From Maridesulfovibrio sp. (GTDB taxonomy: Bacteria; Desulfobacterota; Desulfovibrionia; Desulfovibrionales; Desulfovibrionaceae): DNA of 64,000 nt. Position 1 is the stretch's first letter, and every line of letters begins with the position of its first letter. Below the pieces are notes generated by a model. That model was not told where the DNA came from, ran no database searches, and was given only the letters and a program-made list of their open reading frames with translations. The stretch spans positions 341,001 to 405,000 of the forward strand of contig NZ_OY763930.1 in NCBI RefSeq assembly GCF_963667685.1. Reading direction: 5' to 3'. The position numbers were made by a program, and so were the translations under genes. This document shows positions 1 to 64,000 of this stretch, one piece after another.

Positions 1-102
1 ATGACTCTCTTCCCGGGAGCAGCACTCATACTGCTGGTAGTGGGTATCAACCTTTTCGCCGACTGGTTGCGCGATGAGATGAACCCAAAACTGGCAAGAT
101 AA
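1..102 (+). CDS. ABC transporter permease, oligopeptide/dipeptide type (C-terminal fragment)
   Basis: Only the last 33 codons lie in the window; the gene begins upstream of base 1. The visible peptide has a hydrophobic stretch after a FPGAAL motif and ends with GINLFADWLRDEMNPKL. This closely resembles the conserved C-terminus of DppC/OppC-type permeases (typically G-x-N-L-x-G-D-x-L-R-D-x-x-D-P-R-L), the second membrane subunit of peptide or nickel importers. The ATG at base 1 is an internal Met, not a start. The M20 peptidase follows after about 165 bases, which fits a peptide-utilisation neighbourhood. The substrate cannot be told from this piece. Confidence 0.75.
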   Translation: MTLFPGAALILLVVGINLFADWLRDEMNPKLAR

Positions 103-146
103 TATAATATATGATGCGCTAACGCGCTTTGTACTGATTTATTTAA

Positions 147-245
147 GCCTCCGGAGGCCCCTGCCGGGGAGTCCCCCGGGGGCTTATAACCTTTTAACAA
201 GCTTCGCGTACCTAGCTCTCAAAATCGAGTTGATATACGAAACTG
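147..245 (+). repeat. GC-rich intergenic element, copy A
   Basis: The stretch between the permease and the M20 gene starts with a perfect 12-bp palindrome, GCCTCCGGAGGC (147-158). It continues with interleaved CCCC/GGGG arms, then GGCTTATAACCTTTT. The same order, GCCTCCGG-x-GGC then GGGGCTTA-ACCCTTTT, recurs after livF at 46076-46190. It can fold into a hairpin but has no clean T-tract. I read it as a dispersed intergenic repeat that may help terminate or stabilise the 3' ends of transport operons. Confidence 0.45.
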
Positions 246-267
246 CTACATCAATTGGATTTAGATC

Positions 268-1407
268 ATGACTGAACAAGAAACATACGACAACTTTCTG
301 AAAGATTTTGAAAAAATCATTAACACTGACAGTGCCAGCGAAAATCTGGACGGTGTTGCCGAAGTTGCAGCTTTCCTTAAAGACAAATTTGACGCACTCG
401 GTCTTGCTACCGAGATCACTCGTGAAGGTGAACGCGGTGTTCCATGCCTCAAAGCATGCACTCCGAGCAAAAATGGACGCTACGACTTCATGTTTATCGG
501 CCACATGGACACAGTCTTCCCAGAAGGTGAAGCTAAAAACCGACCCTTTAAAATTGAAGGCGGACGCGCGCTTGGACCGGGAACCAATGATATGAAAGGC
601 GGCCTGCTGGTTGCTCTCTACGCCATTGAAAAACTCAAAGCCGAAGGCAATCTTGAAAAGGTAGCCATCTGCGTTGCTTTCAATGGTGACGAAGAAGTGG
701 GTTCAGAAAACTCCCGCACATGGATCGAAAAGACTGCCGCAAATTGCGACCGTGTATTTGTTTTCGAACCCTGCCGTCCCGACTACCGCCACGTCATGCA
801 CCGCAAAGGTGGAGGAGTGGTACAAATTACAGCCAGCGGTATTTCCGCCCACTCCGGTGCTAACCCTGAACGCGGGGCAAACGCTTTGGTGGAACTGGCA
901 GGACACATACCTGTTATTCATACCCTGAATGACATGGATAATGCCATCACTGCCCAGTGCAACGTGATTAAGGGCGGCGACAAATTCAACATCATCCCCG
1001 ACCATGCAGAGCTTACTGTTGACGTCCGCGTGGGAACCAGAGAAGAAGCAGACATTGTAACTGAATTCTTCAAAAAACTGCCGGAAACAAACTATGTGCA
1101 AGGGGCTTCGATCCAAGTCTCCGGCGGTGTTGACCGCCCTCCCATGGAATACACCGACAAAACCATGGCCATGTGGGAAGTTCTGCACGCGGAGGCCGCT
1201 AAGCTTGGCATTGATTCAGCATGGATTTCGACCGGAGGCTGCTCTGACGGTAACTGGACAGCTGCCTTGGGCATCCCGACTATCGACGGTATGGGAACTG
1301 TAGGTGAGAACTCCCACCGCGAAGACGAATACATGGAACTGGACAGCATTGTGCCCATGATCAACATTGTTGCCAATACCTGCCTGACAATTGCTGACAA
1401 CCAATAG
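268..1407 (+). CDS. M20 family metallopeptidase (carboxypeptidase G2/ArgE-like)
   Basis: A 379-residue zinc peptidase or deacylase that would hydrolyse C-terminal or acyl-linked amino acids in the cytoplasm; no signal peptide is seen. The M20 metal-site series is in order: GHMDTV with His79, GTNDMKGG supplying the bridging Asp, DEEVGS with the catalytic and metal Glu pair, FEP, and a late His in ENSHRED. The central dimerisation insert is present (SGISAHSGANPERGANA). Length is normal for the family. Shine-Dalgarno is weak at the ATG, but the reading frame is clean. The adjacent peptide-type ABC permease suggests a role in using imported peptides or acylated amino acids. The exact substrate is not determinable. 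Confidence 0.85.
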   Translation: MTEQETYDNFLKDFEKIINTDSASENLDGVAEVAAFLKDKFDALGLATEITREGERGVPCLKACTPSKNGRYDFMFIGHMDTVFPEGEAKNRPFKIEGGRALGPGTNDMKGGLLVALYAIEKLKAEGNLEKVAICVAFNGDEEVGSENSRTWIEKTAANCDRVFVFEPCRPDYRHVMHRKGGGVVQITASGISAHSGANPERGANALVELAGHIPVIHTLNDMDNAITAQCNVIKGGDKFNIIPDHAELTVDVRVGTREEADIVTEFFKKLPETNYVQGASIQVSGGVDRPPMEYTDKTMAMWEVLHAEAAKLGIDSAWISTGGCSDGNWTAALGIPTIDGMGTVGENSHREDEYMELDSIVPMINIVANTCLTIADNQ

Positions 1408-1433
1408 ATAATTTAAAAAACATATCAAAAAAA

Positions 1434-1466
1434 GGACTTGCAGAGTTATCTGCAAGTCCTTTTTTA
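1434..1466 (+). terminator. Rho-independent terminator of the M20 gene
   Basis: A 10-bp stem, GGACTTGCAG/CTGCAAGTCC, with a 6-base loop is followed directly by six T residues. It begins 26 bases after the peptidase stop and lies between this gene and the converging DUF805 gene. Confidence 0.9.
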
Positions 1467-1494
1467 TTTCTGAATTAGGGCTTGATCAGTTAAA

Positions 1495-1818
1495 CTAATC
1501 AGTCTTTTTCAGGCAAATAAAAAGCAGGTAGGCCAGACCTACCACTGGAATCAACCCAACGGCCACAAGCCTTGGACTGCGCCCTACAGCATTAAGTCTG
1601 CGGATGAAAAGAGCTACACAAGGCAGGGATGTACCGATCAGGAACAACCCTGTCACAGTATCTACCACTTTTTTAGCTAAAGGGTGGTCAATGTACCCAA
1701 GCAAAAACAGCACACAGATGATGCCACTATGGACAAGAATAAACCTGCTGAATTCACGATAATCTGCCTTATCATGAAAGTTATTAAACTTCTTAAGTAT
1801 TTCTAAGTAAAATCTCAT
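1495..1818 (-). CDS. DUF805 family membrane protein
   Basis: A 107-residue integral membrane protein with three hydrophobic segments. The C-terminal part has the DUF805 signature: RRLNAVGRSPRL, then a hydrophobic helix with IPVVGLAYLLF and a basic end. The family (for example E. coli YhaH) has no firm biochemical role. I chose the ATG at 1818 because AGGAGA sits about 7 bases upstream. An in-frame ATG at 1842 would add 8 residues but overlaps that ribosome-binding site. The gene converges with the M20 peptidase and diverges from the hmc operon. Confidence 0.7.
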   Translation of the reverse strand: MRFYLEILKKFNNFHDKADYREFSRFILVHSGIICVLFLLGYIDHPLAKKVVDTVTGLFLIGTSLPCVALFIRRLNAVGRSPRLVAVGLIPVVGLAYLLFICLKKTD

Positions 1819-1948
1819 TATATTTCTCCTGTTCTCAGGCAACCAAGACGTTTTTGACCTGCATTTCTTCGTTTCTAATCACATTTGTGTCAAGAATTTT
1901 CCTCAAATTTGGAACCTCCCCACCCGGCAAATCAACCCGCAATAGTAG

Positions 1949-2057
1949 GGTATTTGGTAACCGATTTTTTTTAAAATCACCCCTTGACGGAACATAAAAG
2001 AATAACATACCTATCGGGCAGGTATAAAAACCTATCGACTAGGGGGGTATTAATACC
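1949..2057 (+). promoter_or_regulatory. hmc promoter region with clustered GGTAT/ATACC half-sites
   Basis: Within the 411-base gap before hmcA, a TTGACG hexamer (1984-1989) is a good -35. A poorer TACCTA-type -10 lies about 18 bases on. Overlapping and flanking it are ATACCT-N7-AGGTAT (2007-2025), CCTA-N5-TAGG (2031-2043) and GGTATTAATACC (2046-2057), with another GGTAT at 1949. ACCTATCG occurs twice 21 bp apart, two helical turns. The arrangement looks like an operator for a dimeric regulator. Rrf2, encoded downstream, is the obvious candidate, because IscR/Rrf2-type sites often begin ATACC. The transcript would carry a leader of about 200 bases before hmcA in which I see no riboswitch. Confidence 0.5.
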
Positions 2058-2229
2058 AACTGAATCGATGGGGAATGAGGCGCGCCGGAACGGGCTTTAA
2101 CGTTTTTCCAATAAACGGCTTTCCATGGGGGAAGCAACAGCCGGGAATAACAGATAAAAACCGACCGGAGCAACAAAGGCCCGGAGTATGAGGCTCCGAG
2201 GTCAATTGCATTGAGAGGGGATCCATATC

Positions 2230-3867
2230 ATGGCAAACGGAAAGAAACTATTGCGATTGTCCGGTATCCTGATTGTCCTGGCCGGGGTGCTCGGCTTCCA
2301 TATGGAGGCACTGAGCATGGTCGGAACCCCCCAGGAAAACGGCTATAAGCGTCCTGATCTGATTATGATCGACACTATTGCCGCTCAGGAAAAACTGGAG
2401 CTGCCTGCTGTTGTGTTTCTTCATGATACACACACTAAGGCTATGGCTGAGCAGGGCAAAGACTGTACTGCCTGCCACCAGAAAACAGAAGGAAGCATGT
2501 CCTACAAGTTCATGAGAACTGAAGACGGGTCTTCTAAAAAGCTTAAAGAAATTTACCACAACGGTTGTATCAGCTGTCATGCTGCCGATGCCAAGGCCGG
2601 AAAGAAAACCGGTCCTCAGGTCGGAGAATGCCGCAGCTGTCACATGGCTGACCCTGAAATCAAAGCAGAGCGTGCACCAGCCGGCATGGAGAATATTCTC
2701 CACTACCGCCACTGGGATTCCAAGCTCATAGCAAAAGATGAAGGCCAGGAAACCAATTGTGGAAGCTGTCACCACGTGTACAACAGTATCGACAAGAAAC
2801 TTGAGTACGTGAAAGGACAGGAAGAAAACTGTAGCGCATGTCACACAGCTACCCCTGAGGGTGCGGTTAAACTGACCACCTCTGAAGCCTACCATGGCCA
2901 GTGTGTCAGCTGTCACCTTGAGATGAAAGCCGCCAAAGCTGAAAAGACCGGTCCTGTCAACTGTGCCGGTTGTCACGGCGAAAACCAGGCTGCAGACCTC
3001 AAAGAAGACAACGCTGCCGTAATGAAAAAGCTGGGTGGTAAACTGCCCCGCCTTCCCAGACAACAGCCCGACGCTGTTCTGCTCACCGCCCCTGTACAGG
3101 AAAACGTTGCTGTTAAGACAACAATGGCTGCCGTAGCTTTCAACCATAAGGCCCACGAAGGTTACACTTACTCCTGCAGCTCCTGCCACCACAAGACCAT
3201 GAACAAGTCCTGCTCCTCCTGCCATACTGTTCGCGGTTCCAAGGACGGCGGTTATGTTACTCTCGACAAGGCTATGCACAAAGTTGACAGCACCAGATCC
3301 TGTGTTGGCTGTCACGCTGTAAAGCAGAAAGATCCTAAATGTGCAGGCTGCCACGAACTCATGCCCAAGAACGCAATCAAGTCCAAAGAGGCCTGTGCCG
3401 TATGTCACAACGGACCTGCTTCCACTTCCAGCGAACCTGTTGCAATGGATGCCTCCGCCAAGGCTGAAATTGCTTCCAAGCTGATCACGAAGCGTCCCGA
3501 GTCTCCGACCCTTATTGCGGAAAAGGACATTCCTGAATTCGTGACCATCAACGTCCTCGAAAATGAATACAAAGCCAGCAAGCTGCCCCACCGCAAGATC
3601 ATCATGAGCTTGGTTAACGGTATGAAGGGTGATGCTATGGCCAACGCCTTCCACAGCACACCGCTTACCGTGTGCGGAAGCTGCCACCACAACAGTCCCG
3701 CTAGCGCCACCCCGCCAAGTTGCGCAAGCTGCCACGGTGGTAAAGTTCAGGACGGACGTCCGGCCCTCAAGGCTGCTTATCACGTTCAGTGCATGACCTG
3801 TCATGACGCAATGAACATCAAGAAGCCTGCTTCTACTGACTGCACCGCATGTCACGCGAAGAAATAG
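2230..3867 (+). CDS. hmcA: High-molecular-weight cytochrome c, 16 haems
   Basis: A 545-residue periplasmic multihaem cytochrome, the electron-collecting subunit of the Hmc complex. A hydrophobic N-terminal segment after MANGKK is the export signal. I count exactly 16 CXXCH haem c motifs, first CTACH, last CTACH close to the C-terminus. This equals the D. vulgaris HmcA count, and the length is typical. Many extra His residues (CHH, HxxH) can supply second axial ligands. In the family it takes electrons from periplasmic hydrogenase via type I cytochrome c3 and passes them to HmcB-F. The ATG is preceded by GAGAGGGG. It is first in an operon with hmcB starting 29 bases downstream. Confidence 0.97.
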   Translation: MANGKKLLRLSGILIVLAGVLGFHMEALSMVGTPQENGYKRPDLIMIDTIAAQEKLELPAVVFLHDTHTKAMAEQGKDCTACHQKTEGSMSYKFMRTEDGSSKKLKEIYHNGCISCHAADAKAGKKTGPQVGECRSCHMADPEIKAERAPAGMENILHYRHWDSKLIAKDEGQETNCGSCHHVYNSIDKKLEYVKGQEENCSACHTATPEGAVKLTTSEAYHGQCVSCHLEMKAAKAEKTGPVNCAGCHGENQAADLKEDNAAVMKKLGGKLPRLPRQQPDAVLLTAPVQENVAVKTTMAAVAFNHKAHEGYTYSCSSCHHKTMNKSCSSCHTVRGSKDGGYVTLDKAMHKVDSTRSCVGCHAVKQKDPKCAGCHELMPKNAIKSKEACAVCHNGPASTSSEPVAMDASAKAEIASKLITKRPESPTLIAEKDIPEFVTINVLENEYKASKLPHRKIIMSLVNGMKGDAMANAFHSTPLTVCGSCHHNSPASATPPSCASCHGGKVQDGRPALKAAYHVQCMTCHDAMNIKKPASTDCTACHAKK

Positions 3868-3896
3868 TAACGGATAGCCTGAAGGAGAACAGATAA

Positions 3897-4958
3897 ATGT
3901 TACGCAGAACATTCCTCGGAATGCTGGGCGCAGCCTGCGTGGGAGCTTCCCTCCCCGCAGGAGCTGAGGCCGCAGGCAAGGAGTTCAAAGGATATCCCGG
4001 AAGTAAGGGTGTACTCTTTGACGCTACCCGCTGCATCGGCTGCCGCAAATGTGAAGCAGCCTGCAACAAGGTCCAGAAACTTCCCGCACCGGAGAAGAAA
4101 TTCGATGACCTTTCCGTGCTGGACACCAAACGCAGAACTGATGCCAAGACCTTCACCGTGGTTAACAAGTACGGTACTCCGGAACATCCCGTATTCCGCA
4201 AGTCCCAGTGCAACCACTGTCTTGAGCCTGCATGTGCGTCCGCATGTTTCGTAAAAGCATTCAAAAAACTGCCCAACGGCGCAGTTGTTTATGATGAGTC
4301 GGTTTGTGTCGGCTGCCGCTACTGCATGGTGGCATGCCCCTTTGAAATCCCGGCTTATGAATATGATGAACCCCTGACCCCGCGGGTTATGAAGTGCGAC
4401 ATGTGCGCTCCCCGTCAGGCAAAGGGAGAACTTCCCGGCTGTGTTGCCGAGTGCCCGAAAGAAGCACTTGTCTTCGGTGAAAGGGATGAGCTTATCAAAA
4501 TCGCCCGCGAACGTATCCGCCGCAACCCCGACCGTTACGTCGACCACCTTTACGGTGAAGACGAAATGGGCGGAACCAGCTGGATGTACCTCTCCGGCGT
4601 GCCTTTCAAAGAAATCGGCATGCGCGAAGACCTCGGTACAAAGTCCGCACCTGAGCTCACTGCCGGTGCACTGGCTGCGGTACCCATGGTTGCAGGCCTC
4701 TGGCCCGTTCTCCTCGGCGGCATCTACGCTGTAAGCAAACGCAACAGCAAAATAGCCGACGAAGAACGCAAGGAAGCTGTGGAAAACGCAATTGCCAAGG
4801 CAAGCGCGGAAGCTGAAAAAACTCTCTCCGAAGCTCTTGAAAAGGCTGATGTTGCCAACAAGCGCAAGATCGAAGTCGAGGTCAAGAAAGCTGTAGAAGA
4901 AGCCCTTGCTCCGAAAGAAGAAGAGCAGGAAGAAAACAGCGAGAAGGAGGAATCCTAA
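3897..4958 (+). CDS. hmcB: Hmc complex Fe-S subunit, Tat-exported with C-terminal membrane anchor
   Basis: A 353-residue ferredoxin-like subunit linking HmcA to the membrane subunits. The N-terminus has a twin-arginine signal (RRTFLGML), so it is folded before export. Four cysteine clusters follow: [32 protein letters not shown] and CDMC with a later C-x3-CP. This is enough for four [4Fe-4S] centres. Around residues 255-280 is one transmembrane helix. The last 70 or so residues are an Ala/Glu/Lys-rich, probably coiled-coil tail. The start is preceded by AAGGAG. The stop overlaps the hmcC start (TAATG), indicating translational coupling. Confidence 0.95.
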
Positions 4959-6130
4959 TGTCCACTCCCGCGAATAACGGCCCTAAATCGGCCTTCAATA
5001 CATTCAATCTGGTGGCAGGTGCCATCCTTGTTGTGGGTCTGATCCTTTCCGTGCTCAGATTCACTCAGGGTATCGGTCCCGTGACCAACCTTGATGACAA
5101 CAACCCATGGGGTATCTGGATCGGATTCGACCTGCTCTGCGGTGTTGCTCTCGCAGCCGGCGGATACACTACTTCCGCAGCCTGCTATATCTTCGGACTC
5201 AAGCGCTTTCACTCCGCTGTACGTCCGGCAATCCTGACCGCATTCCTCGGCTACGCCCTTGTTGTATTCGCACTGCAATACGACCTCGGCCGTCCGTGGA
5301 GACTCCCTTACCCCATCTTCGTTTCTCAGGGTACTACATCCCTGCTCTTCGAAGTTGGTCTGTGTGTTATGCTCTACCTGACAGTTCTCTTCATTGAGTT
5401 CACTCCGGCCATGTTCGAATGGCTCGGCTGGACGAAGATCCGCAAAGTGGTCGTTAAACTGACCCTCGTGCTGACCATCTTCGGCGTAGTGCTCTCCACC
5501 CTGCACCAGTCCTCACTCGGCGCGCTGTACACCATCGTACCGTCTAAACTGCACCCGCTCTGGTACTCCCCCTACATGCCGCTTTACTTCTTTGTTTCAA
5601 GTATCGCAGCAGGTATGTCCATGGTCATCTTCGAAGGCACCATGTCCCACAAGAAGCTGCACCGCATGATGGATGAAGAATACCTCAAGCACCACGACAG
5701 CGTTGTGTTCGGATTCGGTAAGGCTACTTCACTTGTTCTCTTCGGCTACTTCTTCATTAAAACTATGGGCGTGGCTTACGACAACAACTGGCATTACCTT
5801 GCATCCGGCTACGGCCTGCTCTTCCTGACTGAAATGCTCGGCTTCGTTGCCCTGCCCTGCTTCCTTTATGCTGTAGGTGTGCGCGATAGAAACTCCGGCC
5901 TGATCAAAAAAGCAGCGATCATTACCGTTCTCGGTATCGTGTTTAACAGGTTCAACGTTTCCATGATTGCGTTTAACTACCATCTGCCTGCTGCTGAAAG
6001 GTACTTCCCAAGCATGACTGAAATCGGAATCTCCGTATTCATCGTAACTCTCGGTGTCGTGATTTTCCGTTTCATCACTACCCGGATGCCCATTTTCTTC
6101 GAGCATCCTGACTACAAAGGCGACCACTAG
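4958..6130 (+). CDS. hmcC: Hmc complex NrfD-like integral membrane subunit
   Basis: A 390-residue polytopic membrane protein with about ten hydrophobic helices, of the NrfD/PsrC family that hands electrons between a periplasmic Fe-S subunit and the quinone pool or partner subunits. Typical features are the conserved NNPWGIW motif near residue 48, a DLGRPWR loop, and many charged loop ends. Length matches family members. It overlaps hmcB by one base. A strong stem-loop follows before hmcD, so expression of the second half of the operon may be tuned separately. Confidence 0.94.
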   Translation: MSTPANNGPKSAFNTFNLVAGAILVVGLILSVLRFTQGIGPVTNLDDNNPWGIWIGFDLLCGVALAAGGYTTSAACYIFGLKRFHSAVRPAILTAFLGYALVVFALQYDLGRPWRLPYPIFVSQGTTSLLFEVGLCVMLYLTVLFIEFTPAMFEWLGWTKIRKVVVKLTLVLTIFGVVLSTLHQSSLGALYTIVPSKLHPLWYSPYMPLYFFVSSIAAGMSMVIFEGTMSHKKLHRMMDEEYLKHHDSVVFGFGKATSLVLFGYFFIKTMGVAYDNNWHYLASGYGLLFLTEMLGFVALPCFLYAVGVRDRNSGLIKKAAIITVLGIVFNRFNVSMIAFNYHLPAAERYFPSMTEIGISVFIVTLGVVIFRFITTRMPIFFEHPDYKGDH

Positions 6131-6139
6131 AAGCATGTC

Positions 6140-6167
6140 CATCGAATCCACGCATGTGGATTCGATG
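6140..6167 (+). other. Intercistronic stem-loop between hmcC and hmcD
   Basis: A perfect 12-bp stem, CATCGAATCCAC paired with GTGGATTCGATG, closes a GCAT tetraloop. It begins 9 bases after the hmcC stop. It is followed by A residues rather than T, so it is not a Rho-independent terminator on the plus strand. An RNA-processing or stability element separating hmcABC from hmcDEF is the likely role (inference). Confidence 0.6.
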
Positions 6168-6229
6168 AAAAAAATACATTCAATTGATTTAGACATGACC
6201 TCAGGTCGTTTCATTAAGGAGATAGTAAA

Positions 6230-6391
6230 ATGGAAGCACATAACCTTCAGGAATACTACACATTCACCAAAGGTATCATGTACCTTCTGATGGGTGGAGC
6301 ACTGGTTGGCGTAACCCTGTTCTGGCAGTTCCTCATGGGCGGAAAAGCCTACCGTGATGAAAACAAAAAGAACTACGGCGACCACCATTAA
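6230..6391 (+). CDS. hmcD: Hmc complex small membrane subunit
   Basis: A 53-residue single-helix protein: a polar start MEAHNLQEYYTF, a hydrophobic segment from about residue 15 to 37, then a charged tail ending YGDHH. HmcD in D. vulgaris is likewise a tiny one-helix protein placed between hmcC and hmcE, and position and topology match. AAGGAG is placed about 9 bases before the ATG. The function in the family is structural or unknown. hmcE begins 22 bases downstream. Confidence 0.88.
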   Translation: MEAHNLQEYYTFTKGIMYLLMGGALVGVTLFWQFLMGGKAYRDENKKNYGDHH

Positions 6392-6413
6392 GCGCTAGAC
6401 GAGGAGAAACAAA

Positions 6414-7091
6414 ATGTATGAACTTCTGACCGGGCCTTTGTGCTGGCTGGTTTTCGCAATCAGCTTCGGCGGCCTGCTGGTGCGCGTAGTGCTCTACTTC
6501 AAGGGCCTCAACCAGCAGCTCGACCGTGTGGCATACAAAGCCCACATGTCTTACGGACTTAAAGGCGCATTCAATTCAATTATCAGCTGGCTGAACCCCG
6601 TGGGCGCACGCGCATGGAGAAAGAAGCCCGGCTTTACCTTTATATTCTTTGCATTCCACATCGGACTGCTCGCCACACCCATTTTCCTTGCAGCTCATAA
6701 CGTCATGCTTCAGGAAAACCTGGGATTCAGCCTGCCGCAGATTCCCGCATTTTTGGCGGACCTGCTCTCATGGGTCGTAATCGTGGCCTGTGTCGCAATC
6801 ATTCTGCGCCGCATAGCTCTCCCGGAAGTAAGAATTCTCACCACAGCTTATGATTACCTTCTGCTGGTGATCACCGTAGCCCCCTTCGTAACCGGCCTTA
6901 TCGCCCGTTACCAGATGGGTGACTACCAGTTCTGGCTGCTGGCACACATCATCACCGGTCAAATCTGGCTGCTGTGCCTGCCTTTCACCAAACTCAGCCA
7001 CTGCGTGCTCTTCTTCTGTTCCCGTGCTCAGCTCGGAATGGATTACGGTATCAAACGCGGCGGCATGAAAGGCTCCACCTTCTCCTGGTAA
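6414..7091 (+). CDS. hmcE: Hmc complex NarI-like membrane subunit
   Basis: A 225-residue membrane protein with about five hydrophobic helices, related to NarI/DsrM-type cytochrome b subunits. His residues lie inside or at the ends of helices (AFHIGLL, LLAHIITG), suitable as haem b ligands. Length equals that of D. vulgaris HmcE. It passes electrons from HmcC towards cytoplasmic HmcF in the accepted model. It is preceded by GAGGAG and followed 32 bases later by hmcF in the same operon. Confidence 0.93.
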   Translation: MYELLTGPLCWLVFAISFGGLLVRVVLYFKGLNQQLDRVAYKAHMSYGLKGAFNSIISWLNPVGARAWRKKPGFTFIFFAFHIGLLATPIFLAAHNVMLQENLGFSLPQIPAFLADLLSWVVIVACVAIILRRIALPEVRILTTAYDYLLLVITVAPFVTGLIARYQMGDYQFWLLAHIITGQIWLLCLPFTKLSHCVLFFCSRAQLGMDYGIKRGGMKGSTFSW

Positions 7092-7123
7092 CAGGAAAGT
7101 AACAGCCATACAGGAGTAAGAAA

Positions 7124-8512
7124 ATGCCTCAAGGTAAGCTTTGTAACAGACAGCCGATCACAACCGACGAGCAGCTCAAACTGACTCTTTCGGATAAGAG
7201 CGGTAAGCAGTATTACGCTGAAATGAAAGAACTGGACGTGGATACCAACGCTCTGTGGGCCACTATCCAGAAAACAATGAAATCCAGAACTAAGACCTGG
7301 CTCGAAATCTGTGCCCACTGCGGCATGTGCGCAGACAGCTGTTTCCTTTATCAGGTAAACGACTGCGTTCCCGAGCAGGTTCCTTCTTATAAAATCCAGT
7401 CCACTCTCGGACATATCGTGAAGAAGAAAGGACAGGTGGATAACGAATTCATGCGCCACTGCATGAAGGTCGCATGGTCCCAGTGCACATGTTGTAACCG
7501 TTGCGGCATGTACTGCCCCCACGGCATCGACATGGGTGTTATGTTCTCCTACCTTCGCGGACTCCTCTACTCTCAGGGCTTTGTTCCCTGGGAACTGAAA
7601 ATCGGTTCCGGTATGCACCGCGTATACCGCGCACAGATGGACGTCACCACCGAGGACTGGGTAGAAACATGTGAATGGATGGCTGAAGAGACCGAGGAAG
7701 AATGGCCAGGTCTGACCATTCCGGTTGATAAACAAGACGCCGACATCATGTACACCTGTAACGCCCGTGAGCCCAAACACTACCCGGAAGACCTCGCAGA
7801 AGCTGCAATTCTCTTCCACGTAGCAGGGGAAAACTGGACCGTACCTTCCGAAGGTTGGGAACAGACATCCCTTTCCATGTTTGCCGGCGACTGGGAATGT
7901 TGTAAAGACAATGTCAACCACGTATACGATGCTATTGAGCGCCTAAACCCGGCCCGTGTAACCGGAACCGAGTGCGGTCACGCTCACCGAGCCACCGTTA
8001 TTGAAGGTCCCTACTGGGCCGGACGTAAAGACGGTCTGCCGCCTAAGCCTTACATTCACTACGTTGAATGGCTGGCCGAAGCCCTGCGTGAAGGCAAGCT
8101 CAAAATTGATCCCGCAAAACGCATTAAAGAGCCGGTAACACTCCAGGATTCCTGTAACTATGTCCGTAACCAGGGACTCAAAGACGTTACCCGCGAAATC
8201 ATCAATTACATTGTTGAACCGGGATACTTCGTGGAAATGGCACCCAACAAGGAACATAACTACTGCTGCGGCGGTGGCGGCGGATTCAACGGAATCGGCC
8301 TCTACCGTGAACAGCGTAACGTGGCCCTGCGCAAAAAGATGGACCAGATTCTAGATACCGGTTGTAAACTGGTAATCGCTCCATGCCATAACTGCTGGGA
8401 TGCCATTCGTGACCTTGAAGAGGAATATGAAATCGGCATCCGCTGGTCCTTCCTCAAGCCTCTGATCATCGGTATGCTCGATATTCCCGAAGGCATGCGT
8501 GTCGAATGGTAG
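7124..8512 (+). CDS. hmcF: Hmc complex cytoplasmic Fe-S protein (HdrD/CCG-domain)
   Basis: A 462-residue soluble subunit on the cytoplasmic face. The N-terminal third has two ferredoxin-type clusters, [11 protein letters not shown] near residue 63 and [10 protein letters not shown] near residue 125. The C-terminal half carries CCG-type cysteines: [21 protein letters not shown] and APCHNCW. These bind the noncubane [4Fe-4S] centre seen in HdrB/HdrD and DsrK. It probably reduces or oxidises a cytoplasmic thiol or Fe-S partner connected to sulfate reduction. It is the last of the six hmc structural genes. The universal stress gene starts 58 bases later. Confidence 0.94.
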
Positions 8513-8570
8513 TAACACCCGTCAATAGTGACAGGTGATCTGATATTGTCCGCAACGAACGAGGTGTCAC

Positions 8571-9464
8571 ATGTTTAAAAAAATCCTTTTGGCGACCACC
8601 GGCTCCCCTGCGAGTTTCGGTGCCGCACGCGTAGCTTTCGACATGGCGAAGCGCTACGATTCAGAAGTAACAATCTTCCATGTTGTGGGTGTGCCCACCA
8701 AGGCATTCTCTCACGTTGTCAACGATGTGCGTACCGGTGAAGAAGTCGAGATAGACGCAGAGTACCTCTCATGGGTCGAAGAAGAACTCAAGACAACCTT
8801 CGCCAAGCAGTTTGAAGAAGCTGCTAACGCTAAAATCGTTCTGACAACCGGTGTACCTTCCCGTGAAATCCTGCGAGAAGCCCGCAGCGCCGACAGTGAC
8901 CTTATCGTCATGGCTGCAAGCTCCGGCGAAAACGCTTCTTTTCACAAAGGCTACCCCGGAAGCACCCTGCAGAAGGTGGCAAAATCCGCCCGCTGCCCGG
9001 TTCTTTCCGTACACCGTGAATCCGCTTCCTACTGGGGCGGGTTCTCCAACATCCTTTTTGGTACCGACTTCTCCAAGCAGGCTGAGAGCGCATTCAAATT
9101 CGCTCTGTCCACAGCCCGCGAACTCGACTGCGACCTGACTATCTTCCATGCCCTGGATATCAGCGGCAAGGTTCTGGACCAGAATGAAATCGAGGAAGAC
9201 CTCATCACAGCCCGCAAGCGCATCAGGGAAACCTACGTGCCGCTCATGGGTGATTTCACTAACTATGATATCGAAGTATGGGAAGGAACTCCCTACGTCG
9301 AAATCGTCAAACTCGCCCGTGAGAAGAGCGTGGACCTTATCTGCCTCGCCCATCACACCAACGAGCTTGATCCGGAAAGAGCACGTATCGGTTCAACTGT
9401 TGAGCAGGTCATTTTAAGGGCAAACTGCCCGGTGGTCAGCGTCAGCAAGCCCGATAAAGTATAG
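8571..9464 (+). CDS. Tandem universal stress protein (two UspA domains)
   Basis: 297 residues made of two Usp folds (about 1-145 and 150-297). Domain 1 ends with a Gly-rich nucleotide loop (GYPGSTLQKVAKSARCPVL). Domain 2 ends similarly (RIGSTVEQVILRANCPVVSV). Both begin with a beta strand followed by the usual TDFS/TTGS element. Such tandem proteins often bind ATP and respond to energy or redox stress. It directly follows hmcF on the same strand with GAGGTG before the ATG. It is therefore probably co-transcribed and available when the Hmc pathway is used. The molecular target is unknown. Confidence 0.85.
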   Translation: MFKKILLATTGSPASFGAARVAFDMAKRYDSEVTIFHVVGVPTKAFSHVVNDVRTGEEVEIDAEYLSWVEEELKTTFAKQFEEAANAKIVLTTGVPSREILREARSADSDLIVMAASSGENASFHKGYPGSTLQKVAKSARCPVLSVHRESASYWGGFSNILFGTDFSKQAESAFKFALSTARELDCDLTIFHALDISGKVLDQNEIEEDLITARKRIRETYVPLMGDFTNYDIEVWEGTPYVEIVKLAREKSVDLICLAHHTNELDPERARIGSTVEQVILRANCPVVSVSKPDKV

Positions 9465-9565
9465 GCTGCCAGTATAACTGAATCGAATTTATTATCTGTC
9501 GACAGCTGGGGAAATACATGCTGCCGGACAAGATAAAGGGGATAGATTCAAAAGGAGGAGTTATT

Positions 9566-9919
9566 ATGTCTAAGAAGATCTTAATTATAGATGACGATCA
9601 GGATATCCGTTCATACTTGGGCGATCTTTTCAGCGATAACGGCTACGAAACCGTTATGGCTGAAGACGGTGCGGTTGCAATGGAGGTTGTAACTGCCGAA
9701 AAACCGGATTTGATCACTCTGGACCTTGAAATGCCGGGCGAGTGGGGTCCGCGCTTTTACCGTAAGCTCAGTCAGAGCGATGAGTTCAAAAGAACTCCGG
9801 TAATTGTTATCAGCGGACTTCAGGCTAACAAGTACGCAATTCCCAAGGCTATAGCCACACTGACCAAACCCTTCGATGCCGAAGAACTGATCAGGATTGT
9901 GAAAGACACAATCGGCTAA
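9566..9919 (+). CDS. rrf1: Single-domain response regulator, Rrf1-like
   Basis: A 117-residue CheY-like receiver with no output domain. It has the acidic pocket IDDDQD (residues 8-13), phospho-acceptor Asp53 in TLDLEMP, Ser in VISGL and Lys in LTKPFD. After the Asp is an unusual EWGPRFYR segment shared with the receiver at 10059. In D. vulgaris the rrf1 receiver gene directly follows hmcF; here a Usp gene intervenes. I chose the ATG at 9566 because AGGAGG lies 8 bases upstream; an in-frame upstream start lacks one. A terminator follows, so this closes the hmc-usp-rrf1 transcription unit. Confidence 0.8.
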   Translation: MSKKILIIDDDQDIRSYLGDLFSDNGYETVMAEDGAVAMEVVTAEKPDLITLDLEMPGEWGPRFYRKLSQSDEFKRTPVIVISGLQANKYAIPKAIATLTKPFDAEELIRIVKDTIG

Positions 9920-9935
9920 CGGGGATCCATATCGA

Positions 9936-9974
9936 GGCCGGTCAGCACGCAAGTGCCGGCCGGCCGTTTTTTTT
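9936..9974 (+). terminator. Rho-independent terminator of the hmc-usp-rrf1 unit
   Basis: A GC-rich inverted repeat (GGCCG...GCAC with GTGC...CGGCC) starting 17 bases after the receiver stop is followed by eight T residues. It marks the end of the hmc operon. Confidence 0.85.
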
Positions 9975-10016
9975 AACTTGAAAGATTGCGGAACTACGGT
10001 GTAGGCTTCTCCTCAC

Positions 10017-10036
10017 CAGAAGGTTGTAACCTTCTG
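10017..10036. promoter_or_regulatory. 20-bp inverted repeat upstream of the second receiver
   Basis: CAGAAGGTT and AACCTTCTG are perfect inverted arms separated by only GT. They end 22 bases before the ATG at 10059. A two-base loop is too tight for a good RNA hairpin, so a DNA-binding site for a dimeric regulator is more likely. No identical arm was noticed at the hmc promoter. Confidence 0.45.
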
Positions 10037-10058
10037 AAATACCTAAAAGGTGACAAGA

Positions 10059-10430
10059 ATGCCCCAAAAAATAATGGTCGTCGACGATGATCCGTATATC
10101 GTAGATTACCTTGTAAATGTTTTCGAGGACCACGGATACCTCACCTGCCGCGCTTTCGACGGGACTTCCGCCTATGATGTTGCAATGGCTGAAAATCCCG
10201 ACCTGATCACCCTTGATCTTGAAATGCCAAATGAATGGGGACCAAAATTTTACCGCAGACTGACTCAGGAAGAACAATTTTCTGAAATTCCTGTGATTGT
10301 CATCAGCGGCCTGCCCGGAATTCATATGGCAATTAAACGTGCTGTTGCGACAATCAAAAAGCCATTTGACCCGACTGAGGTCATTGAAATCGTGCGGAAA
10401 GCATTGGGAGAAAACAACGGGCTGGATTAA
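10059..10430 (+). CDS. Single-domain response regulator, Rrf1 paralogue
   Basis: A 123-residue receiver without output domain. It has VVDDDP at the acidic pocket, phospho-acceptor Asp53 in TLDLEMP, Ser in VISGL and Lys in IKKPFD. The block PDLITLDLEMP-x-EWGP-x-FYR is the same as in the receiver at 9566, so the two are recent paralogues or a functionally paired set. An in-frame GTG lies at 10050, but AAAAGG sits right on it and 7 bases before the ATG at 10059, which I prefer. The histidine kinase at 10490 begins 59 bases downstream and is the likely partner. Confidence 0.85.
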   Translation: MPQKIMVVDDDPYIVDYLVNVFEDHGYLTCRAFDGTSAYDVAMAENPDLITLDLEMPNEWGPKFYRRLTQEEQFSEIPVIVISGLPGIHMAIKRAVATIKKPFDPTEVIEIVRKALGENNGLD

Positions 10431-10489
10431 AAGCCTGTCTGTTTCCTTTATTTAAGCCCCCTGACTTCCTGCTTTCATGAGGTTCGCCG

Positions 10490-12451
10490 ATGTATAATAA
10501 AAAGCTGCTGCTTGTTGATGATGAAGAAGGTCTCCGCCGTTTTCTAGGCCTGACCCTGATGGACCTCGGCTATGAAGTGGAAACTGCAGAAAACGGAGAA
10601 CAGGCTCTTAAAGCAATCCCGGAAGTTAATCCGGCCATAATTATCACCGATATAAAAATGCCGCGCATGGACGGCATAGAGCTGCTCAAAGCTGTCAAAG
10701 CCGACTATCCGCACATTGAAATAATAATGCTGACCGGTCATGGCGATCTCGACCTGGCCATCGAATCTCTTAAATCTGAGGCAGCAGACTTCATAACCAA
10801 ACCAATTGATAACAACGTACTTGAAATTTCACTCAGACGAATCATGGAGAAGATTGAGCTTAAGGCTAAGCTCCGTGAACATACCGAAAACCTTGAACGT
10901 CTTGTTGAAGAAAAAACTCAGCGCATCATTGAACTGGAACGCCAGAACGCAGCCTGTCAGGTTATCGAAGGATTAAGTGAAGCACTATCCAGTGCGGCCC
11001 ATGAAGTTGAAACCGGAAGCGGACTTTTCAACGAACTTCCCTGCCTTGTTTCAATCCATAACCGCTATCTTGAAATTGTTGCCGCCAACGAACTGCTCAA
11101 GGAAAGACTTGGCGACGTGGTTGGCAAAAATAGTTTCGACATATATTCCGACCGCGAATCAGCCGGTAACGCCTGCCCTGTGCAGCTGACCTTCCAAACA
11201 GGCAAAGGGCAGCGCAGCAAAGAAACTTTCATTGGCGAAGACGGCACGGAAATTCCGGTCACAGTGTACACTGCTCCGATTCCAAACAAAAGCGGCGACA
11301 TTGAACTGGTTTTGGATATTTCTGTCGATATGACCGAACTTAAGCGACTCAATGACGAACTGCTGGAAACTCAGTACAAATTCCAACGCCTGTTTGACGA
11401 AGCCCCCTGTTATATTTCTGTGCAGAACCCTGACTTTTCCATTGCCGAAGTCAACCGCCGCTTTAAAGAAGATTTCTCTGAACCTCTTGGTAAAACCTGT
11501 TTTTCATCATACAAACACCGTGATCGGCCTTGTGATCAATGCCCGGTGCAACGCACTTTCAAAGATGGAAAAACACATCAAAGCGAAACGGTAGTGACCA
11601 CTAAGGACGGTGAGCAGAAAAATATGCTGGTCTGGTCTGCGCCCATCCGCAATGCTTACGGGGAAATCAAGCAGGTAATGGAAATGTCCACCGACATTAC
11701 CGAAATTCGCCGTCTACAGGATCACCTTACCTCACTCGGGTTTATGCTGGGCTCCATGTCACATGGCGTGAAAGGGATGCTCACCGCTCTTGATGGCGGT
11801 ATTTACAGACTTGAATCAGGATTACGCAAAGAAGACCCGCAACGGGTAAGCGAAGCTGCGGCAGCGCTCAAAAACGTTGTCGGCCGCGTCAAGAAGATGG
11901 TCCTTGACATCCTTTATTATGCTAAATCACGTGAAATTGAGACCGAATCCGTTAAAGCTGCCCTGTTCCTTAAGGAGACTGCATCTCTGATAGTATCCAA
12001 GGCTGCTGCTGCCGGAATTAAATATGAGATTGATATCCCAGATGAACTGGGGGAAATCGAAATAGATTCCAGTTCCATGTCAGCCGCAATTGTTAATTTT
12101 CTGGAAAACGGCGTGGACGCATGTGATCCAAAACTTCCCGGTAAAGAATACCGACTCAGGGTTGCTGCGCACGATCTGGATGACAAAATTAAATTGACAG
12201 TAAGTGACAATGGATCTGGAATGGACCGTGAGACAAGGGAAAAGATATTCACTCTTTTCTTTTCTTCCAAGGGCAAACGCGGCACAGGAATCGGACTCTT
12301 TATCTCCAACCAGACAATTGAGCAGCACGGAGGTAAAATCAGCGTTGAATCCGAACCGGAAAAAGGAACAACCTTCACAATAATTCTGCCGCGGAAAGCA
12401 GATACTAAAAAAAATAAAACCCAAACAAATGCGGGCTGTTCTCGCAAATAG
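10490..12451 (+). CDS. Soluble hybrid histidine kinase: receiver-coiled coil-PAS-PAS-HisKA-HATPase
   Basis: 653 residues without transmembrane helices. Order: receiver (1-122, Asp54 in IITDIKMP), coiled coil (about 125-155), PAS 1 (about 165-280), PAS 2 (about 290-405), dimerisation helix with His425 in SMSHGVKG, and an HATPase with NFLENGVDA (N box), DNGSGM (G1) and GTGIGLFIS (G2). PAS 2 contains CDQCPVQRTF. PAS 1 has a degenerate form, NACPVQLTF. The N-terminal receiver suggests control by an upstream kinase, and the output is probably the adjacent Rrf1-like receivers. It lies between those receivers and rrf2, so a role in hmc regulation is a reasonable inference. Confidence 0.88.
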   Translation: MYNKKLLLVDDEEGLRRFLGLTLMDLGYEVETAENGEQALKAIPEVNPAIIITDIKMPRMDGIELLKAVKADYPHIEIIMLTGHGDLDLAIESLKSEAADFITKPIDNNVLEISLRRIMEKIELKAKLREHTENLERLVEEKTQRIIELERQNAACQVIEGLSEALSSAAHEVETGSGLFNELPCLVSIHNRYLEIVAANELLKERLGDVVGKNSFDIYSDRESAGNACPVQLTFQTGKGQRSKETFIGEDGTEIPVTVYTAPIPNKSGDIELVLDISVDMTELKRLNDELLETQYKFQRLFDEAPCYISVQNPDFSIAEVNRRFKEDFSEPLGKTCFSSYKHRDRPCDQCPVQRTFKDGKTHQSETVVTTKDGEQKNMLVWSAPIRNAYGEIKQVMEMSTDITEIRRLQDHLTSLGFMLGSMSHGVKGMLTALDGGIYRLESGLRKEDPQRVSEAAAALKNVVGRVKKMVLDILYYAKSREIETESVKAALFLKETASLIVSKAAAAGIKYEIDIPDELGEIEIDSSSMSAAIVNFLENGVDACDPKLPGKEYRLRVAAHDLDDKIKLTVSDNGSGMDRETREKIFTLFFSSKGKRGTGIGLFISNQTIEQHGGKISVESEPEKGTTFTIILPRKADTKKNKTQTNAGCSRK

Positions 12452-12546
12452 AGTTGTTCCATTGCTGCTTTCAATCCAGGCCATATCCTGCTATAAAGAT
12501 GTGATAAACAACAGTTAAATCAATAATATCAAACAAATATAATCAC

Positions 12547-12981
12547 ATGAAATTAACTACACGTTCAAGATATGGTGCCAGACTCCTGCTCGATATTGCC
12601 CTGCACTCTGAAAACGGACCTGTTCCCAGCAAAGACTCAGCTCGCCGCGAAGACATCTCTCTTAAATATTTGGAAAAAATTCTTAAGATTCTTAAAGAAG
12701 CCGGATATATAATCGGAAAGCGCGGTCCAAACGGCGGAAATGTGCTGACCATGGCTCCTGAAAAAATAACTCTCGGCAAACTGACAGAAGCACTCGAAGG
12801 CGAAGATAAAATCCTCGACTGTGAAGAAGGTGATGTCACAACCTGTCCGAGGGCCGCTGTATGCCTGCGCCGTTCCATTTGGGACGATGCCAATCAGGCC
12901 ATGTACAAAATGCTCGATTCTTATACTCTCGCCGATCTAATTAAAGACGCCCGTCTCTGCCCTATGGACAGACCTGAATAA
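12547..12981 (+). CDS. rrf2: Rrf2 family transcriptional regulator
   Basis: A 144-residue winged-helix regulator. The N-terminus MKLTTRSRYGARLLLDIA and the helix-turn-helix region DISLKYLEKILKILKEAGYI are textbook Rrf2/IscR. RGPNGG forms the wing. Three cysteines, C92, C100 and C106 (C-x7-C-x5-C), occupy the place of the IscR Fe-S ligands, so it probably carries an Fe-S cluster. A fourth Cys is at 138. In D. vulgaris rrf2 lies downstream of hmc and is reported to lower hmc expression. Here it is separated from hmc by the two receivers and a kinase. The Shine-Dalgarno is weak. Confidence 0.93.
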   Translation: MKLTTRSRYGARLLLDIALHSENGPVPSKDSARREDISLKYLEKILKILKEAGYIIGKRGPNGGNVLTMAPEKITLGKLTEALEGEDKILDCEEGDVTTCPRAAVCLRRSIWDDANQAMYKMLDSYTLADLIKDARLCPMDRPE

Positions 12982-13038
12982 CTCCAAGAGCTATTCTAAT
13001 GACCAGCTGTAGCCGCAGCCGTAATCAGGGAGTGCAGA

Positions 13039-15300
13039 ATGTTTAAAAAATACCGACAGACCCTGATTATGAAAATGCTTCTCTCCGGAGGGATAACGCT
13101 TCTTTTGAGCGTTCTCCTCTGGACAAGCTTCAATGTCATTTTTTTCAAAAAAAATGTAACCGACAATATCCAGTCGGACATTGCCATGCTTTCCGATACA
13201 GTTCTGCTCAGCCTCCATCACGCCATGATGCTGGACTCCAAAGAATTCATCCAGAATGATATCAATAACATCAGCAGACAGGGAGAAATCAAATCAATCC
13301 GTGTAATCAACAAAATGGGCCAAATCATTTATTCAAATGACCCCGATGAGATCAATCACGTAATTGAAACTTCCAGTCCACCCTGCTGGAACTGCCATAA
13401 ACACGAAAATCCCCCGGCCACCATGAGCCTTGACCAGCGAACCAGACTGAAAACCGTCAACGGCAAAAAATACATGGGGATTATCACACCTATTCCCAAT
13501 TCAAATGGCTGCGCACCGGGCCCCTGCCATGTCCATGCCGTTGATGAAAAACTCCTCGGCCTTCTGGATCTGGAAATTTCCACAGAAAAGAAAAGCTCCA
13601 TGCTGGACACATTTGAAACTGCAAATTTCGGTATAGCTATTGTAGTATTCATCGCCACCTTTGGAGCACTATTTGTTTTTGCCTACAACTTCATATTCAA
13701 ACCTCTAAGAAAAATAATCAAATCCACAAGGGAGTTCGGGTCTGCTCAGGATTTCATTGAAATCCAGCTGGACCAGACCGATGAAATCGGAACACTGGCT
13801 GATGCATTTAACATGATGGGCAGACAGGTTCAGGAAAAACACCGTGCCCTTTTGGAACAAAAAGAAGAATACCGCGATCTGTTTGATAATGTCCCCTGTC
13901 TGGTCAGTGTTGTTGATCTCAATTTCAGGGTAATCCGCCACAATAAGGCTTACGAAAAACATTTCGGCAAACCGCGCGGCAGACAGTGTTATCAGATCAA
14001 CAAAGACCGGGACCGCAAATGTGATGAATGCCCGGTTGAAAGAACTTTCTTTGACCTTACCCCCCACATGAGCGAGGAATCCGGCCTTTCCAAGGAAGGG
14101 AAAAACATCCACTGGATTGTTTACACTTCACCAATAAAAGACCGTAACGGTAAGATCGTAGCCGCTATGGAAATGATGCTCGACATTACCCGGCGCAAAG
14201 AGCTGGAAGAAAGTCTGGCTGCATCCGAACAGCGTTACCATGCCATATTTGACTCAATCCCCGGCGCCGTATTTGTTCTGGATGCTGATGACTTGAGTAT
14301 TCTTAACTGCAATGATCCTGTGGAAGAAATATACGGCTATCCCCGTAAAGAAATACTCGGCAACTCTTTTTTACTGCTCTTCCGTGAAGAGGAACGGGCA
14401 GACTATGATCATCTTTTAAAAGTAAGACATGAAATAGGCCCCTGCTCGCATGTCACAAAATCCGGTACATCCATTTATGCCATGTTGCGCATTTCCCCTG
14501 CCGAGTTTGAAAACAACCGCACTCTGATCATAACTTGTAGCGATGTAACCAAGAAGCTTGAAGCAGAGCAGCAACTGATACAGGCCAGTAAGATGGGTAC
14601 GCTGGGTGAAATGGCTTCCGGAGTTGCTCACGAACTGAACCAGCCCCTTGCCATTCTCAAAACAATCAGCAACCTGCTGATGCGCAAAGTTTCACGCAAT
14701 CAGCAGGTCGAACCTAAGATCCTGCAGGAGATGGCTGAAGGAATCGACACCCACGTCAACAGAGCCAGCAAAATCATCGACCACATGCGTGAATTCGGCC
14801 GTAAATCCGAAATCAAGACCATGCCAGTGCAGGTTAATGATGTTTTACGCCGGGGCTTCGATTTCTTCAGCAGGCAATTGACCCTGCGTAATATCCATGT
14901 TGAATGGAACCTCAACAGCCACCTTCCGCAAGTTATGGCCGATGCCAACCGCTTGGAACAGGTTGTCATCAACCTGCTTATCAATGCCCGTGACGCTATT
15001 GAAGACCGCTGGAAAAACAGTGTTCCGCTGGCAGACGACAAAAAGATATTCATCAGCACCGATTTCACTGACGAGCACGTAATAATAAAAGTCTGTGATA
15101 CCGGACCGGGTATCCCTGATTCTATTCAAGGCCGCCTTTTTGAACCGTTTTTCACCACCAAGGATGTCGGCAAAGGAACCGGTCTCGGTCTCTCCATCTC
15201 TTACGGAATTATTAAGGACTACAATGGCGTGATAAAGGCATCAAACGAACCTGACCATGGTGCGTGCTTTACCATTACTTTTCCTTACGAATTACCTTAG
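13039..15300 (+). CDS. Membrane histidine kinase with c-type haem motifs in its periplasmic sensor domain
   Basis: 753 residues. TM1 spans about 10-36 and TM2 about 195-218. The periplasmic domain between them contains CWNCH (C116-H120) and CAPGPCH (C158-H164). These are CX2CH and CX4CH haem-attachment motifs, both used in Desulfovibrio cytochromes c. Then come HAMP (220-275), PAS 1 with CDECPVERTF (about 285-395), PAS 2 (about 400-515), HisKA with His531 in GVAHELNQP, and an HATPase with NLLINARDAI and GTGLGLSIS. It looks like a redox- or gas-sensing kinase exported and haem-loaded by the cytochrome c maturation system. It is placed after rrf2 with 57 bases between, probably part of the same regulatory unit. 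Confidence 0.87.
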   Translation: MFKKYRQTLIMKMLLSGGITLLLSVLLWTSFNVIFFKKNVTDNIQSDIAMLSDTVLLSLHHAMMLDSKEFIQNDINNISRQGEIKSIRVINKMGQIIYSNDPDEINHVIETSSPPCWNCHKHENPPATMSLDQRTRLKTVNGKKYMGIITPIPNSNGCAPGPCHVHAVDEKLLGLLDLEISTEKKSSMLDTFETANFGIAIVVFIATFGALFVFAYNFIFKPLRKIIKSTREFGSAQDFIEIQLDQTDEIGTLADAFNMMGRQVQEKHRALLEQKEEYRDLFDNVPCLVSVVDLNFRVIRHNKAYEKHFGKPRGRQCYQINKDRDRKCDECPVERTFFDLTPHMSEESGLSKEGKNIHWIVYTSPIKDRNGKIVAAMEMMLDITRRKELEESLAASEQRYHAIFDSIPGAVFVLDADDLSILNCNDPVEEIYGYPRKEILGNSFLLLFREEERADYDHLLKVRHEIGPCSHVTKSGTSIYAMLRISPAEFENNRTLIITCSDVTKKLEAEQQLIQASKMGTLGEMASGVAHELNQPLAILKTISNLLMRKVSRNQQVEPKILQEMAEGIDTHVNRASKIIDHMREFGRKSEIKTMPVQVNDVLRRGFDFFSRQLTLRNIHVEWNLNSHLPQVMADANRLEQVVINLLINARDAIEDRWKNSVPLADDKKIFISTDFTDEHVIIKVCDTGPGIPDSIQGRLFEPFFTTKDVGKGTGLGLSISYGIIKDYNGVIKASNEPDHGACFTITFPYELP

Positions 15301-15607
15301 AATCGAGACTGATTCTAAAATCTGGTATCACGACAAGCATATGCTGATGCTTGAAAGTGAAGAATAGTCGCGTGCGTTATTATGTTTCTTCATTACAGGA
15401 TCAGATACTCATTCCACTTACAGCCTGTACTATATCGGTCATTTTGACTCTGCCCGCCCCAACCTTGCAGATTATGCCAAGAAATGTTATTTGGGCCTAC
15501 TTTTTTGTGAATCTCACATAAATATCCCTACATTTTTTCGATAAGCGAAATACTGTTTGTCCGAAAATCAATTTAAGCACATCTTTAATCTAACACAGGA
15601 GGGGCGG
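15301..15607. other. Intergenic region before the symporter gene
   Basis: About 300 bases without a convincing gene. Two small inverted repeats lie just after the kinase stop: AGAATC/GATTCT (15299-15316) and CAAGCAT/ATGCTTG (15334-15353), neither with a T-tract. No GG-N10-GC sigma-54 site was found. The promoter of the symporter must be here but is not obvious. A TTG at 15557 opens the symporter frame early; AGGAGGGG at 15598 instead points to the ATG at 15608. Confidence 0.5.
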
Positions 15608-16897
15608 ATGTTTTCTTGGTACTTTAAAAGTAACCTGTTAGTTCGAATTATTATTGGTCTGGTTTTAGGAGCCATTGCCGGACTTTTTCTGGGTCCGGAT
15701 GCAAAAATGCTTTCACCGCTCGGGGATATACTGGTCCGCTCATTAAAAATGATCGTTATGCCGGTAATTGTCTCAACCATAATTGTCGGGGCAGGAAGCG
15801 TAAAGCCCAGCCAGCTTGGTAAAGTAGGCGCAAAGTGTATGAGCTTTTACATGCTGACCACCGGATTCGCGGTTGCCATCGGACTTTTTTTCGGAAACAT
15901 CCTCCAGCCGGGTAACGGCCTTGAACTGGCCTCGGAGGGAGCTACCTTCAAACCAGCCGCAGCAGCCAAAGCAACTTCATTCCTCGATATTCTGATTAAC
16001 ATCATCCCTAAAAACCCCTTTGCGGCAATCACCACCGGTGATGTACTTTCAACCATCTTCTTCTGTATCATCACCGGTATCGCAATCTCCGTGCTGCGCC
16101 ACAGCGAAGATGCCCGCATCAAGAATGCAGGAGATTCACTTTTCTACCTTTTCGAAGGTCTTGCCGAAGTTATGTATCTGATAATCAACTGGGTGCTTCA
16201 GTACGTACCCATCGGTGTGTTCGCACTGATCGCAGTGGTTTTCGGTGCACAGGGCTCCAAGGCATTCGGACCGCTGGGCGTAGTTGTAATCGCCACCTAC
16301 CTGGCTTTTGCGTGCCACATTCTTATTGTCTACGGCGGCGGACTGATGCTCTTCGGTGTAAACCCGATAGCGTTCTTCAAAAAGGTTAAAACCGCATCCA
16401 TCGCAGCATTCGTAACCAGAACCAGCAGCGGAGTCCTGCCTATCAGCATGGAAGTAGCAGATAAAGAGCTTGGTGTTGATAAGAGTATCTACTCATTCTC
16501 GCTCCCGCTTGGAGCCACAGTTAACATGGACGGAACCGCTATCTATCAGGGCGTCTGTGCCCTGTTCATCGGTTACGCTATTGGAGAACCCCTGACTTTC
16601 AGCCAGCAGATTACCGTCATCGGAACGACTATTCTGGCATCACTTGGGACTGCCGGTATTCCCGGAGCGGGAGCTATCATGCTCATGATCGTGCTTAACT
16701 CCGTGGGATTGGAAATCACCGCAGGTTCCCCCACTGCTCTTGCCTATGCAATGATCTTCGGCATCGATGCCTTACTCGACATGGGACGCACCTGCACTAA
16801 CGTCACAGGAGACCTCGCCGTAACCTGCGCAGTGGCCAACAGCGAAAATGAACTGAATAAGGAATGCTGGGAACCGGCAGAAGCTACCCAGCGATAA
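15608..16897 (+). CDS. Dicarboxylate/amino acid:cation symporter (DAACS, glutamate/aspartate-like)
   Basis: A 429-residue Na+- or H+-coupled importer with about eight transmembrane helices and two re-entrant hairpins. HP1 has TRTSSGVLP, TM7 has NMDGTAIYQG, and TM8 has DMGRTCTNVTGD. The Asp-Arg-Asn set in the last motif is that of glutamate/aspartate carriers such as GltPh. C4-dicarboxylate DctA proteins usually differ at the Arg. I therefore favour an acidic amino acid substrate. AGGAGGGG 7-10 bases upstream decides the ATG at 15608. It is followed by a long palindromic terminator. Its neighbour kinase could regulate it, but nothing in the sequence proves that. Confidence 0.85.
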   Translation: MFSWYFKSNLLVRIIIGLVLGAIAGLFLGPDAKMLSPLGDILVRSLKMIVMPVIVSTIIVGAGSVKPSQLGKVGAKCMSFYMLTTGFAVAIGLFFGNILQPGNGLELASEGATFKPAAAAKATSFLDILINIIPKNPFAAITTGDVLSTIFFCIITGIAISVLRHSEDARIKNAGDSLFYLFEGLAEVMYLIINWVLQYVPIGVFALIAVVFGAQGSKAFGPLGVVVIATYLAFACHILIVYGGGLMLFGVNPIAFFKKVKTASIAAFVTRTSSGVLPISMEVADKELGVDKSIYSFSLPLGATVNMDGTAIYQGVCALFIGYAIGEPLTFSQQITVIGTTILASLGTAGIPGAGAIMLMIVLNSVGLEITAGSPTALAYAMIFGIDALLDMGRTCTNVTGDLAVTCAVANSENELNKECWEPAEATQR

Positions 16898-16910
16898 TAT
16901 CCACCAAAAC

Positions 16911-16964
16911 AAGCAGAAAGCCCCGCAATTTAATTTTAAAATTAAATTGCGGGGCTTTCTGCTT
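16911..16964. terminator. 54-bp perfect palindrome, bidirectional terminator
   Basis: Twenty-seven bases starting AAGCAGAAAGCCCCGC are followed without any gap by their exact reverse complement ending GCGGGGCTTTCTGCTT. The centre is an A/T-only tract. Either strand gives a GC-rich stem followed by CTTTCTGCTT. It sits between the symporter and the converging TPR gene and probably terminates both. Perfect palindromes of this length are unusual in bacterial chromosomes because they can extrude cruciforms. Confidence 0.85.
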
Positions 16965-17103
16965 TAATATCTGCAACACGGTTACCGGAACCCGTATATT
17001 TCAGTACATACCTGATATTTCGTATTTTTGAATACGTCCACCTATATGCTGAAACACTTTTCCTCAGGATTCCAGCTGCAAGCGTTCATACAGGCAGTTG
17101 TCA

Positions 17104-17475
17104 TCAATCTGGAACATGATCTTCCATTACCGCAAGAAGCTGCCCGGTCTTCTCCGCCTCTTCGATCATGCCCATTTCAGTAAACCCGCGCAACGCCTCA
17201 CGCACCACAGCTAGTCCATCTTCACGGTTTCCCGAGACAAAAAGCAACTGCCCCAGAAGCTCGCCGGCAAAACAATGTCCTTTGGACTCGCCAAGTTTCT
17301 GAAATCTGGAATAAGCTTCCATGAGCATCAATAAGGCCTGTTCCTGATTCCCGGCGGAAATCTCAAGCTTGGCAATTTCATACAGGATCTCGGCTTTTCC
17401 TTTGGCATCGCCGTTCTTCTCATACTCTGCGAGCTTCTTCTCCAGCTCGGCTCGAATGACTTCTGACTGGTCCAT
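17104..17475 (-). CDS. Small tetratricopeptide-repeat protein
   Basis: A 123-residue, all-helical cytoplasmic protein with about three TPR-like units. Examples are A-E-I-L-Y-E-I-A-K-L-E-I-S-A-G-N then A-L-L-M-L-M-E-A-Y, and a second unit ending GNREDGLAVVREAL. No enzymatic motif is present. TPRs usually bind partner proteins. The ATG at 17475 has GAGGAG 5-6 bases upstream. It diverges from degP across a 311-base gap and converges on the symporter. No function can be assigned beyond protein-protein interaction. Confidence 0.75.
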   Translation of the reverse strand: MDQSEVIRAELEKKLAEYEKNGDAKGKAEILYEIAKLEISAGNQEQALLMLMEAYSRFQKLGESKGHCFAGELLGQLLFVSGNREDGLAVVREALRGFTEMGMIEEAEKTGQLLAVMEDHVPD

Positions 17476-17708
17476 CTGTTCTCCTCAAAGAGTTACGTTA
17501 AAATAAATCTTGAATTGGCAGGTTAATTATTGATGTCCACTGCAAAGGTCAAGGCGTTGCAGAAGAGCATTTCTCTGCGGATCACCAAGGAGATCCGACC
17601 GAAATAACCGGGCTAAAGTTAAAGCGGCAGAGTATATGGATTCCGGGCCAACACGTTAATAAACCGCAGATATAACGCATATCCCTGTTTATAATCGAAC
17701 AGACACTA

Positions 17709-17736
17709 TTTACTTTTGGAAAAAGGATATTATACT
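17709..17736 (+). promoter_or_regulatory. Sigma-70-like promoter of degP
   Basis: TTTACT (17709-17714) and TATACT (17731-17736) are separated by 16 bases and lie about 50 bases before the degP ATG, which has AGGAGG upstream. The rest of the 311-base gap between the TPR gene and degP (17476-17786) shows no gene and no clear sigma-E/sigma-32-type element. Confidence 0.5.
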
Positions 17737-17786
17737 CACAAAGTGCCGCCTATCCCGTTTTCCGAGCGGCATCACGAGGAGGTTAC

Positions 17787-19232
17787 ATGAAACTTAAACG
17801 CTATATTGGATTACTTGCTCTCATCACTGTACTGATACTGCCTGTTTACGCTCAGGCTGAAGGCTTGCCATCATTTGCCGAACTGGCAAAAAAATGCGGT
17901 CCTGCTGTTGTAAACATCAACACCGTAAAAATGGTCGAAGTCTCCAACCCCATGGATGACTTTTTCAAATTCCACGGAAAAGACGGCATCAACCCTTTTG
18001 AACAGTTCTTTAAAGAATTCAACAAGAGGGGCGGGAACGGCCAGCAGCCCAAGCAAAAACGCAAAACCGGTTCTTTAGGTTCCGGATTCATCATCTCCAA
18101 AGACGGTTACGTGGTCACGAACAACCACGTTGTCGCCTCTGCAGATGAAATCACGGTAAAACTTCAGAACGACGGCCATGAATACCCGGCTAAAATTATC
18201 GGCAAGGATAAGGAAACCGACCTTGCTCTTCTCAAGATTGATGTAAAAAAAGACCTGCCCTACCTTGAATTCGCCAATTCACAAAAAGCGGAAGTTGGTG
18301 AATGGGTACTGGCTATCGGTAACCCTTTCGGTCTCGGACATACTGTGACCAAGGGGATTATCAGCGCCACCGGCCGTATCATCGGCGCGGGTCCCTTTGA
18401 CAACTTCATCCAGACCGATGCCAGCATCAACCCCGGTAACTCCGGCGGTCCGCTGATCGATCTCAAAGGACGCGTTATCGGCATCAACACAGCTATTATC
18501 GCCAGCGGACAGGGAATCGGATTTGCAATTCCCAGCAATATGGCCAAAAGCGTGATCACCCAGCTTAAAACCGACCACAAGGTCAGCCGCGGCTGGCTTG
18601 GTGTAACGATTCAGGATACTGATCCCAACACCGCCAAAGCGCTCGGTCTTGAAGATAGAACTGGTGCACTGGTCAATTCCGTAAATCCCGGTGATCCGGC
18701 AGACAAGGGCGGCATGAAAGTCGGTGACGTTATCCTCAAAATTGATGGAGATAAGGTTGACGACACAAACGACCTTCTGCGCACCATCGCGGCCCTTCCT
18801 CCGGGTAAATCCGTGAATGTGGAAGTCTGGCGCAAAGGCAGTGAAAAGAACCTACGCATCGTACTCGGTGAGCGCAATGGCAAGAACGTTGTCGCTGAAG
18901 CAGAAAAAATGTCCCCCAAGGCTGCCGAAGAAAACCTTGATGATCTCGGACTTGTAGTCCGCAAGGTAAACCGCAAGCCGGAAGCTGAATCTCTGGGACT
19001 GGATAGACCAGAAGGCCTGCTGGTTATTGAGGTAATGCAGGGAACACCGGCTGAAGACGCAGCCATTGCTGTGGGTGATGTTATTCTGGAAGCAAACCAG
19101 CACAATGTTAATTCCATTAAAGATCTTCAGAAGATAATTAACACTGAAGGAAAAAAACGCGGACTTATCATGCTACTCCTGAAACGTCAGGGACACAACA
19201 TATTCCGCACCGTTGAACTCAAAGACAAATAG
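17787..19232 (+). CDS. degP: Periplasmic serine protease/chaperone DegP/HtrA
   Basis: A 481-residue envelope quality-control protease. The signal peptide ends near QAEG (residue 25). The trypsin-like domain has His in TNNHVVAS, Asp in ETDLALLK and Ser in NPGNSGGPL. Two PDZ domains follow; the first starts around RGWLGVTIQD and contains MKVGDVILKIDG, the second contains AVGDVILEANQ. Length and two PDZ domains fit DegP/DegQ. A loop rich in Lys, Gly and Gln follows the first strand region, as in LA loops. It degrades or refolds misfolded periplasmic proteins, useful beside abundant multihaem cytochromes. A terminator and ispE follow. Confidence 0.95.
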   Translation: MKLKRYIGLLALITVLILPVYAQAEGLPSFAELAKKCGPAVVNINTVKMVEVSNPMDDFFKFHGKDGINPFEQFFKEFNKRGGNGQQPKQKRKTGSLGSGFIISKDGYVVTNNHVVASADEITVKLQNDGHEYPAKIIGKDKETDLALLKIDVKKDLPYLEFANSQKAEVGEWVLAIGNPFGLGHTVTKGIISATGRIIGAGPFDNFIQTDASINPGNSGGPLIDLKGRVIGINTAIIASGQGIGFAIPSNMAKSVITQLKTDHKVSRGWLGVTIQDTDPNTAKALGLEDRTGALVNSVNPGDPADKGGMKVGDVILKIDGDKVDDTNDLLRTIAALPPGKSVNVEVWRKGSEKNLRIVLGERNGKNVVAEAEKMSPKAAEENLDDLGLVVRKVNRKPEAESLGLDRPEGLLVIEVMQGTPAEDAAIAVGDVILEANQHNVNSIKDLQKIINTEGKKRGLIMLLLKRQGHNIFRTVELKDK

Positions 19233-19264
19233 TATCCCGACCGGTTGTTGACTCTCGAATGATT

Positions 19265-19299
19265 ACCCCCGCCCGGACTTGCGTCCTGGCGGGGGTTTA
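19265..19299 (+). terminator. Terminator-like hairpin between degP and ispE
   Basis: ACCCCCGCC (19265-19273) pairs with GGCGGGGGT (19288-19296) across a 14-base loop. Only three T residues follow, so termination may be partial. The ispE ATG lies 17 bases beyond it. Confidence 0.65.
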
Positions 19300-19315
19300 A
19301 GTTAATAGACACCCC

Positions 19316-20185
19316 ATGACAAAAACAACTCTTATTGCGCCGGCAAAGGTCAATCTTTACTTGAAAATTGTTGGTAAAAGGGAAGACGGCTATCATGAGC
19401 TGGACACCCTCTTCCATCCATATCCGGCTCTGGCTGACACTCTCGAAGTTACCGAGACCGGAAACGGATGTACAATTCATTGTGACCAATTCGACCTCCC
19501 GGCGGAAGACAATCTCATATACAAAGCGTGGGACAGATATGCGGAAGCCACCGGATTCCGGCCCGGTCTTCACATTGAGCTGACCAAGCGCACACCAACC
19601 GGTGCCGGACTGGGCGGCGGCAGTTCGGATGCCGCATCCATGCTCCGTTTTTTGAATGAACATGCAGAGAGTCCGGGCCTTGATCATGGTAGGCTTAACG
19701 CCCTTGCAGCAGGCCTTGGCGCGGATGTTCCCTTCTTTTTACTGGACGGTCCTGCATGGGCAAAAGGAATTGGTGAAATTTTATCGCCCTGTGAGGTTGA
19801 CCTTTCGGGCCTGACTGCGTTATTAGCCTGCCCGGACGTACACGTTAATACCGTATGGGCTTACAAGGCATGGTCGAAACGAGACCAATCCGCAATTTTA
19901 AAAAAATCTTGCAGCTTTTCCTTGACAACAAATCCCTGCGGTAATAATAGAACGGCCTCAAAAACAAGGATAACTTTATTCAACGATTTTGAAGAGGTTG
20001 TCCTTCCCGAATTTCCCAAAATAAGGGAAACGAAGGAATTCTTGTTGAAAAACGGAGCCTGCGGAGCTGTCATGAGTGGAAGCGGGGCAAGTCTCATTTC
20101 TTTTTTTAAAGAAAGAGAAGCAGCTGAAAAAACGGCAACCAGCTTACAAGCAATGAATGTCGACTCTGTTCTTCACACGTTTTGA
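19316..20185 (+). CDS. ispE: 4-diphosphocytidyl-2-C-methyl-D-erythritol kinase
   Basis: A 289-residue GHMP kinase of the non-mevalonate isoprenoid pathway; it phosphorylates CDP-methylerythritol with ATP. APAKVNLYLK near the N-terminus contains the catalytic Lys region. PTGAGLGGGSSDAA is the ATP-binding GHMP motif. GADVPFFL has the catalytic Asp. GSGAS near the C-terminus is the third GHMP motif. The ATG at 19316 is directly after a degP downstream hairpin, with little Shine-Dalgarno. It lies upstream of tRNA-Gln and prs, the ispE-prs-rplY-pth order seen in many bacteria. Confidence 0.95.
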   Translation: MTKTTLIAPAKVNLYLKIVGKREDGYHELDTLFHPYPALADTLEVTETGNGCTIHCDQFDLPAEDNLIYKAWDRYAEATGFRPGLHIELTKRTPTGAGLGGGSSDAASMLRFLNEHAESPGLDHGRLNALAAGLGADVPFFLLDGPAWAKGIGEILSPCEVDLSGLTALLACPDVHVNTVWAYKAWSKRDQSAILKKSCSFSLTTNPCGNNRTASKTRITLFNDFEEVVLPEFPKIRETKEFLLKNGACGAVMSGSGASLISFFKEREAAEKTATSLQAMNVDSVLHTF

Positions 20186-20221
20186 AAAATTTAATATAGT
20201 TAAAATTTGCATAATCTGTGC

Positions 20222-20297
20222 AGGGATGTCGCCAAGTTGGTAAGGCACGTGGTTTTGGTCCACGCATTCGAGGGTTCAAGTCCTTCCATCCCTGCCA
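20222..20297 (+). tRNA. tRNA-Gln (anticodon TTG)
   Basis: The 7-bp acceptor stem is AGGGATG (20222-20228) with CATCCCT (20287-20293), discriminator G, and an encoded CCA at 20295-20297. The anticodon stem CGTGG/CCACG closes the 7-base loop TTTTGGT with TTG at 20255-20257. The T loop is TTCAAGT. The TCGCC start of the D arm is typical of glutamine tRNAs. It lies between ispE and prs. Confidence 0.95.
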
Positions 20298-20337
20298 AAT
20301 TTATTTCTCTTCCCGAGAGGTCAAGTTGGAGACCGAC

Positions 20338-21282
20338 ATGAACGGTGAACTCAAGATTATCAGCGGCTCGTCAAATCTGGCGCTTTCAGAAGCAATCTGT
20401 GACCATCTCGGCAGCACACTTACTCCCTGCCTGCGTGAAAAATTCAGTGATGGTGAAATCCGGATCGAGATTCAGGATAACGTACGCGGCTGCGATGTAT
20501 TCGTAGTCCAGTCTACCTGTGATCCCGTGAACTTTCACTTCATGGAACTCTGCCTCATGCTGGACGCCCTTAAAAGAGCAAGTGCACGCCGGGTGACCGC
20601 TGTTGTTCCCTACTATGGATACGCAAGACAGGATCGCAAGGTTTCTCCCCGCGCTCCCATCAGTGCAAAACTCTGTGCCGACTGCCTGACTGTTGCAGGT
20701 ATGCAGCGTCTGGTCACCATCGACCTGCACGCAGGCCAGATTCAGGGTTTCTTCAACCTCCCGGTAGACAATATTTATGCCGCACCCGTCCTGCTGGACG
20801 AGCTGCGCACCCGTGAAGATGACATGGTCATGGTTTCCCCTGATGCAGGTGGAACCGAACGCGCCAGAGCATATGCCAAGCGCCTCAATGCCGGTCTGGC
20901 TATCGTGGATAAACGCCGCGACGCCCCCAACCAGGCAAAAGCCATGCACGTTATCGGTGAAGTAAAAGATAAAGTCTGCGTGGTCATGGACGACATGATC
21001 GATACCGCGGGCACCATGTGTCAGGCAGCCAAGGTCCTCATTGACCACGGCGCAAAAGACGTAATCGCCTGCGCAACCCACCCGGTCCTTTCCGGACCGG
21101 CTATCGACAGGCTGGCAGCAGCACCTTTCTCCGAGGTGATTGTTACCGATACCCTGCCTGTTCCCGAACACAAAATCGCTAACAGCAACGGCAAGATCAA
21201 AATTAAATCCGTTGCCGGGATTCTCGCCAAGTGCATTCACAACGTGCACTCCGAGTCATCCGTAAGCGTACTGTTCGTATAA
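20338..21282 (+). CDS. prs: Ribose-phosphate pyrophosphokinase (PRPP synthase)
   Basis: 314 residues from the ATG at 20338. An upstream in-frame extension would run through the tRNA gene and is rejected. It makes PRPP from ribose 5-phosphate and ATP for nucleotide, His, Trp and NAD synthesis. Family motifs present are KFSDGEIRIEI, YYGYARQDRK, TIDLHAGQIQGFF, SPDAGGTERAR and the PRPP-binding VMDDMIDTAGT. Length is typical of class I enzymes. It is followed by rplY after 65 bases, probably in one transcript. Confidence 0.96.
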   Translation: MNGELKIISGSSNLALSEAICDHLGSTLTPCLREKFSDGEIRIEIQDNVRGCDVFVVQSTCDPVNFHFMELCLMLDALKRASARRVTAVVPYYGYARQDRKVSPRAPISAKLCADCLTVAGMQRLVTIDLHAGQIQGFFNLPVDNIYAAPVLLDELRTREDDMVMVSPDAGGTERARAYAKRLNAGLAIVDKRRDAPNQAKAMHVIGEVKDKVCVVMDDMIDTAGTMCQAAKVLIDHGAKDVIACATHPVLSGPAIDRLAAAPFSEVIVTDTLPVPEHKIANSNGKIKIKSVAGILAKCIHNVHSESSVSVLFV

Positions 21283-21347
21283 TACGCCTATTCCCACCCT
21301 CTGCCGGTCATTTCGAGCGGCAGCAGGTTAACCATAAGGAGAAAATA

Positions 21348-21938
21348 ATGTCTGAAAAAGTTACTTTCAAAGCTGAAGTGCGTACCAAAACCGGTAAATC
21401 CGCAAACCGTCAGCTCCGCAATCAGGGCATGGTTCCCGTTGTCTTCTATTCTCAGGACGGCGAAAACATGATCCTTTCCGTTAATGAAAATGACTTTGTA
21501 AAAATGTACCGCAAGGTTGGCACTACTCGTGTTTTCAGCCTTGAAGTTGATGGCAAGACCTACGACACTCTGATCTGGAAAGTTCAGATGGACCCCGTAC
21601 GTCCCCGCCCTAACCACATCGACTTCCTCGGTGTATCCGCTGACCGTGCCCTCAAAATCGACGTTCCCGTTGTAACCGAAGGCACCGCTCCCGGTGTTAA
21701 ACTCGGTGGCCGCATGGCTATTTACCGTGAAAAACTCACCGTTGCCTGTACAGCTGCAACCATTCCTGCTGAAATCGTTGTGAACATCAACAGCATGAAT
21801 GTTGGTGATACCGTATTCGTTAATGAAATCGAACTCGGCGAAGGTGCTTCTGTTGTATATGACAGCAACTTTGCTCTTGTTCGCTGTGCTGCTGGTCGCG
21901 GTTCTTCCAAGGGCGAAGAAGGCGAAGAAGATAAATAG
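21348..21938 (+). CDS. rplY: 50S ribosomal protein L25, CTC form
   Basis: 196 residues: an N-terminal L25 domain (about 1-92, binds 5S rRNA; KTGKSANRQLRNQGMVPVVFY) followed by the TL5/CTC beta domain (LKIDVPVVTEGTAPGVKLGG). A Glu/Lys-rich tail, EEGEEDK, ends it. I use the ATG at 21348, preceded by AAGGAG; a longer frame would overlap the end of prs. The prs-rplY-pth order is conserved in many bacteria. Confidence 0.95.
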   Translation: MSEKVTFKAEVRTKTGKSANRQLRNQGMVPVVFYSQDGENMILSVNENDFVKMYRKVGTTRVFSLEVDGKTYDTLIWKVQMDPVRPRPNHIDFLGVSADRALKIDVPVVTEGTAPGVKLGGRMAIYREKLTVACTAATIPAEIVVNINSMNVGDTVFVNEIELGEGASVVYDSNFALVRCAAGRGSSKGEEGEEDK

Positions 21939-21963
21939 ATTTTTAATAGTACATTCATTTTCG

Positions 21964-21995
21964 GGCCCCGGTTTATCCGGGGCCTTTGCCGTTTT
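21964..21995 (+). terminator. Hairpin between rplY and pth, probably partial terminator
   Basis: GGCCCCGG (21964-21971) pairs with CCGGGGCC (21977-21984) around a TTTAT loop. TTT, then GCC, then TTTTT follow. The interrupted T-tract and pth start 18 bases later suggest attenuation rather than a full stop. Confidence 0.65.
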
Positions 21996-22012
21996 TAAGC
22001 AGGAAAATCACC

Positions 22013-22630
22013 ATGGAATACAAAGCACTTATAGTAGGGCTGGGTAACCCCGGACCGCAATACGCCAAAACCAGACATAATATTGGTTTCATGGCCGTAG
22101 ACGCTTTGGCTGAAATGGCTGCTTCCCGCAAAAGCATGCGCTTTAAGGAAATGGGAATTTCCGGGGATTTTGAGCTTTTCAGCGTGAATCTGGCCGGTAA
22201 CAATGTGCTTGTAACCAAGCCATTGACCTACATGAACCTCAGCGGCAAAGCTGTTGCAGCCATCTGCGGCAAATTCTCAATTCCGGTATCGGATGTATAT
22301 GTTATCCATGATGAACTTGATCTTCCATGTGGAAGAATGAAGTTCAAACAAGGCGGCGGCAACAACGGTCACCGCGGCCTTGAATCCATTCAGGAAAAAA
22401 TGGGTTCCCCTAATTTCTTCAGGATCAGGGTCGGTATTGGTCGCCCTGAATTTTCTGCACAGGTAAAAGATTATGTGCTTGAAGAATTTAATTCGCAGGA
22501 ACTTGATATAGCTGCACTTATGTCACAAGCAGCAATCAAAGGCCTGAATCTCCACTTCAGAAGAGGCCAGAGCACGGCCACCCAATTCATGAACAGCTTT
22601 GTTCCTGATCTTCCTGAAACCGAACCGTAG
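22013..22630 (+). CDS. pth: Peptidyl-tRNA hydrolase
   Basis: A 205-residue enzyme that rescues stalled translation by cleaving peptidyl-tRNA. Conserved elements are VGLGNPGPQYAKTRHNIGF with the catalytic His in RHN, KPLTYMNLSG, IHDELDLPCG with the Asp, and GGGNNGHRGLESI. The ATG at 22013 follows AGGAAAATCACC and gives the normal N-terminus MEYKALIVGLGNPG. It is the third member of the prs-rplY-pth group. Confidence 0.96.
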   Translation: MEYKALIVGLGNPGPQYAKTRHNIGFMAVDALAEMAASRKSMRFKEMGISGDFELFSVNLAGNNVLVTKPLTYMNLSGKAVAAICGKFSIPVSDVYVIHDELDLPCGRMKFKQGGGNNGHRGLESIQEKMGSPNFFRIRVGIGRPEFSAQVKDYVLEEFNSQELDIAALMSQAAIKGLNLHFRRGQSTATQFMNSFVPDLPETEP

Positions 22631-22715
22631 ACTAATTTTCACATTTCGGTTATATTAATTTTTCGCAGCATTTCCCTCTGCTGTAAATAGAAACAGAATC
22701 AGAGGGAACAAAGAA

Positions 22716-22835
22716 ATGGGAAGGGGTCCGCAAACCTGTTTTTCAGCTAGTCCTGAATTCCACAAAATCGCGCCGCCGCAAGTCGGGATTACCCCGCAAT
22801 ACAACACAGAACTTCCCAAAGCATTTCTTTTGTAA
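22716..22835 (+). CDS. Possible 39-codon small ORF upstream of carD
   Basis: An ATG at 22716 is preceded by GAGGG about 9 bases away and opens 39 codons ending TAA at 22833-22835, 16 bases before the carD start. The peptide (MGRGPQTCFSASPEF...) has no recognisable domain. An inverted repeat, TTCCCTCTG/CAGAGGGAA (22672-22708), sits just upstream and would sequester the GAGGG. It could be a leader peptide, or this may simply be untranslated leader. The evidence is weak. Confidence 0.2.
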   Translation: MGRGPQTCFSASPEFHKIAPPQVGITPQYNTELPKAFLL

Positions 22836-22851
22836 GTCCAAGGAGCCATGA

Positions 22852-23367
22852 GTGTTTGAGCTAGAACAGCTGGTTGTCTATCCTTCACAGGGTGTAGGCA
22901 AAGTAGAACGTATTGAAAGTCAGGAAATCGGCGGATCTACCGCTGAGTTTTATATTGTCCGCATCTTAAGCAACAATGTTACGCTCATGGTTCCGGTCAT
23001 GAACGCACATAATGTCGGCCTGCGTGCTGTATGCGATAAAGAAGCGGGCTTGAGCATTTTTGAATGCCTTAAGGACAGGTCAGACTTTACCGGCTACACA
23101 GGCCAGAATTGGAATAGACGCTACCGCGAATACTCCGAAAAATTAAAAAGCGGAGACCTGCAGGACGTAGCTTACGTTTTAAAAGAACTTTTCCTCATCG
23201 GACGTGATAAAGAGCTTTCTTTTGGTGAACGCCGTCTTCTGGAACAGGCGATGGGCCTGGTTTCCATGGAACTTTCCTTCGCTCTCGGCCTTGACCAGGA
23301 AGAAATCAAAGAAGAAATCAATGCATTATTCAGTGACGTTCTGGAAAAACAGGAAGAGGAATCCTGA
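22852..23367 (+). CDS. carD: CarD family transcriptional regulator
   Basis: 171 residues. The N-terminal Tudor-like RNA-polymerase-interacting domain (FELEQLVVYPSQGVGKVERI...VPVMNAHNVGLR) is followed by a helical DNA-contacting domain (WNRRYREYSEKLKSGD, RRLLEQAMGLVSMELSFALG). CarD/CdnL proteins bind the RNA polymerase beta subunit and stabilise open complexes, often at rRNA promoters. The start is GTG at 22852: AAGGAG lies 6-7 bases upstream, and a nearby ATG (22849) is out of frame and stops at once. It is followed by a weak hairpin and then rho. Confidence 0.92.
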   Translation: MFELEQLVVYPSQGVGKVERIESQEIGGSTAEFYIVRILSNNVTLMVPVMNAHNVGLRAVCDKEAGLSIFECLKDRSDFTGYTGQNWNRRYREYSEKLKSGDLQDVAYVLKELFLIGRDKELSFGERRLLEQAMGLVSMELSFALGLDQEEIKEEINALFSDVLEKQEEES

Positions 23368-23704
23368 AAATCCTGATCAAACGACTTGTCATAAACGATT
23401 CTTTCAGTTAATGCCCTATTCAGTTGCATTTTCTGGGAATGCACCTTACTCCGTGTAGGATTTTTTCAACAGCATTTCTATTTAATACAACTACAATCCG
23501 GGCTTATAAAATACCAACGTTTATTAGACAATCGTTGTTATCGAATAAGATTACAGCCTCTCAATCAGGATAATCCTGCACAAATTTCATCACGAAGTTA
23601 AAGCTAAAGCAATTTGCCATTTGCACGGCAAAGAAAAGCGTGCATTACTCTTGCTTTACATTAACTAAATTATATTTTTAAACTTTTAACTCCGGTTATA
23701 CAGT
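23368..23704. other. Intergenic region before rho
   Basis: 337 A/T-rich bases without a gene. A bulged hairpin CCTTAC/GTAGG (about 23443-23459) followed by ATTTTTTC is a weak terminator for carD. The remainder is a long untranslated leader for rho. I see no confident -10/-35 pair. A long leader is common for rho, which is often autoregulated in other bacteria, but no specific element was recognised. Confidence 0.45.
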
Positions 23705-24979
23705 ATGGGCCAAGATAAAAAAATACAAAACCTGAACCTGACTGAACTGAAACAGAAGAATATGTCAGACCTAATGGAACTGGCAGCTAAATTCAAAGTT
23801 GAAAACCCCAGCGGAATGCGGAAGCAGGAATTAATATTTTCTCTGCTTCAGGGTTGCGCAGCGCAGAACGGACAGATTTACGGTGAAGGGGTTCTGGAAG
23901 TACTCCCCGACGGATTCGGCTTTCTGCGTTCCCCCACTTACAGCTACATGCCCGGACCGGACGACATCTACGTTTCTCCATCACAGATCAGGAGATTCGG
24001 TCTGCGAAAAGGGGACATTATCTCCGGCCAGATTCGCCCCCCAAAAGAAGGTGAACGTTACTTTGCCCTACTCAGGGTGAACGAAATAGGTCTTGAATCC
24101 CCAGAACATTCCAGAAATCTGGTTCTCTTTGACAACCTGACCCCCGTATACCCGGACAACCGTTTCAAGATGGAGAACGGTCCCAAGAATTTCAGCTCCC
24201 GGGTTATCGACATTCTCTCCCCTATCGGTCGCGGACAGCGCGCCCTGCTCGTAGCTCCTCCACGCACCGGTAAAACCATGATGTTGCAAAACATCGCCAA
24301 CTCCATCAACGCCAATCATCCTGACGTTGACCTAATTGTCCTGCTTATCGACGAACGTCCAGAAGAAGTTACCGACATGGCTCGTACAGTTAAAGCTGAA
24401 GTTGTCAGCTCAACTTTTGACGAGCCGCCGCAGCGCCACGTTCAGGTTACCGAGATGGTACTTGAAAAGGCAAAGCGTCTGGTAGAGCGCAAGCGTGACG
24501 TAGTAATCCTGCTTGACTCCATCACTCGCCTCGGTCGTGCTTACAACGCCGTCACCCCTTCCTCTGGCAGGGTTCTTTCCGGTGGTCTGGATGCCAACGC
24601 CATGCAGCGCCCCAAAAGATTTTTCGGTGCAGCCCGCAACATTGAAGAGGGCGGAAGCCTGACCATTATCGCAACCGCACTCATTGATACCGGTTCCCGC
24701 ATGGATGAAGTTATCTTTGAAGAATTCAAGGGTACCGGCAACATGGACCTCTATCTTGACCGCAAATTAGCAGAAAAACGCGTCTTCCCTGCTATCGACA
24801 TCAACCGTTCAGGTACACGTAAAGAAGAACTCCTTCTTGATGACGGCGTACTCAACAAGGTATGGATACTGCGCAAACTTCTGGCTCCCATGAACTCTAT
24901 TGATTCCATGGAATTCCTGCTTGATAAGATGAAGGGAACCAAAAACAACGATGAATTCTTCGATATGATGGGTAAATAA
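23705..24979 (+). CDS. rho: Transcription termination factor Rho
   Basis: A 424-residue hexameric RNA helicase that terminates transcription. The N-terminal helical domain ([21 protein letters not shown]) is followed by the cold-shock-like RNA-binding domain ([16 protein letters not shown]). Next is the ATPase core with Walker [20 protein letters not shown], Walker [17 protein letters not shown], the Q loop region [21 protein letters not shown], and the R loop. Length is standard. It is alone in its transcript, with its own strong terminator. Confidence 0.97.
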
Positions 24980-25005
24980 ACTATCCACCCTAAATTAGTA
25001 TCTTC

Positions 25006-25036
25006 AACCCCGCGAATCATGTTCGCGGGGTTTTCT
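25006..25036 (+). terminator. Rho-independent terminator of rho
   Basis: AACCCCGCGAA (25006-25016) pairs with TTCGCGGGGTT (25022-25032) around a 5-base loop; TTTTCTTTTT follows. Confidence 0.9.
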
Positions 25037-25129
25037 TTTTGCTTCCTTTCTTTACAACCTTCAATTCAAAACTTACTCTCTTCCATGTAAACATAAATAA
25101 ACAGCAACATAATAAATTTAGTAACGACT

Positions 25130-26596
25130 ATGCCTCGCAGAAACAAAGCTATCATCCAGCTCACAGCACTGATCCTGATCTTTTTCTTCAGTTTCTGGAT
25201 AACACCTCAGGCTACAGCAAATTCCCTATTTGGCAGCTTCACAGTTAAAGACGAAATTAAACTGGGTAAAGAATTTGACAGAATGGTCCGCAGCAGGTTG
25301 CCCATCATTCTTGACCCGCAGATTGACGGATACGTTAAGAAACTTGTCGCGAGGGTAGCCGAGCATATTCCGCCCCAGCCGTTTCCTATTAAGGCAACGG
25401 TAATCCGTAGTAACTCAATGAATGCTTTCGCTGTACCGGGCGGCTACGTTTACGTGTACACCGGGCTGATCCTGAACATGAAGCATGAATCAGAGCTTGC
25501 TGCTGTTATCGGTCACGAGCTTGCACACGTATCCCTGAGACACGTGGCCCGGCGCATGGAACAGATGCAACTGGTCAGCATCGCCAGCATGATCGGGACC
25601 TTGGCTGGTATGATGCTCGGAATGGCCGGGGGAGGTAGTAACATGAGCAACTTAGGCTCGGCCATTGCAATGGGATCAATGGGCGGAGCGCAGAGTGCCT
25701 ACCTCAATTATACGCAGGAAAACGAGCGTGAGGCTGACCATCTGGGCATGAACTACCTTGTCGCTGCTGGCTACAACCCCGAGAGCATGGTTGATGGTTT
25801 CAAAGTAATGAAACAGCGCCAGTGGCACATGAGTAACACCAATATTCCGACCTACCTCTCCACCCACCCCGGACTCGACGCCCGAATCGGATACCTACAG
25901 GAACGCCTTAAGCGCATGCCGCCGGAATATACTAAGCGCCGGGATGACGATGCTGATTTCCTCAAAGTTCAGACACTTATCAGGGCAAGACTGACCGCAA
26001 CTGATGTTGGACTTGCGTACTACCATGCTATCCCGGAAAACAAACGGACCTGTCTGGACCATTTAGGACTGGGCATCCTTTATTCCCGTACCAAGCAAAA
26101 TAAGAATGCAGCCAGTGAATTCAGCAAGGCCCGCGAGCTTTGCCCCGCTGAGACACTAATCCTCCGTGAAGAAGGGCGTTTTTATTTTACTATCGGCCAG
26201 ATGGACAAAGCATCTCCATTATTGCGTGAAGCATACCTGCGTGATCCTACCGATGTCATGGCTCTTTTTTTCATCGCCCGAATTGAAGGTGCTCGTAAAA
26301 ATTATAAACAGGCCATCCTGACTATGCGCCGTGTTGCGGAAATGGTTCCCCACGATCAGGAAATCCATTACCACCTTGGACGGATGCTTGGTGAATCTGG
26401 GCACTATTTTCAGGCCCATGCCCAGCTCGCCTACGCAGCTCTTTACGGTAACAACCCCAAACAGGCTCAATTTCATCTGCGCAAGGCTGAAGGACTGGCT
26501 AAAACCCAAAAGCAAAGGGAAGAACTTGAAAAGCTACAGCAGGCTATAGATCCCAGACCCCAAGATGAAAAAAATGACAAAAAACAGGATAAGTAA
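25130..26596 (+). CDS. Exported M48 family metallopeptidase with TPR region (BepA/YfgC-like)
   Basis: 488 residues with a signal peptide (positive MPRRNK, hydrophobic core, cleavage near ATA-NS). The zinc protease domain has GHELAHVSLRH (HEXXH) and the third ligand Glu in ENEREADHLGM. A Met/Gly-rich hydrophobic loop lies between them. The C-terminal 200 residues form TPRs (for example YYHAIPENKRTCLDHLGLG and the repeats after it). BepA-like enzymes survey outer-membrane protein assembly in the periplasm. The protein ends with a Lys/Asp-rich tail. It is monocistronic between rho and ribF. Confidence 0.88.
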   Translation: MPRRNKAIIQLTALILIFFFSFWITPQATANSLFGSFTVKDEIKLGKEFDRMVRSRLPIILDPQIDGYVKKLVARVAEHIPPQPFPIKATVIRSNSMNAFAVPGGYVYVYTGLILNMKHESELAAVIGHELAHVSLRHVARRMEQMQLVSIASMIGTLAGMMLGMAGGGSNMSNLGSAIAMGSMGGAQSAYLNYTQENEREADHLGMNYLVAAGYNPESMVDGFKVMKQRQWHMSNTNIPTYLSTHPGLDARIGYLQERLKRMPPEYTKRRDDDADFLKVQTLIRARLTATDVGLAYYHAIPENKRTCLDHLGLGILYSRTKQNKNAASEFSKARELCPAETLILREEGRFYFTIGQMDKASPLLREAYLRDPTDVMALFFIARIEGARKNYKQAILTMRRVAEMVPHDQEIHYHLGRMLGESGHYFQAHAQLAYAALYGNNPKQAQFHLRKAEGLAKTQKQREELEKLQQAIDPRPQDEKNDKKQDK

Positions 26597-26740
26597 TATC
26601 AGCAATTAAGTTCTGAAATTTAAAGATATTTATTAATAAAAACACTCATTATCCCCACTTTAGGCATCTTGAATGATATCTGGTTTTGATGTAGTGCTTC
26701 TCGTTTCGACAATCTTACGCCAATAAAAAGTGAAGCGAAC

Positions 26741-27724
26741 ATGATAATCGCAAAATCAATTGACCAAATAGTTAAGCCTCAGGAAGGCTCATGTGTAACA
26801 ATCGGCAACTTCGACGGAGTCCACAAGGGACACCAGAAACTGATCAACAGTACGTGCCGGAAAGCCAGGGCCAACGGCCTCGCCAGTGTAGTTGTAACTT
26901 TTGACCCTCACCCTCTGCGAGTGCTTGTAAACAGCAAGACCCCGCCCTTCATTACTCTCACATCCCAAAAGCTTGAATTGATAGCCCTGCACAAACCGGA
27001 CATCATTCTGGCCCTTAATTTTACCAGAGACATGGCAGCCCTTTCCCCTGAGGAATTCATTCAGCAGTACCTTATTGCTCCGCTTGGAATGAAAGAGATG
27101 GTCGTGGGCTATGACTACGCTTTGGGCAAAGGACGCAGTGGAAACTATAAAACCATTGTGGAACTAGGCCGCAAATATGATTACGGTGTGGAGCGTCTTG
27201 ATCCGGTCATTATTAATGACGCGGTAGTCAGCTCTTCGCGAATCCGCGACCTTGTCAGCGAAGGCAATGTATGGGATGTCCGCTCTTTGCTGGGACGTTT
27301 TTATCAGGTGCGCGGAGAAGTTGTGCATGGCATGGACCGTGGCGGCAAGCTGCTCGGATTTCCCACTGCCAACATAAAGCTTGAAGACGAACTTTTCCCC
27401 AAAAAAGGTGTTTACGCCATCCGGGTTGAAGTAGAAGGCAAGGTTCTGCCCGGTGTTGCCAACATCGGAAAGAACCCGACTTTCGGCAACGAAGCCCTTT
27501 CGGTTGAAGCACATATTCTCGATTTTTCCGAAAATATATACGGCAAAGATATCCGCGTTCATTTCATCCAGCGCATCCGCTCAGAAAAGAAATTCAACGG
27601 GCTTGATGAGCTGAAAGAACGTATCAGCATCGATATCGGACTTGCACGGGAAATTCTTTCTTACCCTGAATCACAGGTCCGCCCCGGACTGCATCTCAGT
27701 GAATCAGAACCGGGAGTTGAATAA
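26741..27724 (+). CDS. ribF: Bifunctional riboflavin kinase / FAD synthetase
   Basis: 327 residues making FMN and FAD from riboflavin and ATP. The N-terminal adenylyltransferase domain has TIGNFDGVHKGHQKLI and the later SSSRIRDLVSEG. The C-terminal flavokinase domain has GKLLGFPTANI, FPKKGVYA, GVANIGKNPTFG and VEAHILDF. Length is standard. Its stop overlaps the ATG of the ClC gene by one base (TAATG), so the two are translationally coupled. No FMN riboswitch is visible upstream. Confidence 0.96.
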   Translation: MIIAKSIDQIVKPQEGSCVTIGNFDGVHKGHQKLINSTCRKARANGLASVVVTFDPHPLRVLVNSKTPPFITLTSQKLELIALHKPDIILALNFTRDMAALSPEEFIQQYLIAPLGMKEMVVGYDYALGKGRSGNYKTIVELGRKYDYGVERLDPVIINDAVVSSSRIRDLVSEGNVWDVRSLLGRFYQVRGEVVHGMDRGGKLLGFPTANIKLEDELFPKKGVYAIRVEVEGKVLPGVANIGKNPTFGNEALSVEAHILDFSENIYGKDIRVHFIQRIRSEKKFNGLDELKERISIDIGLAREILSYPESQVRPGLHLSESEPGVE

Positions 27725-29541
27725 TGAGCCCTTTTCTTAATGTAAATATGTGGAAAGACCTGGTCCGTTCCTATCGCAATGTCAGCCACTTCCGCTGGCT
27801 GGTGCTGGGAATCCTGGTTGGTATTCTTTCTGGTATTATCGCCGTACTTTTTTTCGGTGCGGTAGAACTTGGAAAACATTTTTTCATGAGCCAACTGGCC
27901 GGACTATCCCTGCCAGCCCCGGAAGGTGAAGAACTTTTCCACGGGCACGCTGCGGAGCATCTACGCACGTGGACCATCCCCATCTGCCTGACCATAGTAG
28001 GTCTGGTCACAGGATGGCTGGTCAATAAATACATTCCCGAGACAGTTTCCGGTGGAACAGATGGAACAGATGCGACTATCAAATGTTTCCATCAGGGAGC
28101 GGGACGTATGCGTCCTCTCGTACCAATCATTAAAGGAATCAGCTCCATATTCACTATTTCTGCCGGGGGTAGTGCCGGGCGTGAAGGCCCAATTACCCAG
28201 ATGGGAGCCGGGATAGGTTCATGGCTGGCAGAGAAGCTGAAGCTTTCCACAAAGGAACGACGCATCCTGCTTCTTTCCGGCGCGGCCGGCGGCCTTGGCG
28301 CGATCTTCCGCGCCCCTCTTGGTGGCGCACTCACCGCCATTGAAGTAATATACCGAGAAGACTTCGAATCTGAGGCCATACTGCCTTCAGTCATATCCTC
28401 GGTTGTTTCATATTCACTTTTCACTCTTTTCTACGGAACAGATCCGATCTTTGGAATTCCCCGTTTCGTTTTCCACGATCCGCGCGAACTTATTTTTTAC
28501 GTTGCACTGGCCTTCGCCTGTACTTTGGCGGGCTGGATGTACATCCGTACCTTCCGCTTCATTAAATATTCTGTTTTCTATCAGATCAAAGACCGTCTGG
28601 GCCTTATGTGGGCCACCGGCATCGGCGGATTGATGATGGGCATAATGGGTATGTTTTTCCCGCAGGTACTCACAGGCGGGTACGGCTGGCTGGAAATGGC
28701 CATCATGGGAGAAATTCCGCTCATGATGATGATAGCGATCGTAATCGGAAAGACTGTTGCTACCTCAATGACCATCGGTTCCGGTATGTCCGGCGGTATG
28801 TTCGCTCCGGCCCTGTTTGTAGGTGGTATGTCCGGCGGTATCGTCGGCCAGATTGCCGGAAAATATTACCCGGACATCGTCACCCAGCCCGGTGGCTATG
28901 TACTGGTCGGCATGGCTGCATTCTTTGCCGGTGTTGCAAAAGCTCCCATCGGCCCGCTGATCATGGTCTGTGAACTGACTCAGGGTTACGGCCTGCTGGC
29001 GCCGCTCATGCTCGCCTCCGCGCTGTGCATCGTGCTTGGCCGTGGATTTTCACTCTACGAGCATCAAGTCGAAAGTAAATTTGATTCCCCTGCTCATATT
29101 GAAGACAAGACCATTAACATCCTCGAAGGGTTACACGTGGACACCCACTATAAACCGGGACGCGTAACAACCCTCGAAGAAGGAACCACGCTCAAGGCAC
29201 TGACTGACATCATTGCGAACACCAACGAGCTGTACTTCCCGGTCAAGAATGAAGAGGGAGTCATCACCGGAATCCTGACCATCCAAAATGTCAGGAATCA
29301 CCTGTTCAATCCGGACCTCTTCGACCTGATTCTCGCCAAGGATCTCGCAACTAAACCAGCTACCCTTAAAGAAGGCGACGATCTCTACACCGCCCTGCTC
29401 AAATTCGTTGACAGCGACTACGGACAGATTCCGGTTGTAAGCGAAGATGACCCGAACAGGATCATCGGTATCCTGAACAGGGAAAACGTATTCCGCGCTT
29501 ATGCAAAGGCAGTTAAGGAATTACGTGAAGCTGCGGAATAG
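27724..29541 (+). CDS. ClC-family chloride channel/exchanger with C-terminal CBS pair
   Basis: 605 residues with about ten to twelve hydrophobic segments and a C-terminal Bateman domain (two CBS motifs, about 460-595). The gating loop GSAGREGP retains the Glu of proton-coupled exchangers. GGMFAPALFVGG matches the third selectivity segment. The first selectivity motif, GSGIP, is replaced by a SGGTDGTDA stretch, as in a divergent branch of bacterial ClC proteins. It may be a fluoride, chloride or other anion transporter; CBS domains often sense adenine nucleotides. It is translationally coupled to ribF. Confidence 0.87.
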   Translation: MSPFLNVNMWKDLVRSYRNVSHFRWLVLGILVGILSGIIAVLFFGAVELGKHFFMSQLAGLSLPAPEGEELFHGHAAEHLRTWTIPICLTIVGLVTGWLVNKYIPETVSGGTDGTDATIKCFHQGAGRMRPLVPIIKGISSIFTISAGGSAGREGPITQMGAGIGSWLAEKLKLSTKERRILLLSGAAGGLGAIFRAPLGGALTAIEVIYREDFESEAILPSVISSVVSYSLFTLFYGTDPIFGIPRFVFHDPRELIFYVALAFACTLAGWMYIRTFRFIKYSVFYQIKDRLGLMWATGIGGLMMGIMGMFFPQVLTGGYGWLEMAIMGEIPLMMMIAIVIGKTVATSMTIGSGMSGGMFAPALFVGGMSGGIVGQIAGKYYPDIVTQPGGYVLVGMAAFFAGVAKAPIGPLIMVCELTQGYGLLAPLMLASALCIVLGRGFSLYEHQVESKFDSPAHIEDKTINILEGLHVDTHYKPGRVTTLEEGTTLKALTDIIANTNELYFPVKNEEGVITGILTIQNVRNHLFNPDLFDLILAKDLATKPATLKEGDDLYTALLKFVDSDYGQIPVVSEDDPNRIIGILNRENVFRAYAKAVKELREAAE

Positions 29542-29593
29542 TTTGTTGATGAGCTGCCGGTTTTAAGTAATCAGTAATCTACCTTAAGAATGC

Positions 29594-29637
29594 AAACTCC
29601 CTCTTCCGACTTTTAGTCTGAGGAGGGAGTTTTTTTG
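29594..29637 (+). terminator. Rho-independent terminator of ribF-ClC
   Basis: AAACTCCCTC pairs with GAGGGAGTTT, with a 17-base intervening segment that can itself pair (CAGACT/AGTCTG-like), followed by seven T residues. It begins 53 bases after the ClC stop. Confidence 0.85.
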
Positions 29638-29733
29638 TTAATATGGCTCTTTTGTTTAAGTCTGCTGCTGCCCATTGGTTTTCTAAAAACAAATCTCAAG
29701 CACAATGAAAATGTTATTTCAGCAAAAAATTAA

Positions 29734-30519
29734 CTAGACAATCTCATCTACATAAGTCCCCGGTGGCGGAACTGCCCCGGCAGCAGAGCTCCCACCTTGC
29801 ACGGTCTGGGCTGAATCGCTGGTAAGCTCGACCTTCTTTTCGCTTCCCGATGTGACAGAGCTCGCAGCTGAGACCGTACTAACCTGCTCAGCAGCCTGCA
29901 CACCGCCGGCAACGGTCTGCCCTTCTCCAAGCTCATCACCTTTTAAAACTTTATCGCCTCTTGTTTCAGTGGCTTCTTCGGCCTTTTCCGCAATTTCCTC
30001 CGTCAGCTGCTCGGGATCAGGTTCAGCATCAAGGACCTGCTTTGCTCCCTCTGGCATGAGCTTTTCTTCGATCTTCTCTTCAACTTTCTTGTCCTGCTCT
30101 TCTTCACGCTCCTTGCGGTCCTTTTCCAGCTTCTCTTCCATCTTTTCGCCGGTGTAGTTCTCGGCTTCTTCCTTAGCAGCTCTTTCCGCTTTCTGCCCTA
30201 CAAGCATCATGGCAGCATAACTGTCCCCAGAAATAGAAGATACTAAATCAGCTTCTGCCTTATAAATATCAACCACGTTCTGCATACGTGAACGAAATTG
30301 ATCGGCCACGGCATATGAAGTCATCAATCCGTTAATATAGCGAGACTCTTCACGGTTGGTTTTGACAAAGCTGTCTGCCATCATATTGCGCTGGGAATAA
30401 GAATGACCTTGCGGTTCCTGCGCAACAGCTTGCTGATGAGTTGAATTTTCCTCTTCAGCTTCTTTTTCCTTCATATTGAAAATATTGAATTTAAAACCTG
30501 AAGATTCATTAATTTTCAT
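29734..30519 (-). CDS. Hypothetical Glu/Lys-rich coiled-coil protein
   Basis: 261 residues, not recognised. Residues 1-115 are mixed polar helix (SRYINGLMTSYAVADQFRSR is the most conserved-looking stretch). About 112-165 is a dense charged coiled coil (EEKLEKDRKEREEEQDKKVEEK). The last 100 residues are low-complexity Glu/Ala/Ser/Gly, ending PPPGTYVDEIV. No signal peptide, membrane helix or Cys is seen. The ATG has AGGAG about 6 bases upstream. It stands alone, opposite to its neighbours. A scaffold, surface-appendage or secretion-partner role is possible, but the sequence does not decide. Confidence 0.7.
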   Translation of the reverse strand: MKINESSGFKFNIFNMKEKEAEEENSTHQQAVAQEPQGHSYSQRNMMADSFVKTNREESRYINGLMTSYAVADQFRSRMQNVVDIYKAEADLVSSISGDSYAAMMLVGQKAERAAKEEAENYTGEKMEEKLEKDRKEREEEQDKKVEEKIEEKLMPEGAKQVLDAEPDPEQLTEEIAEKAEEATETRGDKVLKGDELGEGQTVAGGVQAAEQVSTVSAASSVTSGSEKKVELTSDSAQTVQGGSSAAGAVPPPGTYVDEIV

Positions 30520-30814
30520 TACTTTCTCCTGATTATGCCAACCCAGCTATCTATTATTGCGGCACAGTTATTTTCGGCATAAATTCATATTTCTTTAGGT
30601 TCAATATGAAGTTTTATCTCCCCCCTTGCCATCGTCTCCACAGGTATTATGTTCTGGTAACTAAAAATTTCGCATGCCTAGCAAGCAGCATGTCCCTTAT
30701 TCGGGAGAATATAGGATTATAGCTTTTGCCTCCGGAGACGAAATCAGTTCGACATAAAGCGCGCAGCAAGACAAATCGCTACGCATCATATTGAATAGAA
30801 TCTAGGAGATGAAA

Positions 30815-31354
30815 ATGGAAATGAGAGGAACAACCATTCTGGCCGTCAAGGACGACAAAGGTACTGCCATGATCGGCGACGGTCAGGTAACACTGGGCCA
30901 GGCTGTGGTTATGAAACATTCCGCCGTCAAAGTCCGTACCCTTTACAATGATCAGGTTATCGCCGGATTCGCTGGTGCGACCGCTGATGCCTTCACTCTT
31001 TTTGAACGCTTTGAAAAAAAACTGAAAACCTACTCCGGCAACCTTGTTCGCTCCGCGGTTGAAATGGCTACCGACTGGCGCACAGATAAATTCCTGCGCA
31101 AACTGGAAGCTATGATTATGGTCGCCGATGCTGAGCATATCCTTATAATCAGCGGAAACGGAGATGTTATCGAACCCGATGATGGTGTCGCCGCAATCGG
31201 TTCCGGTGGTTCCTATGCGCTTTCCGCAGCCCGTGCGCTCATGCGTAATACAGAAATGCCGGCCGCTGACATCGCCCAGAAATCCATGGAAATCGCCAGC
31301 GAAATCTGCGTCTACACCAACGACAACTTCGTTATCAAAACCCTCGAAAAATAA
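30815..31354 (+). CDS. hslV: ATP-dependent protease subunit HslV
   Basis: A 179-residue proteasome-like peptidase. After a short propeptide, MEMRG, the mature chain begins TTILAVK with the catalytic N-terminal Thr. [14 protein letters not shown] is the conserved C-terminal-half motif. I prefer the ATG at 30815 because AGGAG lies 6 bases before it; the ATG at 30809 abuts the same AGGAG with no spacing. It acts in the cytoplasm as a double hexamer with HslU, encoded 17 bases downstream. I saw no CIRCE element in the roughly 290 bases upstream. Confidence 0.95.
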
Positions 31355-31371
31355 AAGCGCGAGTTATTAAA

Positions 31372-32745
31372 ATGAGCAATCTTACCCCAAGAGAAATCGT
31401 ATCCGAACTGGACAAATTCATTATCGGCCAATCTGATGCTAAAAGAATGGTTGCAATTGCCATGCGTAACCGTTGGCGCCGTCAGCAGCTACCGCCGGAA
31501 CTTCGCGATGAAATAGCACCCAAAAACATCATCATGATGGGCCCCACCGGGGTTGGTAAAACCGAGATCGCCCGCCGCCTTGCAAAGCTCGCCGGATGTC
31601 CTTTCTTTAAAGTTGAAGCAACTAAATTCACCGAAGTAGGCTATGTGGGCCGCGATGTAGAATCCATGGTCCGCGACCTGATGGAAATCGGCATCAATCT
31701 TGTTCGCAAGGAAGAAATGGAAAAGGTAAAAGTCAAAGCTGAAAAGCATGCCGAAGATGCCTTGCTGGACATCCTGCTGCCTTCTTCCAAGCCCAAGCAA
31801 AACGGCATGGGATTCTTCAATTCCTCTGAACAGCAGGAGCAGGAAGTAAAACCGGTAGCCGACCAGTCCTCCACGCGCGAAAAATTTCGCAAAATGTGGC
31901 GCGAAGGCAAGCTTGATGAACGAGAAGTGGAAATCCAGGTGACAGTTCAAGGTGGCGGTGTTGAAATCATGTCCATGCCCGGTATGGAAGATATGGGCAT
32001 GCAGGTCAACGACATGGTCAGCAAAATGTTTCCCGGCAAAAAGAAAACACGCAAGGTCAAAACACGTGAAGCTTATGAAATCCTCATCCAGCAGGAATCA
32101 GACAAGCTGATCGACATGGATAACGTTGCTGAACTGGCCCGTGAACGTGTAGAACAGGGCGGGATACTCTTTCTCGACGAGATTGACAAAATTGCCGGAA
32201 ATCAGGAAGGCGGCGGCTCCGCAAACGTATCCCGTGAAGGAGTTCAACGCGATCTTCTTCCTGTGGTGGAAGGATGCGTGGTTAATACCAAATACGGTAT
32301 GGTTAAAACTGACCACATCCTGTTTATTTCCGCAGGAGCATTCAGCTACGCCAAGCCCTCGGACCTGATTCCAGAGCTTCAGGGACGTTTTCCTCTGCGA
32401 GTTGAACTGACCTCACTCGATAAAGACGACTTCTACCGCATCCTCACAGAGCCACAGAACGCACTGACCGTTCAGTACAAGGCACTGCTTGAAACTGAAA
32501 ATCTGTCTATTGATTTCAGCCGCGAAGCCCTTGAGGAGGTTGCCTTTAACGCACAGAAATTCAATGAAGAGACAGAAAATATCGGTGCCAGAAGACTCTA
32601 CACCATTATGGAAAAGATCCTTTCTGATCTTTCTTTCGAAGCACCAGACCGATCCGGGGACTCCATTATTATTGATAAAGAATATGTTCAGGAACAACTA
32701 CAGGATGTAACAGAAGATAGAGACCTGTCACGTTATATACTCTAG
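31372..32745 (+). CDS. hslU: ATP-dependent protease ATPase subunit HslU
   Basis: A 457-residue AAA+ unfoldase that feeds HslV. Walker A is [17 protein letters not shown] and Walker B is [10 protein letters not shown]. The pore-loop GYVGRD region and arginine-finger segment [12 protein letters not shown] are present, and the C-terminus ends DLSRYIL for docking into HslV. The intermediate I-domain (about 110-240) is rich in charge. Length is normal. It is co-transcribed with hslV and followed by a terminator. Confidence 0.97.
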
Positions 32746-32774
32746 ACCACACTGAACAATATAGATATTCAATA

Positions 32775-32813
32775 AAGAAGCCGGGCCATTACATTAATAC
32801 CCGGCTTCTTTTG
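32775..32813 (+). terminator. Rho-independent terminator of hslVU
   Basis: AAGAAGCCGGG (32775-32785) pairs with CCCGGCTTCTT (32800-32810) around a 14-base loop and runs into TTTT. Confidence 0.88.
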
Positions 32814-32916
32814 CTATATTTTAAAATTGAGCATCATAAACATCTGTGCTATATATACCAGCAACGAAGAATATCATAAGTTAATAATCTTTTTCCATAT
32901 AAAAGCAGCATATAAG

Positions 32917-33663
32917 ATGAGCACAGAGCTAACTCCCATGCCTAAGATTAAAGGCACTTTTTCCACCAAACTGGTGCAGGAAATCGGAACCGGGACAACG
33001 AAAAGAAAAGTTATCCAGTCATTCCTGTACTTTGCTGAAGAAAAAGACAATGGAGAGATAGGCTTACGGGTCCTCAATGAAAATGATGTTCCAGCCGGTG
33101 AAGAACAAATAATAAGCAAAGAAGAGCTGCTGGAATCTTTCACCCCCGAAGTGGAACTTTATATTTCCACTGTATTTCCCGCCATCCAGCACTTGAACAA
33201 AACTCTCGCCAAGGCGGACCGTGAAAGACAGCACGGCAATACTTTCACAGCTGAAATGGAGTACGGTAAGGCTCTTAAGATAGATGAAGACAACATCCGC
33301 GCCAACTTCGGAATAGGGCTCTGCTATCTTGACCGTAATGAAGCGGAAAAAGCTACAGACGTTTTCAAGAGGCTTATTGATCTGGATGCAGCATTTGGAA
33401 AGCAACACAAACATCTTTTCAATGATTTCGGCATCTCGCTGCGCAAAAATGAGATGTTTGATGAAGCTATAAGATTTTATACCAGAGCGCTCGGTTTGAC
33501 CGACAATGATGAGAACATATACTTCAATATTGCCCGGTGCCTGTATGATAAAGGCCAAAAAAAAGAATCCCTGGAATACGCTGAGAAGTGCCTTGCCATC
33601 AATCCGCAATCTAAACCGGCTTTAAAACTGAAAAAATTCCTTAACACCAAGAAAGGTGTTTGA
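32917..33663 (+). CDS. TPR-repeat protein
   Basis: 248 residues from the ATG at 32917. The N-terminal 100 residues (KIKGTFSTKLVQEIGTGTTKRKVIQSFLYFAEE) look like a small beta domain followed by acidic helix. The rest contains about four TPR units (A-E-M-E-Y-G-K-A-L-K-I-D, A-T-D-V-F-K-R-L-I-D-L, A-I-R-F-Y-T-R-A-L-G-L, S-L-E-Y-A-E-K-C-L-A-I-N-P). A TTG-initiated frame would extend to 32827, but the added residues are hydrophobic and unlike a soluble start. No partner is recognisable. It lies between hslU and flgE, each with its own terminator. Confidence 0.75.
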   Translation: MSTELTPMPKIKGTFSTKLVQEIGTGTTKRKVIQSFLYFAEEKDNGEIGLRVLNENDVPAGEEQIISKEELLESFTPEVELYISTVFPAIQHLNKTLAKADRERQHGNTFTAEMEYGKALKIDEDNIRANFGIGLCYLDRNEAEKATDVFKRLIDLDAAFGKQHKHLFNDFGISLRKNEMFDEAIRFYTRALGLTDNDENIYFNIARCLYDKGQKKESLEYAEKCLAINPQSKPALKLKKFLNTKKGV

Positions 33664-33699
33664 TTCACAAATTTCCACTCTGTCCGAACAGAACCGGAT

Positions 33700-33737
33700 A
33701 AAATCCTTCTTAATCTTTATTAAGAAGGATTTTTTTT
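33700..33737 (+). terminator. Rho-independent terminator of the TPR gene
   Basis: A 14-bp stem, AAAATCCTTCTTAA/TTAAGAAGGATTTT, with a 6-base loop is followed by further T residues. Confidence 0.92.
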
Positions 33738-33792
33738 CCTCCTATGCCTCAAAAAAACTTCCAACCTCCTGAGATAACTAAATACAAACTTT

Positions 33793-33810
33793 AGGCACGC
33801 ACCTTGCTTA
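33793..33810 (+). promoter_or_regulatory. Sigma-54 promoter of flgE
   Basis: TAGGCACGCACCTTGCTT has GG (-24) and GC (-12) separated by exactly ten bases and closely follows the TGGCACG-N4-TTGCW consensus. It lies about 90 bases before flgE. Sigma-54 control of hook genes is common in Desulfovibrio and other polarly flagellated bacteria. The activator site was not located. Confidence 0.8.
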
Positions 33811-33901
33811 GATATCCGTAACCGGATTTTTATTCCGGTTCATGGTTTAAACAGGTGTCGGCGGAGTCAGCGTAAAAGCCACACCTTTCAAGGAGTTTCT
33901 C

Positions 33902-35488
33902 ATGGGTTTCAGCTCATTATATACAGCCGCAACTGGCGTAAAATCGCACGGAATGCTGATGCATCAGATTGGTGCCAACCTCGCCAACGTTAATACTCTC
34001 GCTTATAAGAGCGGCGATACCTTTTTGGAAACGCTTGCCAGCCAGAACTCGGCTAAAGCAAATTCCGGTATTGTTTCAGGAGGCACGCACACTGCCGGGC
34101 AGATCGGTCTCGGCTCAAGGGTTGCTGCTACCAGAATCAATTTCAAGGAAGGTTCTTTCGAATCATCAAGTTCCAGCACAGATATCGCAATCGGTGGTCA
34201 GGGATTTTTCCGTGTAGCGGACCCGGTAAGCTCAACCAGCTATTATACCCGTGCGGGTAATTTTCATTTCGACAAGGAAGGACATCTCGTAGACGGTCAT
34301 TACAACAGGCTACAGGGTTACAAGATAAACGCTGACGGCGTAATCGGGACAACTTCCAGTGATATTACCCTGCCCATGAAGGAAGAGACAAACGCCAGCG
34401 GTGAAACAGTTCAGGTTGTAAAATCAGACCCGAAGGGAACAGACTCGGTATCTATCCGTACCAACCTCGATTCCGGAGCGACAGATAACAGTCAGGATGA
34501 TGGTAATCCGTTCTTTTCACTTCTTAATGAATGGAATGGCTCCAGCGACACTCCGCTTAATGCTGATAAATATGAGTACAACAGCTCTATCCAGATTTAT
34601 GATGACAACGGCAACAAGCATAATCTGGTTGTATATTTTGACAAAGTAACCAACGATGGAGACTCATCAGACAAACGTCACTGGGAATATATTGTAACCG
34701 TCGATCCGAAGAGTGACGCTAGCGCTCTTGGCGGAACTTCCGGTGCAGGACTGGTCATGGCCGGAACCCTCACTTTTTCCGGTGACGGAACCCTGCTCAA
34801 CCAGAGTGCCTTCACTCTCGCAGATGGCGCAACCGATGCCAAGGATCTCAACAACTGGGAGCAGGCTGCTCTGAACAGTAATGGACAGCCGACCTTTGAT
34901 GTCATCATGTCCGGAGCAATAGGCACTCCTGCATCACAGACTATTTCCCTCGATATGGGTATAACTTCTGCAACTGACTCCTGGACAAACACAGGAATGA
35001 CAGCAGCGGATATAGGCAGCAATGCATCTTCCCTGCCCGGAATGGATCAGGGTAGAATCAATGCGCTTGCAACCACAGACTATTACGGTTCATCTTCAAC
35101 CATCAGCCATTCACAGGACGGATTCGGAGAGGGTTACCTTCAGAATGTAGCCTTCAACACAGAGGGGGTGCTGGTGGCCATGTTCTCGAACGGGCAGACC
35201 AGCGATCTCTATCAGGTGAATCTGTACAATTTTAAAAATGAGTACGGACTGCGCCGTGAAGGTTCAAACTACTTCACCGCGACAAAAGACTCAGGTGACG
35301 GAGTTCAAGGTGTTGCCAAGAAGCAGGGACTAGGCTCGGTAGTAAGTAACAGCCTGGAGACATCCAACGTTGACCTTGCAGAAGAATTTGCCACCATGAT
35401 CCTGACCCAGCGCGGGTTTCAGGCCAACTCAAAAGGCATAACCACCACAGAGGCCATGATCAACACGGCTCTGGGAATAAAGAAATAA
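33902..35488 (+). CDS. flgE: Flagellar hook protein FlgE
   Basis: A 528-residue structural subunit of the flagellar hook. The N-terminal rod/hook motif LYTAATGVKSHGMLMHQIGANLANVNT is followed by IAIGGQGFFRV. The variable D1-D2 domains fill the centre. The C-terminal flagellar basal-body motif, SNVDLAEEFATMILTQRGFQ then TTEAMINTALGI, ends it. AAGGAG precedes the ATG. No other flagellar structural gene is in the window, so flgE stands alone here behind its own sigma-54 promoter. Confidence 0.95.
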   Translation: MGFSSLYTAATGVKSHGMLMHQIGANLANVNTLAYKSGDTFLETLASQNSAKANSGIVSGGTHTAGQIGLGSRVAATRINFKEGSFESSSSSTDIAIGGQGFFRVADPVSSTSYYTRAGNFHFDKEGHLVDGHYNRLQGYKINADGVIGTTSSDITLPMKEETNASGETVQVVKSDPKGTDSVSIRTNLDSGATDNSQDDGNPFFSLLNEWNGSSDTPLNADKYEYNSSIQIYDDNGNKHNLVVYFDKVTNDGDSSDKRHWEYIVTVDPKSDASALGGTSGAGLVMAGTLTFSGDGTLLNQSAFTLADGATDAKDLNNWEQAALNSNGQPTFDVIMSGAIGTPASQTISLDMGITSATDSWTNTGMTAADIGSNASSLPGMDQGRINALATTDYYGSSSTISHSQDGFGEGYLQNVAFNTEGVLVAMFSNGQTSDLYQVNLYNFKNEYGLRREGSNYFTATKDSGDGVQGVAKKQGLGSVVSNSLETSNVDLAEEFATMILTQRGFQANSKGITTTEAMINTALGIKK

Positions 35489-35500
35489 TTACCGGATATA

Positions 35501-35535
35501 AAAAAGCCCCCGGCAAAATCTGCACGGGGGCTTTT
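35501..35535. terminator. Bidirectional terminator between flgE and the ferritin-like gene
   Basis: AAAAAGCCCCCG (35501-35512) pairs with CGGGGGCTTTT (35525-35535). T residues follow on the plus strand and A residues precede it, so it can stop transcription from both converging genes. Confidence 0.88.
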
Positions 35536-35555
35536 CTTATTGCTGTATACAGCTG

Positions 35556-36029
35556 CTAGCTCAGCTTTTCAGCCAGCATACGCAGGTGCTTGCGCTCTTC
35601 GTCAATACATTCTTCCACGAATTTACGCTCAGTGTCAGGAACCATTCTTTTCAACTCGGTAAAAAGAAGGATGGTGTCCTTTTCAAAACGCATTGCAGCA
35701 CGCACAGCCTGCTCAAAATTGAAAGCCTCATCTTTGAAGGCCTCTGTATAATCGAAGTTGAATACGTCATGTGAATCCACAAGGGCCATAACGTACTGAG
35801 TATATTCTTCGTAATCACTTCCCGGAGGAATCTCGATAGCGCCAATACGGTCGCGCATATCACGGAAGAAAAGCTCATGCCTGGATTCTTCTTCAGCAAA
35901 AAATTCAAAAAATTCCTTTGCAGCGGGGTCTTTTGCTTCATCTGCAGCAAGAAGATAGAAAGCCTGTCCTTTCTGCTCAATACGCATGGCAAGTTCAGCC
36001 ACTTCGTTGGCACTAAAAAAAGTAACCAT
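35556..36029 (-). CDS. Ferritin-like diiron protein (rubrerythrin-type four-helix bundle)
   Basis: 157 residues, cytoplasmic. Two EExxH motifs, EEESRH (helix 2) and DEERKH (helix 4), together with Glu residues in helices 1 and 3 (IEQKGQAFY, RFEKDTILLF), form a diiron site. There is no C-terminal rubredoxin Cys4 domain, so it is not a full rubrerythrin. The family often handles peroxide or iron in anaerobes. AGGTG lies ahead of the ATG. It converges on flgE and diverges from the fusion gene at 36334. Confidence 0.85.
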   Translation of the reverse strand: MVTFFSANEVAELAMRIEQKGQAFYLLAADEAKDPAAKEFFEFFAEEESRHELFFRDMRDRIGAIEIPPGSDYEEYTQYVMALVDSHDVFNFDYTEAFKDEAFNFEQAVRAAMRFEKDTILLFTELKRMVPDTERKFVEECIDEERKHLRMLAEKLS

Positions 36030-36333
36030 TTGTACACCTCGTTAAATTAATAACTTCTTATTGAAATCGTTTTTTCTTATGATTTATCTGGGACAAATCA
36101 GCCGAATCTCTGCAAACAGGTGGTCATTAACATTTAATATTAACCAGAGTTTCCAAAAGCGCAACCGCATCAGGTTATATTTTTCTGCAAGACCCTTTGC
36201 CATTTTCATGATTCAATAATATAAAAAGCTATTGGATTCAGTCTATAAACTTAAGCAAATGCCTTCAAACAAGCAAAGCACAGCCCTAGATAACAGTTTT
36301 CTGAAACCATATATAACATCCAAGGGGACAAAA
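36030..36333. other. Intergenic region between the ferritin-like gene and the fusion gene
   Basis: About 300 A/T-rich bases between divergent genes. I see no clear -35/-10 pair or inverted repeat. The fusion gene's frame stays open back to a TTG at 36232, but the stretch to 36333 lacks a ribosome-binding site and is unlikely to be translated. Confidence 0.4.
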
Positions 36334-37962
36334 ATGATCACAGATCAAAACGACGACATTGCCCTGCAACATTTTGTGGAACAGGCACTAGACAAGCTGG
36401 ACCAGATTGAAAATATACTCATCCAGATGGAGCGCAGCACATCTTCCTGCACAGCTTCCGTTGCACAGGTCTACGGAATACTGGTGTCATTAAAAGAAAG
36501 CGCTTCGTTACTGGAGCTGACCAGTATCAGCCTTGTAGCCGATAAGCTGGGCAAAGTTCTAGATCAGGTTTATAAAAATGAAATCGAACTTACCAACGAC
36601 CTGCTCAACATTATCATCGACTCCTTCGACAAACTTAATGAAATAGTCAGTAACGCTACACTAAGCGACGACTATGATATTCGCATCATCACATTACCTC
36701 TGGAGATGTATTCCAAACCCAGCGCAGTAAAGCCGGCCAAGGATGTAAAAACAGCACCAAAAGAGGAAACTCAACTGAAGAAGGCAGCAATGCCACAAAC
36801 GCAAGTGGATATGGATGATCCTGTGCCCGATCCTGAACCAGAGCCTGAACCAGAGCCAGAGCCAGAGCCGGAGCCGGATCAGGAACAGGAACAAATTCCA
36901 GCAAAAAGCAAAAACAGTAGACGACTTACACCGGCCGCTTTCCGCAAGAAGTACGGAATCAGGAAAGATATTGATCTGGCCAGCAATTCGAATCCATTAG
37001 GGATTTCCAAGGCAGTATCAAACGCTGTGGTAAACATAGCTAAGAACTTCTCTTCTTTTGAGCTAAGCTCTGACGACAGCCTCAAATACGAACTTGCAAA
37101 ACGGCACGAGGTTCCTGAAGAATGCGTGCTCACAGCCAGTGGAGCTGTCGAAATTCTGGACTTAGCCCTGCGTCTTTCTGCAATTCCCGGCGTAGACCAT
37201 GTGCTCAGCTATGAACATGGTCTGCCGGAATACAGCAGTGTTGCAGCTCTTTGCGGCATAGAACTACTGCGGCTGCCTCGTGGGCGCAACTTTTCGCCAC
37301 CGCTGGACCAGTTGGTGACAACTGCCAACAAAAATACAGCTGCTGTAATTATAACCAACCCGGATGTCCCCTCCGGATACGGTATTCCCGCGGAAGAACT
37401 GGCGACAATGGCCAACCTGCTTCCCGAACGTACTCTGCTTATAGTAGATGAGCGGTATATTGAATTTGCATGGCCTGAAGATGACTATTCAATGGTATAT
37501 TTTTTGGATAAAGCCCCCAATCTTGTAATTTTGCGTAGCTTTACCTGGTCATTCGGCTTAAAAGGTGTGCGCCTCGGCTATGCGCTTATGAATAGTGAAC
37601 GTGCGCAACAATTTGAGGAATCAAGGCTCCCGCACCCTATCAGTCCGCTGAATGTAGAGGCTGGATTGGCAGCCCTGACCCACAATGAATTCTACTATTC
37701 CACAATTGCCCTGATCATCAGGGGCCGTGAGCGTGTTCAGAATGGATTGAAAGAACTGGGGTGTACAGTATATCCAAGCCAGAGTAATTTCATAATGTTC
37801 AATGCCACCATTCCCGCAGAAGAGCTTCACGCCCGGATGCTGGAACACGGCTTTAAACTCAGAACACTTGAAAAGTTCGGCCTTCCGGATCTGCTAACTG
37901 TTTCCATCGGCAACAATTCAAGAAACCGTATGTTTCTGGCTGCTATGAAAAACATTTTATAA
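36334..37962 (+). CDS. CheA-P1-like domain fused to HisC-like aminotransferase fold, both lacking the key residue
   Basis: 542 residues from the ATG at 36334, with AAGGGGA 6 bases upstream. Residues 1-115 resemble a CheA P1/HPt helix bundle (ILVSLKESASLLEL, then LADKLGKVLD-like and ELTNDLLNIIIDSFDKL). The His of the H-x-L-K-G motif is Val51 and the Gly is Glu55. Residues about 130-188 form a Pro/Glu-rich linker. From about 190 there is a fold-type I aminotransferase like HisC (DLASNSNPLGIS). Asp372 and Tyr375 (VDERYIEF) and Arg413 are kept. The PLP Lys is Trp405 (SFTWSFGLKG), the PLP-contact Asn is Val345 (NPDVPSG) and the late substrate Arg is missing. Probably a non-catalytic signalling or ligand-binding protein (inference). 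Confidence 0.8.
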   Translation: MITDQNDDIALQHFVEQALDKLDQIENILIQMERSTSSCTASVAQVYGILVSLKESASLLELTSISLVADKLGKVLDQVYKNEIELTNDLLNIIIDSFDKLNEIVSNATLSDDYDIRIITLPLEMYSKPSAVKPAKDVKTAPKEETQLKKAAMPQTQVDMDDPVPDPEPEPEPEPEPEPEPDQEQEQIPAKSKNSRRLTPAAFRKKYGIRKDIDLASNSNPLGISKAVSNAVVNIAKNFSSFELSSDDSLKYELAKRHEVPEECVLTASGAVEILDLALRLSAIPGVDHVLSYEHGLPEYSSVAALCGIELLRLPRGRNFSPPLDQLVTTANKNTAAVIITNPDVPSGYGIPAEELATMANLLPERTLLIVDERYIEFAWPEDDYSMVYFLDKAPNLVILRSFTWSFGLKGVRLGYALMNSERAQQFEESRLPHPISPLNVEAGLAALTHNEFYYSTIALIIRGRERVQNGLKELGCTVYPSQSNFIMFNATIPAEELHARMLEHGFKLRTLEKFGLPDLLTVSIGNNSRNRMFLAAMKNIL

Positions 37963-37975
37963 CATGGAGGATTAA

Positions 37976-38296
37976 ATGATAAAAAAAATGATATTTTCCG
38001 GAATTATTCTGCTCGCGCTTAGTGGCTGTTCAAGCCATCCCACAAGCATGCAGGACGTAAATGTATACTGTCGTTCGCTTTCCAGTCCGGCGTTCTGCAA
38101 CGATCAGGACAGCGTTTGTGCCAAGTATTCTGAGACAATGCTCGCCCAGTATAAATCCGCAAAAGAATGCCGACAGGCCTGCGAAGGAGTCCGCATGAAA
38201 ACCGACTTAAATATGATACAGCAGGAATGCCGTGAAATAATGGAAAAAGTAGAAGGACGATGCACTGAATTCTGCAATGCCAACTACTCGGACTGA
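37976..38296 (+). CDS. Small Cys-rich lipoprotein
   Basis: 106 residues. A lipoprotein signal peptide (MIKKMIFSGIILLALSGC, lipobox LSGC) makes Cys18 the lipidated residue. The mature part carries about eight more cysteines in pairs (YCRS, FCND, VCAK, ECRQAC, ECRE, RCTEFC), suggesting disulfide bonds. The family is not recognised. It starts 13 bases after the fusion gene with GGAGG before the ATG, so both are surely co-transcribed. Asp at +2 is absent (SS follows), so outer-membrane delivery is likely. Confidence 0.8.
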   Translation: MIKKMIFSGIILLALSGCSSHPTSMQDVNVYCRSLSSPAFCNDQDSVCAKYSETMLAQYKSAKECRQACEGVRMKTDLNMIQQECREIMEKVEGRCTEFCNANYSD

Positions 38297-38362
38297 TAAG
38301 GTATAGCCCACTGAACCTTGCAAGTTGCTATTCTCTGGCGTAATAGCGAATAAAAACAATAC

Positions 38363-38395
38363 AGGCAGTGCGTCTTTTCAAAAAGAGCACTGCCT
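38363..38395 (+). other. Stem-loop upstream of the chemoreceptor gene
   Basis: AGGCAGTGC and GCACTGCCT flank an inner TCTTTT/AAAAGA pair with a CA turn and one bulged G, giving a 15-bp stem. No T-tract follows on the plus strand. It may be a terminator remnant for the lipoprotein gene or a leader structure of the chemoreceptor gene 37 bases on. Confidence 0.5.
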
Positions 38396-38432
38396 CTAAC
38401 TAATATCAAATAAAATCAAGGACTTTTGTGCA

Positions 38433-40499
38433 ATGTTGAAACGGTTCACTGTCGGACAAAAAATATTCTGTAGCTTTAGTATAATATTTATCCTTTTTGG
38501 AATCGTCAGCGTCGAGTCCTTGATAGCGCTGCATAAATCATCTTCCGGTTTCACTGACTACCGCTACTTCGCCAATGATTCAAACCTGATCGGTAAAATT
38601 CAAGCAGGAATCCTCCAAAGCCGCACATATGTTAAAGATTTCATCATCACCGGCGACAACAAATACAGTCGCCAGTACAATGAAACCGCACATAGTATTT
38701 TTCCGCTTCTAGCGACTGCGGCGGCTGAAATAAACTCCACTGACCGCAACAAGATTATCCATGAAATCGACAGCCTGCTGAATGAGTATGACGCAAGTTT
38801 TTCCAAAGTAGCCAGTGTGCAAAAGGAGCGAGACCGGATACTTGACACTGTCATCCTTCCCGCCGGTTCTCTGATGGAGCAGAATTTTGAACACATTATC
38901 GATAATCTCAAGAAAGTAAAAAACAATTCACAAGCCCTGTATTACTGCGCCAAAGGCGTCCGCCACCTGATTCTGGCCAGACTTTTTAACACAAAATATC
39001 TGGACAGCAGCCTTGATTTGCACAGAGACAAAGCCATCAAAGAGATGGAAATGGTCAACGAGAATTTAAGCACCCTCGCGACATTGCTGAAGAACGGTAA
39101 TCTTGATCTGCTCAAGGATATCGGAAATGCAGCAAAAGAATATACGAATTCTTTCAAGGAAGTTATCACTCTTACCGAAACCCGTGACAAACTTATCAAT
39201 AACGAACTTGACGTTATTGGACCGCAAATGAGTGACCTTATAGATAAGGCAAAGCTTTCCGTCATTGCTGATCAGAGCATACTCGGTCCGACTCTACAGG
39301 CCCGCAATGACCGTGCCATCATGAGCACTTACATTTTCGGGATCATCGCATTCCTGCTGGGTACAGCTGCGGTATTCATTGTAGGCCGGGATATAACATT
39401 ACCCCTGCGTAAAGTGGTGGCGGCAGCCTATCGCATTGCCGAAGGAGACATGACGCAGGAAATCAAGGGAACGGACCGCAAAGATGAGCTAGGTTCACTG
39501 GCACGGGCATTCAATAAAATGAATGATTCACTTATCGAAATGGCCGGAGCTATGGAACGGGTTGCAAATTCAGACCTTACCGTCGAAGTTGAAGCCCGCT
39601 CGGAGAACGACACAATAGGCAAGGCTCTCACAGTTATGCTTGAAAACCTAAAAGGTGATAACCTCAAAATTCACGAAGCAGTGCGCACTCTGTCCTCATC
39701 CCTAAGCCAGATTTCAGCAGCTTCTGCTGAACTGACAGCCAGTGCAGCTGAAACTGCCAGCGCAGTGGCAGAGACAAATGCCACAGTTGAAGAAGTCAAG
39801 CAGACCGCTCACCTCTCTAATGAAAAATCAAGACAGGTTGCCGACGTAGCCCGCAAGGCGGTATCAACATCCCAGCAGGGCAGAAAAGCTGCGGATGAGG
39901 CTTCTTCCGGAATGAAGGAAATCCGCATGCAGATGGATACTATAGCACAGTCCATCGTCAAACTGTCCGAACAGTCACAGCATATCGGTGATATCATTTA
40001 TGTAGTAAACGACCTTGCCGACCAGTCCAATATTCTGGCTGTTAACGCATCCATAGAAGCTTCAAAAGCAGGAATAGAAGGACGAGGTTTCACCGTGGTC
40101 GCCCGTGAAATCCGAAATCTATCAGACCAGTCCAAACAATCTGTCGCGCAGATCCAGTCCATTCTCGCTGACATCCAGAAAGCAACCAGCTCCGCTGTTA
40201 TGATTACCGAACAGGGCGGTAAGGCCGTCGAAACTGGTGCCAATCTCTCAGCGCAGACAGGTGAGGCAATTCTCAACCTCAGTACCGTCATCAACCAGTC
40301 AGCCCAGTCTTCAGCCCAGATAGCAGCTTCCAGTCAGGAACAGCTGGCAGGACTTGATCAGGTTGCGGTAGCTCTCGGTTCGATCAAGCAGGCAGGTGAA
40401 CAGAACCTTGAAAGCTCACGCCAACTGGAAGAGGCTGTAAAAGATCTGGACCAACAGGCCAGGTCTCTCAAAGACATGATGGACAGATTTAAACTCTAG
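38433..40499 (+). CDS. Methyl-accepting chemotaxis protein with helical bimodular (HBM-type) sensor
   Basis: 688 residues. TM1 spans about 11-32. The long periplasmic domain (about 33-288) is all-helical, as in HBM sensors of the McpS type that bind organic acids. TM2 (about 292-312, IFGIIAFLLGTAAVFIVG) is followed by HAMP and a second HAMP-like segment, then the signalling hairpin. The hairpin tip is DLADQSNILAVNASIEAS, close to the canonical D-I-A-x-Q-T-N-L-L-A-L-N-A-A-I-E-A. The ligand is unknown. It follows the lipoprotein gene by 136 bases and has its own terminator. Confidence 0.92.
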   Translation: MLKRFTVGQKIFCSFSIIFILFGIVSVESLIALHKSSSGFTDYRYFANDSNLIGKIQAGILQSRTYVKDFIITGDNKYSRQYNETAHSIFPLLATAAAEINSTDRNKIIHEIDSLLNEYDASFSKVASVQKERDRILDTVILPAGSLMEQNFEHIIDNLKKVKNNSQALYYCAKGVRHLILARLFNTKYLDSSLDLHRDKAIKEMEMVNENLSTLATLLKNGNLDLLKDIGNAAKEYTNSFKEVITLTETRDKLINNELDVIGPQMSDLIDKAKLSVIADQSILGPTLQARNDRAIMSTYIFGIIAFLLGTAAVFIVGRDITLPLRKVVAAAYRIAEGDMTQEIKGTDRKDELGSLARAFNKMNDSLIEMAGAMERVANSDLTVEVEARSENDTIGKALTVMLENLKGDNLKIHEAVRTLSSSLSQISAASAELTASAAETASAVAETNATVEEVKQTAHLSNEKSRQVADVARKAVSTSQQGRKAADEASSGMKEIRMQMDTIAQSIVKLSEQSQHIGDIIYVVNDLADQSNILAVNASIEASKAGIEGRGFTVVAREIRNLSDQSKQSVAQIQSILADIQKATSSAVMITEQGGKAVETGANLSAQTGEAILNLSTVINQSAQSSAQIAASSQEQLAGLDQVAVALGSIKQAGEQNLESSRQLEEAVKDLDQQARSLKDMMDRFKL

Positions 40500-40523
40500 T
40501 CTACGGCAATAATTCTTATAACC

Positions 40524-40556
40524 AGGCCCCGTGAGAACTTCTCTCGGGGCCTTTTT
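40524..40556 (+). terminator. Rho-independent terminator of the chemoreceptor gene
   Basis: AGGCCCCG pairs with CGGGGCCT, with an inner AGAA/TTCT pairing, followed by TTTTT. Confidence 0.9.
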
Positions 40557-41119
40557 CGTTTTCCGCAATACATTGTCTGAATAATAAATCAAAAAAAGTA
40601 AATTCACGACAACAAACACAACTACTTTAAATAACACAATTAAAATACGAAAATCCCCTCACGCTGGATATATTTTACCTCTCCTCAAACGTTTAACACA
40701 ACCAACCAGTGTCCGAACAAACGTTAAATATTTCTTTTTTACAAAATTTTAATGAGTATTATTTGTCAAAAACAAACAGAAGCCATCCTTTTAGCTTATT
40801 TTACATTTTTTTACCGAACAGATACAAAATTTAAATTTTAATCGTTTGAAGCAACCTAAATCTGGAAACCATCAATAATACAAGTATATGTTTTTATTGA
40901 TTAAAAATAATTTAATATCTTTTTCAGGATTATTTAATACATAAAACATCACATATAAAATAAGTAACAGCTATTCGACAACAACCTATAATAATGAATT
41001 AATTTCTTTAAAACACTGTTTTTTGCAAAAATGTCTTTTGCAAAGCATTCTTTTAAGATATTTTTTTACCATCTAATGCCTATTCCAGAATTCTTAATGC
41101 ACATCTTAGGAGGTAAAGA
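40557..41119. other. Very A/T-rich intergenic region before livK
   Basis: About 560 bases, visibly the most A/T-rich stretch of the window, with no plausible gene. TTTTGCAAA occurs twice, at 41021-41029 and 41036-41044, in direct orientation 15 bp apart, and may be a regulator site. The AGGAGG at about 41109 serves livK. A long A/T-rich upstream region may bend or bind nucleoid proteins. No sigma-54 site is visible. Confidence 0.45.
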
Positions 41120-42301
41120 ATGAAAAATTTGCTTATCAGGTCACTTCTGGCTCTCACGGTTCTCGCGCTGGCTTTGATAGTTGTCAGTGGCTGCTCTAAA
41201 AATGAGGAAAAGATTAAGATCGGTTTCAACATTCCTCTCACCGGGGATATTCCCAAAGTTGGTGAAGCTTCCAAGAATGCGGCGGAAATGCTCCTTGCGG
41301 ACATTAACGGGCAGGGCGGGCTTGATGTTGGCGGGAAAAAAATCCCCCTTGAATTCTTTTATGAAGATAACGAATCTAAAGCTGAATCAGCGGTTAACGT
41401 TGCCCTGAAGCTGATTGAGCAGGATGGTGTGGTAGCAATCATCGGCCCCAACTCTTCCAAGCAGGCTGTCCCTGCAGGCGGAACCTGTAACGACAATCGC
41501 ACTCCCATGGTTTCGCCCTGGTCCACCAATCCGGATACAACCAAAAACCGTCCCTGGGTTTTCCGCGCAGCTTTCCTTGATCCATTTCAGGGTCCGGTTG
41601 CTGTGAACTTCGCTACCAAGCAGTTTAAAGCCAAGACCGCTGCGGTTCTCTTCGATGTTTCCAATGACTACTCGAAAGGCCTTGCTGAAATTTTTAAAGA
41701 TGTCTTTGAAAAGAAAAATGGTGCAGAATCTGTAGTAGCCTTTGAATCCCACGGAACAAAGGATCAGGACTTCTCCGCGCAGCTTACCAAGATCATCAAC
41801 TCCAACCCCGATTTCATTTTTGTACCTGACAACTACAATCAGGTGGCTCTTATTGTTAAACAGGCCCGGGATCTCGGTTATAAAGGCCCCTTCATGGGCT
41901 CTGACGCATGGGGTTCTGCCGAGCTGATGAAACTTTGCGGCGACGACTGCAAAGGCCAGTTTTTCTCCACCCACTATGCAGCCGCCGGTGCGAAAGGCGC
42001 AACCAAGGAATTCATTGACCGCTACGAAGCCAAGTATGGTGAAACTCCTGACGATGTTGCCGCCCTTACTTGGGACGCAGCCCGTCTTGTCCTGCAAGCC
42101 ATTCAGGATGCTGGTTCCTACAGTTCCGACTTAAAAACCGAACGCAAATCAATCCGTGATGCTCTGAGCAACATCAGAGAATTCGCGGGAATTACCGGTT
42201 CCATGAAATTTGACAGCCAGGGTGACCCCATCAAATGCGCAGTCGTTGTTCGTATCGACGAAAACGGCAACTTCGTATTTGCTGAATCCGTCTGCCCGTA
42301 G
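41120..42301 (+). CDS. livK: Branched-chain amino acid ABC transporter, substrate-binding lipoprotein
   Basis: 393 residues. A lipoprotein signal ends in VVSGC (Cys25 or so), then the mature protein begins SKNEEKIKIGFNIPLTGD, typical of Leu/Ile/Val-binding proteins (Peripla_BP_6). Central motifs IGPNSSKQAVPAG and PDFIFVPDNYNQVALIVKQARD match the family, as does the length. It captures branched-chain or similar amino acids outside the inner membrane and delivers them to LivHM. AGGAGG precedes the ATG. A hairpin after the stop probably lowers read-through into livHMGF, giving excess binding protein. Confidence 0.93.
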   Translation: MKNLLIRSLLALTVLALALIVVSGCSKNEEKIKIGFNIPLTGDIPKVGEASKNAAEMLLADINGQGGLDVGGKKIPLEFFYEDNESKAESAVNVALKLIEQDGVVAIIGPNSSKQAVPAGGTCNDNRTPMVSPWSTNPDTTKNRPWVFRAAFLDPFQGPVAVNFATKQFKAKTAAVLFDVSNDYSKGLAEIFKDVFEKKNGAESVVAFESHGTKDQDFSAQLTKIINSNPDFIFVPDNYNQVALIVKQARDLGYKGPFMGSDAWGSAELMKLCGDDCKGQFFSTHYAAAGAKGATKEFIDRYEAKYGETPDDVAALTWDAARLVLQAIQDAGSYSSDLKTERKSIRDALSNIREFAGITGSMKFDSQGDPIKCAVVVRIDENGNFVFAESVCP

Positions 42302-42319
42302 GTCGTTAAAATTAAAACG

Positions 42320-42346
42320 GACGGTGGAAGTAACAGTTCCACCGTC
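42320..42346 (+). other. Stem-loop between livK and livH
   Basis: GACGGTGGAA pairs with TTCCACCGTC around a 7-base loop, 18 bases after the livK stop. The following TGATTCTTCT is only moderately T-rich. It acts as an attenuator or 3'-end stabiliser in my reading. The rest of the 245-base gap contains CCTATTT/AAATAGG and TCCAAAGG/CCCTTGGA repeats that may be a decayed copy of the GC-rich intergenic element. Confidence 0.6.
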
Positions 42347-42546
42347 TGATTCTTCTGCTTATTCCAAAATGAATCAGGCTGCTTCAATAAATTGCGAAGC
42401 TTTGGAACGATGATTGTTTTATCATTAACCTATTTCAAAATAGGGATTCCAAAGGACTTAGATCCCTTGGACGCTATGGGCGATTTCAATTCATCAAAAA
42501 GCGCAAAGCGCATCAAAAATGACTCTTCAAAAAAGGATGACCGCAA

Positions 42547-43455
42547 GTGGATATCCTCATCCAAAATTTACTTAATGCCCTACAGTGGGGCAGCTTTTAC
42601 GCGCTGATTGCGCTGGGTTACACCCTTGTTTACGGGGTCCTTCTGCTGATCAACTTTGCCCACGGCGATATTTTTATGGTCGGGGCATATATCGCATTTT
42701 TTGTGGCCACCGCCCTGCTGGGATTTCTCAACTTTAGCCCATGGATGGTGCTGGCCCTGACAGTACCGCTGACCATGATCCTAACCGCAGGTGTGGGAGT
42801 ATCACTTGAACGCATCGCCTACCGTCCCTTGCGCAGAAAAGGAGCACATCGGCTTTACGTAGTCATCACCGCACTTATGACCGGGCTTATTCTTGAAAAC
42901 GGAAACCTCGCCCTGCTAGGCGCAAGCCGCAAGAAGTTCCCGGAACTTCTCGACAAAGTCGTCTACACTTTCGGAAATGTCTCGGTCACCAACCTTAAGA
43001 TCATTGTTATCTTTGCGGCCATTGCGGTTTTCCTGCTCCTGCAATTCATTGTCACAAAGACTAAAATCGGCATGGCCATGCGCGGTATTTCCTATGATAA
43101 ATTTGCTATTCCGCTCATGGGTATACCCATCGACAACGTGATTGTGTTCACCTTTATACTCGGGTCTGGCATGGCCGGTCTGGCCGGACTGCTCTTTGCC
43201 ATGTCTTACCCCATCCTTGAGCCGTATATGGGCGCGCTCATCGGCTGGAAAGCGTTTATTGCTGCAGTTGTGGGCGGTATAGGTGATATTCGCGGAGCTT
43301 TTATCGGCGGCTTCCTGCTCGGCTTCATCGAGGTCGGAGTTGTAGCCGTTTTTCCCTCAACTTTCCGGGACCTGTTCGCCTTTTCAATCCTGTTGGTCAT
43401 CTTATGGATAAAACCGACAGGGATATTCGGCGTTGCCAAGACAACCAAGATTTAA
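42547..43455 (+). CDS. livH: Branched-chain amino acid ABC transporter permease LivH
   Basis: 302 residues with about eight hydrophobic helices. The N-terminal motif LLNALQWGSFYALIALGYTLVYGVL and LINFAHGDIFMVGAY are highly characteristic of LivH. The later GGIGDIRGAFIGG is the EAA-like coupling loop. The start is GTG at 42547, preceded by AAGGA about 9 bases upstream. It forms the membrane channel with LivM. The livM ATG follows after 12 bases. Confidence 0.95.
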   Translation: MDILIQNLLNALQWGSFYALIALGYTLVYGVLLLINFAHGDIFMVGAYIAFFVATALLGFLNFSPWMVLALTVPLTMILTAGVGVSLERIAYRPLRRKGAHRLYVVITALMTGLILENGNLALLGASRKKFPELLDKVVYTFGNVSVTNLKIIVIFAAIAVFLLLQFIVTKTKIGMAMRGISYDKFAIPLMGIPIDNVIVFTFILGSGMAGLAGLLFAMSYPILEPYMGALIGWKAFIAAVVGGIGDIRGAFIGGFLLGFIEVGVVAVFPSTFRDLFAFSILLVILWIKPTGIFGVAKTTKI

Positions 43456-43467
43456 GGCGGATACACA

Positions 43468-44544
43468 ATGCAGAAATACAGTTTCAATTTCGGAATCTGG
43501 GCCATGGCCGCAATTGTTGTGGCTCTTTCACAGTTCGGCGCTCTGGACCTCTACATCCAGTCAGTAATCATGTTTATCGGCATCAACATCATACTTTCAT
43601 CAAGCTTGAATGTTGTTAACGGATACATGGGAGAATTCTCCTGCGGACACGCCGGATTCATGTGTATAGGGGCTTATGTCTCATCCATTCTGAGCGTAAT
43701 GTTTTTCGCGCAGGACAAGATTTTCGGTGCCCCTATCCTGCCGCCCGCCCTTGCTCCGCTGGGCTTTCCAGTCATAGTGCTCATCTCCGGTCTGATATCG
43801 GCTGTGGCTGGACTTATTGTGGCTATTCCCTCCTTTAAAACAAGGGGGGACTATCTGGCGATTATCACCATTGCCGCAAACTACATGGTCATTTCAGCCA
43901 TCGAAAACATGGACATTATCGGCGGACCACGCGGATTCATGGGCATGAAACGGGTGGTCAATGCAATGGAAGACCTAATTGATATTCCATGGATGATGAT
44001 ATGGGTAATCCTCGGAACATTCATGAGCATATGGATGATCCGCCGTTTTGTATCTTCCACCTACGGCAAAGGTATCATGTCCATATGCCAGGACGAAGTC
44101 GCAGCCGAAATCATGAGCGTTGACACCAACAAGATGAAAATGGCCGCCTTCATGCTTTCATCAGGACTTGCCGGGGTTGCCGGAGCGCTGTTCGCCCACG
44201 TGCTCGGCTACGTCAACCCGCAGTCATTCAACATCATGAAATCAACCGAATGTCTGGTCATGGTTTACCTCGGCGGCATGGGCTCGCTGGGCGGATCAGT
44301 GCTTTCAGCCGTTTTCTTCACTGTAATGCTTGAGTTGCTGCGCTTCATCATCCCGGGCATCGACAGCGGTCTGCATATGATCAACCTGCTTCCTGACACC
44401 TACCATCTCAGCCAGGTCTGGAAATGGGTTCTCATCCCGCTGACCCTGATCCTGCTCATGCAGTTCAGGCCCGAAGGAATCATGGGCAACAAGGAACTGC
44501 CCGACCTGTTCCCGCGGCTTAAGAAATTCTACAAATTCAAGTAG
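43468..44544 (+). CDS. livM: Branched-chain amino acid ABC transporter permease LivM
   Basis: 358 residues, about ten membrane helices. It has family motifs SSSLNVVNGYMGEFSCGHAGFMCIGAY near the N-terminus, RTRGDYLAI-like KTRGDYLAIITIA, and the coupling loop GGMGSLGGSVLSA. Length fits LivM. It ends in a basic cytoplasmic tail. The Shine-Dalgarno is AAGGCGG. It is co-transcribed with livH and livG. Confidence 0.95.
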   Translation: MQKYSFNFGIWAMAAIVVALSQFGALDLYIQSVIMFIGINIILSSSLNVVNGYMGEFSCGHAGFMCIGAYVSSILSVMFFAQDKIFGAPILPPALAPLGFPVIVLISGLISAVAGLIVAIPSFKTRGDYLAIITIAANYMVISAIENMDIIGGPRGFMGMKRVVNAMEDLIDIPWMMIWVILGTFMSIWMIRRFVSSTYGKGIMSICQDEVAAEIMSVDTNKMKMAAFMLSSGLAGVAGALFAHVLGYVNPQSFNIMKSTECLVMVYLGGMGSLGGSVLSAVFFTVMLELLRFIIPGIDSGLHMINLLPDTYHLSQVWKWVLIPLTLILLMQFRPEGIMGNKELPDLFPRLKKFYKFK

Positions 44545-44570
44545 CCCGAACCGCGAGAAAAGGAGAAAAC

Positions 44571-45338
44571 ATGACACTCTTAAGTATAAACGGACTCACT
44601 CAAAGATTCGGAGGGCTGCAAGCCGTTTCGGATTTCAATATCGAGCTTGAAGAAGGTTCACTCACCGGGCTGATAGGGCCGAACGGTGCAGGCAAAACAA
44701 CTATCTTCAACCTCATATCCGGCTTCTACCAGCCCACGGAAGGAAATATCACTTTTGCTGAACACCCGACACGCGGACTGAAACCGCATCAGGTCACCGC
44801 GCTGGGAGTTGCCCGCACTTTCCAGAACATCCGCCTCTGGCATGACATGACAGTGATAGACAACATCCGTATCGCCCAGCATTACCGTATGGGGTATGGC
44901 TTTTTCGATGCCATCATGCGCACCAGAAACTACTACCTCAGGGAAAAGGAAATTGAACGGATCTCTATCGAGCTTCTCGAATTCATGGACCTGAAACAAT
45001 ACGCTGAAGAATTGCCTACAAACCTTCCATACGGTCTGCAACGACGGGTTGAGATAGCAAGGGCCATGTCCATACAGCCTAAGCTTCTGCTGCTTGATGA
45101 ACCGGCAGCCGGACTGAACTCCTCGGATGTGGAAGGTCTGATCAAGCTCATTAAGTGGATTCATGATGAATTCGACATCACCATTCTCATGATCGAGCAT
45201 CAGATGAAGGTGGTAATGACCCTTTGCAAATGGATAAAATGTATTGATTTCGGCGCTACAATCGCTGAAGGAACACCCGAAGATATCCAGTCCAGCGAGA
45301 CTGTTATCAAAGCTTATCTGGGAGATGATTCAATCTGA
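44571..45338 (+). CDS. livG: Branched-chain amino acid ABC transporter ATP-binding protein LivG
   Basis: A 255-residue ATPase. Walker A is GPNGAGKTT, the Q loop precedes FQNIRLWHDM, the Walker B stretch LLLLDEPAAGLN follows, and the His switch is in IEHQMKVV. The signature LSGGQ is degenerate here: LPYGLQRRVEIARAM has PYGLQ. That variant is common in LivG (normally LPYGxQR). AAGGAG precedes the ATG. The stop overlaps the livF start by one base (TGATG). Confidence 0.95.
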   Translation: MTLLSINGLTQRFGGLQAVSDFNIELEEGSLTGLIGPNGAGKTTIFNLISGFYQPTEGNITFAEHPTRGLKPHQVTALGVARTFQNIRLWHDMTVIDNIRIAQHYRMGYGFFDAIMRTRNYYLREKEIERISIELLEFMDLKQYAEELPTNLPYGLQRRVEIARAMSIQPKLLLLDEPAAGLNSSDVEGLIKLIKWIHDEFDITILMIEHQMKVVMTLCKWIKCIDFGATIAEGTPEDIQSSETVIKAYLGDDSI

Positions 45339-46072
45339 TGACTACTCTACTTGAAATCAAAGATCTCCGCGTGAAATACGGCAATATCGAGGCACTGCAC
45401 GGCATCTCGTTCAATGTCAATGAAGGTGAAATCGTCACTCTCATCGGGGCCAACGGTGCTGGAAAAACAACCACCCTGCTCTCCATCAGCCGATTACCGC
45501 CGCCGGAAGCACCCAAAGTAATTTCCGGAAATATCTACTGGAAGGGCAATTCCATACTCGACATGCCGCCGCATAAGGTTATATCCGACCTGCATTTGGC
45601 CCTAGTCCCGGAAGGACGCCATATTTTCGGCAACCTGACAGTGGAAGAAAACCTCAAGCTGGCAACATACGCCCGCAAGGATTCCATTAAAGAAATCCAC
45701 GAGGACTATGACCGCGTTTTCGGACTCTTCCCGCGCCTTGCAGAACGGCGCAAACAGCGTAGCGAATCCCTTTCCGGTGGCGAGCAGCAGATGCTGGCTG
45801 TTGGCCGCGCGCTCATGTCCAAATGTAATTTCATCATGCTTGATGAACCTTCCATGGGACTAGCTCCGCTTCTCATGTACGACATGTTCCGCACACTAAA
45901 GGAGCTGAATGAGCAGGGACTGACAATTCTGCTCATCGAACAGAATGCCAACCTTGCACTCAAGTTCGCACATCGTGGTTACGTGCTTGATACTGGTGAA
46001 ATTGTGGCTCAAGGGTCGTCCACTGAACTTATGGATGATCCTGAAGTCAAAAAGGCTTATCTAGGCGGTTAA
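45338..46072 (+). CDS. livF: Branched-chain amino acid ABC transporter ATP-binding protein LivF
   Basis: A 244-residue ATPase, the second motor subunit. Walker A is GANGAGKTT, the signature ESLSGGEQQMLAVGRAL is fully canonical, Walker B is IMLDEPSMGLAP, and the His-switch segment is LLIEQNANLAL (Gln in LivF). DLRVKYGNIEALHG is the usual LivF N-terminus. Translation is coupled to livG by a one-base overlap. The gene ends the operon; a GC-rich repeat and a terminator follow. Confidence 0.96.
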   Translation: MTTLLEIKDLRVKYGNIEALHGISFNVNEGEIVTLIGANGAGKTTTLLSISRLPPPEAPKVISGNIYWKGNSILDMPPHKVISDLHLALVPEGRHIFGNLTVEENLKLATYARKDSIKEIHEDYDRVFGLFPRLAERRKQRSESLSGGEQQMLAVGRALMSKCNFIMLDEPSMGLAPLLMYDMFRTLKELNEQGLTILLIEQNANLALKFAHRGYVLDTGEIVAQGSSTELMDDPEVKKAYLGG

Positions 46073-46075
46073 GAG

Positions 46076-46190
46076 GCCTCCGGCGGCGCTAGTGCGTGGC
46101 CCTCCGGGGCTTAAACCCTTTTGCAAAAGGATTTAAGAATCCCAAAACATTTCATTGCGGCTGCGCCGATGAGTTTAATTAAATAGTCTT
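46076..46190 (+). repeat. GC-rich intergenic element, copy B
   Basis: Just after the livF stop, GCCTCCGGCGGC is followed by CCTCCGGGGCTTAAACCCTTTTGCAAAAGG, the latter containing a TTTTGCAAAA palindrome. The order and several blocks match copy A at 147-245. A GGCTGCGCCG segment follows. Short GC-rich elements of this kind after genes are familiar from Desulfovibrio genomes; the function is unknown. Confidence 0.5.
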
Positions 46191-46204
46191 AACAACATCA
46201 AAAC

Positions 46205-46240
46205 GGGTGGTTTGACTTAGCGTCAGACCACCCTTTTTTT
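46205..46240 (+). terminator. Rho-independent terminator of the liv operon
   Basis: GGGTGGTTTGAC pairs with GTCAGACCACCC (one mismatch) around TTAGC and is followed by seven T residues. Confidence 0.92.
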
Positions 46241-46260
46241 ATTGTAAAAACTTAAAAAAG

Positions 46261-46743
46261 TTACTTCACGCGCCCTTTTGCTGTGGCGTGTTCGATATTA
46301 ATTTTGATGACCCGCGTCTTGTCCATGTCATTATTAATATACTTCTCGCCTGCGGGAACATGCTCAGGGGAAAGGCGGTGTACCAATGCCAGCAGCGCTT
46401 CTTTCTTCTCGTCCCCGGAAACTTCTTCAGCCTTACCAAAAACGACCACCGAGCGGAATTTGATACTAAACGTGGAAGGAAGCAACTCCGTATCAACGTA
46501 GACACAGAAAGAAACTTTAGAATTAAATGCTATATTATCAAGCTTATGCCCACTCAGACTGCAATGAAAATAAACCGCGCCTTCATGAAAAACGTAGTTA
46601 AGAGGTACGGCATAAGGATAACCGTCTTCACCACAAGTGGCGAGGACACCCTCTTCCCCAGTCTTCAAAACTTCTTCAACTGAACCTTCAGGCAAAATCT
46701 TCTTGGTATTCTGAATATCTCTGAACATTCCTTTTATCTCCAT
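46261..46743 (-). CDS. Pyridoxamine 5'-phosphate oxidase family flavoprotein (NimA-like)
   Basis: 160 residues, split beta-barrel FMN-binding fold. The pattern GVLATCGEDGYPYAVPLNYVFHEGAVYFHCSLSGHKLDNI is characteristic of the NimA-type subgroup (nitroimidazole-resistance reductases and relatives). FSIKFRSVVVFGKAEEV forms the later strands. It probably binds FMN or haem as a dimer; the substrate is unknown. It lies alone on the minus strand after the liv terminator, converging with it. Confidence 0.82.
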   Translation of the reverse strand: MEIKGMFRDIQNTKKILPEGSVEEVLKTGEEGVLATCGEDGYPYAVPLNYVFHEGAVYFHCSLSGHKLDNIAFNSKVSFCVYVDTELLPSTFSIKFRSVVVFGKAEEVSGDEKKEALLALVHRLSPEHVPAGEKYINNDMDKTRVIKINIEHATAKGRVK

Positions 46744-46827
46744 TTAAAATTGTACGTATCTAAATACTTCAGAACCCGACTGACATAAAGTAACAATTCA
46801 GAGATATTTCATAATCACAGTTTCTGA

Positions 46828-47484
46828 CTACCGACTACGTCCACCAACCCTGACAAATTCACCGGGAGGGCCAAGCCGTACATCATAAACTACTGCAAAT
46901 CCACGCAACACCAACGTACTCATGAACCCGGCAGCCATGGCAACTTCTGGCTGAACGAAAAACTTCATCATCCCCACGTTCACAAAAGCACCTGCCAAAG
47001 CAGCAACGGCATAAAGTTCACCACAAAGAATCATGGGCCGGTTTCCGGTCAGCAGATCACGGATCACTCCGCCACCGGTGGCTGTCATCACCCCCATAAA
47101 TACGGCAATGGTCCACGGAACCTGACTCTGCAGCGCCACAGTACTACCAGTAACAGCAAAAGCACTTAGGCCCAACGCATCAAACCACGAAGTGGCCTTA
47201 TAGCGGTCCTTGATCTCCAGACGGCAGAAATATGTAAACAGTGTCGCGATTATGCATAAATAAAGCTCAACAGGTTCACGTGTCCACCAGACCGGGCGGT
47301 CCAGCAGCACATCGCGCAACGACCCGCCGCCGAGCCCTGTAATTGTACCGATCAGCACATAACCTACTATATCCATTCTACGTCTGCCCGCAGCTAAAGC
47401 GCCACTGACAGCAAAAACTATGTCGCCGAAATACATGAATCCATGGATGGCGGACTGTACCATAGCACCATTCAATACACTCAT
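46828..47484 (-). CDS. TRIC-type cation channel family membrane protein (UPF0126, YicG-like)
   Basis: 218 residues with seven hydrophobic helices and an internal repeat. Each half carries a Gly-rich kink, GLGGGSLRDVLL and ATGGGVIRDLLTG, the hallmark of the prokaryotic TRIC/UPF0126 family, which forms trimeric K+-permeable channels. I use the ATG at 47484 with GAGGT 6-7 bases upstream; a TTG at 47496 would add four residues. It diverges from purU across about 260 bases without recognisable signals. Confidence 0.88.
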   Translation of the reverse strand: MSVLNGAMVQSAIHGFMYFGDIVFAVSGALAAGRRRMDIVGYVLIGTITGLGGGSLRDVLLDRPVWWTREPVELYLCIIATLFTYFCRLEIKDRYKATSWFDALGLSAFAVTGSTVALQSQVPWTIAVFMGVMTATGGGVIRDLLTGNRPMILCGELYAVAALAGAFVNVGMMKFFVQPEVAMAAGFMSTLVLRGFAVVYDVRLGPPGEFVRVGGRSR

Positions 47485-47743
47485 ATTCAACCTCAAAAGC
47501 AGACCGTCTGCATTATTTATAATTTTTATTTAATTTCAGGTAATCAAAATTTGAGGCACAGATAATTTCAGATTTATAAATTGTAAAGATCAATTTTCTT
47601 CTTATCGCGATTTTTTTATTATATTTTAAAGCAACATAAATACCCATATTGCATCAACATGATGCCGCGCTTGCCTGTCATGCTTTCCATTGATATAAGA
47701 ATACCCTTTTTCAAAACATATTTATTCCTTACCGAGACTAATA

Positions 47744-48613
47744 ATGACATCATCAAGAGAATCGACAGCATATCTTACAGTATCATGTAAAGACAGACCC
47801 GGAATCGTTTCCGCAGTTTCCGGATTCCTGTTTTCAAAAAATGCCAACATCATTCATTCCGACCAGCATTCCAGTGATCCTGTAGGCGGACGCTTTTTCC
47901 TGAGAATGAAATTTCACATGAACGGAATAGAAGACGGCCTTGAAGAATTCCGGAAAGAATTTTCCGAACAAGTCGCCAAAAAATTCGATATGGAATGGAA
48001 CATCAATCCGGCATGGATCAAAAAAAAGACAGCTATCCTTGTCTCTAAATTCGACCATGCACTCATGGATCTGCTATGGAGAGCCAAACGTGATGAGTTA
48101 CACACTGAAATCACCATGGTCATCAGTAACCATGAAGACCTGCGTGAAGCAGTTGAATCATTCGGTGTAACCTTTCACCATGTCCCCGTGATAAAAGATA
48201 AAAAAGAAGAATCCGAAGCTAAAATTCTCGAACTCATGGATGGTAAAGCTGATCTGGTCATCCTTGCCCGCTACATGCAGATTCTGACTCCCAAGTTGAT
48301 TGAATCCTACCCTAACCGCATCATTAACATCCACCACTCTTTCCTGCCGGCATTCGTTGGAGCTGATCCATACCGCAGAGCTGGTGAACGAGGAGTAAAG
48401 CTCATCGGAGCAACCGCTCATTATGTAACCGAAGAGCTTGATCAGGGTCCGATCATTGAGCAGGATGTTATTCGTGTGTCCCACCGTCATGACTACGAAG
48501 AGCTAAAAATTCTCGGTCGCGACATCGAGCGGCAGGTTCTCAGCAGAGCCGTGAAATGGCATCTCACCGAGAGAGTGCTTGTAGACGGCAACAAGACTGT
48601 AGTATTTATTTAG
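47744..48613 (+). CDS. purU: Formyltetrahydrofolate deformylase
   Basis: 289 residues hydrolysing 10-formyl-THF to THF and formate. An N-terminal ACT domain (LTVSCKDRPGIVSAVSGFLF) is followed by the formyltransferase fold with LARYMQILTPKLIESYPNRIINIHHSFLPAF containing the catalytic Asn/His region. The later ATAHYVTEELDQGPIIEQD supplies the Asp. Length is standard. Released formate can feed purine synthesis or formate dehydrogenase in sulfate reducers. It is monocistronic, followed by a terminator. Confidence 0.95.
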   Translation: MTSSRESTAYLTVSCKDRPGIVSAVSGFLFSKNANIIHSDQHSSDPVGGRFFLRMKFHMNGIEDGLEEFRKEFSEQVAKKFDMEWNINPAWIKKKTAILVSKFDHALMDLLWRAKRDELHTEITMVISNHEDLREAVESFGVTFHHVPVIKDKKEESEAKILELMDGKADLVILARYMQILTPKLIESYPNRIINIHHSFLPAFVGADPYRRAGERGVKLIGATAHYVTEELDQGPIIEQDVIRVSHRHDYEELKILGRDIERQVLSRAVKWHLTERVLVDGNKTVVFI

Positions 48614-48629
48614 ATTAAAAATATAAAAA

Positions 48630-48672
48630 CAAAAAGCTCCCCGCGCTTAACGTGCGGGGAACTTTTTGTTTT
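48630..48672. terminator. Bidirectional terminator between purU and the converging unknown gene
   Basis: AAAAAG-TCCCCGC pairs with GCGGGGA-CTTTTT with a short loop and small bulges; T residues follow on both strands. Confidence 0.85.
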
Positions 48673-48688
48673 TAAAAAATATAGCTAG

Positions 48689-50269
48689 TTACTTAGAAAC
48701 TGACAACTTTTTGGCAATTTGCTCATCGCTCTGCTCACCTATACCGAAACGCATGAAAAGATCATTAAGCTTGCCACGAATATCTTTGGTAGCTTTGGCA
48801 ACAGCCTGTAAACTGATGAAGATCAGAAATTCGACCTTGTAATCGCCTTTTTCAAACAAACGCAAAATAGCGGTAGCCAGTTCTTTTTCAAGGGCCAGCA
48901 ATTGCATTTCTTTAACCAGTTCCTGAACTGTGTTGTGCTTGAATATAAGCCAATCGCTGTTTGTTGAGTCCTTCATCCACATACGGGCCATACGGATTCT
49001 GGTCATACCTATTTCTTTCAGATCCTGAACATCCTTGGATAAGGCTCTTCTACGCTTAAGCACCCGCAGCTGCATCTTGCTTTCCTCTCCCTGCATCTTG
49101 ACCTTCAGCAGAGAAGAAAACTTTACTTCTGTAAGATAAACAAACAACTTATCAAGAGAATCAACATCAAACCTGCGTAAAAAAACTGTCAGAACTTTTT
49201 CGTCACGCTGGGTAAAAGTTTTCAAGCCCTGCAAAAACTCACGAACAACAATATCAAGAGTGATGCTAACCCCGATAGCGCATGCACTGATCTGATCTTG
49301 CGCAAACTGCATCTGCCGGGCCATTTCAGCTTCTTCTTCGGTGCTGTCTGCGGAATAGGCATTCTTCCTAAGCGCCTCCATGGCATTATCGTAATCCTGC
49401 TTGAATTTAGCTGTCGCCGGATCAATACAGACTATCCGCGCTATACGTTCAACCACATCATTGCTTATCGGGTCTTCGTCATGCACGAGCACCCTGCTTT
49501 CCTGCAGGGAATTGTAAGTCATTTTTAAAATTTCTGCGGACTCTTCATCCATGCCGACCTGTTCAAAGGCACTCTGTATTCTGGTTTTATCTATTACCGG
49601 AATATCTGCAGCAAAACGCTTAATAACATCATCAAATGGGAAACGCAGAATCAGATATTTATTATCTCTGGTGAGAGTATAACTTTCATTGGAAATTATA
49701 TCCTTAAGAGATGTTTCCACTTCATGGGTAATGAATTGATCGATTAGAGCCTGCCAGAAGTTCTTATCCAACTCGAAATCTTCCAGCAGGGTATTATACT
49801 TCTTCAGGGCCGGTTCCCCAAGATGACGAAGAGTTACTTCTTCAAAGTTGTCGGAAATAAGGCAGGAAGCGTAAACCACACCTTGAACGGTCTTTATCAG
49901 CAGAGTTTCGGCGTTAATAATACGTGATCTGATGCTTTCCAGAACATCTTTATCTTTACCGTCTTTAAGCTTGCTGAATCTACCTATCATGAGGATAAAT
50001 TCACTTAGAATTTTCTTGATAAATTCATGGGCAGGCAAGTCAATCGAGCGATGGCACAACAGAGCAATAATTCCACTCTGCTGTTTTTCCAGCAGTGGAA
50101 ACTCATTAATACGGTTGTTATTATACTTAATAAATTCTAAAAAGACTTCACGCTCAAGGACTTCGCGCAGAGTATTGCGCTCCTTAAGCCTCATTAGAAC
50201 TTTCAAGTAAAATTCTATCCGCTTATCTTTATCGGGAAGCTGTTCGCCATCCCGGGACACTTCACTCAT
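48689..50269 (-). CDS. Conserved-looking hypothetical protein, all-helical, 526 residues
   Basis: Not recognised. The chain is predominantly charged amphipathic helix with no signal peptide, membrane segment or Cys-rich motif. One short beta-like block (YTLTRDNKYLILRFPFDDVIKRFAADIP) lies near residue 215. The C-terminal third is basic with RVLKRRRALSKDVQDLKEIGMTRIRMARMW. Codon use and base composition look like the neighbours, so it is probably a resident lineage gene rather than recent transfer. It converges with purU and is divergent from the zinc-ribbon gene. A cytoplasmic scaffold or regulatory role is possible only as a guess. Confidence 0.75.
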   Translation of the reverse strand: MSEVSRDGEQLPDKDKRIEFYLKVLMRLKERNTLREVLEREVFLEFIKYNNNRINEFPLLEKQQSGIIALLCHRSIDLPAHEFIKKILSEFILMIGRFSKLKDGKDKDVLESIRSRIINAETLLIKTVQGVVYASCLISDNFEEVTLRHLGEPALKKYNTLLEDFELDKNFWQALIDQFITHEVETSLKDIISNESYTLTRDNKYLILRFPFDDVIKRFAADIPVIDKTRIQSAFEQVGMDEESAEILKMTYNSLQESRVLVHDEDPISNDVVERIARIVCIDPATAKFKQDYDNAMEALRKNAYSADSTEEEAEMARQMQFAQDQISACAIGVSITLDIVVREFLQGLKTFTQRDEKVLTVFLRRFDVDSLDKLFVYLTEVKFSSLLKVKMQGEESKMQLRVLKRRRALSKDVQDLKEIGMTRIRMARMWMKDSTNSDWLIFKHNTVQELVKEMQLLALEKELATAILRLFEKGDYKVEFLIFISLQAVAKATKDIRGKLNDLFMRFGIGEQSDEQIAKKLSVSK

Positions 50270-50540
50270 GAATACTCCATCAAAATTTCATAATCATTTG
50301 CATGAAAATGTCTCAATTCTGCCACAATAGTCAAGAAGTTATACCATTATATGCAACAATAATTCCCAAAGATAAAGGTCGAAGGTATTGTTCGCTGCAA
50401 CTGGATAGTATACACCCACAAAAGAAACTGATCAATGATATCTTTCTTGCTTAATTCCAGCAAATATTAAAAGATGACACATGATTGATCTTAGAAATTA
50501 CCGAAACAAGCCAGCCAGACCACACGGGACATTATAAAAC

Positions 50541-50843
50541 ATGATTACATGTAATAAATGCGGAAAGAAGAACAACGATGCTGCTAAAATCTGCTCAGGA
50601 TGCGGCTTCAAGTTGCAATCCGGCCGAAAAAGACTCGAGAGCAACGCTGCGGAAGACGATCGCCGGTCCATGTTCCATCTCAAGCTCGAAAAAAAACAGC
50701 GTTTTACCAAACATGCAGAAGCGTGGGTGTACGCCCTTTTTCTGCTGGGAGCGGTTGTTTTTTTCACCTACAACAAAATGTATTGGCCGCTTTATGCTTT
50801 AACTCCGGCTATTGCTCTCCTTGCTTGGTTTCGGAAGATTTAG
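50541..50843 (+). CDS. Zinc-ribbon single-region membrane protein
   Basis: 100 residues. An N-terminal zinc ribbon (CNKCGKKNNDAAKICSGCGF, CxxC-x12-CxxC) is followed by a basic linker and two closely spaced hydrophobic helices (about 62-78 and 81-97). Such zinc_ribbon_2/DUF proteins occur widely with unknown roles. It runs 35 bases into the 3' end of the converging gene at 50809. The Shine-Dalgarno is poor, yet the motif is too regular to be chance. Confidence 0.7.
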   Translation: MITCNKCGKKNNDAAKICSGCGFKLQSGRKRLESNAAEDDRRSMFHLKLEKKQRFTKHAEAWVYALFLLGAVVFFTYNKMYWPLYALTPAIALLAWFRKI

Positions 50844-51333
50844 CCGTGCTGTTATGTAATTCCTCTAAAGCCTCTTCCTGGTCCTCCTTGAGCAGTTCAG
50901 GTATGGGGCGCTCCCAGAACTTCGCTTCCTTATCGGCTTCAAGCTCTTTCTCAGACTTTGGAAAACAACATTCTATCACTGAACGTTTGGTGCAGGAAGC
51001 AGGGAAAAATTCAATAATGCCACACTCATTTTCATCAATATAATAATTTACACTACGCCTGAATCTCTTTTTACGTGAAAGAATGGTGATCTCGCCATCA
51101 TCAATCTTGCAAAAAAAGTCTGTATACTTTGCTCCATAAAATCCGTTATAAATATAAATATCACCGCCTTTTGAGCCTACATAGCTGAATTCGTGCGGAT
51201 CTTTGCACTGAGCACGGGCAAGGGCGTTCCGGGTGAGACACATAGCCCGTTCTTCCTCCATGCTGCGGGCTTGTGCTGGTGAAGGGATATGGATCAGAAC
51301 AAACAATATACTTACAAACAAAAGACTTCTCAT
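50809..51333 (-). CDS. Exported Cys-containing hypothetical protein
   Basis: 174 residues with a signal peptide (MRSLLFVSILFVLIHIPSPAQA, cleavage after AQA). The mature domain has six or seven cysteines (MCLTR, QCKD, FCKI, ECGI, SCTK, ECC), likely disulfide-bonded, and a Glu/Lys-rich C-terminus. The family is not recognised. The ATG at 51333 follows GAGGT by about 6 bases; a GTG at 51345 is the alternative. It converges with and overlaps the zinc-ribbon gene by 35 bases. Confidence 0.7.
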   Translation of the reverse strand: MRSLLFVSILFVLIHIPSPAQARSMEEERAMCLTRNALARAQCKDPHEFSYVGSKGGDIYIYNGFYGAKYTDFFCKIDDGEITILSRKKRFRRSVNYYIDENECGIIEFFPASCTKRSVIECCFPKSEKELEADKEAKFWERPIPELLKEDQEEALEELHNSTAKSSETKQGEQ

Positions 51334-51848
51334 CAAAAACCTCACAGCAAGGATATATTTCCAGATGTAGTACTTTTCGGCAGGAATCTAATTCCGCATT
51401 AGTCAATTGTCATACTTCGCATCCATGGGAAGGTTTGATATTTGAAACTAAAACTGCTTCCCAAAACGGACAGTGCTATGCTAAAAGAACTGATCATTTT
51501 GTGCAACCGCACACCCTTCCTCACTTTTCCCACACATTGTCTATAAAACACTTCCCGACTTATTAAATATTTTTTTTCTAAACTTTGTTTAGAAAAAATC
51601 CTGTTTTTACGACCTCTTTTAATCTTACGAACCTGTGGAAAACTTTTTAATTTTTCTACTATTCTCTTTTAATCGTTCATAATCGTTAAATCTGGCTGTG
51701 CTACTACATATTTTCATTCACCACCCTGTACAAAACTTGCCCCCTGAGTTAGGCTTCTCTTCGTACTTAAAACAACGCCCGAACTTCGGGACCTGAAACT
51801 CACACAAACAAAACAGCTCAAAAAAAACTTAATTGAATAGATAAAATC
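51334..51848. other. Intergenic region upstream of nrdG with repeats
   Basis: About 515 A/T-rich bases without a gene. A perfect 11-bp inverted repeat, TTTTTTCTAAA/TTTAGAAAAAA with a CTTTG loop, lies at 51572-51598. TAATCGTT occurs twice, at 51670 and 51680, exactly one helical turn apart. A small CCCGA/TCGGG hairpin is near 51780-51793. I found no convincing pair of NrdR boxes. The repeats are candidates for oxygen- or nucleotide-responsive control of nrdG-nrdD. Confidence 0.45.
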
Positions 51849-52529
51849 ATGAATAAACTCTCTCAAGGATGGAACCATCTTCGCGGAATCGAACCGCTCA
51901 GCCTTTGTGACTGGCCTGGGATGACCAGTTGCGTATTCTTCCTCGGCGGCTGCAATCTGCACTGCCCTACCTGCCACAATTTCGACATGGCCTGGAATAT
52001 GGAACGGCTGCCCCTTCTGAGTAGAGATGACATGAGATCTTTCCTAAGGAACCGAGCAAAATGGCTTGACGGGGTCACTATAACTGGTGGCGAGCCTACA
52101 ACGGTACCTAACCTCGGAGAAATTCTCCATGAAATCAGAAAAGTATCCGGTCTGCCCATAAAAATGGACAGTAACGGCATGCTCCCTGAAATTATTGAAG
52201 ACATTCTCCAGCAAGGATTAGCGGACAAATTCGCTATTGATGTAAAAGGACCGTATGAGAAGTATCCTGCCTTGACCGGGCAGGCCGTTACCGCAGAGGC
52301 AGCACAGAAAAATCTTGGAAGAATTTTTGAACTTGCCGAAGCCAACCCCACAGCCTTCTATTTTCGTCTGACACAAGTTCCCATAGTGGCAGATGAAGAT
52401 ATCGAAACCGCAAAAGGATACCTTCCGGATGGCTTTGACTTGACCATCCAGAAGTACATTCCTCCAAGGAGAGATCATGCCCACGCAGATAATGAAGCGA
52501 GACGGCCGGTTGGAGACCTGGTCGACTGA
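51849..52529 (+). CDS. nrdG: Anaerobic ribonucleoside-triphosphate reductase activating protein (radical SAM)
   Basis: A 226-residue activase that installs the glycyl radical on NrdD. The radical SAM cysteine triad is in GGCNLHCPTCHNF (CxxxCxxC). TITGGEPT is the SAM-binding GGE motif, and FAIDVKGPY follows. Length and order fit the anaerobic NrdG subgroup that starts with GIEPLSLCDWPGMTSCVFF. Its 3' end overlaps nrdD by 53 bases, so the two are translationally linked. Confidence 0.93.
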   Translation: MNKLSQGWNHLRGIEPLSLCDWPGMTSCVFFLGGCNLHCPTCHNFDMAWNMERLPLLSRDDMRSFLRNRAKWLDGVTITGGEPTTVPNLGEILHEIRKVSGLPIKMDSNGMLPEIIEDILQQGLADKFAIDVKGPYEKYPALTGQAVTAEAAQKNLGRIFELAEANPTAFYFRLTQVPIVADEDIETAKGYLPDGFDLTIQKYIPPRRDHAHADNEARRPVGDLVD

Positions 52530-54528
52530 GCGTATTGCACAGGCCATTTTCAAAGCACTCAGCGCAAGCGGAATCAAAGACCCGCTTATGTCCAAACGTA
52601 TGGCCAGAAAAGTGGAGGCCAAACTCGAAGGAGTCGATATTCCTGAGCAGGAACATGTTCAGAATATGGTCGAAGAAGTGCTTATGGACTCCCGGTTGCA
52701 CTCAGTAGCCAAAAAATTCATCCTTTACCGCGACAGCCGCCGCCGACTCAGAAACCAAAAAGACGCCTATCTGGATATCAAGGAAACCATTGACGAATAC
52801 CTTGAAAAAAGCGATTGGCGTGTGGCTGAGAATGCCAATATGACCCACTCTTTTCAGGGTCTCATGCTTCATCTTTCCGGAACAATTCAGGCCCGTTACG
52901 CTCTGGAAAAATACCCTGAAGAAATCAGGCAGGCCCATGAGCACGGATATTTCCACATACACGATCTTTCCTACGGACTCGCCGGTTACTGCGCCGGCTG
53001 GTCACTACGCGACCTGCTTCTTGAAGGGTTCAACCTTGAAGGACGCTCCTGTGCCGGACCCGCAAGGCACTTTGACGCTGTGCTCGGACAGATGGTCAAC
53101 TTTCTCGGTACACTTCAGAATGAGTGGGCCGGAGCACAGGCTTTTAACAATGTCGACACCTATCTAGCTCCGTTTATCCGCCACGACGGTCTTTCGTACG
53201 AAGAAGTTCTTCAGGCTATGCAAAAATTCGTATTTAACCTGAACACAACCTCAAGATGGGGTGGCCAGAGCCCGTTCACCAACCTTTCGTTTGACCTTGT
53301 ACCCCCCAAACACATTGCTAATGAAGCGGTAATCATAGGTGGAAAACTACAGGATTCCACTTATGGCGACTATGCCAGAGAAATGGATATGATTAACCGT
53401 TCATTTCTTGAAGTTATGGTTAACGGGGATCAGCACAACCGAATTTTCTCATTCCCCATTCCGACCTATAATGTAACTGAAGATTTTCCATGGGATTCCC
53501 GGATCGGTAAAGCTCTGCTCGGCCTTACCGCCAAATACGGAGTCCCCTATTTCCAGAATTTTATTAATTCCGACTTGAACCCAGAAGACGTGCGCTCCAT
53601 GTGTTGCCGTCTGCAGATGGACCTGCGCGAACTGCGCAATAAAGTAGGCGGCCTTTTCGGTGCAGGTGATCTGACCGGATCAATCGGTGTTGTAACCCTG
53701 AACCTCCCCAAGCTCGCTTATCTGGCGCAAGGCGAAGAGGATTTTCTTGATCTCATCGAAGAATATGCCATTCAAGCTAAAAACTCCCTTGAATTCAAAC
53801 GCAAACTGATCCAGACCAATCTGGACAACGGCATGTTCCCTTGGTCGCGCCGTTACCTAAAGAACGGATACAAAGGTCATTTCTCAACCATTGGACTGCT
53901 CGGTGGACACGAAGCCTGCCTCAATCTTTTGGGCAAAGGAATTGAGACGCCTTCCGGAATAAGGCTTATGACCAGAGTGCTCAACCATCTGCGTGACCTT
54001 ACGGCGCAATTTCAGGAAGAAACAGGCAGTCTCTATAACCTTGAAGCAACACCGGCTGAAGGGACCAGCTACCGGCTGGCAAAGATCGACAAGGCCCTTT
54101 ACGCCGACATTAAGACTTCCGGTAACGGAACCCCCTACTACACTAACTCCACCACTCTTCCGGTAGGAGTTTCCGATGACGTTGTTCTGGCCTTATCCCA
54201 TCAGGATAAACTCCAGCCGCTTTATACGGGCGGATCGGTATTCCATACCTTTCTCGGGGAGTCTACTACCGACCTGGAAGCACTCAAAAGCTTCATCATT
54301 AAAGCTTTCCGTAACACTAAAATTCCTTACCTATCCATTACCCCGACGTTCTCCATATGCAAAGAACACGGGTACATCCGCGGTGAGCACCACAGCTGCC
54401 CGGAATGTGGAGCGGAGTCTGAAGTTTACACACGTATCGTCGGTTACTATCGCCCGGTCAAACAATGGAACGCGGGCAAGAAAGCCGAATACAAAGACCG
54501 ACAGGTATACAATACTTTCTGCTGTTAA
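52477..54528 (+). CDS. nrdD: Anaerobic ribonucleoside-triphosphate reductase (class III)
   Basis: 683 residues reducing NTPs to dNTPs by a glycyl radical without oxygen. An N-terminal ATP-cone (IMKRDGRLETWSTERIAQAIFKAL) is followed by the ten-stranded barrel. The C-terminal zinc site includes CPECG. The glycyl radical motif RIVGYYRPVKQWNAGK places the radical on the Gly of RIVGY. The start is decided by AAGGAGAG 6-7 bases before the ATG, inside nrdG. A terminator follows. Confidence 0.95.
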   Translation: MPTQIMKRDGRLETWSTERIAQAIFKALSASGIKDPLMSKRMARKVEAKLEGVDIPEQEHVQNMVEEVLMDSRLHSVAKKFILYRDSRRRLRNQKDAYLDIKETIDEYLEKSDWRVAENANMTHSFQGLMLHLSGTIQARYALEKYPEEIRQAHEHGYFHIHDLSYGLAGYCAGWSLRDLLLEGFNLEGRSCAGPARHFDAVLGQMVNFLGTLQNEWAGAQAFNNVDTYLAPFIRHDGLSYEEVLQAMQKFVFNLNTTSRWGGQSPFTNLSFDLVPPKHIANEAVIIGGKLQDSTYGDYAREMDMINRSFLEVMVNGDQHNRIFSFPIPTYNVTEDFPWDSRIGKALLGLTAKYGVPYFQNFINSDLNPEDVRSMCCRLQMDLRELRNKVGGLFGAGDLTGSIGVVTLNLPKLAYLAQGEEDFLDLIEEYAIQAKNSLEFKRKLIQTNLDNGMFPWSRRYLKNGYKGHFSTIGLLGGHEACLNLLGKGIETPSGIRLMTRVLNHLRDLTAQFQEETGSLYNLEATPAEGTSYRLAKIDKALYADIKTSGNGTPYYTNSTTLPVGVSDDVVLALSHQDKLQPLYTGGSVFHTFLGESTTDLEALKSFIIKAFRNTKIPYLSITPTFSICKEHGYIRGEHHSCPECGAESEVYTRIVGYYRPVKQWNAGKKAEYKDRQVYNTFCC

Positions 54529-54552
54529 GTATAAAAGCGGCAGAACGACAAT

Positions 54553-54583
54553 AAAAAGGAAGCTTCCAGAAGCTTCCTTTTTT
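54553..54583 (+). terminator. Rho-independent terminator of nrdGD
   Basis: AAAAAGGAAGCTT pairs with AAGCTTCCTTTTT around a CCAG tetraloop; the stem runs into a six-T tail. Confidence 0.93.
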
Positions 54584-54726
54584 ATTTTAATACCAAGCAA
54601 ACTTTGCATTCATTTTCGTTGCCAACAAAAATACATTGCATTATGCTTGATAATGAAAACATGATAAATCTGAGGTTGATTTCATTCAATTTCATGTTCA
54701 CAACAGCATCATGAGATGGAGAAGAT

Positions 54727-55104
54727 ATGCGAATTCTGGTTGTAGATGATGAACAGATGGTCAGGGAGAACCTGGTCGACTACCTTGAAGACGAAGGCCT
54801 TGATGTAATTTCGGTTGGAAGCGCTGAGGAAGCCCTCACGCTAATGAAAACTGAGAATGCAGACATAGCCATTGTAGATATGCGTCTTCCGGTCATGCAC
54901 GGTAATGATCTCATCATCCACCTCAAGGAATTGCACCCGGATATGGACTTCATCATCCACACAGGCTCGGTTGACTATGCTGTACCGCCTGATGTCCGTG
55001 CTTATGGAATTTCATCCGACAACGTACTGCTTAAGCCTGTGGCAGATATGGATATGTTTATTCAAAAAATCAGAACATTATTCGGAACAAAATACGATAT
55101 ATAG
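54727..55104 (+). CDS. Single-domain response regulator (CheY-like)
   Basis: A 125-residue receiver without output domain. VVDDEQ is the acidic pocket, Asp52 in AIVDMRLP the phospho-acceptor, Thr in IIHTGS, and Lys in LLKPVADM. GGAGAAG is placed before the ATG. It converges on cheR and shares a bidirectional terminator with it. A partner kinase is not in the immediate vicinity; CheR and an EAL-HDOD protein next door suggest a chemotaxis or second-messenger setting. Confidence 0.88.
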   Translation: MRILVVDDEQMVRENLVDYLEDEGLDVISVGSAEEALTLMKTENADIAIVDMRLPVMHGNDLIIHLKELHPDMDFIIHTGSVDYAVPPDVRAYGISSDNVLLKPVADMDMFIQKIRTLFGTKYDI

Positions 55105-55124
55105 CACCAACAACTGAATAGAAC

Positions 55125-55165
55125 AAACCGCCTGCTCCCTTAATGGGCTCGGCGGTTTATTTTTT
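55125..55165. terminator. Bidirectional terminator between the receiver and cheR
   Basis: AAACCGCC (55125-55132) pairs with GGCGGTTT (55151-55158), with an inner CCC/GGG pair, and ATTTTTT follows. It overlaps the last codons of cheR. Confidence 0.75.
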
Positions 55166-56008
55166 GCGGCTCTTTTTGCGGTACAGAATGACCACCCCTT
55201 CGTGCTCTGTTTCAAAACGGTCGGTATGGCCCACCAATGTTTCAGTTGCCCCGAGCATCAGGTAACCTTTGTCCGGCAACAAATCATGAATGCGGTGGAC
55301 TATGTTAATCTTGGTGGCATCGTCAAAATAAATCAAAACATTTCTGCACAGAACAAAATCAAAAAGCCCCAAAGGCCGGAAGGAATCAAGCAGATTGAAT
55401 TTTTTGAAAGTGACCAGTGACTTCACTGCAGGCTGCAACATCCAGCCATTACCGCTCTTCTCAAAATATTTATCGTACCCTGCCGGCAGTCCTCTCATTT
55501 TTTCATGATTGGTAAAATACCCATCCTTGGCCTTATCAATCACTGCCCCGGATATATCCGTAGCTAGTATGGAAAAATCATCCGGGCTCACCTTGGCACG
55601 GGGAACAATACGTGCCCATTCGTGAATCAACATGGCAAGAGAGTACGGCTCCTGACCGGTAGATGAAGCGGCACACCATATTTTTATCTTACTGCCAAAT
55701 CTCCTGTTTTCAAGAAGCTTGGGAAGGACTTTATTACGGATAAAAACAAAGGGGTGATTATCACGGAAAAAACTGGTTTCATGCGTGCTGATAGCTGAAA
55801 CAGCTTCTTCCTTAAACTGTTCATCCCCGGAAACAAGCAGTTGGTAAAAATCACGCCATGAACGGCAGTCCCGGGAATTGTAAAGAGCTTTAAAACGGTG
55901 CTGGATCAAATATTCCTTACCATCAGCAATGATTAAACCGCACATACGGTAAATCTGCTTACGTAATAATTCAAAATCATTCCTATCCAGCTTAATATCC
56001 CTGCTCAC
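55157..56008 (-). CDS. cheR: Chemotaxis protein methyltransferase CheR
   Basis: A 283-residue SAM-dependent methyltransferase that methylates chemoreceptor glutamates. An N-terminal helical domain (DFELLRKQIYRMCGLII) precedes the catalytic fold with TSFFRDNHPF, IKIWCAASSTGQEPYSLAML (the C-x3-ST-G-EPYS signature), ATDIS and FDFVLCRNVLIYFD. Length is standard. There is no CheB, CheA or CheW beside it, so it serves receptors encoded elsewhere, possibly including the one at 38433. It is directly followed on the minus strand's upstream side by the EAL-HDOD gene (8 bases). Confidence 0.95.
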   Translation of the reverse strand: MSRDIKLDRNDFELLRKQIYRMCGLIIADGKEYLIQHRFKALYNSRDCRSWRDFYQLLVSGDEQFKEEAVSAISTHETSFFRDNHPFVFIRNKVLPKLLENRRFGSKIKIWCAASSTGQEPYSLAMLIHEWARIVPRAKVSPDDFSILATDISGAVIDKAKDGYFTNHEKMRGLPAGYDKYFEKSGNGWMLQPAVKSLVTFKKFNLLDSFRPLGLFDFVLCRNVLIYFDDATKINIVHRIHDLLPDKGYLMLGATETLVGHTDRFETEHEGVVILYRKKSRKK

Positions 56009-56016
56009 GGCATACC

Positions 56017-57291
56017 CTACTCTACATCAGGATCAGCGGTCGATCTGTTCATCGCTACAATTTCATTGGCCCACTGCATGGCAGCAAGGTGGGTACGGGA
56101 CACATATAGGGGATTAATATTATTAACCTTGACCAGAGACTCCAGCTTATCCCAATCTGCCTTTTCCAACGCTTCTACAACATTAATAAAAACAGCAGGT
56201 TTGCTTTCCCTATCAATAAGCCCATCCATGATATCTTTATCCACCGGAAGCTCTGACATAAGCTCTTCCATCGATCTTCCCAGAAAGACGTCAAGCAGAG
56301 AAAAAAGCCCCAGCATAAACATAGATTCAGCAGATAGCGGACAATATTCCATTTCCCGGGAAAGGAGCTCCAAAAATTTAGCCCGTTTGATAGACAAAAA
56401 TGCCAACTCATCGCCGGTAGGACCTGCACTCATATCAGAAAGCAGAATCATACGCAGCCAGCCGGCAAGCTTTCTGTGACCGATCAAAGCAATGGCCTGC
56501 TGAATTGAATTAACTTTGTTAGGCAAGCCGAAGGTCGGTGAATTTATAAATTTTAGTAACCGATAACTGACCGATACATCCGAATTTATTGCATTTGTAA
56601 TATCTTCGACATCAAAATCGGTACTTGAAATTGAACCAAGCAGACGCATGCGGTTGATATTGCTGCTGGAAATTTTCTTACCGGGGATAATTTCCGGCTG
56701 GCTGAAAAAGAATCCCTGAAACAATTCAAAGCCCAGCTCACGGCAGCGGTTGAACATTGCATCATCTTCAACCTTTTCGGCCAGCAACTGCACGTTCAGT
56801 TTACCCAAAGTCTGAGCGATGTCCTCCAACTTATCAGGATCAAGACCAAGACAATCGACTTTTACGATATCAGCCAGCTCAACAAAATGCTCGAATCCTT
56901 CTTGGCCAATATAATCATCGAGAGCCAGAGTATAGCCGTCCCCTTTCAGGTCCGCGAGGACTTGCAGAATATCCTGCTTGGGCTGCACGTGCTCCAGAAT
57001 CTCAATAACACAGACATCCGGCGGCAGGAAATCTGCTGCACCGTCCAGCAACATATTTCTTGGAAAATTGACCAGCAAACGCTGACCTTCTTCAATGTCT
57101 TCCTGAATCAGACCGAAACCATCCGCAATAATCTGCGAAGTTGCTGCATCCTCATTGCTGACATCTGCAAAATTACTCCCCCCTGAATTTCGGAAAAGCA
57201 ACTCGTATCCCCAGATATTTTTATCAGCATCGAAAACAGGCTGTCTGGCTACAAAAAAAGAATCCAAAAAAAGATCGCAACTTTCTCCCAT
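56017..57291 (-). CDS. EAL-HDOD signalling protein (YuxH-type)
   Basis: 424 residues. An N-terminal EAL-type domain (about 10-210) has YELLFR, LVNFP, VIEILEHV, LALDDYIG, IVKVDCL, LLAEKVED and LFQGFFFSQP. Many phosphodiesterase residues are kept, but EAL is ELL and the DDFG loop is DDYIGQ. Activity on cyclic di-GMP is therefore uncertain; related YuxH-type proteins are often inactive sensors. The C-terminal HDOD domain (about 215-400) has INSPTFGLPNKVNSIQQAI and IGHRKLAGWL. It is encoded 8 bases upstream of cheR, suggesting a shared transcript. Confidence 0.9.
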   Translation of the reverse strand: MGESCDLFLDSFFVARQPVFDADKNIWGYELLFRNSGGSNFADVSNEDAATSQIIADGFGLIQEDIEEGQRLLVNFPRNMLLDGAADFLPPDVCVIEILEHVQPKQDILQVLADLKGDGYTLALDDYIGQEGFEHFVELADIVKVDCLGLDPDKLEDIAQTLGKLNVQLLAEKVEDDAMFNRCRELGFELFQGFFFSQPEIIPGKKISSSNINRMRLLGSISSTDFDVEDITNAINSDVSVSYRLLKFINSPTFGLPNKVNSIQQAIALIGHRKLAGWLRMILLSDMSAGPTGDELAFLSIKRAKFLELLSREMEYCPLSAESMFMLGLFSLLDVFLGRSMEELMSELPVDKDIMDGLIDRESKPAVFINVVEALEKADWDKLESLVKVNNINPLYVSRTHLAAMQWANEIVAMNRSTADPDVE

Positions 57292-57396
57292 AGAAAACTC
57301 ACCCCAAAAGACATTTTAATTCCGTTTAGAGTCATATAGAAGAGCATAACTTAGCACGAAATCAATTACAATGAGCAACTAAATTTAATGTCCAGG

Positions 57397-58449
57397 TTAT
57401 GGCATCATGGGAGCAAGAGAAAGACCTTCGGTCTCATCAAAACCCAGCATGAGGTTCGCGTTCGCCACAGCCTGACCGGACGCACCACGGCAAAGGTTGT
57501 CAATAGCGGAAATAATAATCAAACGGCCAGTGCGCTCATCAGGGACAACGGCGACATCACAAAATATGGTTCCGCGAACCCAACGGGTTTCCGGCATTTG
57601 ACCTTCAGGCAGGAAACGGATCATTTTCTCATCTCCGTAAGCCTTCTCATATGCAGCACGCACATCAGCGGCAGTCACACCCGGCTTAAGCTTGGTGTAA
57701 ATTGTAGAAAGGATACCACGATCGATTGGTAGCAAATGGGTATTAAAAGACACGATCATATCTTCACCGGAAACAACAGAGAGTTCCTGCTCAATCTCTG
57801 GAGTATGGCGATGAGTGGTCAGTCCATAGGCGCGGAAAGAATCAGCAACCTCGCAAAAAAGTGTTCCTACGCCTGCTTTACGTCCCGCCCCACTAGTGCC
57901 TGATTTTGAATCAATTACTATATCAGTTGTCTCGACCAATCCTGCACGCAGGGCCGGAGTCAACCCGACGATAACTGAAGTCGGATAACAGCCGGGGTTG
58001 GCTACCAGCCGGGCTCCTTTAACCTGCTCCCGGTAAAACTCAGGCAGGCCGTAAACAGCTTTGGGCAGAAGATCTTCACGGGTATGTTCTACCTTGTACC
58101 ATTCTTCATAAGTTTTACGGTCACGAATCCTGAAGTCGGCACTCAGGTCCACGACCTTGATACCTTTGTCGTAAAGCTGTCCGCCGATATTCATAGCAGT
58201 TTTATGTGGTACAGCCAAAAATACCAGATCACAGGATTCGGCCAGATCATCAACATCAGGAGCAGTGATTTCAAGTTCGCCAAGCTCCATGCAGTTCAGA
58301 AAAGGATAGATATCTGCCAGCTTTTTCCCGGCTTCAGCACGGGAGGTAACACGGACCAGCTTCATCCCGCCATGGTTACTCAGGATACGGGTCAATTCCA
58401 TCCCGGTATATCCGGTGACTCCGACAAGTCCGACAGCGACAGCATTCAT
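57397..58449 (-). CDS. argC: N-acetyl-gamma-glutamyl-phosphate reductase
   Basis: 350 residues of arginine biosynthesis; it reduces acetylglutamyl phosphate with NADPH. The Rossmann start GLVGVTGYTGMELTRIL and the catalytic Cys in NPGCYPTSV are clear, as are the C-terminal motifs and FLAVPHKTAM. I use the ATG at 58449, about 9 bases after AAGGA; an ATG two codons earlier is closer to the Shine-Dalgarno than usual. No other arg gene is adjacent. Confidence 0.94.
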   Translation of the reverse strand: MNAVAVGLVGVTGYTGMELTRILSNHGGMKLVRVTSRAEAGKKLADIYPFLNCMELGELEITAPDVDDLAESCDLVFLAVPHKTAMNIGGQLYDKGIKVVDLSADFRIRDRKTYEEWYKVEHTREDLLPKAVYGLPEFYREQVKGARLVANPGCYPTSVIVGLTPALRAGLVETTDIVIDSKSGTSGAGRKAGVGTLFCEVADSFRAYGLTTHRHTPEIEQELSVVSGEDMIVSFNTHLLPIDRGILSTIYTKLKPGVTAADVRAAYEKAYGDEKMIRFLPEGQMPETRWVRGTIFCDVAVVPDERTGRLIIISAIDNLCRGASGQAVANANLMLGFDETEGLSLAPMMP

Positions 58450-58558
58450 AATCATCCATCCTTAAATAAAATTGGTATTGAACTAAATGCACAGGTCTGC
58501 ACATCTAATAAAAGCTATTAAAATCATCTGAGATCAGGAAAAAAATGAAAAAGTAAGG

Positions 58559-58864
58559 TTACTTCTTCTTGGTCTTCTGCACATACTTCATGCGCAGATT
58601 ATAAAGCAATTCACAGAGAAGGCGTTCTTCGTCTTTAGTCATGCCATTTTTGATTTTATCTTCAATCACTGCCAGCACATCAATGGACTGTTTAGCAAGA
58701 ACAGGAGAAAATTCAATTTTTCCGGTTGAGGGATCTGCTACTTCGCCAAGGTGAACCATGGCTGAAGAGCTCATGGACATCACAAATGAAGAAAAATTAA
58801 CCTCAGGGATAGGCATATCTTTGGCAAATTCGCTACCGCAACCGCATTTTTTATTATCAGACAT
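58559..58864 (-). CDS. DUF1844 family protein
   Basis: A 101-residue small protein. The stretch MPIPEVNFSSFVMSMSSSAMVHLGEVADP and the following LAKQSIDVLAVIEDKIKNGMTKDEERLLCELLYNLRMKYV match DUF1844, an uncharacterised family found in many deltaproteobacteria. CGCGSE near the N-terminus could bind metal. AAGGAG precedes the ATG. It lies between argC and polA with separate spacing on each side, so may be monocistronic. Confidence 0.8.
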   Translation of the reverse strand: MSDNKKCGCGSEFAKDMPIPEVNFSSFVMSMSSSAMVHLGEVADPSTGKIEFSPVLAKQSIDVLAVIEDKIKNGMTKDEERLLCELLYNLRMKYVQKTKKK

Positions 58865-59001
58865 AATTAAACTCCTTAAATAATCTGACGAAGTTTAGAA
58901 ACATTACCCGTAAGATTCAAGTGTTTTATTGAGTCCGCCGGCTCAAGGAAATAAAGCGATTTTTAATAAGCCTCGTTTTGAGCTAAAAAAACACATTATA
59001 A

Positions 59002-59041
59002 AACAACACAGCAATATCCCTATAGATATCGCTGTGTTGTT
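59002..59041 (-). terminator. Rho-independent terminator of polA
   Basis: AACAACACAGCAATATC and GATATCGCTGTGTTGTT form a 17-bp stem with one mismatch and a 6-base loop. On the minus strand the stem is followed by a T-containing tail (TTTATAATG). It lies about 100 bases beyond the polA stop. Confidence 0.75.
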
Positions 59042-59140
59042 GTTTGGAACGATTCACACGCGAAGTGGCGATGCTCCAATATAAATTTTTGGGACTCTTA
59101 ATACCTTTTAAGGTCCCGGCATAATATCCAAAGGCTTAAT

Positions 59141-61789
59141 TTAATGTGCCTGTGCCCAGTTTCGGCCTAAGCCGAGATCTACTTTTAGAGGCACGGCAAG
59201 AGTTGCTACAGTCTGCATATCCTGCTGTAGGAGCTTACCGATTTCTTCGATGTTTTCTTCAGGGCCTTCGACAAGCAGTTCGTCATGAATCTGCAGGATC
59301 AACCTGCCGCCGAGATGCTTGATTTCAGCATCCTCAGCCACCTTGATCATGGCCATTTTGATGATATCGGCTGCACTGCCCTGAATTACGGTATTGATTG
59401 CCTGCCTGCGGGCCTGTGAAAGAACCTGCTGGTTGGTAGAATACAGCTCAGGAAGCAAACGGCGACGCCCTGAAAGAGTGGTCACGTAGCCGTGCTCTTT
59501 GCCCTTTTCCACTATGGAATCATAAAACTCTTTGAGCACACCCAGCTTTTCAAAATATTTGGCGATAAATTCCTTGGCATCGTTGATTGTGATACCAAGT
59601 TCACGGGAAAGCTTCTGCGGTCCCATGCCGTAAATCAAACCGAAGTTGATGGTCTTGGCATTTCGGCGTTCGTCGGATGTAACGTCTGCCGGATCACGAT
59701 CGAACAGCAGTGCCGCAGTACGGGAGTGAATATCCTCGTCCTGCTCAAATGCAGAAACAAGGGTCGGGTCGCCGGAAAAATGAGCCAGTACGCGCAGCTC
59801 AACCTGCGAATAGTCGGCCGCTGCAAGCCGCAGCCCTTTCCCGGCAGTAAAACAGGCGCGCATGCGCTTACCCTGATCCCCGCGAATTGGGATATTTTGC
59901 AGATTCGGTCCTGAGCTTGAAAGACGTCCGGTTGCAGTAGCCAGCTGGTTGAAATTCGTATGAATACGACCGTCTGGACCGACTAATTTAGGCATCGGCT
60001 CAAGATATGTGGAACGCAATTTTTCCATCTTCCGGTATTCCAGAATATCGGTGACGATCTCATGCTGCCCGGAAAGTTTCTCAAGCACGGAGTTAGCAGT
60101 GGAAAGCGCTCCTTTGGGAGTCTTTCCGCCGGGCTTAAGCCCGAGAGTATCGAAAAGAACTGTCGCCATCTGCTGGCTGGAGCGGATGTTGAAAGGTTCT
60201 CCGGCACGCTCGTGGATTATATGGGTAAGTTCATCTATCCGTTCACTTACCTCGGTCAGAAAATCCGCAAAGGCATCAAGGTCAATGCTGATTCCAGCCT
60301 CTTCCATATCAGCCAGAACCGGGATGAGCGGTGTCTCCAGCTCAACGATCAGCTCATCAAGACCTGCGGACTTTATACGCGGTCCCAGAACATGCATGAG
60401 GGCAAGCGCGGCCAGACCCTGCGCATCGGGATGAACCTCATCTATGGCTTCAGGCAATTCATCAGCAGTAAAAAGCATGGCCCGCAAGCGGTCCCAAGCA
60501 TAATTGCGTTCTTCAGGGTTAAGCAGATAAGCGGCAAGGCTCAGATCAAACCAGCGGGAAAGCGGAATTTCTGCCCATACATGATCGGCACGCAGGAAAG
60601 ATTTTACATCTGCCACGGCAATTGTCTGAGCGGATTGCAATGCATCAACCAGCTCTGCCGCAGAAACTTTACACATCCATTCCTGCCCATCGAGGCCTAC
60701 AAAAAAGACTTTACCGTCACGGACCAGCCCTACTTCCTTACCAGCAAAATCTGGAAGTTCAGATACTTCAGAGGCTTTCTTTAACGCTATACGGCTTTCC
60801 GGTCCGGACGGAGGCGGCGCTTCCTCACCAAATAATGAAAGCTGGCCGCCGGACGCGGCCTTCTTGGGCTTGGCAGCCGGGACAGGAGCGGAACTTTCTG
60901 CTGCGGGAAAAAGAGCTTTGACATCGCGCACGAGGGAACGAAATTCATAATCAGTCATGAACTGCACGGCACGTTCAGAATCTACCGGACGCAACTTGCA
61001 TTCAGCCAGATCACACTCAGGACAACTGTCCAGACGCATACGGGTCAATTCGCGGTAAATAAAAATATTCTCCAGCTCATCCTTCATCTTTTTTTGAATA
61101 GCCGGTTTGAGCTTCTCGTAATTGTCGCGAATATCTTCAAGGGTTGGGAACTCAGCCATGATCTTAGTGGCAGTAACCTTACCCACACCCGGCACACCGG
61201 GGATATTATCGGCAGAGTCACCAATAAGGGCCTGAAAATCAGCCCACTGCTCAGGTTCCATCTTAGTTTCTTCGCGGAAGTCAGCCAGAGAAGTTATCTT
61301 TTCGTTACGCCCTGCCGGGTCCCACATAAAAACATTTTCATCAAGACACTGCTTGAGGTCTTTATCGGCGCCAAGAATAACTACCGGGCGCTCGGACTTA
61401 TAACGGGCAGCAAGAGAAGCGATGCAGTCATCGGCCTCATCCCCGTTGGAAACGATCAGCGGGACACCGATAACTTTCAAAGCCTCCTTAAGCGGCTCAA
61501 TCTGCGAGCGCAGGTCCTCAGGCATTGGCGGACGTTGAGCCTTGTACTGGTCGTAAAGTTCATGACGGAAATTCTTTCCCTTACCGTCGAGCATGAAAAC
61601 CAGATATTTAGGGTTCTCATCTTTGATTACCTTAAGTAAAACCCGGAGCACGAAAAACAGTGCGTTGGTAGGAGTTCCATCAGAACGTTTCAGGTCAGGA
61701 TAGGCATGAAAACCACGGTAAAAAAATGCAGAACCGTCAATCAGATACAGAGGATCGCCGTCAAAATTAATTTTATCTTTGAGTGCCAT
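59141..61789 (-). CDS. polA: DNA polymerase I
   Basis: 882 residues. The 5'-nuclease domain (1-300) has LIDGSAFFYRGFHA and GADKDLKQCL. The central 3'-5' exonuclease-like domain (about 330-500) lacks the D-x-E motif I. In its place is a short EVGLVRDGKVFFVG segment, so proofreading is probably lost, as in Taq-type enzymes. The polymerase domain has TATGRLSSSGPNLQNIPIR (motif A region), ADYSQVELR, RRNAKTINFGLIYGM (O helix) and LQIHDELLVE (motif C). A Pro/Ala/Ser-rich linker joins the first two. It is followed by a terminator and preceded by the DHH gene. Confidence 0.94.
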   Translation of the reverse strand: MALKDKINFDGDPLYLIDGSAFFYRGFHAYPDLKRSDGTPTNALFFVLRVLLKVIKDENPKYLVFMLDGKGKNFRHELYDQYKAQRPPMPEDLRSQIEPLKEALKVIGVPLIVSNGDEADDCIASLAARYKSERPVVILGADKDLKQCLDENVFMWDPAGRNEKITSLADFREETKMEPEQWADFQALIGDSADNIPGVPGVGKVTATKIMAEFPTLEDIRDNYEKLKPAIQKKMKDELENIFIYRELTRMRLDSCPECDLAECKLRPVDSERAVQFMTDYEFRSLVRDVKALFPAAESSAPVPAAKPKKAASGGQLSLFGEEAPPPSGPESRIALKKASEVSELPDFAGKEVGLVRDGKVFFVGLDGQEWMCKVSAAELVDALQSAQTIAVADVKSFLRADHVWAEIPLSRWFDLSLAAYLLNPEERNYAWDRLRAMLFTADELPEAIDEVHPDAQGLAALALMHVLGPRIKSAGLDELIVELETPLIPVLADMEEAGISIDLDAFADFLTEVSERIDELTHIIHERAGEPFNIRSSQQMATVLFDTLGLKPGGKTPKGALSTANSVLEKLSGQHEIVTDILEYRKMEKLRSTYLEPMPKLVGPDGRIHTNFNQLATATGRLSSSGPNLQNIPIRGDQGKRMRACFTAGKGLRLAAADYSQVELRVLAHFSGDPTLVSAFEQDEDIHSRTAALLFDRDPADVTSDERRNAKTINFGLIYGMGPQKLSRELGITINDAKEFIAKYFEKLGVLKEFYDSIVEKGKEHGYVTTLSGRRRLLPELYSTNQQVLSQARRQAINTVIQGSAADIIKMAMIKVAEDAEIKHLGGRLILQIHDELLVEGPEENIEEIGKLLQQDMQTVATLAVPLKVDLGLGRNWAQAH

Positions 61790-61836
61790 TATATGCCTTA
61801 GGGTTCAAACCCTGCAATTTGTGATTAGGAAAGGGA

Positions 61837-62829
61837 TCAGATCCGTTTGACCGTCTTTTTTCCTCTGGTCAATTTCTTGAGCACAAAGGATTCCGGATCG
61901 GCATCTTCGAGGGCTTCCAATTTGATTTCAGCCCGCGCAGCGGCTTTATGACCGCCTGCGGAACCGATTTCATTAAAAAGTTTGGCCGCCATTTTTCCCA
62001 TATCCTTACGCATGCCGTCGCCGCGGAAAATAACCACGAGGGTATCTTCATATATGCCGGAAACAACATCCCATGAAACGCCGTGAACCCGCATGAGGAA
62101 GTCAGCGAGAATCACCAGTGTATCGGGGTTCTCCACCTTACCTATGTGGGAAAACAGGCCAAGACCGATTCGGCGCAGATTGTAAAAAGCGCGTGAGAAG
62201 TAGCGCAGCCAGTCAGGATGTATTTCACTGCGGGTGATACGCTTAATGAGATCCATATCCGCATATTTAGTCAAGTATCTGAAGGCCTTGACATCGTCAT
62301 CAATAAAGGGCCGCTCAAAACTCTGTGTGTCGGTCTTTATGCCGTAGAGCAGTGCGGTGGCCAGCAGTTTGGCCGGGCGGATTTTTAAATTGTAAAGATA
62401 TTCGGTCATCATGGTGCAGTTCGCGGCGTATTTAGGACGTATGTCCACATACTCAGCGTCTGTATAAGGTTCCGCCGGTAGCGGATGATGATCGATTATC
62501 ACTGAAAATTTCAAATCATCGAAATCTGGATGATGATGCGGCTGGGAATCGAGAATTGCAAACTTGTCATACTGGGCAACAAGCGTTGGAATCATCCGCT
62601 GGGCCGGAATGCGCAGATAGTGCATCATGGCTAGGTTATCGAGGCGTTTTACCTCGTTGATGTGGGCGATACCCACTTCGGAAACCCTGCGGCCGATGAT
62701 ACGTTTAAAAGCCATTGCCGAAGCAAGGGAATCCGGATCTGCATTAACCACCACCAGCCAGCGCTCATCCTTATTGCAAAGGGCGAGCAAATCCTGAAGC
62801 TGATCTTCAAGCTGTTTAAAATAAGCCAT
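61837..62829 (-). CDS. DHH/DHHA1 family phosphoesterase (NrnA-like)
   Basis: 330 residues. DHH motifs are present: NADPDSLASAMA (motif I), ILDSQPHHH, IIDHHPLP (the DHH box) and GIKTDTQSF. The C-terminal DHHA1 part has GSAGGHKAAARAEI. Members of this group are oligoribonucleases (nanoRNases), pAp phosphatases or cyclic-dinucleotide phosphodiesterases. The first-motif His-x-x-x-D is Asn-x-Asp here, a variation that may affect metal binding. It begins 2 bases after the cobU stop and ends 47 bases before polA. Confidence 0.85.
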   Translation of the reverse strand: MAYFKQLEDQLQDLLALCNKDERWLVVVNADPDSLASAMAFKRIIGRRVSEVGIAHINEVKRLDNLAMMHYLRIPAQRMIPTLVAQYDKFAILDSQPHHHPDFDDLKFSVIIDHHPLPAEPYTDAEYVDIRPKYAANCTMMTEYLYNLKIRPAKLLATALLYGIKTDTQSFERPFIDDDVKAFRYLTKYADMDLIKRITRSEIHPDWLRYFSRAFYNLRRIGLGLFSHIGKVENPDTLVILADFLMRVHGVSWDVVSGIYEDTLVVIFRGDGMRKDMGKMAAKLFNEIGSAGGHKAAARAEIKLEALEDADPESFVLKKLTRGKKTVKRI

Positions 62830-62831
62830 AG

Positions 62832-63338
62832 TTACTTCTTCAGGGTAAGGGGCAACCCTGCGGCCACAAGATAAACTTCATCTGCGATTGCGGCCATTGT
62901 ACGGTTGAGTGATCCCAAGCTTCGCACGAAGCTGCGGACTTCACGGGTCATCGCAAGCGGGCCAAGCCCAACCTCGCACGACACCAAAACAACATCCGGC
63001 CCTTTCCATTCAGATAGAAGCCGGACAACCTCCCCGATCTGCTGTTCTCCGTCCTTTGCTTCGGAGCAGGAGAACAACCAAAAATCCAGACTGTCCACCA
63101 GCAGGTGGTCATACCCTTCTCTAGCCCTAAGCAACACTGCTTGCAAGTCCGCCCCTGCTTCAAGAACAGGTATGGACGGATCACGTTCTATCCGGTGTGT
63201 CATAATCTGCTGCCTGAAAGCCATGTCACGGGCTTTCCCGGTGGCAATAAAACATTTTCGCCCGGAATATTCTGCAAACAGGTCGAGGGCGTAGTCTGAT
63301 TTTCCCGACTTATTGCCCCCCAGCACAAATGTAATCAA
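62832..63338 (-). CDS. cobU: Adenosylcobinamide kinase / adenosylcobinamide-phosphate guanylyltransferase
   Basis: A 168-residue bifunctional enzyme activating cobinamide to GDP-cobinamide for cobalamin salvage and assembly. The P-loop GGNKSGKS (residues 7-14), FIATGKARD, THRIERDP and a SLNRTMAAIADEVYLVAAGLPL C-terminal motif match CobU. It is slightly shorter than E. coli CobU. The gene on its upstream side encodes the CbiR-like protein, giving a cobamide-salvage pair. Confidence 0.92.
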   Translation of the reverse strand: MITFVLGGNKSGKSDYALDLFAEYSGRKCFIATGKARDMAFRQQIMTHRIERDPSIPVLEAGADLQAVLLRAREGYDHLLVDSLDFWLFSCSEAKDGEQQIGEVVRLLSEWKGPDVVLVSCEVGLGPLAMTREVRSFVRSLGSLNRTMAAIADEVYLVAAGLPLTLKK

Positions 63339-63453
63339 GATTTCTCCTAGTACATGAATACAAAAGAACGGGAAAACTATCTTTACGTACTCTATTTATC
63401 GTATGACCTGCAACCACATGAAAAATTTCACAAGCTGTTAGTCAATATTTTCT

Positions 63454-64000
63454 TTAAATACAACAATCAACTAATAATTGCAGCGACTTAAAAAAGGGCA
63501 CTTCCTCGAACACCTCAACAGTAACCACCCCGTCTTCAGACAACATTTCGAGCAAAACCCCCATGATTTCAAGCCCATCAGCATCAAGGTGGTCGAGCCC
63601 CAAATGTTTACCTTTAGGTCCCGGTGCGTTGAGATGCAGCATGCTGACCATGCCGTCAAGAGCAGCTTCATGCAGCAGGTCATGCTGTGCGTAAGCCAGT
63701 ATGTGCCCGAGATCAAGGCATATGTTCATTCCGCACTCAGCGATGGTGTCTGTTAATCCGAGCAAAGAGTTATTTTTTATGTTTTCAAACAGAAAATTTC
63801 CCGGTGCAGCCCCGCTCCGGGCTATGGCACCCGCAAAATCTAGTATCAATCCCGCTGCGTATTTCCCTGCCGACGGGGGATGAATGACGTGCGTTTTCGG
63901 GTTCAGGTGTGCGGCCTTTGCGGCAAGGGCCAGCACTATCTCCGCCACGCGCTCTCCGCCTTCGTTCCAAGGCAGATCAAGTGGATGGTGGATATGGAAT
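63454..64000 (-). CDS. cbiR: Cobamide remodelling phosphodiesterase CbiR-like TIM barrel (N-terminus beyond window)
   Basis: The frame stays open to the window edge, so the true start lies beyond 64000; an internal GTG at 63948 is not the start. The visible 181 codons begin in FHIHHPLDLPWNEGG and include IHPPSAGKYAAGL, LFENIKNN, CLDLGH, LHLNAPGPKGKHLGL and VTVEVFEE. His, Glu, Asp and Glu residues at strand ends form the metal site of an AP-endonuclease-2/xylose-isomerase-like barrel. The HIHHPLDLPW start and the cobU neighbour fit CbiR, which opens the nucleotide loop of foreign cobamides. Other sugar-phosphate isomerase-like barrels cannot be fully ruled out. Confidence 0.75.
   Translation of the reverse strand, partial: FHIHHPLDLPWNEGGERVAEIVLALAAKAAHLNPKTHVIHPPSAGKYAAGLILDFAGAIARSGAAPGNFLFENIKNNSLLGLTDTIAECGMNICLDLGHILAYAQHDLLHEAALDGMVSMLHLNAPGPKGKHLGLDHLDADGLEIMGVLLEMLSEDGVVTVEVFEEVPFFKSLQLLVDCCI

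Follow-up and report, generated by a model that had tools for sequence, protein, structure and literature searches.

The locus studied here raises the question of what two catalytic domains joined in one chain can still do once each has lost the residues of its chemistry. The gene lies in the window, the 64,000-nt stretch of Maridesulfovibrio sp. DNA that was analysed, and codes in a frame without internal stops for a protein of 542 residues, which a sequence-only reading had interpreted as a signalling protein built from a CheA-P1-like and a HisC-like domain, both inactive. As judged from sequence, the protein is a fusion of an HPt-type domain and an aminotransferase domain, both without their catalytic residues (Table 1), and we found it in each of the 17 genomes of its genus that were compared. 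The mechanical ORF opens at TTG 36232; ATG 36334 is nevertheless supported as the start, since all 17 aligned orthologues have M1 and their upstream regions, when aligned, show a G-rich stretch ahead of this codon.

Table 1. Coordinates of the fusion gene, its domains and key codons, and its conserved neighbours in the window.
Feature	Position	Strand	Evidence
HPt-like / HisC-like fusion gene	36334..37962	+	Pfam, NCBIfam and PDB matches; orthologues in 17/17 genus genomes
HPt (CheA-P1-type) domain, residues 8-125, phospho-His substituted	36355..36708	+	Profile/Pfam; residue 51 = V/I/L/F/T in 17/17
Val51 GTG codon, at phospho-accepting His position	36484..36486	+	17-row alignment, CheA P1 profile
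Pro/Glu-rich variable linker, residues 129-201	36718..36936	+	42-74 aa across 17 orthologues
HisC-like pseudo-aminotransferase domain, residues 203-542	36940..37959	+	Pfam, NCBIfam, PDB, HisC alignment
Degenerate PLP-phosphate loop, residues 268-273 = ASGAVE	37135..37152	+	GNGSDE in 39/40 genuine HisC
Val345 codon, at catalytic Asn position	37366..37368	+	HisC alignment
Asp372 (kept) to Arg374	37447..37455	+	Position 374 = Ala in 40/40 genuine HisC
Trp405 TGG codon, at PLP Schiff-base Lys position	37546..37548	+	HisC alignment
Thr522 codon, at substrate Arg position	37897..37899	+	HisC alignment
Small cysteine-rich lipoprotein-like gene	37976..38296	+	13 nt downstream of fusion; lipobox-type Cys plus eight further Cys
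Methyl-accepting chemotaxis protein (MCP), conserved neighbour	38433..40499	+	Pfam, compared stretches
Rubrerythrin-like gene, divergent conserved neighbour	35556..36029	-	Pfam, compared stretches

An HPt-type domain without its phospho-accepting histidine

Pfam Hpt matched the whole window protein with an E-value of 0.12 and its N-terminal piece alone with 0.0081, a piece for which the unrelated family Ribosomal_S30AE scored better (0.0042) and which remained below the gathering cut-off of Pfam Hpt (PF01627; 16.8 vs 24.6 bits). At a threshold of 0.01, Pfam Hpt was absent from two orthologues scanned at full length. Across the family, Pfam Hpt was found at E≤1 in 14 of the 17 orthologue N-terminal pieces, with a best value of 2.9e-5, and Ribosomal_S30AE in four of the 17. 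A profile built from the 17 rows found the solved CheA P1 domains 2ld6 (2.9e-7), 1tqg (3.5e-7) and 1i5n (6.3e-4), and also matched the designed helical bundles 6ff6 (5e-7), 6fes (2.4e-5) and 2lch (3e-4). On these profile comparisons, we consider the assignment as HPt weak for the single sequence and sound for the family. In a phylogenetic tree, the HPt domain of the fusion grouped with single-domain HPts, apart from the three HPt modules of the CheA encoded by its own genome (support 93/99, unstarred, with long-branch warnings); the HPt rows of this tree were chosen by a His-containing pattern, so that their His carries no information. The earlier description of the domain as CheA-P1-like is thereby corrected, in that the tree places it nearer to single-domain HPts than to the P1 of its own CheA.

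The position of the phospho-accepting His is occupied by Val51 in the window protein, as previously read, and by V, I, L, F or T, never His, across all 17 genus fusions. The A-H-x-x-E helix motif is altered as well, with D70 and G73 in the window protein. Lys54, three residues past the lost His, is invariant in the 17 fusions, and so is Glu55. The replacement of the motif Gly by Glu55 had been taken as a further sign of inactivity, a view that we abandon because nine single-domain HPts have Ala at the equivalent position and yet retain their His (H-S-[VI]-K-A); Glu55 is thus not diagnostic. The motif H-S-[IV]-K was present in all 23 non-genus HPt frames examined. The HPt domain also diverges faster than its partner, with a mean identity of 0.658 against 0.758 (fusion aminotransferase domain) and 0.779.

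The long CheA of the window's genome (G000:C1, about 184700-186150, minus strand) carries three HPt modules, the third of which has V-S-I-Q-N in place of the H-[SN]-L-K-G of the other two. Val occupies the His position of this third module in all 17 genus genomes, making it a second conserved pseudo-HPt, a pattern that would point to dead phosphate acceptors as a standing feature of chemosensory wiring in the genus.

A HisC-like domain without the PLP lysine

Homology of the C-terminal half to aminotransferases was strong, with matches to Pfam Aminotran_1_2 (6e-36) and to the HisC structure 3get (4.6e-32). The NCBIfam model hisC (TIGR01141) gave 207.3 bits over residues 204-541, below its cut-off of 276.55, which was used without a control score from a genuine HisC. 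For comparison, we aligned the fusions with 40 genuine HisC proteins of the same order, hand-picked from the retrieved loci as a subset of the HisC matches, to which the fusion is 35.6-42.6% identical.

The alignment bore out the proposed losses. At position 405, all 17 fusions have Trp and all 40 HisC the PLP-binding Lys. At position 345, the Asn of 40/40 HisC is replaced by V, I, M or E (17/17), and at position 522 the late substrate Arg of 40/40 HisC by Thr or Lys (17/17), so that the losses read in the window protein at Val345 and at the late Arg (Thr522) extend to all 17 genus fusions. The recurrence of Trp405 in the genes of 17 species excludes chance and, for the TGG codon, the sequencing error that had been raised as a reason for doubt; the orthologues, checked for a retained Lys or His, keep the losses in 17/17. 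Gly268 and Asp272 of the phosphate loop are likewise lost from all 17 fusions. The three cofactor-pocket residues previously listed as kept fared unevenly: Asp372 is retained in 17/17, but Tyr375, present in the window protein, is replaced by Ser, Ala or Cys in 14/17, and Arg413 is lost in 2/17. Position 374 is Arg or Lys in every fusion and Ala in every genuine HisC of the set; in aspartate aminotransferase this Ala, two residues after the Asp, packs on the PLP ring.

Of 64 columns invariant among the 40 HisC, 25 are kept in all 17 fusions and 21 have residues absent from all 17. The latter include Tyr242, at what we take to be the position of the Tyr that reaches the PLP phosphate of the neighbouring subunit. 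Other positions have become fixed in the fusions: H450, where 40/40 HisC have Asp, and Y454, Y455, R467 and N528, which are variable in HisC. Because Tyr375 is mostly lost, the phosphate loop is gone and Ala374 has given way to Arg or Lys, a PLP-like cofactor pocket appears unlikely in the fusion. The former PLP site is probably filled, given that a basic side chain takes the place of the presumed ring contact in all 17 proteins.

The dead aminotransferase domain is under purifying selection

Selection was analysed in 13 of the 17 species, among which five pairs were usable (dS<1.6 in the dead domain); these pairs share species, and the remaining ones were saturated. Over the five pairs, omega ranged from 0.056 to 0.109 for the fusion aminotransferase domain and from 0.051 to 0.071 for genuine HisC. 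Such low values establish that the domain is under purifying selection and is not decaying. Its constraint is almost that of the living HisC and somewhat weaker, since omega was higher in the fusion domain in all five pairs. Mean dN over the 78 pairs of the 13 species was 0.173 for the fusion domain vs 0.152 for HisC, with the fusion domain having the lower dN in 19 of the 78.

A second, separate HisC-type match was found in all 17 genus genomes, and the 13 examined, including that of the window's genome, retain the Lys. The fusion therefore seems dispensable for histidine synthesis. In the aminotransferase tree, thinned to nine of the 17 genus fusions, the fusions separated from the genuine HisC of the genus, each group forming its own clade (100/100 each), the fusions on a long stem.

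Distribution of the fusion and a similar protein in a second genus

In a per-genome tally that covered all 288 genomes of the family, 269 had a match; full-length matches occurred only in the 17 genus members and in one genome of a second genus, and the best match outside these 18 reached 8.4e-124. Four other family genomes (G029, G084, G235 and G236) had two HisC-type matches each. No further fusion was found in 348 genomes of the order (family included) or in 395 of the phylum under strict cut-offs (1e-105 and 1e-85, with at most four and three candidates per genome), which a much diverged fusion could escape. A mobile origin was rejected, as matches to phage and plasmid records all fell short of 80% coverage of the protein; there were 22 phage and 468 plasmid records with matches, and those among the matches listed (five and eight) covered the aminotransferase part only. 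A role in defence was discarded as well, since no PADLOC family matched.

The second genus, represented by one genome (G062), codes for a 515-residue fusion of similar plan (L098:6363-7907, minus strand), with Pfam matches to Hpt (8.7e-4, under the cut-off) and to the aminotransferase family (2.6e-42). It carries Asp at the HPt His position, and in its aminotransferase part Lys405 is replaced by Arg, Asn345 by Glu, Tyr375 by Leu and Ala374 by Thr; the substrate Arg is kept. The gene 120 nt downstream (L098:3942-6239, minus strand) codes for a hybrid histidine kinase of GAF-PAS type that ends in a receiver domain. The two fusions may share one origin: a one-clade topology was rejected neither for the aminotransferase part (p-AU 0.465) nor for the HPt part (p-AU 0.416), the genus HPt profile matched the second-genus HPt part (hhalign, 95.4%), and position 17, which is Glu or Asp in 21 of the remaining 22 HPt rows of the alignment, is Gln in both. 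However, bootstrapping joined the two in only 46% and 44% of trees, long branches lead to the second-genus protein, and its aminotransferase part is closer to the HisC of its own genome (46% identity) than to the window fusion (34% over the whole protein).

Gene neighbourhood

The order fusion, cysteine-rich lipoprotein gene, MCP gene, with the divergent rubrerythrin gene, is kept in all six other genus stretches compared. The lipoprotein-like gene is probably on the same transcript as the fusion, and the MCP gene begins 136 nt past it. Five of the six stretches also contain hslV, hslU, TPR and flgE, and five contain livK; the former set was not found in L106 and livK not in L107, in both of which the fusion, lipoprotein and MCP genes remain together. 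In a sample of 59 genomes, the sensor part of the MCP had matches at 47-50% identity only in those two that are further members of the genus; identity did not exceed 34% in the rest. We dismissed the lipoprotein as an exclusive partner of the fusion, since 34 of 119 genomes of the family have relatives of it (E≤0.01) and only seven of these genomes belong to the genus, distant relatives being present also where the fusion is not. A link to the flagellar regulon through sigma-28 or sigma-54 was also rejected, as simple patterns revealed no such promoter in the 17 upstream regions. Elsewhere in the window, a 526-aa frame (48689-50269, minus strand) matched no Pfam family at E≤1e-4.

A tentative role as adaptor or decoy

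Since both domains have lost their catalytic residues, the fusion probably serves in binding or regulation and not as an enzyme. We tentatively favour, with somewhat less than even confidence, a non-catalytic adaptor, acting as a decoy or sink in a phosphorelay or chemosensory pathway, where the one link to chemotaxis proteins is the gene neighbourhood. The HisC-like half would retain its fold, probably as a dimer that does not bind PLP, and this dimer would present the HPt-like domains on flexible linkers. Each HPt-like domain could dock on a receiver or kinase domain without being able to carry phosphate, and would thereby compete with or titrate true HPt or P1 domains. The presence of the fusion in 17/17 genus genomes, its fixed losses, the low omega, the homology to CheA P1 and the invariant Lys54 argue for such an adaptor. 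The signalling genes nearby, the MCP gene in 6/6 other genus stretches and the hybrid histidine kinase gene in the second genus, also appear to count in its favour, as do the separate HisC of these genomes and the precedent of the plant pseudo-HPt AHP6. Against it, neighbourhood is weak evidence and the MCP gene lies beyond the lipoprotein gene, while the close downstream partner is of lipoprotein type, so that an HPt in the cytoplasm would have no contact with its product. If constraint on the HPt domain came chiefly from docking, its fast evolution would be surprising. Simple patterns detected no promoter of sigma-28 or sigma-54 type upstream of the 17 genes, and the dead domain is somewhat less constrained than HisC.

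The adaptor could take a more specific form, which we hold to be doubtful, as a kind of pseudo-CheA in which a dead HisC dimer offers dead P1/HPt decoys and the PLP site is closed by the protein's own residues. A basic residue near the kept Asp372 would then stand in for the ring nitrogen of PLP. Both groups have one such residue in the former cofactor site, Arg/Lys374 in the genus fusions and Arg405 in that of the second genus, which suggests an internal replacement of the cofactor.

Alternatively, the emptied HisC pocket might bind a small molecule without PLP chemistry, its state being relayed by the HPt-like domain. We regard such a ligand sensor as rather unlikely. MocR regulators offer a parallel in the use of an aminotransferase-like domain for sensing (PMC5320631), and the retention of Asp372 together with the fixation of Arg/Lys374 and Trp405 in 17/17 indicates that the place of the pocket is still under selection. 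However, many of the residues with which HisC holds its ligands are gone (Gly268/Asp272, Asn345 and Arg522 in 17/17, Tyr375 in 14/17), and the pocket may have become occupied by Arg/Lys374 and Trp405.

It is improbable that the fusion serves as a partner of genuine HisC, regulating or stabilising it in a mixed dimer. Pseudoenzyme subunits of this kind include antizyme inhibitor and SPTLC1, the fusion occurs together with a HisC-type match in 17/17 genus genomes, and the 25 of 64 HisC-invariant columns kept throughout would suit such a pairing. Against this stand the 21 HisC-invariant residues missing from every fusion, Tyr242 included, the separate clades of the fusions (on their long stem) and of the genus's own HisC, and the neighbours examined, which are protease, flagellar, chemotaxis and transport genes. 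A new enzyme with different, PLP-free chemistry is more improbable still: the novel residues fixed at positions 450, 454, 455, 467 and 528 could be read that way, but no catalytic set is recognisable and the second-genus fusion differs at key positions, with Arg for K405, Thr for A374 and Glu for N345. Finally, a decaying pseudogene or an assembly or sequencing artefact, which the two broken active sites might suggest, is refuted by intact frames with the same key substitutions in 17/17, low omega and a gene order kept in six other stretches.

Comparison with known systems

The fusion is homologous to HisC (TIGR01141, 3get) over residues 204-541 and belongs by sequence to aminotransferase class I/II. 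It differs from HisC in lacking the Lys, the Asn, the phosphate-loop residues and the substrate Arg, in its sub-cut-off score, and in its attached HPt-like domain. With single-domain HPts and CheA P1 domains (PF01627, 2ld6, 1tqg), it shares an HPt-type profile and the Lys after the His position; unlike them, it has no phospho-His in 17/17 and its A-H-x-x-E motif is changed. As in the CheA of its own genome, a P1-like domain and a Pro/Glu-rich linker precede a larger C-terminal part, and the proposed arrangement would be reminiscent of the P1 domains that hang on linkers from the CheA dimer. In contrast to CheA, no kinase (HATPase), P3 or CheW-like domain was found in the fusion by Pfam scan. 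MocR/GntR regulators also reuse an aminotransferase-like domain in regulation, as a sensory domain (PMC5320631). MocR proteins are PLP binders equipped with a DNA-binding domain, whereas the fusion has an HPt-like domain and no PLP Lys, and a Pfam scan of it found no DNA-binding wHTH domain. By these sequence comparisons, the fusion is neither a HisC, an active HPt, a CheA nor a MocR protein, and its automatic annotation would be corrected accordingly, as Pfam labels it an aminotransferase. The HPt-aminotransferase architecture met no description in our literature search, whose coverage took in a minority of subscription journals.

Two unrelated catalytic folds have thus been retired in one chain under a constraint still close to that of the living enzyme, which provides a test case for an aminotransferase pocket rebuilt without PLP. 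By analogy, the fusion would work most like a pseudo-HPt such as AHP6, which belongs to the plant cytokinin pathway and is not known to have an aminotransferase domain. Both proteins lack the phospho-His. Across the genus, the fusion offers a clean case for testing if signalling in bacteria can be steered by a dead HPt, as reported for AHP6, for which competition with true HPts has been described (PMC7402358); competition by the fusion is proposed here by analogy. Pseudoenzyme adaptors are already known as a kind, and among them the joining of an HPt to an aminotransferase appears to be a new architecture.
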